Of a DNA stretch of 53,322 nt, positions 1 to 53,322 are shown one piece after another; position 1 is the stretch's first letter; each line of letters begins with the position of its first letter. This DNA is from Neolentinus lepideus HHB14362 ss-1. Lineage: Eukaryota; Basidiomycota; Agaricomycetes; Gloeophyllales; Gloeophyllaceae. The stretch is from NCBI GenBank assembly GCA_001632425.1, contig KV425587.1, forward strand, positions 67,119-120,440. The letters are read 5' to 3'. Under the pieces are notes generated by a model. That model was not told where the DNA came from. It searched no databases and saw only the letters and a program-made list of their open reading frames with translations. The position numbers and the translations under genes are program-made.

Positions 1-1598
1 CCGCTCAAGTGATTGGCTTCATGCAGCAGTTCCTTGAAGTCTTCTCTGAGCTAAAAGGCAAGAATCTCTATGTCACTGGTGAAAGTGTAGGTGCCGAACT
101 CCTTGATTGTATAGGCTGGTTAACCGATTGTATCTTAGTATGCTGGTTACTACGTGCCTTGTGAGTAGAAAAGAAATGACATAGTCCTCCGAATTCCTTC
201 TAAAGATTAGTTGTAGACATCGCAAATTACATTTACAACCACCCTGGTGACCTCGACTTGTCTTTGAAGGGGATATGGATCTCGGACCGTGAGTACTGAT
301 CCAGAGAAAGTCGACTTTGTGCTAACATTATACGATCGTGCAGCATCCCTTTCTTACGACATTGTGCAAGAGGAAATCCCCGCAGTGGACTTTGTGCACA
401 AGTACGAATCCGTATTCTCCTTGAGGTAGGGGAACCTCTGGTTGCCAGACACCATACTCTTCTTAACTGGAGAACTACAAATGCAGCCAGACGTACATGG
501 CTTACCTCGACAAGACAGCCGAACAGTGTGGTTACGCGGGATACTATCAGAAATATGTCACGTACCCGCCGAAGGGGCTCTTGCCTTTGCCTGGAGGCAC
601 ACCCGATATCTCGGACGGGTGCGATGTTTGGGATAGCATTTATTCAGCTGCGCTGAATGTCAATCCTGCTTTTGACATCTATCGCATCTTCGATACAGTA
701 CGTCTCCATCTTTTCAGCGCCGGTTCGTCATTAAGCTCTGCGAACATAGTATCCCATTTTGTGGGACGTCCTTGGCTTCCCGTGAGTCACTAGTTCGAAA
801 TGTACAAATATTGTCTCTGCTCATATCTCATCTTAGCGGATCCTTCCCTCAAATGCAGTCACCCATCTACTTTGACCGGGAAGACGTCAAGGCTGTCATC
901 CACGCCCCGCTCAACTCCACTTGGTCAGAATGCTCAAACGACGGTGTGTTCGCGGGTGACGGGGGGGATACCAGCGAACCGTCTGCATTGTCTGTTTTGC
1001 CTGGTGTGATCGAGAAGAACGAGCGCACGGTCATCGTTCATGGTCTTGCCGACTTTGTACTCATTGCTGAAGGGTGAGCAGACTTCCCCGCTCGGACGAT
1101 GCGCAAGTGATGATTTATGTTGCAGGACGAGGATTGTGATACAGAAGTAAGTATGAGGCCCGATGATCGGTTAGACTGCTGACGTTTATCTTGCTCTCTC
1201 GTTTAGCATGACGTGTGAGTATCTTTGTTATCTTCTTGAGCTCGCCACGCTGATAACGCCGACCAGGGAACGGTGCTCAAGGCTTCCATACCGTCCCAGC
1301 TAACGATAGCTTCATCGTCGACGGCATGGGCGCTCTTGGCACTGCTCACACAGAGCGGGGGCTTACCTACGTGGAGGTTGCGCTCAGCGGTCACATGTAC
1401 GCCAATACTCCGTCCTATGAATGCCCTTGAAGTGCTCATATCTGTCTTTACTCTCTTTCAGGGTTCCGCAATTCTCTCCTCTAGTAAGAAAAACCATCTC
1501 ATTGACTCGATGAATTGGATGGTTTATACTGCAATGATTAGGCTGCCTTCCAAATTATGGAGTATCTGCTGGGTCTCCGTCCTAGCCCTTCTTCCTAA
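1..1598 (+). CDS. Serine carboxypeptidase (peptidase family S10), 5' truncated by window edge
   Basis: Removes C-terminal amino acids from peptides, normally in the vacuole or after secretion. The window opens inside the gene, in frame from base 3. Splicing the short introns restores the family core: the nucleophile motif GES-YAGYYVPYIANY is split by an intron at 87-138, with the Ser codon at 84-86. Next come YPILWDVLGFP and SPIYFDREDVKAVIHAP, then the region of the catalytic Asp (HGLADFVLIAEG) and of the catalytic His (ALSGHMVPQFSP). The reading ends MEYLLGLRPSPSS with TAA at 1596-1598. About ten introns of 50-80 bp are visible, including very small exons such as the 6-8 base one at about 1207. 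All three catalytic residues are present and no frame is broken, so the gene looks functional. The N-terminus, any signal peptide and the promoter lie outside the window. Confidence 0.93.
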
Positions 1599-2568
1599 GA
1601 CCCTCCAGATTTCAGCGTGTATGGGCGTAGCGACTGCATTCGTCCGATGTAGGTAGCACCTGTCTACTTTCCTCTTCCATGGTATGGAACGTTGACTTGT
1701 TATTTGCTTAAAGGTATTTACCTGTTGCATGGATGAATGCGATTAAAGGAACGCGTAGAGTTTCCATCCCAAACAGTGGTATATGACTAGTACTTCGGAT
1801 TCGAAATACGGCCGCGGTCCACAGCATAGACGAAACACCTATCTTAGCGGGCGACCACAACCAGTCGAACGACTAGAACTCTGAAGAGATGCATTAACGT
1901 TAGGCCTCAGGGGAACATGATCGGCACCCATTGGCCCGAGGACCCTCTCGCTCTTGCAACCATGATATCCTCCGGCATTACGTTACGCTGTTCATGTGTC
2001 GCTGCTGTTGAGGCTAGCTTGACAACGTTTCGGATTTTGCGACCATTCGAGGTAGCATGCTGAGGCGCTCCATGTTGAGTAGTCCATCTTCGTGTACATG
2101 TTCAACTTACTGAGGAAGGCCTCCCACGGTCTAGCTCCCAATTGAGGATAGCGAAGCGAGAGACGGATTCTCGACTTCATTGCGAGATCCTGCGGCCGCT
2201 CAGTTACATGACTTCGTGCGGTCAATCTATCGATGCAGCAGTATTCAATATGCCACAGATGCTTTTCATTCACCGCAGGTACGCAGCTTGCCAGGACCGC
2301 TTGTGCTCGGAAGCCCTCTAGGGTTCACGTATTCCCATCACTCGTCTTAATACAAGTGCTAGCTTTGCGTTTTCAGTGCGAGTAGCTTTCCTAGAAAAAG
2401 GCTGTAATCAAGTAGTCGACAGCCAGAAAGCCACATTTCGGGTGCAGCAGAGGCTGACGTCAAGTCAAAAGGTGGAGCCACAATTTTGTGCTGAGAGTCT
2501 GCGGCTTACGTAAAAGCCATACAATCCTCAGCCACAGACGCGTCGACGTCTCGTAACGGGAGCTGATA
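1599..2568. other. Intergenic, no gene recognised
   Basis: I see no conserved reading frame, RNA gene or repeat between the carboxypeptidase stop and the target duplication of the large transposon. Short open frames here show no family motif. Confidence 0.5.
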
Positions 2569-2574
2569 CCCCTG
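2569..2574. repeat. Left target-site duplication CCCCTG
   Basis: This is identical to bases 13039-13044 on the other side of the element. Perfect duplication implies a recent insertion or little decay since. Confidence 0.85.
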
Positions 2575-2612
2575 TATGACGGTTATTCCTGGACATAACA
2601 CCACAAAATCCA
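2575..2612 (+). repeat. Left terminal inverted repeat of the large transposon
   Basis: It begins TATGACGG and contains CTGGACATAACACCACAAAA. The reverse complement of 12999-13038 reads TATGACGG, then CTGGACAAAAATACAAAA. The match is perfect for the first 8 bases and imperfect further in. Confidence 0.8.
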
Positions 2613-2620
2613 AGTCGACC

Positions 2621-2935
2621 CTCAGTGCTGAGCAGTGACGATCGATGACGAATGGTGTGTCATCGCCTGTCACTGCTCAGCACTCATTAGCACCGACCGT
2701 CACTCAGCGGCACCATCCAGCACTGCTCAGCACCGATGACACACGATGCTCAGCGGTGCTGGATGGTGCTGGATGGTGCTCAACGGTGAAACCACTTTCT
2801 TTCTACCGACTACTTCCCACTTCTCAGCACCATCCAGCACTCTTCAGCACCATTCGGCACTCATGAGTCTCTTTCCACCCACTGCACTGCCACTCGCCAC
2901 GGCACCGGTGCTCAGTGGTGCCAGTCAGTGACCAT
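2621..2935. repeat. Left subterminal repeat cluster (GTGCTGA / TCAGCAC units)
   Basis: Many copies of a 7-10 bp unit occur in both orientations: CAGTGCTGAGCAGTGA, CTGCTCAGCACTCATTAGCA, CCAGCACTGCTCAGCACC, GGTGCTGGATGGTGCTGG and CACCATCCAGCACTCTTCAG. The same vocabulary recurs at the other end of the element (12698-12991). By analogy with large fungal and plant DNA transposons, these are probably transposase-binding sites. Confidence 0.8.
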
Positions 2936-3364
2936 CAATGCTCTCAACTCCCCACAAGCCTGCGATCGCCTTGGCTATTCAATATAACCCGCCCCATTTC
3001 TCCCGAGCACCGTTTATACTAGCCAAATATGGGCCACACTTGCCGGCGCACTGGAGCCGTGCCCGCTCTGAGTCTCCGGCCTCGCCAGCCACACAAACAC
3101 ACTCGCACCTCTGCCCTTATAGATCCTTAATAGATATCCATCTCTGTCCTTGTTGACCTCCTTAGTACACATGTAACTTACTGCTACTCTATCGTTAGCC
3201 ATATCTGAGCAATCAATGCACCTCACAATTGTATCCACAATCTATTACAATCCCCAATTCCTTCCGTGTCCCATGCGACTTTCTCATTCCTTCATTTAGC
3301 GAGTGCCTCCCGAAGTCACTCTCCTCAGCCACACCTGCTTCAACCCTACATTTACTATCCACCC

Positions 3365-5182
3365 ATGGACATCTTGCGAAATTTCCGAACCGGCTACCGT
3401 CTCCTCTGCGACGATGTCCGTGTTGCAGCTCTTACTCAAGTTGGCGACCCACAAAGACTCGACAGTAAGCGCCAAGAAGTCCTCGCATTCATCGCCGCTG
3501 CTGAACAGGTCAGTCCCCCATCTGCGCAGCGCCTTCTATTTGACTTCACGGACATCTAGCATGTCCACCTATTCCCCCCATCCGAGTATCAAACCCTTAC
3601 AGCCAGCATCTCCGCCATGCTAGACTGCCTTGAACAAGCTCGCCTAGCATCCCAAGACCCCATACCTACTCCTACTTTATCAGTCTCCCATACAGAATAC
3701 AATGGCCGCCGAGGCCGCCCCTCCATCCAGATAGACCGGGATTTCCTTGAGGCTGCACTGACATTGAGAGGACCAGCAGGTGTTGCATCGGTGGTCAAAT
3801 GTTCAGCTCGCACCATTCGGCGCCGAGCGCTCGATCTTGGCCTCGTCGAACCCGGACCCCCTGTATACCGAGATGTTGACGATGAGAATGGTAATCCCCA
3901 CCGTGTCTGGACATCGTCAACTGCATCTTTCTCTACCATGAGTGATGACGAGTTAGACGCTCACCTATCTCGCCTCTTGGAAGGGTTCCCGAATTTCGGG
4001 CGCCGTATGATTACAGGTCACTTACGAGCCATGGGGCACCACGTGCAGCGAGAACGAATTGTCGCTTCATACCTTCGTGTCCATGGTCTTCCCCGCATCT
4101 TTGGAGACCGGCGCATACTCCGCCGCAAATATCATGTGGCGGGCGTAAACTCGCTTTGGCATCATGACGGTCAGCATGGTCAGTCCCCGAGTCTAGCTAT
4201 CAGCCTCGTGGAAAGTCACTCACCTGCTTCACGCTACCAGCACTCATTAGATGGAAGCTAATTACACATGCGTTCGTCGATGGAAAGTCGAGGCTTATAG
4301 TCGGCATTGGTGTCCACAACAACAATCGGGCCGCCACAGTATTGTCCCTGTTCCTAGCGTCTGTCGAACGCTATGGCGCACCCAGCCGCGTGCGTGGTGA
4401 CCATGGGACCGAGAACGTCGATGTGGCCCATTGGATGGAAGCCGTTCGAGGTCCTGGACGCGGGTCGTATATTTGGGGCAGGTTGGTTTGGTAGCTTAGC
4501 ATTATAGTGGTTATGGCAGTCCCTAATACCTCACCGGCATTGCAGGAGCGTCCACAACACCAGAATCGAGCGCCTGTGGTATGATGTTACTCGAGGCTAT
4601 GGAATAAAGTGGAAGAATTTGTTTATTGACCTTGAACTTTACTATGGTCTTGACCCAGAGAATCCCTACCACATATGGCTCTTACACCTTCTCTTTGTCG
4701 ACACCATCAACAGCGACGCCCAAGAGTGGGCAGACACTTGGAATTCCCACACAATCGAGCTTGACGGACAAAGGAATCGTAGTCCCAGAGACATGTTCTT
4801 TTTTGGGCTTGTAGAAGATGGTGCTCGCGGTCTTGAATGGGTTGCCCGTCCTGCTGATGAAGAGATCCCTGAAGATGAGTTGGTTGGTTATGGCGTGGAC
4901 TGGGAGGCATTGGAGAACACTCGGTTGATGGAGCACTTGCTAACAAACAACCCGAATGAATGGGAAGAACACAATCCTTTCGCACCCATCAACCAGCCAG
5001 AGAAACTCTCGCACGTAGAGTGTGAACCGCCTGAGTCACCATTCGACGATGAGGCTACCATGCATATTAAGTGCTTGGTAGATGAGCGCGTCCCCGGGCC
5101 ATGGCGGAATATGGATGTGTGCAAGTTGGTGTGGCAGCACGCAATGGATGTCGTCCAGACTCTATATCAAGCAGACAGATAG
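3365..5182 (+). CDS. DDE integrase-type transposase (546 aa, 4 exons)
   Basis: Exons: 3365-3508, 3560-4178, 4241-4481, 4546-5182; the spliced frame is exact. Residues 99-148 form a basic helix-turn-helix region (GRRGRPSIQIDRDF, then CSARTIRRRALDLGL) expected to bind element ends. The catalytic core follows: Asp251 in WHHDGQH, Asp308 in RGDHGTENVD, Glu343 in HNTRIERLW, with 34 residues between the second Asp and the Glu, as in retroviral/IS3 integrases. HAFVDGKSRLIVG and GPGRGSYIWGRSVHN are conserved in eukaryotic integrase-core transposases that I recognise. The C-terminal 200 residues include an acidic segment. The ATG at 3365 is chosen because the frame is closed above it and MDILRNFR starts a well-formed exon. 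The gene converges on the 232-aa gene (160 bp apart). The splice within the first catalytic motif (after H254) gives HALIRW. Confidence 0.9.
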
Positions 5183-5343
5183 GCAGACGGACCCAAGGGC
5201 AAAGATGCGAACTGGTCGAACTTGGATACATAGGCGCCCACAACCAACTGTGGCACCGCATGCTTCGTTTACGTATACTATGTACTCGCGTTGTTGTTTC
5301 TATGTATAACTCGAATACACGGTAGTTTCTTCATGCAGCCACG

Positions 5344-6296
5344 TCAAGGCCATCCTCCCTCCCCCCGAATCCTCTCCATTTCCTCCTCCAGGTAGCGGCG
5401 AGTCAATCGCGGAACCTCGACACCCTCATCCATGATGCGGTGTCCACTGTGAGGAGCACCAAGGTCAGAGTCTCTCACCCGTCGTGTCTGAACTGATTCA
5501 TACCTTGAGTGGTTTGGGTTGCGACCCATGAGTATGGTGAGGAACCCCCTGGTCAGGTCAGGCCTCTCGGGCCCGCTCGTGGGGCAGATCCAGTCCTCGC
5601 TAAATGCTTCGCGTGAGGATACCACATTGTTTGACTGCTTGGTCGCTCACCTCTCTTCCAGGACCTGATTCCAGAACTCATCGGACATGTGAGTAGGGAT
5701 CATCACCCCCCCTGCATCAGCAACCATCATAACTGGCCTGTTTCATTAACCTCTCGGGTCAGCACTCACAATCAATGCAAAGTTGGTTACATACGGTCCA
5801 GACGTGGACCTCCCCTCGACAACAGGATCAACAAGGTCCAGGGCCATGTAGTAAAATGCCCACAGCCATGTCAGGTCTTCCTCCCCATCCTCGTCATCCT
5901 CATCGCTACTGCTCTCCTCCCCATCCTCTTCAGTTCCCGTGGGACTGGTGGGAGTCGAGGGAACCGCAGTGCTCACTGGATTGGGAGGCAGGTTTGCGGG
6001 ATTGGGAGGTGGGTTTCTAAACTCGGGGCGCAAGTCTGGGCATGGGTGAGCACGCCGTTCTGCACGCAATTACCTGCTAATCACTTACAGATCACAAGCA
6101 TCCGCCACATAGCGCGGACACGATCACGATGGGGCCAATCATATCGGCGAGGTCCGGTGGGAGGCCAAGGATCCTCCTCAGTCATGGCAGTCTCACTCGC
6201 AGCAGATGCACTCGGAGCATTGTGACCCATGCTTGGATTCTCCACTCCGGTGCTATTCGCTGGGAGTTTGGGCTCTGTACGAGGTGGGGAAGACAT
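5344..6296 (-). CDS. Unknown transposon-borne protein, 232 aa (5 exons)
   Basis: Exons in transcript order: 6089-6296, 5770-6035, 5651-5676, 5504-5599, 5344-5446. Introns are 51-93 bp with GT-AG ends, and the frame closes exactly. I do not recognise a family. The N-terminus is Ser/Pro-rich (from MSSPPRTEPK), followed by DWPHRDRVRAMWRMLV, a Pro-rich stretch, an acidic run of about 20 Ser/Glu/Asp residues, then a hydrophobic block LTWLWAFYYMALDLVDPVV. The C-terminal half contains EDWICPTSGPERPDLTRGF and a charged helix RRYLEEEMERIRGEGG. It lies between the transposase (convergent) and the 728-aa gene (divergent, sharing 152 bp). Its position inside an otherwise intact transposon suggests a role in transposition or host interaction, but nothing in the sequence specifies it. 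The 26-bp third exon is the least secure part. Confidence 0.62.
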
Positions 6297-6448
6297 TGGT
6301 GAATGAAGATGGTGGTGGTGGTCAGTCAAAACGTTAATCTTTTCAAATCAGTCTGAATATCAATGGAGATACCGGCGCCACCGGTTGTCTTGTAACAACC
6401 CGCGTTCGCTCGTCAGCCTCCGGTGGATCATTGTTTTGGGTTCTGCTC
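6297..6448. promoter_or_regulatory. Shared divergent promoter inside the transposon
   Basis: This 152-bp gap separates the start codons of the 232-aa (-) and 728-aa (+) genes, so it must hold both promoters. No clear TATA box is visible. A palindromic CCGGCGCCACCGG lies near its centre. Confidence 0.5.
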
Positions 6449-8761
6449 ATGCCCGCTCCAAACCGCCTGGGGCCATCTGCAGTGCGACCAGATCAGCAGG
6501 CCATAGGAGTGCGACGCTCTCAGAGGGATCGCCATCCCGTAATCCGACTCACTTTTGCAGAGGGTTTTGTGCCAGACAGTGTTCCGGTTCAAACGCGCTT
6601 GTCTCAGCCATTGACAGCCAACGCTATCGGCGCCATTACAATGGATGACTCTTGGGGTTTCAATGGGCCGGAATCAGGTGTATATCATTACATTTATGGT
6701 TGACATGCGAAGAGTGGTGCTGATGTCATACATCACAGAGATTAAAGAGGAGGGCCCACGCCAACTCTCGATGACTGAGCCAGCATCTGGGAGTGTCGAT
6801 AGTAGTGCGCCTAGGCTACACTTTCCCCTCCCCGAGGTGTCCCTGTTTGATGGTAGGATCTCTCCTGAGATTGACTGGGTGGACATGCCCGGTAGAGCCT
6901 TCAGCAACCCTCCACTCTCTGACATTGACGAGCTCCACCTGGAGGCCAATGCCACTGGTATTGTCCCGACCACTGGTGCAATTGGTTCCAATGGCGACGG
7001 TGCTACCACTCATGAACCCACACTGATCGGTGACACCCCTGGTACTGCCAGCCCCACCACCACTGGCGACCCTGCGCCTGCTGGCGAGCCCACTCCTCCC
7101 AGCGACGATCTCACCATTGCAACATCAGTGCGTTACGTCCCCATGCCTACCGGCAGCCGGTTTGAATGGGAAGAGATGCGCCATTGGGCCCTTCAGCTGC
7201 ACACACTGGGTTACGTCTTCACTCCCGCCACTGATGACATGAGAGGGCAGCTCCGATCTGCGCTATCTCCCTTGAGATCTGTGCGTGCTGACATCAATGA
7301 GACGCTCGATGTGACTATGCTACCTTCTTCATTCCTTCGCGGCGCCGAGTCCGTCCCGGCGCCTGGGCGGGTGACAGTGATTGATCTGACCAACACCTCA
7401 GATGATGAAGATGACATGCCTGTCAGACTTGTCCCTGGGGATGGCAGATCAATCTTACTCTTTGGTGTGATACGCGGGGGATCACCCCAACACTTTGTCG
7501 AGACCCTCGTCTTGCCCGTGTCAACAAATCCATTGATAAAACAGGTGATTGACTCGATGCTGGCCAATGATCACCATATGGCAGGTGTACTCAGGGAGTG
7601 GGACAACGATGGTGCCTGGTTTGCCACCTCCGCAGTCCCGACAAGGATCAATCTCGTGACATTGGAGTTCATGTCACCTGCACGACAGTTGCAAGTCATT
7701 GGCAACTTCGAAGAGGTTTTCACCGGTCAAATTCACTCCCAGCTATACCGTGTTGCTCCGTACCATCCGGAGACTCGAGCGCTCAATGACATTCATGGTG
7801 CAGGGCCCGTCTATGTGCTATATCTGTCAGATAAGGTATGTCATGTTTCAAGTTCTAACATATCCAATTATTGAATTCTGGCGCGTCCTTTGGTTTCCAG
7901 CCTTTCAGTGAGATAAACACGAGCGCAGGAGGTGGGGTTATTGTCAAGGCTGAGAACAAGGATGACGACTTGCAGGACATCACGTTCGGAGAGCGACCAC
8001 GGCGTGCCCACCACGACACCGCAATGGGGAACCGCACCCTTGTCCCTCCTGCTCTTCCGGAGCCAGTCCGCGAGCGGGCCGGGATGATGGTCACTCCTTC
8101 TCCTGTGGTCTCCGAACCAGGAGATGGTCCCGAGGAGGGAGATGTCATATACGCACCAGACGGCACGCCCATATCATGCGGGCCATTACCCTCAATCCCC
8201 GGGCGTGGCGACTTCAAAGGCGTGCGTAGCAGTGCAGTGATATACTTGCACACTACTTTTGCTGTGGAGTTCGGGCATTTGGAGGACGTGTGTCGGGGAC
8301 GTGGTTCAGCATGGGCACATTACCAGATCGAACTGTCTGCGAGGCGCATTGCTAGTGCCATTGGCATGCCATGGCCGCGTGTTGGCGCAACCCCCGATGT
8401 CCAGCTTTCGAATGGCCTGATCATTACGTATGAGCATCTCGCGAACGCGTATGCACGAGCACTGGGAAGCTTCAAGAATCTTCGGACATTTGTGGCCACC
8501 TGCCGCACGACCTGTGTACGCCTTCGTGGTGACCTGCTTGCCAAGGGCCGCCTCAGCGAGGACAACAAGGCGTTGCGTGGGCTGCTCGAGGCGCTACTGG
8601 CAGGTGACCCTGATCTGCCTGCCTCGCCGCACCCTATCTCGCACACCCCAACGTCCTTGTTCAATGCGGTCAACACATCCCGTGGAGCATTGAAGGGCCT
8701 TTTGGAGGCCTTCAAACTGTCCAACGCCAGTCAGAGTACGTCCACCGGTCGCGACGAATAA
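6449..8761 (+). CDS. Unknown transposon-borne protein, 728 aa (3 exons)
   Basis: Exons 6449-6677, 6739-7835, 7901-8761 splice with exact frame (2187 coding bases). I do not recognise a family. The N-terminus (MPAPNRLGPSAVRPDQQ) is basic; it is followed by a Pro/Thr/Gly-rich linker at roughly residues 150-220. An acidic motif VIDLTNTSDDEDD then precedes a compact globular-looking block (SILLFGVIRGGSPQHFVE, YRVAPYHPETRALND, GPVYVLYLSDK). VIDLT followed by an acidic Ser patch resembles a SUMO-interacting motif (hydrophobic V-I-D-L with an adjacent acidic/Ser stretch), which would fit beside a ubiquitin-ligase-like neighbour; this is inference. The C-terminal third has another globular region (SSAVIYLHTTFAVEFGHLED, AWAHYQIELSARRIA). 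The gene converges on the HECT-like gene, with 101 bp between the stops. Confidence 0.78.
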
Positions 8762-8862
8762 ATCCGTATAGTATTTTTGTCTGCTAGCTGTCTTATTACA
8801 TATAGAAACCAAGGATGAAATACAAGAAAGCCGTCCATGCCATTGACCCGCTGTATGAGACA

Positions 8863-11800
8863 TCAGGCAGCACTGAAGCCCCCAGTACACACCACAAGTT
8901 GCTCATAGAACCAGGCGTCGAACACGGAGGCTTGATCAGGAGTGGTAAGAGGCTCGACAAGCACACTAGCCAGCCATGGCGAGATGGTGATATCAACGGA
9001 ACGATAACAGGTACGTATATCGATTGCGGCGCCCATGTCCACAAGACGGAGTTGTGAATCGCGCGAAATTCGTATCTGTGTGCTTGCATGGGTAAATGCG
9101 ACTACTGGGGATGGCTTTAGGAACCGCTTACCTTTATCTCTGTGGGCAGCGTTGCCGGGCGCAAGGTGGACGCTGTGGTCGCCAAAAGGAACAGTTTGAG
9201 TCGAAACAGCGGGTCATGAGGGTTGAAACCTTCAGGGATGTCACTCATTCCCGCAAGGCCACCGCGGATTGCCGCGTCTTGGCTGGGTACCCCTCGCCCC
9301 TTCAACCAATGCATTACTCGGCCCCTCAGCATATTAACCAGCAGCAAACTCTCTGTCACTCGGGTACATGTGTCTTCCATCTCCCACTGCAAGAATCCCA
9401 GTACGTGATCCACATCTTTGACCTCTAAGTCATACAAGCTGATCACAAACTTCTGCAGCATATCAGTTCTGTATCGGCGCCGCAACAGCTAGATCACATT
9501 AATCAGAACTATGCAGTGATCGCAGTGTGGGGCAACATACGCTTAGCAGGGTTGTCCCATTGCCGAGCGGGATGTCAAAGCCATCACAAAAGGCATGGTA
9601 TTCGGAGGTCTCCCAAGGAGAAACGTGGTTGAGCAAAGCCTTGTTAATGATGGAAGCACGTATCTTCTCATGAACCGCGATTGAACGAGGCCGGCTCAGG
9701 GCAGGGGCCAGCTGTGAGCAACACTTTAGGAATGTGGTTGAGTGGTCTCGGAGGGAGGGGCAACTCACATTCATCTCCAGATACTGGATCCCGATCCTGA
9801 CTGCCTCATCATCCACTGACTGGACAGTATCCGTCCTTCGCATACTAAGCCATGGACGGATGCGCGCGGCAACCTCGGGTTCTAACGACTGGATGATCAA
9901 TGGATCTACAATCACTCCCTTCTCACCAGCAATCACAATGCTCATCCAAAAGGGCGAGATCGCCGTAGGCTCGAGGTTGTCGATCACGACCAGTGCTGAG
10001 GCCGCTCCAGATGTTCTCAGGTGGTTATGACTCTGTCGGTGTGCTGCCGGCCCTAGGAGATCGTAGGGCTCGATGTGTGGGACCCGCCACTGGCCGATAA
10101 CCCCCCAGAACGTGTTGTTACTGACCAGCAGCTCCAGTGCACGGCGAAGAGGGGTGCGTTCGGGACCCTCCCCAACGCCAAGACCCCTGCAGCACAATGT
10201 CAGCAATGAAGATAACAATGATGGATAGATCATCTTACACATGAATCATACGAGAGTGATCGAGAAACGCCCTTGGTGGGAAGGGTGGGTTGAGGCAATT
10301 GACGGAGGTAGGGAAAACCAAATGTGGCTTGGGCCCTTTGTGACTCACATGTTCTAGCAGTCGCAAGATAGTCTGGGCGACATCGGAGTCATTGGGCCCA
10401 TGGATAAAAACCTCATCGCGCTTCGATATTACGACCGAGGACCGCACTAGCTCACTAATATCCTGCAGCTGTTGCAGTGACATGACACGGCTGATGGGAA
10501 GCCCCTTGGACGTCGTGGCAACATTGTTGGTCAAATCAGCCCGGTCGTCCATGGAAGTCAGATCGATGTGAACCAGGGGCGATGGGGCACGGGACTGTTG
10601 GGGCTCGAGAGACTGCGTTGTCGGCGAAGGAGGGGAAGGGCTGTTCACGCGGCGGCGTTGGGTTGCGCGTGGTCCATCAGCACGCTGGAATAGAACCGAA
10701 TGGGGATCAAGAAACAGTGAGTGGTCTCAGTGGAGGGGACATACAGCATCTGACAACGTGCGTCCGCGTGCCTGGCTGAGGAGCTCAGTAATGCACGGAA
10801 AGTCAGGTGAAGAAGGGGGAGAAGGGTCTGCGGGTGGCAAAGCAGAAGGTCGGTCAGATGGCCTATTCTCGGTGCGCGGGGGAGTTGTTAATCTGGGCGG
10901 TGAGACTTGTGGCAGGAAGGATCTGGTCGGGATAGGGATGGAGGAGGATGGTATGGTCGCAGAGGGTTGTTGAGCTATACGGGGGTCTTCCTCATTGGGG
11001 CAACCAACATCAAAGCACGAGTGGGGTTCCTCGCCGATGGGGTAAGACCCTTGAAGAACGTACCATGGGAAGCAAACATGTTGAGGCCCATTGGGTGCAA
11101 TGGGCCCAAGGAGGTGGGCATATCGAGGAGCTGTGAGAGGTGAGGGGGTGAAATCGAGGCATCAGATCCAAGGCGGAGACTCACCAATCCATATAAAGGC
11201 AGCATCCCGGAGCGGGTTCCTTAAACGCGTGTACGACCTTTTCAATTCCGCATGTGTGAAGTTATGTGCAAATAACTGCGGGCAACGGACCAACGAACGG
11301 CCTTTAGTGGGGTCGCCAGCGAGCCGAATTGGACGCCAAAGGAGCTGCGCATAGTTGGTGCTGGCGATAGCGCCTTCAGCATCAGCTGGCCGGTGGGGGA
11401 GAGAGATATGGTTGTCCTGAAGGTGCGAGACGATGAGACCATTGAGCTCTCGCCAGATTGGCTGATCGCCAGCAGGAAGGACCGTCGTGATGTGGAGATG
11501 AGACCTCATGAGCTTCTCGAGCGCGGCGTCGAGGTCTTCATCGCGCCATGAGAAACGGGGTGTGGGTCGTTCCTCCATGTCGTACTCGGGCTGGAGGACA
11601 GGTACAAAATGGAGGTTAATAGTCAAGTACAACGGCGAACAGTAAAATCTCACATTGAAGGGAGAGATAAAGATGTCATAGGGGAGCCCACTGGGAGGAG
11701 CCGACGGGGGATGAAAAGAACGGGGAGCCAAGGAAGAAGCCAGGCGGGCGACATTTATGGCAGCAGCACCGCCTCGGTAGTTTCTTGAAGGGATACGCGG

Positions 11801-12412
11801 GGCAGAGACGACACGAGAGATGGGATGAGGAAGGTGGGGATGGGGAGGCTGATGGTGCGCAAGGTTGAGCTGGGAATCAGTTCGCTGCTGCCTGGATGTA
11901 CCCGCGCGTGGGGCAGGGGCCGAGAAAGGGGTGATGTGCCTGGAGGCATCATCAGATGCAGACAACATAGGAAGCGCGGTGGATGGAGGGAGGGCAGTTG
12001 CCATAGGAGCAGTGGTAGGCGGGGTGGGCTGGACAGGGTTTTGACTGGTGATGGAGGGCGGAGGAGGGAGCATGAGAGTGCTGGTGGGGTGGGAAGGAGG
12101 ACGGCCTGAGGGGGGAGGATGGGTGGCTGACGCCAATGCAGCGGCAACAACGGAGAGGGGCACCGTGGTGGTGTTGCGTAGTGCTATGTGAAGGTCAGGG
12201 GCGTGTGTACACACACAGAAGTCTGATGAATGGAGTGCATACTGAGATGGATTAATTAGAAGGGATATCAAGGGAGATAAGTATGAGAGTAGACATACGG
12301 TTCGGATTTGACGAGTGAGGGGCTCGAAAACTGCGTATTCTGGACACTGGCACTCGACCTTGACGCAACGTCCACGGTGGTGAAGGTGAGCTAGATCTTC
12401 ATTAGACTGCAT
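8863..12412 (-). CDS. HECT-like E3 ubiquitin ligase carried by the transposon, 1036 aa (9 exons)
   Basis: Exons in transcript order: 12299-12412, 11654-12241, 11185-11590, 10745-11130, 10239-10684, 9769-10186, 9541-9723, 9132-9488, 8863-9075. All introns are GT-AG and the frame is exact over 3111 bases. The N-terminus has a Cys/His cluster (CVKVECQCPEY, then CVCTHAPDLH), then a Pro-rich linker, then a globular block starting PRFSWRDEDLDAALEKLM. From about residue 650 the protein follows a HECT-like domain known from Agaricomycete genomes: GLGVGEGPERTPLRRALELL, HAFCDGFDIPLGNGTTLL, LEVKDVDHVLGFLQW, HWLKGRGVP, and finally RTCYRSVDIT. The last fits the HECT catalytic-cysteine signature (T-C-x-x-x-[VL]-D-[IL]), putting the candidate Cys at residue 989, 47 residues from the C-terminus. 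Substrate is unknown. A VIDLTSMDD-like motif (HIDLTSMDD) lies before the HECT part. Assignment to HECT is by motif order, not a search. Confidence 0.75.
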
Positions 12413-13038
12413 GGTGCGGGGGAGTGGGGGAAAGTGGGCAACGGTTTGAAGATGGTAATTTTTGAGTCTAGGAGAAGGGAATGAAAGAATGCTGAGGGGG
12501 GAACTGAGCGTCAGGTAGAGAGAGGAAAGGGGGAAGAGACGGGTAAAGAGGGGAATTTTTTAGTCTGGGAGGAGGGAATTAAAATATGCTTACTTAATCA
12601 TCTTGCTCCGGGGAGGAAGTCCGAAAGGCGGCGAGAAAATCTCGTGCGATCAAGTAGATGGGTGGTTGGTAGAGTCCAGGAGGTGGCTGTGTAACACTCG
12701 GTGGCACCAGTGCCGATCAGTGCTAGTGAGTGCTGAAGACTTACGAAGTTGGAGTGGCTGTGCGAGAAGCTGGGTCCGGCACTGATTAGCACTGATTAGC
12801 ACCAATGGTTGGGCTCAATAGCAGGCACTGGTGCTAATCGGTGCCGAGCAGTGCTAATGAGTGCTGAGTGGTGCCGAGCAGTGACAAGCATACAGAGTGT
12901 AGTGACAGATAGTGCTGATCGATGACAGTGAGTGCTAATGAGTGTTAATTGATGCTACTCGATGACAAACAGTGCTAGTGAGTGCTGATCGAGAACCTGG
13001 TATACGTTTTGTATTTTTGTCCAGTACGGTCCGTCATA
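12413..13038. repeat. Right subterminal repeat cluster and terminal inverted repeat
   Basis: The stretch upstream of the HECT-like gene holds purine-rich sequence to about 12690. From 12698 to 12991 come many GTGCTAA/GTGCTGA units (GCACTGATTAGCACTGATTA, GCTAATGAGTGCTGAGTGGT, GACAGTGAGTGCTAATGAGT), the same motif as at the left end. The terminal repeat occupies about 12999-13038 and ends CCGTCATA. It also must contain the promoter of the HECT-like gene. Confidence 0.78.
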
Positions 13039-13044
13039 CCCCTG
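13039..13044. repeat. Right target-site duplication CCCCTG
   Basis: This copy is identical to bases 2569-2574. Confidence 0.85.
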
Positions 13045-14477
13045 ACTTAAGGAAAGTCTTGACCAGTGCGGCCAACCCTTGCCTGGTATTAGAAAGATTT
13101 TGAGTTATCCCTGCAATTTTCTACCAGATTCTCCGATGGCTGGAGGACCTGAACTTGTTATCCGCACTGTCGTCCAGGCAGAAGCTTGTAATCTTCGACA
13201 CAAAGTCTCCTGATGATTAATTCTCCTAATGATTAATTGCACGCGGATCCCGTTTGTAGCACTTCCTCTTCAGGGTTGAATGAACTTACAGTGACATGTG
13301 CTATGCACGTCGCCCTTGTGATCGTCTGTACATGTGTCGCGTCGCATATACATAAGGGTAGCGACGCTCAAATATTGTTGTGCTCTTTCCCCCCGTTCAT
13401 CTCTCGTCAGTTGATCAAGGCATTTTTTGAACACCCGGATGCTCCAGCACTTGACTGCAGTTCCCCGAAGACAATGAAAGGAACATGCATGTGTCTGACT
13501 TTTAGCGCCTTCATATGCCTGGATCTCGGATGCGAAAGGCACTACCGCAGCATGGCCTCTCTCATATCAGTTCCATTCGTTCATTAACGTACGCCGTAAT
13601 GGTATGGGAAGTCTACTCTTCGGTAACTTTATCTTTAACTTAGGCTATGCCGGATACACTCAATCGGACTCCAACATGCACGTGCTCCGCCCAAGTCCAC
13701 AAACACTCTTCCCTGAATCCTGTCTACAGCGTCGCGGACTTTATTTACGGACCCTATTGCACACCGCGGTGTTAATCGGGAACTCTAACGTCAGGTAAAT
13801 CCAGGCAAGAAGTATTCGGATACATCCTGACTTAACCGTGCTCTTGCTGGAAGAGGCAAGATCACCGGTCATAGTCGCGCGACCGTCGTGTGAGTGTCGG
13901 GAGAGTCGGACGCTATGCTCACCACGCGCTTCGCACAGGGCAGTGACGAGATGATATTGATGTTGGAAATGCAGGGCGGTCGTATACTTATCTGTGGGCA
14001 GCAGCACACGCCACCGATTGCCTAATTAGGGTCAAGGAATTTCCTTATACGGGTCGGCGATTGTGTTCCTCGTTTCCATCGCTGTTGTTTCCTCGAGGAC
14101 GCCTAGGTCGCGAAGAATTTACGTCGAGGGAACGCTGGAGAACACGTTCATTGACCGCGGTGGCCGCCAGAGACAGGAAAATGAGAGTTCTCAGCCGCGA
14201 TGCTGATAGACGCCGGACCGGGGCGTATAGCCTGCCTGCAGGCCTCGAGGCGTCCTTCCTAACGCGGTTGTCGACCTCGTTTGCACCAGCCGTCTGCATC
14301 CTGGGGCTGTTGTCCGCCGAGCTGTTGTTGCGCCACGTTGGAAACGCGAGTACAAAGAACCGTGCGTCAGCTATATGTGATCGTTTATCCGCCTTGGCGG
14401 CGCATGCTCCTTCGTTCTGACTCGTCTCATCTATACCACCACTCAACCAGCGAATTTCTATCTCGACGCTCGCGATA
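13045..14477. other. Intergenic, no gene recognised
   Basis: There are several open frames under 140 codons but none with a recognisable motif or convincing splice pattern. The last 400 bp are GC-rich and probably hold the promoter and leader of the 1000-aa gene. Confidence 0.45.
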
Positions 14478-17400
14478 ATGTCAGTAGACCCGTCTCAGCG
14501 CAGCAGGAAAGCCCAGAGCTATCAGGGACCTCAAGGTAAGCGTTCGCACTAGGCCTTCTTTCTAAGATCACGGTCGGGGAAGGCGAGTCCAGTTCAGGCT
14601 GCCTGAGTAGCAGGAGTACCCTTATTACGTCTGAATGTCAGATCCTGTCTCGCTCTAATCCCAACCAATACATCTGTCCGAAGCTACTTTTACCCTTACG
14701 TTGATGCTTTTGTTCTCGAAAGGCGTGACTTTGTCTTTCGTGCGCGCTTCACGAGTGATAGCCCAAAGTGACTTGCTGACGCATATCTGTCTTCCTCTCA
14801 AGGCGTCATCCAGAACATGAATATTTCCCCCAGAGAGGCTTCACCTTCCCCGTCCTTCCGTGAGCGGCAGAGGGCGATCAAAGGTCAATCGGTGCCCCTA
14901 GTGTACTCGCATCAACAGCAGCCCAGCCCGACAGCGTCAAATTCATCCCACCAATCCAAGCGATCTCCTCCCCCAAACTCTCGCATCTCTCCAACCCACG
15001 TTATTCCAGGTGTTCGGGATCTGGCGCAGGAACGCCCGGTGCCCGTGCACACCCTCAGCCAGCCCGACGTCCGCCAGGGTATATCTCCCCCCGCTCCTCC
15101 CCCTCCCCCGCAGCACTCCCTCAGCCAGCCAGAGATCCCCACGCAGTATAACGGAAACCCCGTCATAGGCTACCCGCGACCTATCAATCGCGTGGCTCCC
15201 CCGCAGTTCTTGTCGAACTTTCAACAAATGGAAAGTAGCTGGCAAATGACGGACGAACTGCTCGCTGAGATTGAGCGGGCTGACTTGCAGCAGACCCAGG
15301 CAGCCGCGGGCACCTATGGTGTTGCATACGCAGGAGGTGCGGCGAGCGGCGCGGTGTCGTACTCGCACAACGTCGAAGTTGGATCCCCGCCAAAGGACCT
15401 CACTCTGGAGAGGATCAGGTCGTCGGAGAGAACTAGCCCGAAAGATTCCGACGGCTCCCAGGGCACCGCGACGTCGCTCGGTAGGAGACAGACTCTGAAA
15501 GACAGGACTCGAGACGCTGCTCAAGGCTTGAGGGATAGCCCAACCGGGCGTGGGCCCCTGCCAGCCGTGCCTGCGTCCACGTCGCCAAACAGCCAGCCGA
15601 GCCGCCGCAACCGATCCCCGGACACTGGTGACCATTACGCAACGCCCGTGGGCTCTCCTGGGGAACACACCGCCGCGTATAACGGCTACGAACGAGAGTA
15701 TTACCCCGCTCCTGCGCGCATGCCGACGCCTCCCGCCATGCGCAGGTCGTCGAACGCGACGGCTCCCGAGTCAGGCACGCTGCGCGGGACCCCGCCTGCA
15801 GTGGCTAAGTTGGCTGGGCAGACTCCGCCAGCGCAGGCTGCGAAAGCGCGCACGCCTGATCGGTCGCTGCCCGTCCAGGAGGAGCCTGAGGAGGACGTGA
15901 CCGTTGGGACATCGAAAACGCCTCGGGACAGGCGATCTACGGAGTACAGCCGCCGCGAGACCGAGCTGGTTAACGACCGTCGTCCATCCCCGACTCCCTC
16001 CTCGGATGTTCATCCCGAAGGCAACAACATTAGGTACGGCCCTCGGGATGATCGCCACGATGACGGCCGGGCCAGTCGGGCAGAGCACCGGGAGGATGAC
16101 GATGTAACGCTTAACGAACATGATGAAGATGATCACGACCAACATAAAGATAATTCCTTGCCTTCTGAATCGGAAAGTTATACCCCTCGCTCGCCTACGG
16201 CGGATTTACCTAATCACTACGGAGCCGACATCCGCTATGCTACCGCAAACGTCGACTTCCAACAAACTATTCGGGCCAAGACTCGCAATGGCGTCACGGA
16301 CCAACTCGGTTTGAGGGGGCTGGAGCAGACGTTTGAGACGATGAGGGACCAGCCTCCCCAGCAGCCCACCCGTCAAGGACCGCTCGCCCGACAGCCTCAG
16401 CTCCCTGCTTACAGTGCTGATTTGCAGAACTTCTTCGACGAGTCAGCCTACTTGCAAGCTTATCTGCAATCTCCCCGCCCGGGCGCACCCATCCCTCCTA
16501 CCCCGCATAGCCAGACTGCAGCTCCCTCGCCTTCGCCTCTAATATCAGGCATCCATTCCGAGCTTGGCACGAGTCCTGCCCCGCCGGTTGGATCGCCCTA
16601 CCCATACCCGTTCACGCACATCCGCCGCACGAATGGCTACAATGCGTCTCAGCAGTCGTCAAGCTATGATCCAAATCATCCGGCGGCGATCCAGGAGCAG
16701 CTGGCACGTCAGATGCAGATCTATGCCATGAACAACGCAGCGATTTTGTCTGACTCGACACTGTCTCCGTCGTCAACGCCATTCCCTGGCCCTGGATATA
16801 ATCCTTGGGCTTTCTTGCCGACGACTCGTCATATGCGCAATGGTTTGGATGCGTCGATGAGCATGCGGTCGAGTCCTAGCCACGAACCCCTGGAGCTGGT
16901 ACCGCCGCGTGTCACTCGGGGCAAGTCACTCAAGCACACGAACCGGTCTGGCAATCTGCGCGCACAGCCTCAAGTAGCTGCGAAGCAGAGGAAACCGCCT
17001 CCTAGGGTCGAAAGCACTCAGCCAAGGGAAACAAGTCCTGAGAACACTTCAGGAGAAGAGACTGCAGGAGAAGAGAAGATTGAGGAACAGTTCGTCGCTG
17101 ATGAGGCTCATTGGGTGAACGGCGTGTCACGAGATGATACGGGCGAATGGGTGGACGAAGACGAAGACGATGATGGCGACGACGACTTGCTAGAGTTGGA
17201 ATTCCATCCTTCGTATATCGGCAATCCCGAAAAGCGACGACGGAAATGGGAGACTCGCTGGGATGAGTTAGTACAAGCTGTGAGTGTTGTTTCTTCACCA
17301 TGTCCGGTGAACCATTTCTCAACAACGTCTGTATTATTTAGTTCCAGGCACTTGATCGTCAGACAGATACCACGTTGGTACTGCTAGCATCACCGCCCCA

Positions 17401-17809
17401 CTCAACAAAATTACACGCCTTGACCTCCCGATCGCTCAAACGCGATCCGTCGCTGAGGCACTCACCTGCCATGTCTTCCATACGCACATCCTTCACTCAC
17501 ATCGCTTCGCAGCGTCGAGCTTCCCGTTCTCAGATGACGTCCATTGCTGATCGCCTGGCTCTTCACTCAAGTGCGTCCGCCGACGGCTCCGATGTGAGCT
17601 CAAGTTCACGCGAAGAGGATCTCAAACGCGCCTTGGAGGCGGCTCTGGGTAGTCTGGGTGCACTCGGAAATATCTACGAGCAGAGAGAGGCCAGGTGGAG
17701 GGAAGAGATGAGACGCATTACCGATGAGAGAGAGCGAGTGGAATTGTTGCTGAGGCAAACGCTTGGGAGCAGGCTCCCTAACGGTGATGGTGTAGGACAC
17801 GCTCTGTGA
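14478..17809 (+). CDS. Large disordered protein of unknown function, 1000 aa (3 exons)
   Basis: Exons 14478-14535, 14803-17279 and 17342-17809. The first exon encodes MSVDPSQRSRKAQSYQGPQ and joins in frame across a 267-bp intron. Most of the protein is low-complexity Ser/Pro/Arg/Gln. A short ordered segment near residue 145 contains MESSWQMTDELLAEIERAD. An acidic run (DEDEDDDGDDD) precedes the best-formed region, LELEFHPSYIGNPEKRRRKW followed by ETRWDELVQAFQALDRQTDT. The C-terminus is a probable coiled coil (LKRALEAALGSLGALGNIYE, then REARWREEMRRITDERE). I recognise it only as a basidiomycete-type hypothetical; regulation or scaffolding would fit but is not shown. An alternative acceptor 6 bases downstream (17348) would drop two residues (FQ). 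Confidence 0.8.
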
Positions 17810-18179
17810 AATCAGGTTGAGGGGACAGGGTGCAGTGGGACAGCTAGCCGGAAAGCTCCTGAAAATTTGAACGGATGATCAATGTGTGCGCTTTTCTGTA
17901 GCTACTATCGACGAAACCCGTAACTCTTCTATGCTTTCTTGATACATGTATGTACAATAGGACTTATGATCTTAAGCCTCTAACGTTCTGTAACTCTATT
18001 CTGTATGTCTTTGTAGAAAAACAAGTTATGACGCGACACGAGAAAATAGATTTTATCCTTGCAGGAGGAATGCCACCAGTGCTAGTGAGCGTCTATAAAT
18101 ACTTTTAATGGAACTGAGATGAAAAGTCAAAGAAGTCCGAAGCTCCAGTCAGACAGTTGAAGTACAGAGAAGATCATCC
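17810..18179. other. Convergent 3' region
   Basis: This gap lies between the stops of the 1000-aa gene (+) and the prenyltransferase (-) and presumably holds both 3' UTRs. No other feature is seen. Confidence 0.5.
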
Positions 18180-19508
18180 CTATTTCAGGTACCATTGCAC
18201 CAACAGACCGGCAGTGACAAGGTAGCCTAACTGGCCGTTTGACTGCGAGGCGTATGTCAGTGCCAGCAACGTGTGAAACGTGAAAGCGGAGGAACTTACA
18301 TCGAATTTATACTCACAGTCCTTCCCATCATCAGGATCCAAGGTGATGAGCTGCCACGCAAAATGCGCAGCGCAGCCTCCGGCGGCAACAAGATAATACA
18401 GCCATCCTTGACCGGACTCCACGCCTGCGTAGATCAGAGAGCCAACGAATGCAGCAGCGAACAACGCGAGGATCTGCTTCACCCACGATCCGAACAACAC
18501 TGCACATGATTTGACCCCGGCCTTGATATCGTCTTTGCGATCCTGCAGTGGTGCGACGTCAATCATATTCGAGTCATTCAATTGGGGTTGAAGGGACTAA
18601 CCTGGCAAGCATAAATCGTGTCGTAGACAATGGCCCAGCTATATTCTTGGGCATTAGCCATGCCGACGCGTGGGCAAGTCAAAGATACCGTACCAGGGAA
18701 TGCCGAGGGTCAGGACCCACATTGCCGGCGATCCGTAGTCGTGAGGCGAGGACATCAACCAAGCAGTAGGAACGCCCCAGCCCATTGTAAGACCTGCAGG
18801 GAGTTAACGAGTGCTCAATTGAACATGGAATGGACATACCGAGCCAAGCCTGAGGCCAGTTTGTCCATCGCTTCATGAGGGGATAAAGAGCGTGCAGGGG
18901 GAGCACGCCAAAGGCACCGCAGATGAACCTGGCAATTTCAATTTAGAGGATAAACAGTAATCTATGACATGACTACAACTCACGCTTCCTTGTTTACAAC
19001 GGATAACATGGCAAAGAAGACGGCCAGTTGGAGGGAGAGAAACACCCAAGCCTGGAAAATGGACAGTCTCCCGGAAGGCAGAGGCCGATTCTTTGTACGT
19101 TCTAAACTCTCGGCGTCAGACACGAGTAGAAAGATACGGACTACAGCACAAACCAACTTGACGGTCGAGGTCGATATCGCAGATGTCATTGAGAGTGCAA
19201 ATAGTACAATGCAAGATGGTGTTGCCAACCAAGAACGCGGTCGCATATTGCAAGAGTATCACGGGATCCTCGGGCTGGCCGTGGCGTCCTAGAATGTAAC
19301 CCCACACTTGAAATACATGTCAGGAAGCGAATATCTTATAGTGGGACAGAGAATTCGTACCGCAGGGCCAGAACATAAGCATAGTGCCGCGGGGCCAGTG
19401 GGGCATGCGAGATAATTCCCAGTATGGTTGCCACCATGGCTGAGACTTGACAGCCGCAGCTTTCCTCTTTTCGAGGGGCGTGGTCTCTGATTTCTTCGCT
19501 ACGGCCAT
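18180..19508 (-). CDS. UbiA-family prenyltransferase (4-hydroxybenzoate polyprenyltransferase-like), 316 aa
   Basis: Integral-membrane enzyme that transfers a polyprenyl chain to an aromatic acceptor; COQ2 does this for ubiquinone in mitochondria. Exons in transcript order: 19361-19508, 19154-19306, 18984-19101, 18840-18928, 18694-18793, 18602-18638, 18300-18542, 18180-18242; the frame is exact. The first Mg-diphosphate motif is NDICDIDLD (residues 89-97), followed by RQVERTKNRPLPSG. The second is YDTIYACQDRKDDIKAGVKS (from residue 208). KRWTNWPQAWLG and CAVLFG are also typical. Residues 1-48 look cytosolic, with PWWQPYWELSRMPHWPRGTM just before the first helix, and no clear mitochondrial presequence is visible. 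It could therefore be COQ2 or a secondary-metabolite UbiA. The start at 19508 is supported by a TATATAA box about 45 bp upstream; an upstream in-frame ATG would lie before the likely transcription start. Confidence 0.92.
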
Positions 19509-19552
19509 CGAGTTAGTGAGGGATGGATATAACAGCATTTGCACTCGCCGGC

Positions 19553-19560
19553 TTATATAA
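19553..19560 (-). promoter_or_regulatory. TATA box of the UbiA gene
   Basis: The minus strand reads TTATATAAGC, 45-52 bp upstream of the ATG at 19508, a sensible distance for a fungal TATA element. Confidence 0.55.
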
Positions 19561-21660
19561 GTCTCCGGTGTTTGGGTATCCAGATACAAATGCTTCGGCT
19601 ATACGAAATGCGTGCTCGATCGCATAGTAGCATTATGATCTGATTACTAAGGGGCTTGCGGCTATCAGGATTCAGCAACGTCCGTGAGCGTTTAACCTGA
19701 GGAATCGGTCAGAAGCACACACTAGTTAGGAACGCAGAAGGTGAGGACCATGACGCCGTACACCGGACTTGTAAACGCGCATAAGTATCGGAAGCCATAG
19801 TGGCTCCATCACGACTCTTCGATGCTTCTCCGCATCCTACATCAAAGACGCCATCTGATTGTTCAGGTTTGTTAAGCCGTTTCGCGAATGTCTTTCAATA
19901 TCAAGGCATGCATTCGCAAGAATACCTAGGCTACGACCTTAAGGAGATGCTTACTCCCTTGAAAAGGCGTTGTAGCGATCGCGGAGGTTGCTTGCGGGTC
20001 GGATGAAAATCCTGTTTCTAGACCCACTCGTGGTATCAAGAGTCGCACGTCCACAATTCTTCATCAGGGCATTCTAGTGCACCATACCACTGGTGGCCAA
20101 AGAGGTTGGAGTCGCACACATACGCCCAGCAGGGCGTTGCTTAGGCGAGCATCTGAAACTGAAAATCGGGAGGGGCGAAAGACCGGAAAGTGAGAAAAGA
20201 CGTACTGCTCTAGGCAACCTCCGCTTCATCTTGATCGGCAACGTTGTGAGGAACATTCTTCGAATGAAATACAGGGCGTGTAAAAGCGCCCTTTTCTTGA
20301 TGAGGAAAACGACAATATACAGCCGATAGAAATCGAGGCTCCAAGAGAACGAAGCGTGCACTGCTATCACCATCATTTTCATGCGTGTGCTGAATAGTAG
20401 TGCGCTGAAAGCCTTGAAGGCGAGTTATGGGATTGCGATTCGGACAACTTCAGTAGACCAAGACTCATATGAAAATAATGTTAGAATTCCATGAACTGCA
20501 TACCCTCTTGTGCTCAGTGAGCCAGGTCACCAAAAGCGTCGAGGAGATGTTCGGGTACACCCTTTGATCCGAGGAGGCGCAGTTCTATGAAATTCGACTC
20601 ACCATCGGCGACCTGATCTCGCATCCGATTCTGAGCATTTCGCGTAGTTGAACGCACTTACCAAGAGCTGTGCTCATTCACGAACGATATCACGATAAAG
20701 AGATTACGCCAGGTGAGCTCGATGATGAGCGCATAAAGTAAACTCACCTTGCCTGAACCAAACAAGCCTGTATTCATCCCCGAAGACAAGCACCCCTTCA
20801 CCACCGCAGCGATATTCGCTATCAGAATCATACTCTACTTCTATTTCGTTTCCTGTTGGTAACAGTGGCTAGGCAACTCACAAGGTGACCGTCTGTCCAT
20901 ATAATGTGATAAGTAAAAGCCAAGGGGCAAGAAGGTTAGCACTGCAAATGGAACATGAGGACACTCTCAAGCCAATGCTAGATCACTATTCAACAGAATT
21001 TGAGTACTTCCTGGACAGTATAATCGATAACTGCGATTTCGTTGATCTTGAATTTCGCGCCACGATCAGGCAAAATGGGTGCGACTACAAGGAAACATAT
21101 CTAGAGTCCTGGTCCTTAAGGCCTTATGGACTGATATTCGCCCCGAAATCCCGGCCGTCTGATCTGGTGACTATGATGATGAAAGCGATGAGTGGCGTGT
21201 CATCCCAGTTCCATCAGAAATACTCATCATAAAGGGTCCTACATCCTCAGCAGGACAGTGGCCTTGTCACTACTTGCTCTGACTGTTTCGAATCAACACA
21301 GCAGAGAGCATCAGGATCAATTATGATTGACATGCGAAACTTCAACGAGCTTTGTCGTCATGAAAGCCGGGTGCAATTGTAGTCAACAATTCGTTACCGA
21401 CGTGCTGCGTACCGAAAGGCAATTAGTAAATGAGCTCCACGTAGAAGAAGAGTAAAATACTCGACTCACCTCGTAACTAGGTTGTGTTCTCCCCCTCAAC
21501 TGCCGTCCATAACGCCCCAGAATTACAACAGCGTACTTGCAACCGAAGCGGTGAATGTTCCAGTATGTAGATAACTACTCCGTATGAACAGGAGATTGAA
21601 AACTATACATTGGCAATGCAAGACGGATGCTAGTCGAGACATCGGACAGTAGATCTTGTC
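19561..21660. other. Gene-poor stretch, one possible small minus-strand gene fragment
   Basis: No established family is recognised. On the minus strand about 21460-21560 encodes WNIHRFGCKYAVVILGRYGR and continues RQLRGRTQPSYE to a canonical GTGAGT donor. An acceptor near 21407 opens HVGNELLTTIAPGFHDDKAR and a stop. This could be the tail of a real gene or a relic; no start exon was found. A plus-strand frame at 20885-21232 (115 codons) has no recognised motif. Confidence 0.3.
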
Positions 21661-23201
21661 TTACCAGTCCGAGAACCCAGCCACCTTCCCATTCCAACTC
21701 CACCAAAGCATCTCATCCTCTTCCTTGACAATTTCTTCCTTCCTTCCTCTCCCAAGATCAGTCGCTTTGCACCCGACAAACACACCCTCAGTCTTCTGTC
21801 CTCTCTTCTGGGGTTTCTTCCTCTCGGTACCGTTGACGCCGGGCTCTTTGAGCCTGATTCCCGAGTCGTCGAGGAAATCAGAAAGCACGTTTTCCAAAGA
21901 TGACGTCCACATCTGCCGTGGAGTCCAGGCCGGGTGGGTGAAGCGCCTCGGGGCGCGCAGGAGGATGTGTGCTTGCGTGGGCGCTGGAGTGTATTGCAAC
22001 CGACAAAAAAGATTTCGGATATTGTTCAGAACTAAATGCAAATCACGACTGTATAATAAATTATCCACTCACCTAGCTCCGTTGTCATGCCGTCCTCCTC
22101 TGCGCAGGCGTTCGCAAGGGTACGTGACAGAAGACGTTCGGCAGACCGCAGCTGTCGTTGCTCCTCGGCATAGCTTTGTTCCTGCGGGGCCGAGCGGTAC
22201 AGCGTAGGCGTTTTTGCTGCAGGCGAGGAACGATATTTTGGGGATTCCGATAGAGGACCAATTTTGTAAGGCTGGGGGGAGCTGGGTGGAGAGGAGGCGG
22301 CGTCGGCGTCTGGGGAGGGAGATCGCGAGAGTGGTGGCTCCGACGCTGAGCCTGTTTCCTCCGAGTCGGAGGCGGTCTCATATTCAGAGTCGCCCTCGGA
22401 TTCGTCTTCAGCGTCTTCCTGCTCAGATGATTCTGCGTCGCTATCATTCTCTTCTACATTCTCGGAAGCATCGCCTGTATCTGGATTTTGTGGATGTAGA
22501 TCGACTCTTTCTTCCCACAATTTAACCTCCAAGCCGTCAACGACGAACAGCACGCGTGCTTTTGCAGCAGTGACACTAGGCCCTAGAACTATCATAATGT
22601 AGACCTGTTCGCCATCTCTTTCGGAAAGAGGCTTATTGGCCTTCTCGGCGAGTGCACTGGATAGGACCGAAAATGTGGTCTGGAGATGTGATGTTAGAGT
22701 GTCAAGAGATGATAGTAGGTCTTGACGTTTCTTCAGAGAGCGGGGATCTGTCTAGCGAGGTATCGTATTGTTACGGATGTTGGACAATAAACTCAAGAGT
22801 ACTCTCACCTGTCGGGCTGGCATCCTCATCATCTGCGCTACCGGGCTTATCAGAGAGTTCATCATTATGACTGTCTTTAATGTGATTAAATGCCATAATG
22901 TCACTCACAAGGGTACCTGGCCTTTCAGGAAAAGGACATGCCCGAGCAATGATATGGCCAAGCCCGCCGCAATCGTATCCGTCACCCTCTCCTGGTCAAG
23001 CGTCATGAAAGGAACCTTAAGCTCTTTTGTTGCGAAAGAAGGGATCAGAGGTTGTGCAGACGTGGTAGGAGTGTCTGCTGCCGGGCATTTAGGAGGATCT
23101 AACGGTGCCCCATGAACGGGAGCGAGTGTATTAGAAGTCTCCCGGAAGACTTTGAAAGAGGATGCGCCAGCAGTAGGTGGGTCGACGAAGGGTTTCAACA
23201 T
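21661..23201 (-). CDS. Conserved 459-aa protein, candidate p31comet (MAD2L1BP)-like
   Basis: Exons in transcript order: 22909-23201, 22809-22845, 22073-22751, 21661-22031; the frame is exact, and the last intron is only 41 bp. The N-terminal part has ISLLGHVLFLKGQVPFPVAQ followed by MMRMP, then a helix RSLKKRQDLLSSLDTLTSHL and a beta-like block IMIVLGPSVTAAKARVLFVV before EVKLWEE. A long acidic linker (about residues 200-270) is followed by QAHILLRAPRRFTHPAWTPR, a Lys-rich loop and the terminus WWSWNGKVAGFSDW. In animal p31comet, the spindle-checkpoint silencing factor that binds MAD2, the same order occurs: a helix ending in QRQQ-x-P-x-P, a helix ending in LSHLEDFF, a hydrophobic strand pair, and a final W/F-rich strand. 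That equivalence is my inference from motif order, with the long insert unexplained. Confidence 0.72.
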
Positions 23202-24391
23202 GGTGCCTAAGCAAAAGACGTTGTGGCAAGCAGAAGACAAAAAGAGGTGGCGCGTGGCAGACCCATGCTCTCGCCGGGCGCGTCACACGCGTGTCAGTCA
23301 CGTGGTAACATTAGGGCAGGTACGTTGGCGTTGCCACGCGGGCAAGGCAATCCGTGATTAAATGGTGATTATATAGTAATTGAATATTTTATATAACTAT
23401 AATTAACTCCTTGGGGATATGGTGATTTTATGCTCAGTTGGTGCTGCAATTTATTCTGCTTGCAGATCTCAGTCTTAGTGAGAGGATAGCTAGAATGGGG
23501 TGCTGGATTGCAATTAAGAACATATAGTGATAATACGGAATCTACAATATCTTTTACTATACTAGTAACCCTGCCAACCTTACTCTGATTATATGTTGAT
23601 TCTCTGATTGTGTGCTGATTTTATTTTGAGTCACAATATTAAGATCAACATATATATCAAATACAATCTTACAGCATACGTTTGATTTTGATTTTATCAT
23701 ACTATACTCTGGCTTGTAATCTAGCACCGACTCTCAGATGAAGTCTGGTATTATCATGTCGAATAAATCACAGAATTAATTAGGTATAATTTTGGCATAT
23801 GCCAACAGAGTTATCTTTGTTATCTAATCCACACATAATTACCATTTGATTACCGAATACAAAGTTACCATACCCGCGTCTCTTGCTCTGCGACTTCAAC
23901 TTGGCCCTTACTCTGAATCTTGGAGAAGTGATGGTTTCATTCAACAAAGAAAAGAATGGAATTCTAGAGCGAAATTAGGATGGCCAGACAGCGAAGTCAG
24001 GTACGCCACAAGTTGCAATTGTTGCGTTTTGTCCATACCCTCACAAATTTCCTTCCCTTTTTGTCAGTACTTAAACAACAGCATTCATTCGCCAAAATGA
24101 AGGCTTACTCCATATTGATTTATCTGCCATCTGTCCGCCCAGAACTCCTCCTTGTGTAGCTGGGCACATGGCGAGTTGAATATATGCGCCCGTTTTGGAA
24201 TCGTGAGTACATCTGCCATAGTTGTTGACGTGAGGCTTCTATCTACAACTGAGGGCTGTACAATGTAGTCGCCATCGGCCTCTGATGCATGATGAGGCAG
24301 ACCCTTCATTTTTCTTCCTGCTAGCAACCACCACCGTCGTCAGAGACGACGGACACGACTTTACGACTTTGACGAAATAACGGCATCGACA
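23202..24391. other. AT-rich intergenic region
   Basis: This stretch lies between two divergent genes. From about 23360 to 23830 it is conspicuously AT-rich (repeated ATTGATT/TATAATT/TTGATTTT runs), with no coding signal. Confidence 0.5.
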
Positions 24392-26610
24392 ATGAGTGGT
24401 GACGATCAATTACAGGCAACGGAAGGTAGTCAGCCATCTTTGCAACGACGGTTATCGAATTCTCGTTCCCTTCCAATCCTGCCGTCGAACTCGGACGAGC
24501 TAGGCACGGGTGACAGTGAGTACGGAGACAGCGGCATACTCTGCGAGAAGCTAATCAGACAACAGTATCCCATGCGACGTCTTCATCCAAGTTGACGAGC
24601 TCAGACAAGTTATCTGCTTTGCCAGTAGTAACATCTTCACCGGCGCTGGGGCGCTATCGCAGCAACAGCCGCGCCGGTCGAGCTTCCGGTTCAGCATCAT
24701 CTTTGAGATTCGATTCTCCTCGCCCAGCGCAGACAGCTGCTTTTCCGCTCCCAACAAGCGTATCTGCTCCTGCCGGACGGGCATCCAGTCCGGAGGGATC
24801 GTTTGGAAGAGAGACACCGCGACAGCAGCGCGTGTCTTTCGAGAGCGACCACGTGTCGCTTCCGACCTTGCAAAGCCTAAGACAAGGTTAGCCGAAAGGA
24901 AGAAATAGAGATTCATGTACTCATCGTTGGACCAGTTATTTCATCTCGGTTAACGCACAGCAGCGACCCCGATGCGTCGCCTGCAGCGCCCCACCACCGG
25001 TCGGGCTCTCGGCCCCATAAGAACAGCACAGCGGACTCGCCGTCTGTCTCACCCTCGCGCGCAACGTCGCCACTTCGTTTTTTGCCGTGGCCAACTCTGC
25101 ACCGTGCTCATTCCAGGGAAGAACCTTTCATTCCAGTTGACCCTTTTAAACTTCGTCTTTATTTTGCTCAGCATCACACCGAACACGACTCCGATGACGC
25201 CACTACTTGCTGCTTGTGCTTGCCTTTTCCTTGCTCGACGATCACTCAGTCCAGTCTAAAGTATCCTGACTACTTGACAAATGCGAACTTTTTCATCGTA
25301 GATACTTTGCCCCGCATCATATACTTGCATCTTCTTCTTCGCCTTCCCAGTCTTTACTTCAGCCGCGTGGCTCGCATCTTCGAAGATGCAGAGGTGAGTC
25401 GCCCCGACATCCAGAGGATGGTCGACGCCACCGGATTCAGGGAGTCGGGATTCCGAACCAGTGCCGCGCCCACTCCGGCTGCAGAAGGCGAAGGTGCGAG
25501 AATTCAGCGGGCGGGTGGAGCGGGCACGATTAGGTCGAACGCAATGTCTACGCTGCTCCCTGCTCCCGACGAATGGAATCCTCCCGCTGTTTCACCCGCG
25601 CTCGCGCGGTTCAAGCGGTCATGGGAAGAATTCATCGGGAGCCTGTTGAAGGAGTGGAAGACGCTGAATGTCGTGTCTGCACTGCTGCTGACGTGAGTGG
25701 GAGTTTTCGTGCGTCGGGATGGATGGTGCTGATGAGACCGGGCAGAGCTATCCTGACTATGTTTCAGATACCGGATGCTGCGGCGGACCCGTTGATTCGT
25801 ACCGCGGCGCTGATTTCGCTCGTCTGCGCGCTGATGAGCCTCTCGTACGGGTGTATATTCATTATACGGTTCGGGACCATGGGAAGCATGTACCGGGCGT
25901 CCAGGTGGGCGGAGGTGAGAGCTAGCCAGACGAGTTCGGTGAATTATATTGAACATGTGCTGTAGGAAGCGCAGGCGACCAAGACCTCCATTTGGTGGAA
26001 TGTTTGGGTCATGCTGGCCATGCCTGCCGTCTGGCTGACCTGGTATGTGTGTTCAACTTATTCAATGCCCCGGAGACGCGGCTCGCATGAAAGGAACCTG
26101 ATCCTGACCATTGTGGAAAGGTCGATGTTTTCTTTCGTTGTATCGATACTTGGATTCGTGTGGCGGACGGGTGACACATCTGACCCCGAAACGCGTAGCC
26201 CGCTCTCACCAACCCACGAACTGGGTCCACGAATTGTTATCACATGCCTAATTCTATTGGGCTTGTTATACTTTTGGAAGATAATCGGTACATTCAGAAG
26301 GTACAGCTCGGGCGGGAAAAGAAAGACCAGGGGCGTATGGTCTGGGGCACCGGCAATAGAGGATGAGAGAAGGCGCAGGGCGCAGGGGCCCGAGGCTGAC
26401 CGGCAGCGCGAAATTGCTGAGAGGGGAAGGGAGAGGCAGCGGGCGGCGGGGCTGGGTCTGGACTTGGGTCTGGTGATGATGAATGGGGAGAAGAGCAACG
26501 GTGAGATCGTGAAGGAGAGTGAGATCGGGGGAGAGGAGGGAGAAGAGAAGAACGAGGTGGTGGAATTTGTACAGCCCGCCGGTTCGCGCGCTTCCTCGCC
26601 GAGGAGATAG
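24392..26610 (+). CDS. Multi-pass membrane protein of unknown function, Ser/Pro-rich N-terminus
   Basis: Exons read as 24392-24515, 24566-24886, about 24961-25692, 25746-25914, 25966-26042 and 26121-26610. The N-terminal 200 residues are Ser/Pro/Arg-rich. Then comes YLTNANFFIVDTLPRIIYLH, a hydrophobic segment ending in RVARIFEDAE, and a C-terminal membrane unit: LNVVSALLLTAILTMFQIPD, ALISLVCALMSLSYGCIFII, MLAMPAVWLTWSMFSFVVSI and IVITCLILLGLLYFWKIIG. The tail is basic then acidic and probably cytosolic. I recognise the layout as a basidiomycete hypothetical without known function. The junction between exons 2 and 3 does not keep the preferred frame: the donor at 24887 is phase 1, while the Ser/Pro-rich frame of exon 3 needs phase 2. 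Either a small exon is missed, an unusual donor is used, or a frameshift is present. Confidence 0.7.
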
Positions 26611-28676
26611 ATTGATGAGGGAATGGGATTTTGTGTGCGGTGTGGCTTGTGAATGGTAGGAAAGGTCGGCCTTGGCGGGTTTACTCGGAGGCGTACTCAC
26701 GGTTGGGTTGGTCGTGGGGTTTCGGATGAATTAGTGCGGGCTCACGGAGTTTGAGCGCGAATCTGAAAAGAGCTGCTATGTATATTATACTATAATTAAT
26801 GCAGCCTGTATCCATTCGAGTGCAGACGGCTACAGAAGGCAATACCTCCTTCGCGGTAGTCTCGAAATATGCGGTATGTTTTAGCAGATAGCGCGGTGTT
26901 GTTGTGCAGCTGGGGGGGTAGTCTGTGACAGGCATGCGAACATGCACATGTGGCCATTCTTAGAAGAGCACTTGTTTGATATGATGGTGTGATGGACATA
27001 CTGAATATCAAGGGAAACAGGAAACAGTTATCAGACAAAACGTAGTGCACGCTCCCTTTCCGTGTTCTACTTCGAGGAGCCGAAGTAGAATTGACACCGG
27101 TGCCTTGTCGGACTTTGTATGACTGTCGGAGCCGCCTCGAGAGCAACCTGGCCGCTAGAGGGATGGCCAACTGGTGGAATAAATGCGGGCGAGACGCTCT
27201 TGGGAACTCGTAACTAGAGGAACAGATCATGGCTTTTGCGTATTTTGACATCGCCGACTTTTGAGTGACGGGCGATGGTAGGTAGGACGCACGGCTAATA
27301 CGAAAGACAGAAGTCAAATCCTGACTGATGCATTGGATGGTATTTATTTCATTGATAACTCAGAGCTCACCAGTAGTTCTCGGAGCCAGATGCCTCCAAG
27401 CATTGAGAGCTGCCGTATTAATCAGATTTCGCGACTCTCTTGAGTCTTTAGTACGAGAGAAAAGACACGTTACCCTCGCGTGTCTAGATTGAAGAGCTGA
27501 AGGTGTGGGCTCAACTCGAATCGGCGGTAAGTTTCGTGAGATGGCAGGGGCCCTGCGGTCCACATCCGGATATCCAAAGGAGTCGCTCCCAGCATCAAAG
27601 GCTTACCATAAACCAGGTAGCGTTGTTCGAGCTCCGAAACGAACCGTAGGAGTTAGAACACCAGTTTCTTCAATTAGTACTATCACCGCCGGCGATAGCA
27701 ATTCAGTTCACTAAGGACTCCTATCATAAATTCAATATTTAAGGGTCAGCAAAAACGATACGTTTAGTAAAGGCGTGTTCAAGTGGTTTGAGCACAATAT
27801 TGTGTTGAATCGCGGTATTACCCGAACCCGGCGTCCCCGCCACACGGTGTTCCCCGAAGCACGCGATCCGGGGATCACTGTCTTCAACTTGAACTGTACT
27901 GCTCTTAACAACAAGCGTTCTTAAGCTCGTGGAAAGTTATGTCGAGCACATCTAGAGGCTCTTGTCTCATCGACGTTGGCGCTACAATCAAGCTTCCAAT
28001 ATGATCAAGATTAATGACAAGCACTAGTGGTGGCGTTTTGGTACTGCTGAGAACATGCATGCCGGAAGGAGAGGGGCGTTGCTGTTCTCGTATAGCCGCA
28101 TCGTGACTGGTCCATTCTGCCATCAATTGAATTATAACGCAACGGTCTCCGATACTTGCTCATCTTTGACCGCCATGTTGACCGTCTTCCTACGGTTACC
28201 CCTTTTGGTAACTTCCACATGTCCGAATCTTAGGCGTGTCGACAGTATACCCAGTAACGGCTCGGAAGAAGAGATCGGATCTCAGAGTGAACGCTGAGTG
28301 ATTCTCGAAGAGCTCGACGCTGATTAGCATGTCCGTCGAGAGGAAATAAGGACTATGTATAGACATTGCCGCCACACCGTGTTCAGTATCCTCCATGCGA
28401 TTTAGACATGCTGACCCACGTCAGATAGGCTTCTACTCCCGATACCTTATGAAGGATCCATACTTTGTTTTGACGGTGGCCCAGACTTTCCTACAACTTG
28501 GCGTGATCGAGCCCGTAACCGAGTGGAGCTGAGTTACCTTCCCAAATGCTGAGTACTGGATATCAGGATGAGTAACGGATGGTGACTCCAGCCTCGTTCC
28601 CAGTCGAGTGAGGTATAAAAACGAATGCAAATAATCCTATTTGTTCCAGGTTCTCTGCCTCCTCGTCGCAGGTCAA
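26611..28676. other. Intergenic, no gene recognised
   Basis: There are short open frames on both strands without motifs or consistent splice sites. The distal end holds the ferric-reductase promoter. Confidence 0.45.
28614..28620 (+). promoter_or_regulatory. TATA box of the ferric reductase gene
   Basis: TATAAAA ends 56 bp before the ATG at 28677, giving an expected transcription start near 28645. It supports 28677 rather than any upstream frame as the start. Confidence 0.6.
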
Positions 28677-31103
28677 ATGGCTGCAAGTACTAGTAGCGCA
28701 GATCGCCCCATTCGCGCCGGAAGAGCCAAGGCATATCCGAAAGAAATCTGGTGGTTTATAGTCAGCCTCATCTTCTTGGTCTCTCTCTGTCACCTTAGCA
28801 ATCTGCTGCTCTCCAAATTCCGGCAGTGGCGTCAATCATCCAAAAAGGCCGACCCCGAAGGCCAGGGTAGCGTTCTGAGGCGCGGCACGCTCTCCCTGAC
28901 CAGGATCCCCCTGGCCCTCATCAACCTCTATCGCGTCATCGCTTTCCGATGCACTCTGCAGATCGGCAGCTCCTACTCACTTTGTCTCGCAGATGTGTTC
29001 TTGACCTGTACCTATATTGCCATCATCTTTGGTTGGGCGCTGACGAACAGTGGGTGGCCCACTATGTTCTTGGACGCATCGTGCTTATATAGCGCCGTGC
29101 AGCGACTGATGTGGAGGGTGTCAAATTTGACTACACATATTACAGCAATCGTGCAGGCACCTTGGCCGCTAGTCAGTTCCCGCTGATCGTCGCTCTCGGT
29201 ACCAAGAACAATCCCATCACTCGTGAGTTATATCAGCTCGCCTCCGTGTACTTCCAGCCCTAATTCTTGCCAACATTAGTGCTAACGGGTGTGAGCTATG
29301 AGAAGGTACCTACTAGTGCAGCGGAGTCCATAGTCACACGACCTGACCCTCTCATTAGATGAACAGCCTCCATCGGATGTGCTCGCGGGTCCTCTTCGTT
29401 CTGTTGTGGCTACATGCTGGATCTAAGGTAAGCTCACGTGCAACAAATTTCATGTGATTCTAATCAACGATATCTCAATAGTTTGCAAAGCATACGTTCG
29501 TCCATACCCCTTAACGAAGTTATTTTATATGTTGACTTAACAACTAGTCTGACTGGGGAGGATTGGTCCGCCACTTGGCTGCATGTCGGCTTGATGGCGC
29601 TTATCGCTTTCTGCGTCCTGGTCCTGGTCTCTCTCAGGCCTATCCGAGCCAAGGCGTATGAATTTTTTTTCTACACACACTTCGCATTGGCATTGTACGT
29701 TCGTTCATCTATACTCCGGACTCTGTCGGCGCACTTCTGACTGAGAATGCTATACTATTGTCAGGATCATTCTCCTCGGCGCCTATTTCCACGCCAGGAC
29801 TTTCAAGTGAGCACACTGTCAGTACTATTTCAGCACCCCCATACTGACCAACTAACCTTTCTCCAGCTTCGGCCAATACGTCTGGCCATCTTTTCTGATC
29901 TGGGCACTGGACCGCGCCATCCGCTTAGCCCGCCTCGTCTACTTCAGGATAGCCTCGTACATCGGATCACGCAAATCGCCTGCCAGTGGCGCGATGGACG
30001 CCAAGCTGGATCTGCTCTCCCCGCACATGGTCCGCGTCCGCATCGCCCGGCCTCCCGCTTTCCACTGGTCGCCCGGTCAGCTCGCGTACCTCATCCTGCC
30101 GTCGGTGTCGCTCCTCCCGATAGAGGCGCACCCCTTCTCGATCGCCAGTATTGACAGCCCCGTTTCCGAGGAGACCGCAGACGAGAAGGAGAAGGGCCAG
30201 GCGTATTTTAGGGAGCTCGTATTCCTTATCAATGCGAGAGAGGGATTCACGCGCCGGCTCGCAGACAGGGTGGCTGAAGGGAATGCGAGTGTCGTGGCGT
30301 TCGTGGATGGCCCTTATGGCATCTCGCCGGACTTGAACTGCGCGGAAACTATAGTCCTGATCGCTGGTGAGCAGAGTCGAATATTGATAATCTCCGCGTC
30401 GGTCATCCGAGTCTCATGTGCGTCTGTTAGGTGGCACCGGCATCTCGCACACGCTCCCGTTGCTGCTCTCTGTCGTCGCTAAGAGGACAGCGCGCAGGGT
30501 GCTTTTCGTCTGGGCTATCCGTGACAAGAGTAAGCACTAGTACTCTCATTGTCTGTCGTACTGTTTCAGTCGATCTTGATCTTGATCGTCACCCCTAGGC
30601 CATCTGAACTGGGTGGCGGCTGCCATCAAGCAGGCGCTTGCGGCCGCCCCGTCGACCATGAGCATCTCAATCAGTATCCACCTCACTACTTCTCAGGAGC
30701 CACTTCCCGGTTCTGCTAAAGCTTGGGATGACGACTCTGTGCATAACGAGCGCCCGGGTGAGATGTCGAGGTCTGAATCTCCCGAGTCTATGGAGAAGGA
30801 GAAGGGAGAGCTTTCGCTGACCGAAGTGTCGGCTGTGAAAATTCAAGTTGGCAGACCGAACATTGGCGTCCTCATGAAGGAGGAACTCGACAGCGCTACT
30901 GGACGGATGGCAGTTTCTGGTACGTATCTTACTTACTAGAAAACTAAGATGCTTAACTACTCTGGGTTGCAGTCTGCGGGTCTGAAGGCATAGCCCGCGC
31001 GGTCCGCTCCGCGTTCACGATCAACCCTCTGGCTGGATCGAACAGTGTCGTCTGTGGTGCGCCGAGCGTGACGCTGCACGTCGAGTCGTTCGGGTATGCT
31101 TGA
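28677..31103 (+). CDS. Ferric/cupric reductase, FRE family transmembrane flavocytochrome (613 aa, 11 exons)
   Basis: Reduces extracellular Fe(III) or Cu(II) across the plasma membrane using NADPH, FAD and two haems, feeding high-affinity metal uptake. Exons: 28677-29049, 29103-29222, 29280-29305, 29359-29427, 29482-29495 (14 bp), 29548-29694, 29766-29807, 29867-30366, 30431-30529, 30599-30919, 30973-31103; frame exact. Paired haem-ligand histidines are visible as His178/His192 (LHRMCSRVLFVLLWLHAG) and His245/His259 (THFALALIILLGAYFH), each pair with 13 residues between. The FAD motif HPFSIAS starts at residue 352, the NADPH motif is GGTGISHTLPLL, and VCGSEGIARAVR lies near the C-terminus. LTGVSYEK precedes the haem helix as in other fungal FREs. 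An acidic insert (EEPLPGSAKAW region) separates the two NADPH-binding blocks. No metal-uptake partner (multicopper oxidase, Ftr1) is adjacent. Confidence 0.94.
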
Positions 31104-31779
31104 CGCACATACGATTTGATAGTAGGCGCGGTATCTCAGAAGATACGAGTTCCGATGATCTGAGTATGTAGATAGATCTAGACTGGGACGGGACATTACG
31201 CCTGTATTGTTATTTCTGTAGTGTATTATAAATATTACTTTGGTGGGCCTGATCCGTTTGCTCGGTACTTGGGATGTACCTGAAGTGTTTCAATTTGAAG
31301 GCAGCTGAAAAACTACAGCCTATTGTTGGCACGTAAATATTGTGTTTAACAGAGTCGATAGAATGGACTCCTGTCAAAGCGCTTGACCTCACTGTATACA
31401 AATCGCGCCCGTGCACCGTTGACTGTTGTAGCCTATAAGTGCCTCATCGGCTGCATCTCTTATCGGCACCGAATTGCACCCTTGCAAGTTCTCCGGACCG
31501 AGGATGTATTACGGCGCAGTACGTCGTAGCCGGGTGCTATGTCGGGAATACGAGCTACCAGCCCTCCTCCTAGGGGGCTCGAGAACTACAGGGTAGCCTC
31601 AAGTTGGACCCTACGGTGATCCTAAAATATGGCATACAAATCCGTTCCGAAAAAAAGGTCAAATAAAGTGGAAAGACAGTACACACTAATATACAACATA
31701 AAGAACAGGGAATGACCATACGATGAAAAGGGGCTTGAGACGGAGAGCCATCTGCGCGACCACCTATCATCTCGGCATA
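31104..31779. other. Intergenic between converging genes
   Basis: No coding signal is recognised; it probably contains the 3' UTRs of the reductase and the alkyltransferase. Confidence 0.45.
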
Positions 31780-32335
31780 TTAATGCTTCCACAATGATCC
31801 TACCTTGTCCCGCAGATACCCTTCAGAGTCGAAGTTGACGCCCTCTTTCTTAAGTATCTCTAGTTTTCTTTGGCATTGCAGTCCCCCGGTTGGACTAGGA
31901 GTTTTGGAGTAAATGATACCGGCCTTGCGGATGGTGCCCCACTCGCCGCGGAAGCCACCGATGAAAAAGTTCGACGCAATCACCCGATGACAGGGTACGT
32001 ATGGTGCGAAGGGATTATTTCGCAAAGCAGTGCCAACTGATTGATAGTCATCAGTGACCATACTTGGAACAAACTCAGCAAATGATATTATTATACCTGA
32101 GCGAGGCGTGCCTTCGCTGATTGCGAGACATACTTGCTTGTAAGTCGTAACCTTGCCCTTTGGCACTTGGAGTATGTAGTCGTATACAGCCCATTGATGA
32201 TCGGTTACTTTCTAAATTTCAAAAATTGTTGTAAATTCATCTAATAGAGGATGCGCGGAGACTTCATACCCTCCCAGAGGTCGTCCTGAAAGCATTCCTT
32301 TCAGCCTTATTGCATGGGTATGCAAGTACAATGTC
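31780..32335 (-). CDS. O6-alkylguanine-DNA alkyltransferase (MGMT/Ogt type), 5' end unresolved
   Basis: Direct-reversal DNA repair: transfers alkyl groups from O6-guanine to its own cysteine, one turnover per protein. Exons in transcript order: about 32335-32270, 32211-32097, 32036-31780. The first clear part reads AERNAFRTTSGRKVTDHQW, then PKGKVTTYKQV (DNA-binding helix region), then SVGTALRNNPFAPYVPCHRV with the acceptor Cys in PCHR, and IASNFFIGGFRGEWG. The C-terminus is EGVNFDSEGYLRDKVGSLW. The PCHR motif and Arg-finger region are intact. No ATG in the right frame precedes the first exon before an in-frame stop; the ATG at about 32329 is in another frame. A small upstream exon is therefore likely. 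Confidence 0.88.
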
Positions 32336-32896
32336 ATCTACCCGAAATTACTCAATTCTCCATGCAAGCGCCTCGTCGAAAAGAATGAAAAACGAACCGG
32401 TGGCGCCTGGCTCATTGGCGGGTATCCTCCGCTTCTCCCGACTCGGACTATGAATGGAGCGTTCGCTGCGTCGAATTACGGGCATACTGTCAGAAATTTG
32501 GCTCTGTACTGTCGTCCTTTGTAGCGCGGGGAAGATGGAATGTAATAAGCGCTTCGTGAAGGATTGGGATAGCTCTGAGTCAGTGGCTTGAAGACACCGG
32601 TAAGGACCCGAAGGAACGCGTCAATATTAGATCACGTGATCGCGTTCCCAGCTTCACCGAAAATGCCCATTCGTGCCTAAATGAAAGGCCCTCGATCTGG
32701 AATTCCAAAAGGTCCTTGTTCATCTAATCTCGAGCTCAGCTTCCGTCTGTAATGATGGAGTCTTGAGTGCTCCAGTTCCAAATTTCTGTTCTTCCACCAA
32801 TCTCGTGAACTGTGGAAACAAATATTCAGTCCTCAAGGGTATCTTCCCATGGAATGGATCTCTAGATGCGCGTGTACGATACAAAAATCCTACAGT
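32336..32896. other. Intergenic/5' region of the alkyltransferase
   Basis: This may contain a missed first coding exon of the alkyltransferase; a frame starting MSQAPPVRFSFFS near 32410 ends at a stop just before 32330. It also holds the 3' UTR of the MFS gene. Nothing else is recognised. Confidence 0.4.
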
Positions 32897-35258
32897 CTAT
32901 GCTTCCTCCTCTTCCTCCTCCTCCCAAACAACTTCCGCGGGAAACTTTTCCCTCGAGCCCGCCACCGTTCGGTTTCGATCCCTCCAGCTCACCCAAATGC
33001 TGAGACCTAAAGCAATCAAACATGCGATCGTCGTCATGTACAGGCTGGCGATGTAACATTCCCCACCCTCAAAGCATTGATGCGTAGAAGGTAACCCGCC
33101 TCGTCGCGTCAGCTGAGATGAAGACTCCACTACCTGATCTGCGTCTTCAGGAGCAGCGTGCGCGTCGAGGTTACGACCAAAGGCGATAGAGAATACGTTT
33201 CCGCCGAGTAACGGGGCGAGAGATAGAAAGCCCCAATTCTCTGAGAAATGAGCTAGATCATAGAAGAACAGGGTGTACCAGTTAGCTGGGTCTTGACATG
33301 TAGTATAGGCAATACTGACGCATGCCAAACCATTCAATACACAGAGTCGGATACAGTCCGAACATGCTGCCATATGACAAGCCGAGAAGTGCACTCGCTT
33401 TCCAAAGCTCACTAACATCACCAATAGAGATCGCCGTGAGTTGGGATATCAGAAATAGCGTTGAGACGACCGTCGCGCAATAGGACCTAGGCAAGTGTAG
33501 TTGATTCTTGGCGAAGTCGGCAAGGATGCCTAGATAACGATAGTTCAGCCTCAGCAGCAGAGCAGAGTCATAGGAACCACAGACCTACAAGAAACCGGCC
33601 CAAACAATTGGTGATACTGACTGTCGAGACTTGGCTCGCTTGCCAGCGGGAGGCCTCAATTTGATCATAGTTTGGATTACCTTTGGCAGATAGTGCCTCC
33701 GAGATTGATCCGACATTGTTGATCCCTTTCGTTGTCATTCATGTCAACGAAAATGATAGAGAAAGAAGGTGAACCTACACATCAGACCAGTCCCGCTCAC
33801 TATCTCGACGATTCAGTCTTATCAGATATAACGAGGTTACGGACGTACATAGCGACATCATAATGAAGAAGAGCCAGAAATCTGATGACGTCCATAAGAA
33901 TTTACCATGAATATTCGGCTGGTGGTCATCGGTTTTGACGGACACCCTACTCCGACTTCTTCCAAGAGCTACCCGACTTCTCGACCTGTGCCTGCTCAGC
34001 CCTGCGACGTCCGAACGTGTGGGACTCAACTCCACCGCATCAGACGTGTGCGGAACCACATAATCCGTAACCTGTTGTTCATGACCGACCGTTGACTCAG
34101 TCCCATCGCGGTCGGCGAGAAGACGTGTGGAAGAATTGTTTTCTTGTTGGAAGATGGTCTCCACGGTCACGTCGGGCATATCCTCTTCCTCTGGTGCGCC
34201 GCTCTCTAGAATATGAGCTGGTTCAGCAGGTGGGAGAGGAACGGGCCGGACCAAGAAGAAACCAATTATCATGGGCAGCGAGGTGCCGATGGCAAGGATG
34301 AGCAGGAAGTCAGACGTGTTTCCGGGAAATGCGACGTGAGCAATTGTCGAGAAGAAAAATGCCGACAAGCCAAATCCTGAAAGTACGATCCCCGTAGATG
34401 TAGCGCGCTACATGTAGTCAGTCGTTAGAAGTTTGCTAGAATCGCCAAACCAGGCAAGCTCACTGCTTGGTCGGGAAAGCTCTTGGCAGTCGAATTCATG
34501 ACGCTGGTCAGACCGGCATTGCCGCCTGAGCCCGTCAAAAAACCGCAGGTGACCAGTAGAGCCAGCGCGATAGAGTCGTACGCGGTCGGTCCAGCGTCAT
34601 AGACGTGCCGAATTCCCATGTATCCAAGAAGCAAAAAGGTGAAGGCAACAACCAGGAGAAGTCGTGGACCTCGATTGTCGACTATCCGTCCCCATATTGG
34701 ACCGGAGCTGTACACACCGACTAGGATACCTCTCTGTAAGCAGGTGCTGGTCTAGAGTTTTGAGCGAAGATACAAACCATTTCCTGCCAGCCCAATTATA
34801 TTGAGCTGGGTGTGGTTGATCTTCAGGCGTGAACCCAGCTGGGGTGCATAGGCTGCGAAAACACGAGGTGAGCGCAATTGAGTTCGCAACTCAGAGAATG
34901 GAAATTATCTGATATGATAGATAGTTCGAGGATGCATCCATTCGTCCTTGATAACCACTCCGACGGCAATGAATCAAAGTGTCCGAGGACGAGTGTGACG
35001 ACTCGTCTGCCCAGCTTGTTCCGATATTACGAACAATCTCCGATACCCAGACCAAAATGATGGGTTGCGAAAGTAAAGTCACTCACCAGAATAAACCTAC
35101 AGGACAATCCGTTGTACAAACGCTATGGTTTCAGTATACGTAGGTCTAATTAGTCGACGTACATAGTTCGTTCCGGCACCAAGGGCTACCAGGAGAGACG
35201 CAAACAACGTCGTTAGCCTTCGGGGACTGATAAGCGAAGGTGTTTTGCTTTCCGACAT
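32897..35258 (-). CDS. Major facilitator superfamily transporter, Mch1/nodulin-like (577 aa, 9 exons)
   Basis: Exons in transcript order: 35163-35258, 35087-35096 (10 bp), 34778-34852, 34464-34729, 33845-34407, 33779-33795 (17 bp), 33585-33725, 33320-33529, 32897-33252; the frame is exact. The protein starts MSESKTPSLISPRRLTTLFA and has about 12 membrane segments. Family motifs are GTNYVYSAYAPQLGSRL, SSGPIWGRIVDNRGPRLLLV (MFS loop 2-3 signature), GSGGNAGLTSVMNS, LSGFGLSAFFFSTIAH, TGTGLMWINNVGSIS, SYGSMFGLYPTLCIEWFGMP and HFSENWGFLSLAPLLGGNVF. A long Ser/Arg-rich cytosolic loop separates the two halves. The family (yeast Mch1, plant nodulin-like) transports small organic anions, with substrate mostly unknown; the protein probably sits in the plasma or vacuolar membrane. 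The junction 33845/33795 uses a GTCCGT donor, the least typical splice in the model. The 10-bp exon is required to give NYVYSAYAPQ. Confidence 0.88.
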
Positions 35259-36317
35259 GAGCAGTAATTAGGAAAGAAGAAAAACGATGACCGGCGACCT
35301 TCAAGGCCAGCTGTCACAGTGAGATCTCTGTGAAACACAGCCCTATCTATCCGTCGATATCGCGTTCCAGCTTGAAGCATGCGGCGAACCGTCTCCGAGC
35401 CGCGGCATGCAGCGGCAGAAGCATAGTGTGGCATCTGTTTGGCAAAGACTTTGGATCCTAACAATTACATAATCTGGGACCCACAAACGCCCTCAACTCT
35501 ATGAATATTTAACGGCGAAGTCATCACCTCTACGTCGTATCCGTGTTTCAGAACCAATATACTCAGCGACTGCGCTTCTGAATGATACTGACCACTTATG
35601 AAGTAATTTTCTAAACATTTTAACCAACACCTCAAAATCCAATCACAGTCCTTGATGCAGACAGTTGATGAATGTGGAACAGTGTTGTCGAACATGCTTG
35701 CTAACACAGAAGCTGTAAAGACGAGATAAACGAGTGTAACATTGAAACGTGTGTCCCGCAACGCGGAAAATTTAATAAGCGAGATCCGGAGAAAGCCGGA
35801 TCCATGTGCGCGGTCTGCAGCAATATTGGCAGCGTCCAGCGATAAACATACTGTCTACGCCTTGCTTTCGACCGTCATCGTAGACTCTACCGACCCTACT
35901 CGTGTTGCTCCACAAAATGATCCTTTTCCACGCGGAAATCGCATAATCTGGCGCAAAAACTATGCATCGATGGTCTACATGCCTTGGATGAGCACCCTCT
36001 TACACTTTCTGGCCGAATTTGCCATTCTTCGAAGAAGAGAGAGCGAGGTTTTGCGTCGCGGACGACCCTCGAAGAGGGGGAAGTTGCTGCGACGTGGCGC
36101 CTTAAGGTTTGCGCCACAATCACGACCAAACAATGCCGCCACAGCCGCCACCTCAAATCAAACAAGTCAGTTTACGACAGCGTTCTCATCAGTCTCGACG
36201 TTGCTGGACCCGACAAGGACTATAGAAGAAGGGTGCTTGGACCGAGTCTGACTAGGCGGCGACTGATTTACTACAAATCTCGTCGCGAAATCGACCTGCT
36301 ATTGTCTTGCGCATTCC
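35259..36317. promoter_or_regulatory. Divergent intergenic region between MFS and AAA-ATPase genes
   Basis: It holds both promoters. A possible upstream coding exon of the ATPase (MPPQPPPQIKQ, 36133-36165) ends at a GTCAGT donor that could join in frame to an acceptor at 36341. No other feature is recognised. Confidence 0.4.
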
Positions 36318-39300
36318 ATGCAACAACCCGATGACCCTCAGCTGCACCAGTCTGGTCCTGTAGGATTCGAGAATATACTGAACCCGGCTAGCCCTGTCAA
36401 CAGCACTCCGAGCAGTCCCAAACTCCTGATAAAACTTCCGCCGTTGATGATACCTAACCTGCGACGATCGACGCGCCAGAGGACAGCATCGCTGGGCACA
36501 CAGCCGTCTGGCTCCGAGTATCACGAATCGGACGGCGGGATGGACGTCGACGACAGCATACCTGTAGCGAAAGCTGAAGATGAAGAGGAGGAAGAGGAGC
36601 CGGTCGAGTACGCGGTGACGTCGCGTGGCAGGCGGATCCAGAAGAAATCGTACCGCGAGTCAGCGAGCGAGGACGGGGGTGACGGCGACGGCGACGGCGA
36701 GGATGGACTCGCGCCATTGGGGCGCCGTGAAGATGTCGACGTAGAGGGCGAGGATGAGGAGCAGCCGCGGTACCCGCTGCGGCGGCTGACGCGGGGTGGG
36801 GTGAAGAACTTGAACGGGTTTATCGTGAGCGACGAGGAGGGCGAGGCGGGGATCGGGCGGTACGACACTCGGAGCAGGAGCAAGAAGCCGGTGCAGTCGG
36901 ACGGCGGGCACGAGGGCGGGCGGTTGACGCGTCAGCGCGCTCAGGCGCCGCGCAGACTGACGAGGACGCGGTCGGGGCGGCGAGTGCGTACGCGTACGCG
37001 AAATAACGACGCGGGGGACGACGGGTACATCGACGAGGCGTCTGATGCGTCTCAGAGTGCGGGCGACTCGTTTGACGAGGCGCCCAAGACGAGTCCAGAA
37101 CCGGAGCCAGGACCAGAACCAGAGATGGAGGCGGATCTGGATGCCGAGGGAGAGATCGATGTCGAGGAGAAGGACGGCAGGCCGTACGCGCTGAGGCAGA
37201 GAGCCAAAATCAATTACGCGATTCCACCTCCACTGGAGGAGATGCGGGCACCGTCGCCGAAGCGGGCAGCGCCGCGGGCCACAGTAAGGAAGAATGGTGG
37301 ATGGGGCGGACGGAGCAAGCCCCCTGGATGGAGTGCTACAGGCGCGGAGCTGGGTCGATGGATGGGTATGGGTGGCGACGATTCGGTACGTGACAACTGG
37401 ATGGCCTCATGACAATACCTTAATGACGGTCATGTCAGGACTCGGATTACGCCACTAGGACACCGCGCAAACCGTTCGGCGGGATCGCGGGTGCGGCCAA
37501 TATGAGTGGTGCTTTGGCGGGCGGTGCTGGTTCTGGAGGTGGTGGCTTGTTCCCCACTGATCTGGCGGCGGCGGCAGGTACTCCGTCCAACTTTGGTAAA
37601 GTTGGCGATGTTGGTACGCTGTCGCTACATTAACAATCCTGCTGTCACACTGATGAATGCCCTTGCAGCTCTTGCCGACACTGATCCACTTGGAACCAAT
37701 CAGAACGTGTCTTTCGACGAAGTAGGAGGGTTGGACGAGCGTTCGTGATCTCAACTTTGATTCATCTTTCCGTGTCTTACTTTGCTGTGCTATCAGACAT
37801 CAATTCCTTGAAAGAAATGACGGTGCTCCCGTTGCTCTACCCCGAAGTCTTCCAGAGATTCAGTGTCACTCCACCAAGAGGCGTACTCTTCCATGGCCCT
37901 CCTGGAACGGGAAAGACGCTACTCGCACGTGCTCTGGCTGCCAGCTGTCGGTCCAATGGACGGGGTATTTGTGAGTCTGTTACAATACATTCAATCCACC
38001 CACGTTCCGATTGCATTACCCAGCGTTCTTCATGCGCAAGGGCGCTGACTGCTTATCCAAATGGGTCGGTGAGGCAGAACGTCAGCTTCGTCTCCTCTTT
38101 GAGGAAGCAAAGAACTCGCAGCCCAGTATTATCTTCTTCGACGAGATTGACGGCCTTGCCCCCGTTCGCTCCTCCAAGCAAGATCAGATCCATGCTTCGA
38201 TAGTCTCCACTCTCCTCGCGCTAATGGACGGCATGGATAATCGCGGCCAGGTAGTCGTTATCGGTGCGACCAACCGGCCGGATGCCATCGATCCTGCTCT
38301 AAGGAGACCGGGGAGGTTTGACAGGGAGTTTTACTTCCCATTACCAAAATTGGAGGCAAGGGAGAAGATCTTGAGGATTATGACGAAGAAGTGGGCTGGG
38401 TGGGAGGGGCAGAAGGCAGAGGAGAATGTTAAGGGGCTGGCCAAGGCTACGAAGGGATATGGAGGTGCTGACTTGCGGGTAGGTGATTATTTCGTTAGAT
38501 TCATCGGGAGACTCATAGGTGCTGCAGGCCTTGTGCACAGAAGCGACGCTGAATGCTGTACAGCGCCGATATCCCCAGATTTACACGTCTACAGAACGAC
38601 TGCTGTTGAACCCGGAGACTATCCAGGTGGAGCTTCGTGATTTTATGATTTCCGTCAAAAGTGCGTGTTTGAGATCTGACGCCTTGGTATTACTTGTGCT
38701 AATGCCTAATTCCGTATTGTAACAGAAATTGTCCCTTCGTCTGCTCGATCTGCATCGTCGACGGCACAGCCGCTGCCAGTACAGCTCGCACCTTTGCTGC
38801 AGGACGCGCTGGATCGAGTCAAGGATGCTATTTCGAAGGTGCTGCCTGTTAGTAAGAAACGGACAGCCTTGGAAGAGGCGGAATATGAGGATGAAGGGGA
38901 GGATGGAGCGCTTGAACGCGAACTGATGCTGCAATGTGGGTCGACTCACCATACGCTCTCATGACGTACTTATAGGCTATCATACTATAGCTATGGAGTC
39001 GTTACGGGTCTATCGACCACGGATCGTTCTTCATGGACCTGTTGGGATGGGTCAAGGCTATGTCGCTGCAGCAGCCTTGCATCATCTCGAGGGATATAAC
39101 ATACAGAGCATGGATCTCGGAAACCTCATGGGTGACTCAACTAGAGTGAGTTAATTGTTATCTATCTCTCTTTAAGTCTGACTCGGAATTTAGTCGGTGG
39201 AGGCGGCCATCGTGCAACTCTTTGTGGAGGCGAAACGAAACCAGCCATCTGTGGTGTACATTCCCTCTCTTGTAAGTTGGTGCGCCGCTGTCTCGGAAAC

Positions 39301-41228
39301 GTCCCGGTCGACAATACGCGCCATGATGGACACTCTGTCTCCCTCTGACCCTATTCTGCTTCTTGCTGTCGTTGATGGACATTTCTCCGAACTACCTCGA
39401 GATGTTCGGGCATGGTTTGGTGTTACCCGAGACAATCGAGTCGAGCTGTCTCTACCTGACAATGACAAGCGCGAGGTCTTCTTCCAAGGGCTTCTTGACG
39501 ACATCCGGAGACCACCTAATCAATTCCCTGACGGTGTCAAGCGTAAGAAGCGGGTACTTGAGGAGCTTCCTGTCGCCCCTCCTTTGCAGCCGAGACAGCC
39601 AACAGCGGCAGAGCTTGCTCTTCAAGAGGACAACGATCAGAAGATTATCACGTTGTTGAAGTACCGACTAGGGCCTATCTTAACTGAACTGAAGCGGAAG
39701 TTCAAGCGTTTCACCAAGAGAGCCACGGTATGCGTATTCTAGCTCATGCATTCCCTCCCTCATACTTTTCTCGACATAGGAGGAGTACGACTTCAACAGC
39801 CAGGCGCCAGTCCCTGAGATCCAAGTCACCGATCACACTGAGACCGTCACCAAAACCATCGAGGTGCAGGGCAACGACGGCGCAGTCACTCAGACGGAGC
39901 AGGTCGAAGTCGTCGAGTCTCATGCTGAGAATGAAGTTGCAGCAGGACTTCAAGTAGCTCAGTTAGAGCCGCAGTTATTTGACATGGACCTGGAAAGGAT
40001 GCACGTGGAGTTGTACAAAGGGAAATATCTGACGCCTTCGCATTTCTTGCAAGACGTCGAGAAGATGGTTCACAATGCTCATGTGCGAATGCATGAAGAT
40101 CCTGATAGGCTCTTCAAAGCTCAAGCCATGTTGACAGCTGCTCAAGTCAGTATGCAAGAGTTCGATCCTCAGTTCACTCTGGAATGCGAACGGATGGCTG
40201 GTCGAGAAAGAAAAAGGCGTGAGGCAAGGAAACGTGCCAAGGAAGAAGAGAAGGCTCGAGAGGCAGCTCAGAGCGGTGTTAACTCGCGAGGAAGTTCACA
40301 AGGAATACGCCGCAGCGCTCGTCACAATGGTCAACAACCAGAGATATCGATAACAGATCCTCTGTTGCTGGAACGCAGACTGAAGAGGCAGCGACCGGAC
40401 GAGGTGAATGGGGTGAACGAGGCGGCTCCGGATGTCGAGCAGTTTGGCGATGACGCAGAGGACGATCGGGCCACCAAGAGGTCTCGTACCGCCATGAGTG
40501 AAGATGATGAACCTGATCCCCTTGATTTAGTTGGGCGAGCCTCGTCTGTCTTGCGTCCTAATGGTGTTCGCTTCGCTCCTGAGGCCGAGCCAATGCCTCC
40601 TCTCGCAAGCTTCATTCATGAACGTGATGGTGCTTGTAGCCCCGTGGCTCCCAGTACACCTAATCGGCGACCAGTCTTGGAGACACCTCCATCTCCGGAG
40701 TCTCCGAAGCGTATCGTGGACTTCGAACATCCCCGCGGACCATCCAACCAGGGCAACTTCCTCGTCAATGGATTCGTGTCGCCTTCCCCTTACGATATCT
40801 CGACTCCGGTCAGAAACTCCGTGCATCGAAATGGCACTACCACACCTCAAGCTCTCAATAGCCCTATGCCAGTCGACACAGAAGCTGTGGTAGACGAACG
40901 TGCACCTCTAACGGCCCCTGCTGTCGAGAACGAAGCCGTGGCTGGTATGCCAACTTTCTCGGACCCCATGGACGTAGCGCGATCTATTTCGCCTGTTCAT
41001 CCTGACTTCCACGTGGACGAGGATTTCCTGGCCAGTCTCAAAGATGACCTTGTCAAGGACACCGGTCTTCTCAATATTGAGCAGTTGGAACAGCTTCGTG
41101 CTTCATGCTTGGGTTGTGTCTGGCACCACCGATTCGACTGGGATCGTGATGCCCTTATAAAGGAGTTGAAAGGAGTTGTTGAGGATTTCATCGATCAGGT
41201 TTCACAAGAGGACATGGTTTCTGAGTAA
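36318..41228 (+). CDS. YTA7: Yta7/Abo1/ATAD2-type bromodomain AAA ATPase (about 1474 aa, 10 exons)
   Basis: Nuclear ATPase that handles histone H3-H4 and regulates nucleosome density. Exons: 36318-37385, 37439-37613, 37669-37740, 37797-37970, 38024-38478, 38528-38660, 38726-38935, 38991-39145, 39194-39727, 39780-41228; frame exact. The N-terminus (residues 1-400) is acidic and Arg-rich (PLRRLTRGGVKNLNGFIVSD). AAA1 begins VSFDEVGGL, with Walker A GPPGTGKT at 472-479, Walker B IIFFDEID at 532-539, sensor IGATNRPDAIDPALRRPGRF and ISFFMRKGADCLSKWVGEAE. AAA2 has the degenerate Walker A HGPVGMGQGY, as usual in this family. The bromodomain-like region contains FDMDLERMHVELYKGKYLTP followed by HNAHVRMHEDPDRL. 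A long disordered part and a final helix bundle (NIEQLEQLRASCLGCVWHHR) end the protein. The start may instead lie in an upstream exon at 36133. Confidence 0.93.
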
Positions 41229-41408
41229 ACTAGTTTGATCCTGCACGTATCCGATATTCGCATATCCCCCAGCTGTATCACTTATCCCACGGTTGTTGTA
41301 CTATGATATCCCTATCCTACACCTGTATCCTGCTGTAATCTATCGTTTATTCGTTATGTTATACATTGCTTTCCGGATGCAAGATACACTTTCTGCCACG
41401 AGACTAGA

Positions 41409-44065
41409 TCAGTTAGATCGAGTGAAGTCTACAAACGCACACTGCTCCCAAGGCAGGACTTCTCCCTGGTTACTGACCCCTTGAACGTAGAAGCGACATG
41501 AAGAGAGTCCATCAGGTAGGCCTTCCAGAAGGCCAGGATCAATGAGGAGCCGACGAGCATGCCCGTCGAGTCCATTGGTACCTATGAACGTCGATGATGC
41601 TGGATTAAGCACTGCGTCGTTTGGTCGGTATAGTTTTGCGTAGACATTGAAGTACGAAAAGTCTGGCTTCCAGCTGTGTGCGTTCTTCACGGTCCAAGCT
41701 GGCCGCAGGTCTTCAGGCGACGTAATCGTGACATTTCTGACCGAAGGAAACGTGACAGCAACTTCCCATGTAAGCGTACCAGATAAGGTATCCTTGTTAG
41801 ATCCCTGTGTCTGTTCGAAGTCAGCCCATAGCACTCGGAGCTTAGGCTGTGAGTGGGTAAATGGTCGAGACGGAGTCACGCTCAACGAACCCAGGTAGAC
41901 GGAGAAGTCCACATGCTGAGAAGGATCCTCGCATGCGAAGCCGACAACTATACCCACGGCCGACAAGATGTCTTGACTCCCGTTTTCGGGCAGCGCGATC
42001 TCAATGTCAATTTGCGTCCATCCACCTGCCAGATTTTGTTGGCTAGAAGCAGGTGTAACATCAAAAGCAGTCTCGACGAGCCCTGTAAGAGACTTGACAG
42101 ACAGTCCAATGTCGATGTCGACTCCTTTAGGTGCATCCACCTTGAAGACCAGAATAGCACGGTATGTCTGCTTCGGAGTAATGGCTAGAGATTGGATCGG
42201 CACCCAAACGCAGCGGAACGCAGCGTCCTCGGACTCTGACCCAGAGCACTGAACCTCGAGTTTCAGCGAGCTGCCGCCCATCCACACATCCTCCATGCAC
42301 ACTGAGGCCTTTGCCTCAGGAAGTTTCACCTCTTCCCCAAGTTCGATATGCTCCCAGACTAGTTGAGGTCGAGGCCACAGCATATCGCCCAGCGAAGTCT
42401 GCTTGTCAATATCCGTCCAACCATCTTGGGTCTGCAACACCTTGACGCCCTGCACAAACCACGCGCGGCCAACGCCAGGACAGAACGACGTATAGAAGCC
42501 CAAATGTACTGGATTCGGCGGGGGCTGTCTGACGAAGAAATCCGACATGGGCTGAAACGGGCCGTGAAGGCACACCGGAGGAGGGGGCACACCGGGGCGT
42601 GGATCTCGCTTCGGCTCCTCAGGCACCTCCACTATCTCGTCCCTATTCTCCGGTCCCACCCACAACTTGCGTTCGTATGCCCACCATTGATCCCAGTTCC
42701 AGCCCGGTTTATCTTGTTCGCTCTCCCACGTCCAGGCCTGCCCGAACAGGGCGACGCTGAGTCCTAGGTACGCAGGGTCGATGTGATTGATCGCCTTATA
42801 GCAACCGAAGCCGCCGTTGCCGTGCGAGCCGCGACCCCAGACGTCGATGCCTATGAAGAGGCTCTGGAGAGATTTGGGCACCATTGTAGTACCAGCGCTC
42901 TGTTCCGACTCAAGGAGGGACGTGTCTAGACCGAGGAAGTATTGAGCGGTGAGGGATGGAAAGTGGGGAGGCCACTTGTAGCACGTGAGTCTCTAGAGGG
43001 ATAGACAATGTTGGAACTTACTGTGTAATTCGTAAAGAAACCAGTCGATGGTATGAAAAAAGGCAGATTAAGAGCATTGAGCCTATCCTGCCAGCGAAGT
43101 TGACCAGTAATTATCACACTATCGTACCTGTAGACAGATGAGCCAAAGATAGGAAAGAGATGTCGACTGTACAAACCATATTACCTCCGCATGCGGTCCG
43201 ACCTTCTCCCAAAGCTCACTCTGCAACATTGATATCCATGCGCACAGGGCCTGGGTCTGTTCTACACTTCCTCGGAGCGGGCACTCGAAGTTCAAAAGGT
43301 ATCCATCAAAGCCCCTCTCTACGGCTAAGTCTGCCAACAGGCGTGCGTAATGCATAGATACCGGGAGCGAATTATCGCCGGATGCAACTGCAGGTCCCGT
43401 GTTGGATTGTGGAAGACGGCCTACGAGAAGACGAAGGCAATCATGCTCCCCATCACCTTCGAATATGCTTCAAGTATTCTGTCAGTCAGATGGTACTTCC
43501 CGAATGAAGAGAAGAACGAACAGTGTGCCAAGCATTTTCACACCTTGACGATGCGCAGCGTTGATCCATCCCGGGGTTGGTATGGTCACTCTATAGTGTG
43601 CAAAGCTACACAAATTCGTGAAAGATACTTAAAGATCTGAATAGCCTCACTAGATGAACGTCGAGCACAAGGGCCAGAAATTGAAGGTATATGCCAGCGC
43701 CGATGGTTTTTCTGTATATCCACCCTGTGGGGCCGAGCATTAGTGTGGTTTCAATTCTGTCTCTAGACTGGCGGAAACAAAACAATAAGCGCTGAATGAG
43801 AATACCTTGTAATCGTGGCAAACCTTGGAGATGGATCAGTGAGGTCTGCTTGGACTGGAAGTGCAATATGCTGCTTCACCAGAAGCTGTCCACGAGGTTT
43901 TTCGAAATGTCCCTGTACTTTGGCCCTCGGAGTGTATGCAATGAGTCCATCTAGTTTCTTGCGCATATGCGGGGTGAGAGACCATTCATCCAGCTCTGCA
44001 AGTGACTCGAAGTAGGGCGCTTCGCCGGTTACAGCAGTATCATGACTTGATCCGCGAAGAGGCAT
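41409..44065 (-). CDS. Endo-beta-N-acetylglucosaminidase, glycoside hydrolase family 85 (774 aa, 7 exons)
   Basis: Cleaves the chitobiose core of N-glycans, in the cytosol for ENGase orthologues. Exons in transcript order: 43880-44065, 43806-43823 (18 bp), 43651-43724, 43522-43605, 43177-43467, 43022-43127, 41409-42974; frame exact. The barrel domain is complete: GQLLVCHDYKGGYTEKPSAL, AYTFNFWPLCSTFIYFAHYR, AHRQGVKMLGTLIFEGDGEH, and GFDGYLLNFECPL with the GH85 catalytic pair Asn180 and Glu182. Then come EVIWYDSVIITGQLRWQDRL, LPFFIPSTGFFTNYTW and FIGIDVWGRGSHGNGGFGCY. Residues beyond about 430 form the C-terminal beta-sandwich domains. No signal peptide is evident at MPLRGSSHDTAV, agreeing with a cytosolic enzyme. 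It converges on the ATPase gene with 180 bp between the stops. Confidence 0.94.
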
Positions 44066-44373
44066 GGTAGACCTACTGGTTTACTAGTGGCTGAGCGTTG
44101 AACGGCTAGAACTGTCCTAAGTGGAGAATCCAGACCGGACGAAGAGGATTGTGGCGAAGACGTGGCCTGGATTGAAGTGTGGCCTGGGAAAAACAAAGTG
44201 TACAGCCCCTTATAGCACCGTGACGGTGCCACCAGAAGCGGCCTTTGTGACTGAACGTTTTCGCGCATATAATTGTTGTATTTACAATCGACACTAGAGA
44301 ACAAGCACGTCCTAATCACATTGTCTTGGGCTTATTTCAAGCAACTCGAAACACTAGTCAGACCGAGGCCTCC

Positions 44374-46070
44374 TCAATAGATTGGAGAACCTGACTCCTC
44401 TACTCGAGATTTCATCGAATCCGGTCGACTGCGAGTACCTCTCGGGATATACTGACGACCATGGCGAGCTTCGCCCATGTCTTCCTCCTCCTCGCTCTCC
44501 AGCGGCAGCGACATGAACGGAGAGGGGGAGCGGTCTTCAGACTGCTCTCGCCTACGCTTCTGACCCGCCTTCGACTTCTTTGGTGATGTAGACGTCGACA
44601 ACTTCTTCTTGGTCGCCTTCTTAGCTTTCGGTGGAGGTGGAACCCAGTGTGCGTATTCCCTAGCAATGTACCTCTGGAAGTCCTCGGCGTACGAGATACA
44701 TTTCATGCACCAGACACAGAACACCTGCGGGAGCTGATGAGAAACTACCTTCAAGACCATCAAGTAGATCGACGTACGATCTGGCCCTCGTCAAAGGCCC
44801 GACGAATGTCACCCTCAGAAACATTGGCGTACTTGTCCTTGGAAGCCAGTGCGTCATCTGTTTCTTCTTCAGTTGGTTTTCGCCCCCTTGTCTGCCATAG
44901 CCATATCACAGCCCGTATCCCTCGAGCCCAGTCCCCATGATGAAGTTTCTCTGCCCACCCCCGTTTCATCTACCCACGCATGAGCACTTCAACAGTGCGA
45001 CAATGTAATGGAAACTTACTGCTTCACTCTGTGACTTCCATTCATCTATAGTGAGTGGTGGAGCCGGGATCATTTTGTACTGGCCAACATAAAGCCACTT
45101 GCTAGATGCTAGTCGCACAAAAACCCTCCATATCCCCGGCCACTCTATATTGTCGCCTGCAACTCCAGGATTGAACCAAAGACCCGAGTCGCCTGGCACT
45201 TTAGGGGCGTATGGGTTGAGGTTCAAGTTCACGTACATGAAGTCAGTCAGACCATGCTGATCAGAGCGTGATCGTGCAATGTCCGGGAACGTGCTCTGGG
45301 TGTTTCCGCCGTAGTAGTTGGTCATGAAATGTCTGGAGACAGTGGTGTTCCTGATGGATTCATCGAGTTCAATAATGTGGACGGCATAGTTGATCAACGC
45401 TAGACGAGCGCTAACAGAGTCCTTGGACAGACGAGGTGTATCCTCTTCGATCTTGACTTTCTTCTCTTCCTGTGAGCCCAATATAAGGTGCGAATTAGAG
45501 GGATTCTATCACCTCTCAACGTACTGGCATAAGTCGAGCAAGAATCTCGTCCACTTCCTGCTCTGTCTTGATCTTAATGTCCTGTCTCTTTCTTGATGAT
45601 GACTGGAGGAGCAATAGTAAAATGTCAGAGACATTCGAGTGACATTTCAAGAATTTTATACCATTGTTCTCACTGGCAGGCTGGGAGTCCGCCACTTTGC
45701 TCTTTACCCGCTCCCGTAGCTTCTTGATGCGATCCTCATCTATCACAACTTCTAGCTGTCTTTTGCCTGAGCGCTTTACAGACGGTACCGGCGAGTGTAT
45801 CACTGCCTTTCTCATAGAGCTCTAGCACTTCCACGTCCGTGAAGTCGTACATCATACTTACCGGAGTATCATCTCTCTCGGGCGAGATTGGACTCATGAG
45901 CGCATGAGATTGGTCGTGCATCTGCGAAATCCTCATTCAGTTCTTCCAAGGACGTATCAAACACGTGAAGCCTACCGATTGTTCGTCACCTGTCCTTTGC
46001 AGGCCCAATCTCGCCTTGAGCGACTCATTCTCCGCCTCGAGGGCAGCTACATCAGGAAAAACCTCCCGCA
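44374..46070 (-). CDS. DUF6697-domain protein, 5' end missing or displaced
   Basis: Unknown function; a fungal domain that I recognise by its core. Exons in transcript order: 45976-46070, 45862-45921, 45708-45773, 45525-45602, 45020-45469, 44778-44969, 44374-44724. The first recognisable exon encodes a coiled coil (DVAALEAENESLKARLGLQR). Core motifs are SRHFMTNYYGGNTQSTFPDI, HGLTDFMYVNLNLNPYAPKV, GLWFNPG, WRVFVRLASSKWLYVGQYKM and LTIDEWKSQSE. A conserved tail then holds FCVWCMKCISYAEDFQRYIA, a Lys-rich segment and an acidic patch. The splice at 45603-45707 is a guess, since the frame is also open through it. The exon at 46070 starts in phase 1, so an upstream coding exon is required, but 22 bp beyond it lies a MITE. 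A candidate, MKSLRRSTYIYDT at 46894-46933, has the right phase but is speculative. Confidence 0.78.
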
Positions 46071-46094
46071 CTGATTAGGTCTAAAGAAGCACTA

Positions 46095-46725
46095 CAGTCC
46101 CGGACAGGCAAAGACAACAAACTTGTTTCCGGCTGAGCCAGAGTTATTTACGTGAAACCGACCTCGGATTTGGCCTCAGAGAGGTTAAAAACGTTCAAAA
46201 ATGGTGTCACTGATTTTTTCCCACGACATCTTGATACGGCCAAAATTTTGGGCCATTTCAACGGCATTATATACCCTTACCGGGCCTCCCGGGTCTGACC
46301 GGGACTGTCTGTGACCTGTAGATCCTTGCAAAGAATTGTCTCTGGTCCTTCCTGGGCCGATATCACCTAAAATTTACAACACATGTTAGTCAGATTTCCA
46401 TATCTGACCTGAACTTAGAAGAGTGATTATGGCATATCAGCCCGTCCGATTATTAGATTTAAGCCAGATTCAGACTCAGCTCATCAAAAGGAGTCGATTG
46501 GCATATTTTTCGTATTTGTCCCGATTTATTTTGTATACGGCCAAATTTTCGGCCTATCCCGACCCATTATTGGGGGTTACAGGGGGTTTACGAGAAATCG
46601 GCTCGTACCAATCACTTCCTTAGTGTCCAAATCACTCATTTCTGCAATAAAAATGAGGTTCCCACGGCCGTTGGGGTTGGGAAAATCCGGTCACCGAATT
46701 TGTTGTCTTTGCTTGTCCGGGACTG
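46095..46725. mobile_element. 631-bp MITE with TA target duplication (Tc1/mariner-pogo-like ends)
   Basis: The left end reads CAGTCCCGGACAGGCAAAGA, then CAACAAACTTG; the reverse complement of the right end reads CAGTCCCGGACAAGCAAAGA, then CAACAAATTCG. That gives about 29 bp of terminal inverted repeat with two mismatches. TA flanks both ends (46093-46094 and 46726-46727). There is no coding capacity inside. The interior has two related blocks (ACGGCCAAAATTTTGGGCC near 46237 and ACGGCCAAATTTTCGGCC near 46539). TA duplication and CAGT ends fit a non-autonomous Tc1/mariner-superfamily element; no autonomous partner is in the window. Confidence 0.82.
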
Positions 46726-46727
46726 TA

Positions 46728-49227
46728 ATTAGTTCTAAGACGAGCTAACAGATATAATGTTCATTATTGGACCAGATTACTGAGTGCCGCGCCAAATTCA
46801 TACAAATTGTGTCTAATTATACTGAATCTTTAACAATATATATATCTTTACTTCAAGTTAGAACCGAGTTTGACTTGATTAGTTATATCAGACCTGTGTC
46901 ATATATGTATGTCGATCTACGAAGGGATTTCATATAGAAAGAGTCTGTGTTGTCTAATACCGTACTCAATGTCCGCTAGTTGCCGGGCACAGCGGGCCCC
47001 TAGTTTGTATACAGATGGACACAGGAAGGGCTCGAAACCAAGAGAGGGCTCAAAATAAAACAAGACAACGATGATTAGAAGAGCAGGAGCAAAAGCGAAT
47101 GGATGAACGAACAGAAGCGGACCCAGTGTGCACCATCTCTCACGAGCACCCGCCCACCTACACCAGTATAGAACCACACTCACACCCATCTGAACCGCAC
47201 CGCACCATCTTTCCCAACGAACATATTATGAGCAAGCAAGAAGGAAAGGAGAAATGATAGAGGGTGCGGGTCTGCCTGGATGGAGGGAGGTGCAAAGTGG
47301 GGTGAGAGGAGGAGGAGGGGTGCATATATGAGTACAGAGCGAATATGAATATGGAGCAAACACAAAAATCAAAAGCACAAAACATGAGCACAAAACCCAA
47401 AGTGAGGAGGCACGCTCACCCATCAGAACCAAGATTCATGACAAACCCCTCCTGAGCTTCCCTGCACCCGATATCCAATGCATCAGTTCCCGATTGCGGG
47501 ATTGAAGAACTATTAGGCCCCAGATGCGGTAGCAAAGAGCAGTCAGTTCCGGGATGAACCACCAGTTTCAGATGGCGAGTTCAAAGATACGGAGTCAGAT
47601 CCAGGCGAGAGAGGATTTGACTGATGTCCTACAGATGTAAGCATCGAAGCAATATTAGATGCAGACTGGTGAGTAGCAGAAACAGATGCAGTGTTCAGTG
47701 TGGCAATAATGCATCGTCATGCGGGAAAGGATGCACGTGAGTCATGGGACCCAATCACATGACCTTGTTGATTATAAATTTAAACTCCGCTACAACTCGG
47801 ACTTTTTGCGCGAAGTCGCGACTCCGAGTCCTCCCTTGTTCTTTCCTTCCACACTACTAATGCCTGCTGCCATCTAGTTCAATATTCACTTGTTTCCGTC
47901 GGGCTACAAACCGTCCCTACTTCAACAGCCTTCTCGGTTGGTCTTCACTCTAATCAAATGTGCATGCCTTACTCTAATCACCAGTGATACTACTCAGCTT
48001 GCCGAATCCATCGCTACTCAGGTTTTCGACGAGCTTATAGCTCAGCACCTGTACCACCTCAAATTCTACTGTGCCCACGGTATTGTGCACTGCTTCCACA
48101 ACGAATACATGTTAGCTACTAAAGATTTCACCGACACCATCAAGGAAGCCCGGACCCACCAGTTGCACCTGACCCATACACTGTAAGTGTTTTGTGTTTC
48201 AACTGTGGCAAAATTTGATGCCTTGGCCATCTGGATGTGGTACGTCTCTGTTCCCCCTGTTCCCCACCACACACTCTGACCAGCCACTAGGGTAGGTATA
48301 CTAGGTCATGTACATTATACCCTCTTAGTAAACTAGTGGAATCGCACTAGTGATGTACTGATTGGCTGGTTGTGTACAGGTATGTGTGTGGGTGGTACAC
48401 AAATAGGAACTATCTATTTATGTGTGGGTTAAAGGACTTTATCGGAATGTTCTAGTGAGCTGTCTCCTTTCCTCTTATCATCTGACTGACGTGCTGTGAC
48501 AGTCGTTCCTCGGGCCTGCTGAAGATTGCATTCATTGCATTCTTTGGGATGAAGCAGGCCCGGCTGCTGCAGAGTTCATGATTCTGATTGCGGGCAGGTG
48601 ACTGTATATGCAAAAGGTGTCATTCCGCATGATGCAGAACGATTCAGAGCAAGGTGGTGGTGGCGGCTGATGTTGTGAGTGCTCCGTCTGACTGTGCATA
48701 TATAGCTGGGATGGGTTGATTGGTCTACATAACCTATGTAATGTACGGTAGAGTCAATTGATGAATTAATGAGCTGGATCAAATGGAGTGGCGAGAAATA
48801 GTGCAAAATATCACAACTAATCAAGGATAATTTGATCTCATTGACATCTTATTTGTATTTAACTCAGGGTAATTAGATCTAATGTGCCGGGAGGCCAGCG
48901 TCCACTGTCGAATAAGAACTAATGTGATATTGGGCATAATTATATATAATCAGGTATGTTTTGAGCTAAATACATATGAATAGGACTGATCAGCAGGGGA
49001 GGTTTTTCCTGATGTATGCAGATCTTTGCAGATATGAGTTCATTTTCTACCTCGAGAACACGTGAATTCTTTTCTTCAAGCTTCCCCGACGCCATGGTCT
49101 ATGAGGAAGGCTTTTGCGAGGTGGATCCGGGAGAAATAAATGCTGCTCAACATCATCAAATTCGACTCGGACGTGCCGTGAGCGTGCTTCTTTTACGTCC
49201 ATATCAGAGAAGCATCCTATAGCACGG
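46728..49227. other. AT-rich region, one weak open frame
   Basis: There is no confident gene. At 47760-47860 a CCAAT, a TATAAATTT and a first ATG (47860) give a promoter-like arrangement. It leads to an open stretch (about 47985-48186) encoding LAESIATQVFDELIAQHLYH followed by LATKDFTDTIKEARTHQLHL, which resembles a TPR-like helical fragment. The frame from the ATG closes after five codons, so this is probably a decayed or misread gene. Confidence 0.35.
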
Positions 49228-50179
49228 TGATACGCACAGACACACGACGAAACCCGCGGAAAGGAGACCTAAAGTGTAGACACAACCACAAAGCAAACAC
49301 CAAAGCCCTTGGTGTCAGATGGCTGCGAGGCCCGGGGTAGCGAAGGGTAATATAGTTTGGAGGGGATGGGTGAAGGTGAGACGTATAGGTGGGGCTAAAG
49401 GACGGTTGGTGCCAAGTCGCTACTTGGCGGCAGTCTGTAGAGTGAAGGCGATGCTATGCACTATGTAGCACTATATGCACAGCGCTGTATAGGCACTGTA
49501 CGATAGTCTTCCTGCTTGGCGCTATGCAGTCTGCGATACTCTATAGAGGAGCGCTACTGGTAGTTGCTATCTCTAACTCAGACATATATTGACTCTGATT
49601 AGCACTACGCTACAGCACACAGGGCTGTCTTGGTGAAGGGAACGTATAAGGGGTGACTTACGAACAGCGACGCTATGCTGGTGTACTCTGTCGCTATCTC
49701 TGGGTGAAGTTGGAGGTATGCAAGAGTACCTAAACGCGAGTCGCAAGACGGACTAAAGAAAAGCTCTGATGCAAGTTTGAGATCTGAAGAGTGTGGTGAA
49801 GATAACTTGTTGTACAAACAGTAAAGTAATGGCTTAAATACATAAGAGCGACTACTCCATGTCCGATCCTATCTACCTACTATCGCGAATTGTGCCTCTG
49901 CTCAGCCTCACATCCATACGACCTGTACTGCCTTGCTCCTAGTCCACATGCGCCCTGCGACCAATACCCTGCGCGACCAACTTTAGCACGCGCGCCACTC
50001 TGCAGATGGGAGCCAGTCGGGTGTGTCTTGACTTTGCGTTAGGGTGTGCCTCTTCGATGATTCGGGGGTGGGCTATGCTGCCGCGATGCTGCCAAAAGAG
50101 GGATAAAGGGCAGGGCCGCTCTGTGGTGTGGCGGTGTCATGATAGCCGTGGTTGTGCCATGTGTCGATGTGCACTGCAC
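49228..50179. repeat. LTR-like long repeat, copy 1
   Basis: It begins TGATACGCACAGACACACGA and is matched almost base for base by the repeat at 52458-53322, with one extra block of about 80 bp (around 49585-49665) absent from copy 2. It contains short CGCTATG/GCGCTATA-type internal repeats. A TG start and length near 1 kb suggest an LTR, but matching flanking duplications are not visible. The true right end cannot be set because copy 2 runs off the window. Confidence 0.72.
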
Positions 50180-50499
50180 ACATAAGGAAAGTTGCGCCAA
50201 TAGAACTTGCACTGATCCGAGGTGACGGCGGGCTGTATGCCATATGGAAAGGCGCCCTGAGACACCGCCTCAGTTTGGACCACAGTAAGAACGCCGGCCG
50301 ACGCATGCCGATGACTTGACTGAATGACGTCCAACGTCTGAGCTACTGAGGAGCCGTCCTAAGTCCACTGAGGAGCCGAGAGCCTTGTTGCTGGTGCGTA
50401 GGGTCGCTAGTGCACGGAGTACCGACAGTGCACTATTGAGTCGCTAAGTCGCTGTTCCCATGAAGCACGCAGAATCGCCCTAAGTCGCATTTTCTGGGG

Positions 50500-50888
50500 T
50501 CAGAAGCCAACGGGGCCTATCAGCGGGAGTACTGGGAAATCGATGGGGGGGGAAAATTCCTTCTTCAAGTGACCGCGCTCGTCGTCGTTCCACGTGAAGG
50601 CTTCATTCTGCTTGCACATGAAGTCATCTAGTAGCGTGAGCTTGTCGCTAGTAAGGAATCCTTCGGGATGCGCCTTGTGTAGCGCCTCGCGCCATTCTGC
50701 AGTATAGCGCCCTGTAGGTTTGAACGCTTGTGGGGTCAGACTGAGAGTCGGCATGTCTGCTAAAGGGTCACCAGTGATGTTTCATATGATGCGATATTCT
50801 TTTGGTAGTGTCACGGGTACCGCGCGCACCTTCTGCGCTACTGGTTTGTACTTCTTTTTCATCGCTGCTACAGTTTCCTTCACTAAGA
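50500..50888 (-). pseudogene. Ty3/gypsy pol fragment upstream of the reverse transcriptase
   Basis: The frame reads KETVAAMKKKYKPVAQKVRA and VPVTLPKEYRII, then a TGA stop (about 50782-50784), then NITGDPLADMPTLSLTPQAF, KLTLLDDFMCKQNEAFTWND and EFSPPIDFPVLP. This is the segment just before the reverse transcriptase of basidiomycete gypsy elements. The fragment is cut at both ends: at its 5' side by the DNA transposon beginning near 50889, and downstream by unrelated sequence. Confidence 0.7.
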
Positions 50889-50891
50889 CTT

Positions 50892-50922
50892 GGCACCTCC
50901 GCCTGGCCCGAACCGAGGTGCC
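50892..50922. repeat. Short inverted repeat at the probable left end of a DNA transposon
   Basis: GGCACCTC and GAGGTGCC form a perfect 8-bp inverted pair exactly where the gypsy fragment stops and the region leading to the transposase gene starts. It is the likely terminus of that element. Confidence 0.45.
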
Positions 50923-51057
50923 GGAGGCGTCCAGAAAAAAATTTGATACATAAACTTGGGCAAAATATGCGTAAATCTGCAGTTTCTTATTTTTGATGGA
51001 TTACATAAGCATTCAAATATGCGGACGAAAATCCACAAGTGATGATTGAGGTCTGGT

Positions 51058-52457
51058 ATGGCTCCCTTGACGAAGAGGCAGCGTCAGGCAAAGCAACAAC
51101 GTGCTTCGGGCACAAAAGGATTCGATGCCGGCATAATTGAAGACCTTCTCGAGCTCTCCATTGATCCGGACTTCCTCCCCGACGACATCTGCACCGATTC
51201 GGAAGACAGTGATGATGAGAAAAACTGGTCATTCAGCTTCTACAGCGGAGAGGTCCATGATGCCTCTGAGAACAGTGATGACCCAGAAGAATCTACTCAT
51301 GCTGCAGCACTAGGAAAAAGGAAGGAAAGTTGTGAGGATGAGGACGACAGCTGGGACCTCTTAGATGATTCAGCATCATGGGCGGCGGAGAGTGCCCAAG
51401 AGTTCTGGGCTAAGCTATTGAAACAAGTATGTAACTATTACATCCATAAGGGAGACCTGCACACATTCATGTTTCCCTCAGACCAGCAATACACCAGTTG
51501 TGCTGCCGAGATGCCCGTGTCCAACCTATAGCGGGGTCGGCCGCACTTCAGTCTACATGAAACAGAGGGCCCTTTGTGAGGCTGCTCAAGGTAGCGCGAA
51601 GCTCGACACTTACTTCAACAAGACTCCACGTGCAAATCGCGCTCCGACTCTGGAACCAAGTCCAGAGAGTCTTGCACCTGATCCAGAAGGGCGTGCAGCC
51701 TCTTCAGACCTACCTGTCAATGTTGTCAATGAGAGCCTGAGTGCAATGAATGCGGAAAGGTGCCTGGATGGAAACTCACCCACATCCACTTGTGGAGATC
51801 CTCCCGTCGTGCCAGATTTGGTGCCATCCAATGATGGGAATGAACATGGTCAACCTATTCAAGCAGCGCCTGAAATAACCCAGGTCCCGCAGTGCGAGCC
51901 TGAGCTGCTGGAAACAGAATTCCTGGACCCAATGGCGGAGGAGGAGGATGTCCCGGAGGATGAGGATGTCTTGCAGACTGTCAAGAAGCTGATGGTGGAA
52001 GCCAAGAAATTTTGGTCGTTCCACTCGCTAATGCAGCTGCACTCCGTCAAGCAATTCATTGAACTGCAGGAAAAATACAAGAAGAACCCATGAGTGAAGG
52101 CGCCGACGCTTCAGGCAAGCCACACCATGGCTCGATCCATTGGCAAAGGTCCATACTTTGCACGGAAGATCCGGACCCTGCACCGCTATATTCAATGCTT
52201 TCGAACCCTGCCCCTGGTCAGTTCTGGTAAACATCATGCCCATCCATCATTATTGAATAACGAGCGGATCGCACAAGCGGTCAGACGCTACCTAACAGTG
52301 CTCGCAGATGGCGAGGTGAGAACTTGCCTCCTTGATGGATCTCGAGACTGACTGATACACCAGATAACACCTCTCCTGCTAATGAAGCAAGTCAATGACG
52401 TGATAATCCCCTCATTGGGACTTGACCTGGGTGGGCAGAAGATATCAGAGTCAGCGG
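51058..52457 (+). pseudogene. DDE transposase N-terminal half, interrupted
   Basis: It opens MAPLTKRQRQAKQQRASG and contains an acidic region, then YSGVGRTSVYMKQRALCEAA. It runs open to an in-frame TGA at 52091-52093 (after EKYKKNP) and continues in the same frame with IGKGPYFARKIRTLHRYIQ and PSLLNNERIAQAVRRYLTVL. After a 46-bp intron it continues ITPLLLMKQVNDVIIPSLGL and ISESAV. This matches the N-terminal part of a DDE transposase family common in Agaricomycetes, as I recall it. The DDE core would follow but is replaced by the second LTR-like repeat at 52458. The stop and the insertion both make it non-functional. The splice between about 51427 and 51500 is unresolved. Confidence 0.65.
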
Positions 52458-53322
52458 TGATATGCACAGACACACGACGAGACCCACGGAAAAGAGACCT
52501 AAAGGGTAGACACAACCACAAAGCAAACACCAAAGCCCTTGGTGTCAGATGGCTGCGAGGCCCGGGGTAACGAAGGGTAATATAGTTCGGAGGGGATGGG
52601 TGGCGGTGAGACGTATAGGTGGGGCTTAAAGGAAGGTTGGCGCCAAGTCGCTACTTGGCGGCAGTCTGTAGGATGAAGGCGACGCTATGCGCTATGTAGC
52701 GCTATATGTGCGACACTGTATGGGCGCTGTACGATGGTCCTCTTGCTCGGCGCTATGTGGTCTTCAACGCTCTATAGTGGAGCGCTGTTGGTAGTTGCTA
52801 TCTCTAACTCGGACGTGAACAGCGACGCTACGCTGGTGTACTCTGTCGCTATCTCTGGGTGAAGTCGGAGGTACGCAAGAGTACCTAAACACGGGTCGTA
52901 AGATGGACTAAGAAAGCTCTGGCGCAAGACTGAAGTCTGAAGTGGGTGGTGAAGAATAACTTGTTGTGCAGATAGTAAAGTAATGGCTTAAATACATAAG
53001 AAAGACTACTCTGCGTCTGATCCTATCTACCTACGACGGCGAGTTGTGCCTCTGCTCAGCCTCACATCCATACGACTGGTACTGCCTTGCTCCTAATCCA
53101 CATGCGCTCTGCGACCAATATCCTGCGCGACGAACTCTAGCACGCGCGCCGCTCCGCGGACGGGAGCCAGTCGGGTGCATCTTGACTTTGCGTTAGAGCG
53201 CGCCTCTTCGATAATCCGGGGGCGGGCTATGCTGCCGATAGAGGGATAAAGGGCGGGACTGTTCTGTGGTGCGGCGGTGTCGTGATAGCCGTGGTCGCGC
53301 CATGTGTCGATGCGCACTGCAC
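52458..53322. repeat. LTR-like long repeat, copy 2 (runs off the window)
   Basis: This is the same sequence in the same orientation as 49228-50179, starting TGATATGCACAGACACACGA. It interrupts the transposase gene right after the ISESA codons, so it was inserted after that gene. It lacks an internal block of about 80 bp present in copy 1. Confidence 0.72.

Follow-up and report, generated by a model that had tools for sequence, protein, structure and literature searches.

Gene content and boundaries of the element

In silico analysis of a 53,322 nt stretch of the Neolentinus lepideus HHB14362 ss-1 genome (the window) established that positions 2575-13038 represent a bounded transposon, more than a chance arrangement of repeats, with the following features (window coordinates):

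2569..2574, no strand: left target-site duplication CCCCTG
2575..13038: transposon of 10,464 bp, starting with TATGACGG and ending with CCGTCATA
2575..2598, plus strand: left terminus TATGACGG with imperfect terminal inverted repeat
2623..2945, no strand: left subterminal arrays of 10-bp units, consensus CRGTGCTRAT, in both orientations
3365..5182, plus strand: gene 1, transposase, 546 aa (exons 3365-3508, 3560-4178, 4241-4481, 4546-5182)
5344..6296, minus strand: gene 2, 244 aa (exons 6296-6089, 6035-5795, 5737-5651, 5599-5504, 5446-5344)
6449..8761, plus strand: gene 3, 728 aa (exons 6449-6677, 6739-7835, 7901-8761)
8863..12412, minus strand: gene 4, 1072 aa, with an N-terminal Cys/His motif (7 exons: 12412-12299, 12241-11185, 11130-10745, 10684-10239, 10186-9541, 9488-9132, 9075-8863)
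12708..12989, no strand: right subterminal arrays of CRGTGCTRAT 10-bp units, in both orientations
13015..13038, minus strand: right terminus CCGTCATA with imperfect terminal inverted repeat
13039..13044, no strand: right target-site duplication CCCCTG, an exact match to the left

The ends and the 6-bp CCCCTG duplication lie exactly where the initial annotation had placed them (2569-2574 and 13039-13044), and the 25 nt arms of the terminal repeat (2574-2598 and 13015-13039, one outer base being counted per side) are 76% complementary. The splice models likewise bear out its four intron-containing genes with unbroken frames: all four predicted spliced frames are open, the 15 introns measure 51-65 nt and all run from GT to AG, and stop-free frames in the element reach 465 codons, whereas the longest in each of 200 shuffles averaged 177 and never passed 337. 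Full-length relatives support the gene 1 model, and a diverged relative on C67 supports residues 1-861 of gene 4; the models of genes 2 and 3 are predictions based on open frames and splice sites.

Related copies in the genome and the subterminal arrays

The 33.8 Mb genome to which the window belongs was surveyed for further copies. Five were identified, two of which (C67 and C2) have a right end only and three of which have both ends:

C6, 27578-28106: 529 bp, both ends, exact duplication CAATTG
C42, 222270-223221: 952 bp, both ends, exact duplication GGCTGT
C50, 3410-11582: 8,173 bp, both ends, exact duplication CCAAAG

Copies with different 6-bp duplications are what the initial annotation had looked to for support: the duplication is testable in these three of the five copies and fits in all three, being exact, 6 bp long and different each time, and with the window included it is present at four of four loci with both ends. 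All four have TA..TA termini; the TATGACGG terminus is identical in C6 and varies to TATGATGG in C42 and TATAACAG in C50. A 2-bp TA duplication is ruled out, as C6, C42 and C50 each have exact 6-bp repeats beyond their TA ends. A 25-bp right-end pattern, allowing up to three mismatches, matched eight genome sites and none in a reversed control. None of C6, C42 and C50 carries the genes of the window element, C6 being a short non-autonomous relative in which little beyond the two ends is kept.

The subterminal arrays, whose 10-bp motif was defined after inspection of the sequence, contain 19 pairs of units at exact 10-bp spacing on the left and 15 on the right, as compared to means of 0.05 and 0.04, respectively, in 500 shuffles. 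They also occur in C6, C42, C50, C67 and C2. A further full-length IS3EU-like element of the same genome (C106:72724-82194) is devoid of such arrays at its ends, and transposases of this class therefore do not generally require them.

The transposase

Gene 1 encodes an integrase-type transposase that matches the Pfam family rva_4 (E 5.9e-61), and its DD34E triad (D251, D308 and E343) is conserved without exception in the 18 sequences aligned. NCBIfam returned the bacterial transposases IS481 (4e-10) and IS3 (4.1e-5), both under the curated cut-off, and residues 1-250 contain three cysteines and no C-x2-C, so that there is no HHCC motif upstream of the core. Among 7,997 candidates scored from a set of 5.8 billion proteins 405 homologs were found, the best with 55% identity over 99% of the length, and full-length relatives occur in many mushroom fungi; comparison of the transposase profile with PDB sequences gave nothing credible.

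Genes 2, 3 and 4

Gene 4 has no Pfam match, and the only relative found in the genome, on C67, lies next to a further right end belonging to this family. Over 791 codons the pair shows a dN of 0.23 and a dS of 1.68, with differences of 0.22, 0.17 and 0.55 at the three codon positions, and gene 4 is under purifying selection. A pattern describing its N-terminal Cys/His motif, defined after inspection of the sequence, was found at five loci in 158 kb, each with an IS3EU-like element or relic, and in none of five shuffles; in a profile comparison the similarity did not exceed the top score among 100 shuffles. It is suggestive only that the motif is common to genes of other such elements in this genome. 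No relatives of gene 4 were found in the 5.8-billion protein set, either with its whole length (E up to 0.001) or with residues 640-1064 (E up to 0.01), among the 7,986 and 7,991 candidates with most shared words that were scored; mushroom proteins are present in this set, as it yielded the 405 transposase homologs. The last 404 residues had no credible match among PDB sequences, and a single-exon structure model reached a mean pLDDT of 35.8.

A TC motif in the C-terminal half of gene 4 suggested a HECT-type ubiquitin ligase, an identification that was rejected: Pfam gave no match, a genome search with the HECT model gave 20 matches with neither C37 nor C67 among them, and against four host HECT domains gene 4 obtained a profile score of 15.3, where 100 shuffles averaged 15.3 and reached at most 20.7. 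A BTB-like reading, which we had considered for a gene in the other elements, was also discarded, the one piece scanned having no Pfam match.

Neither gene 2 nor gene 3 has a Pfam or NCBIfam match, and for each the sole copy found in the genome is that of the window. The last exon of gene 3 had no match among viral contigs, and a single-exon structure model of gene 3 had a mean pLDDT of 33.1. Our best guess is that both encode element-borne accessory or anti-silencing proteins.

Discussion

In our judgement the element is, with high probability, a DNA transposon of the IS3EU type that carries four predicted spliced genes and is likely autonomous, in which the arrays would serve as a platform and gene 4 would have an accessory role. 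The initial label of IS3EU-like is supported by the TA..TA ends, the 6-bp duplications and a DD34E transposase with IS481/IS3 affinity, and the element fits IS3EU as matched by description: the available text of PMC10045372 gives TA..TA termini, usually a 6-bp target-site duplication and an IS3-like core. IS3EU is there a minor superfamily with few autonomous families described (17 in Repbase in May 2022). Placement in a sister superfamily, such as an unnamed fungal rva_4 lineage, would be in keeping with the TATGACGG motif, which is unlike the TAYGG of rust IS3EU (PMC12730594, as available), and with the NCBIfam score of IS481 being above that of IS3. We nevertheless consider it improbable, as the ends, duplications, core and lack of an upstream C-x2-C agree with the IS3EU description, and as that account draws no line between IS3EU/GingerRoot and IS481EU (PMC10045372). 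GingerRoot, Ginger1 and Ginger2 also have integrase-type DDD/E transposases, and GingerRoot, which groups with IS3EU, shares 6-bp duplications and mostly TA..TA ends, whereas Ginger1 has the N-terminal HHCC domain that gene 1, with no C-x2-C upstream of its core, does not (PMC10045372, as available).

The kind of element is already known. Styx of the ascomycete Zymoseptoria, according to the available text of PMC10853768, is an IS3EU-like element several kb long that has four ORFs, 6-bp duplications and a DDD/E transposase akin to that of IS3EU. It is shorter (7,927 bp against 10,464 bp), its other ORFs have GATA, CCHC and DUF3577 domains where Pfam finds none in genes 2-4, and that text makes no mention of phased 10-bp end arrays such as those described here (PMC10853768). 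The rust TET+ IS3EU elements share 6-bp duplications, TA..TA ends and extra genes on both strands, but in the available account their ends are TAYGG..CCRTA with inverted repeats of more than 30 bp, as opposed to TATGACGG..CCGTCATA with a short imperfect repeat, and they carry a TET/JBP gene between the transposase and alpha-kinase genes, in contrast to genes 2-4, which are without a Pfam match (PMC12730594). With these precedents (PMC10853768 and PMC12730594, as available), the initial statement that large fungal DNA transposons with several cargo genes are uncommon was overstated. Within the same genome, the 9,471 bp C106 element has an rva_4-type transposase, further ORFs, ends TATGACGGTCC and an exact duplication GTCACT; it differs in having no 10-bp end arrays, in its further ORFs, one of which resembles a 2OG-Fe(II) oxygenase below cut-off, and in its transposase, which falls in another clade of a tree confined to the transposases of this genome and 30 of 120 listed homologs. 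Distinctive of the window element are the Pfam-less genes 2-4, the purifying selection on gene 4 and the phased, two-orientation 10-bp end arrays.

It is virtually inconceivable that the locus is an ordinary cluster of host genes flanked by inverted and 6-bp direct repeats that arose by chance; an empty site was not seen in the genome, where both 1-kb flanks are single copy except for one 262-bp match of 76%, but this reading is refuted by the three further copies, which have ends of the same type and an exact 6-bp duplication each, and a transposase sits between the ends. The suggestion of recent activity was not borne out: no empty site was found, the remaining transposase loci found in the genome show 33-59% identity over matched pieces, and the non-autonomous relatives show 81-84% identity at the compared ends. 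Neither a near-identical copy nor a second transposase-bearing copy of the family was found in the genome, and this absence of a close copy, together with ends matching only 76% over 25 nt and a CpG observed/expected ratio that is 0.76 here and 0.96 over the remainder of the window, a hint of some decay through methylation, would suit an immobile relic, intact only in looks, that inserted once and has not moved since, its transposase being silent or non-functional. We regard such a relic as rather unlikely, since the four frames are open, the duplication is exact and the catalytic triad is intact, and since CpG is less depleted than in C6 (0.60), the C67 stretch (0.60), C50 (0.70) and C42 (0.06).

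There is a fair chance, though short of an even one, that genes 2-4 ride along as passengers, captured between the ends from the host or a foreign source, and play no role in transposition. They are without a Pfam family, and cargo capture by IS3EU-like elements has precedents, the model for Styx being that it co-opted two coding sequences (PMC10853768, as available) and TET/JBP genes passing between transposon superfamilies (PMC12730594, as available). On the other hand, no parental copy of gene 2 or 3 was found in the genome, and the only relative of gene 4 found in the genome lies beside a right end of the same family, the pair showing purifying selection.

For the transposon with accessory functions that we favour, the prediction is that the transposase cleaves at the TATGACGG and CCGTCATA ends and inserts the element with a 6-bp stagger. 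The phased 10-bp arrays may be a binding platform for the transposase or the gene 4 product, and binding along one helix face could pair the two ends. Gene 4 would have an accessory function for the element and not be idle cargo, owing to its purifying selection and to a Cys/His motif that also starts genes of similar elements in the genome. More tentatively, and with the odds against it, the element may represent a mushroom-fungus IS3EU lineage with a multi-protein transposition system composed of a DD34E transposase, a conserved accessory Cys/His protein encoded by gene 4 and common in outline to other IS3EU elements, helically phased 10-bp binding arrays at the two ends, and two orphan genes that assist the element or protect it from the host. 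The exact ends, four open genes and arrays kept in short relatives make the element suited to testing extra genes and end sequences. One genome holds two deep IS3EU-like lineages which differ in gene sets and end architectures, and the three Pfam-less genes provide an opportunity to probe the function of additional genes in a mobile element.

Boundaries and related copies

The element is real and well bounded, occupying window positions 2575-13038 (10,464 bp) on contig C37 of a 33.8 Mb assembly of 168 contigs. Its left end reads TATGACGG and its right end CCGTCATA, with CCCCTG directly outside both. As inverted repeats the termini are short and imperfect, matching at 76% across 25 nt when one outer base per side is counted. 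Searching the assembly at the DNA level with the full-length element returned 14 matches beyond the window, and the right-end 172 bp identified six loci, namely the window itself and contigs C6, C50, C67, C42 and C2; at C67 and C2 the right end was found and a left end was not. Three copies have both ends.

Copies of the element's family with both ends and a target-site duplication (TSD)
C6, 27578-28106, 529 bp, TSD CAATTG
C42, 222270-223221, 952 bp, TSD GGCTGT
C50, 3410-11582, 8,173 bp, TSD CCAAAG

The bounded transposon with a 6-bp duplication proposed in the initial annotation is thus borne out by the exact CCCCTG and by different exact duplications at these three loci, which, all being 6 bp, establish the duplication size and exclude a 2-bp TA duplication. 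The C6 copy aligns with the element over approximately 268 bp at the left end and 189 bp at the right, and the C50 copy is a C6-like non-autonomous copy with approximately 7.7 kb of other DNA inside, including an ORF which, by resemblance, we take to be a MULE-type transposase. The window element itself is likely autonomous. Elsewhere in the window, the frames at 37975-39739 resemble an ATAD2/Yta7-type AAA ATPase and probably represent an ordinary host gene.

Transposase and other IS3EU-like elements

Gene 1 encodes the transposase (546 aa). This protein matched Pfam rva_4 (E 5.9e-61) and, under the family's cut-off, rve (1.7e-6), and its NCBIfam scores to IS481 (4e-10) and IS3 (4.1e-5) were both far under the curated cut-offs, as one would expect for a eukaryotic offshoot. 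Of 7,997 candidates scored, 405 were homologs. The best of these shares 55% identity across 99% of the length, in support of the splice model; judged by genus, the named homologs among the 120 listed are presumably all agaricomycetes (Favolaschia, Mycena, Trametes, Ganoderma and others), which makes an agaricomycete host likely. The DD34E residues D251, D308 and E343 were invariant in the window protein and the 17 of the 120 listed homologs aligned with it. A Pfam search matched no family for genes 2, 3 and 4, and a search of the genome found no further copy of genes 2 and 3.

The genome holds at least seven transposase loci, the window included. The C13, C62, C9, C106, C2 and C98 transposases share 33-59% identity with that of the window across matched pieces, and in a midpoint-rooted tree built from this genome's transposases plus 30 of the 120 homologs listed they form one clade (100/100), separate from the window protein and those homologs. 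One of these loci is a second full-length element, whose ORFs differ from those of the window element.

Second full-length IS3EU-like element and its oxygenase-like ORF
C106:72724-82194, 9,471 bp, element with exact TSD GTCACT
C106:78380-78928, ORF presumed to resemble a TET/JBP-type 2OG-Fe(II) oxygenase

This ORF scored under the cut-off for Pfam 2OG-FeII_Oxy_3 (E 0.037) and had no match among PDB sequences at E up to 1. Since IS3EU is not among the TET+ lineages given for Agaricomycotina in the portion of that account available (PMC12730594), its presence in an IS3EU-like element may be a new pairing. In the same clade, C13:207464-210026 and C62:101718-104280 share 98.2% identity over 2,563 bp as well as their neighbouring ORFs, a sign of fairly recent copying; this lineage has thus been copied later than that of the window.

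Gene 4

The sole relative of gene 4 found in the genome, at C67, adjoins another right end of the window element's family. Over 791 aligned codons the two share 68% amino-acid identity, with dS 1.68 and dN 0.23, and differ at the three codon positions by 0.22, 0.17 and 0.55; the resulting ratio of 0.14 is rough, dS being near saturation, and the third-position excess is clear. On this codon evidence gene 4 is maintained by selection. The matched stretches of C67 contain six stop codons, some possibly intronic, and that copy looks broken.

The N-terminus of gene 4 carries C-x4-C-x-C ... C-x-C-x-H-x5-H, and the same residue order starts an ORF in C13, C106 and C2 and, one position off the pattern, in C98; of the six transposase loci besides the window, four thus have the motif, C62 and C9 being partly unreadable. 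The pattern was defined post hoc from sequences already seen. Across the 158 kb retrieved, which took in the remainder of the window, it matched five times (in gene 4, in the C67 relative of that gene, and at C13, C106 and C2), and in five shuffles of this sequence it had zero matches. In a profile comparison gene 4 scored 21.1, matching the top score among 100 shuffles, whose mean was 14.05. Owing to the post hoc pattern and this score, homology of the Cys/His starts is only suggested. The Cys/His pieces matched no zinc-finger family in Pfam, and zinc binding would be a guess.

Phased arrays at the element ends

Runs of a 10-bp unit, consensus CRGTGCTRAT, occur on both strands at a spacing of exactly 10 bp, with 44 units in all, in which TG is invariant through the choice of motif.

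End arrays and right-end-like sites
Window 2623-2945, left array
Window 12708-12989, right array
C44, 28589-28613, right-end-like site with 3 mismatches, no 10-bp arrays across the 1.3 kb retrieved
C69, 3897-3921, right-end-like site with 3 mismatches, no 10-bp arrays across the 1.3 kb retrieved

The left array has 19 motif pairs at a distance of exactly 10 bp and the right array 15, as compared to 0.05 and 0.04 on average over 500 single-base shuffles per array, for a motif picked after inspecting the sequence; motif-free autocorrelation also peaked at lag 10 (0.50 and 0.47 at the ends, 0.26 in an interior stretch). Such pairs recur at C6 (26), C42 (22), C50 (3 left, 13 right), C67 (13) and C2 (8), and number 0 at each C106 end and in each of two C13 stretches, the left of which is perhaps no true terminus. 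A relaxed right-end pattern had 8 sites in the genome and 0 in the control; the two additional to the six loci above, C44 and C69, are perhaps ends of further IS3EU-like families. As ten base pairs are approximately one helix turn, a protein could occupy one face of the helix along each run.

Age and activity

The recent activity suggested for the element could not be established, as no close copy was found in the genome and its compared ends differ by 16-19% from those of C6, C42 and C50. The observed/expected CpG ratio is 0.76 in the element and 0.96 for the window outside it; elsewhere it is 0.81 (C106), 0.70 (C50, mostly inserted DNA), 0.69 (C13) and 0.60 (C6 and C67). The C42 copy is nearly CpG-free (0.06) and has TpG/CpA in excess (1.69), a composition as expected of long-methylated DNA; for C6, with a left end 95% identical to that of C42, the CpG ratio is the 0.60 given above. 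The pattern fits a window copy younger than its non-autonomous relatives, and gives neither a date nor proof of activity.

Comparison with known elements

In the portions of the literature available, complete IS3EU families always have TA..TA termini and usually 6-bp TSDs, and Repbase counted 17 autonomous families as of May 2022 (PMC10045372); the TET+ IS3EU elements of rusts have TAYGG..CCRTA ends and TET/JBP and alpha-kinase genes (PMC12730594), and IS3EU copies have been counted in Ganoderma too (PMC8955403). Styx of Zymoseptoria, like the window element, has four ORFs and 6-bp TSDs, at 7,927 bp as compared to 10,464 bp, so that, from what is available of that account, an IS3EU-like element with four genes has already been published (PMC10853768). 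Phased 10-bp arrays in IS3EU were not found in a narrow literature search and are absent from the IS3EU descriptions compared, as far as those portions extend. The interest of the element lies in three genes without a known family, of which one is demonstrably under constraint, together with its phased end arrays.
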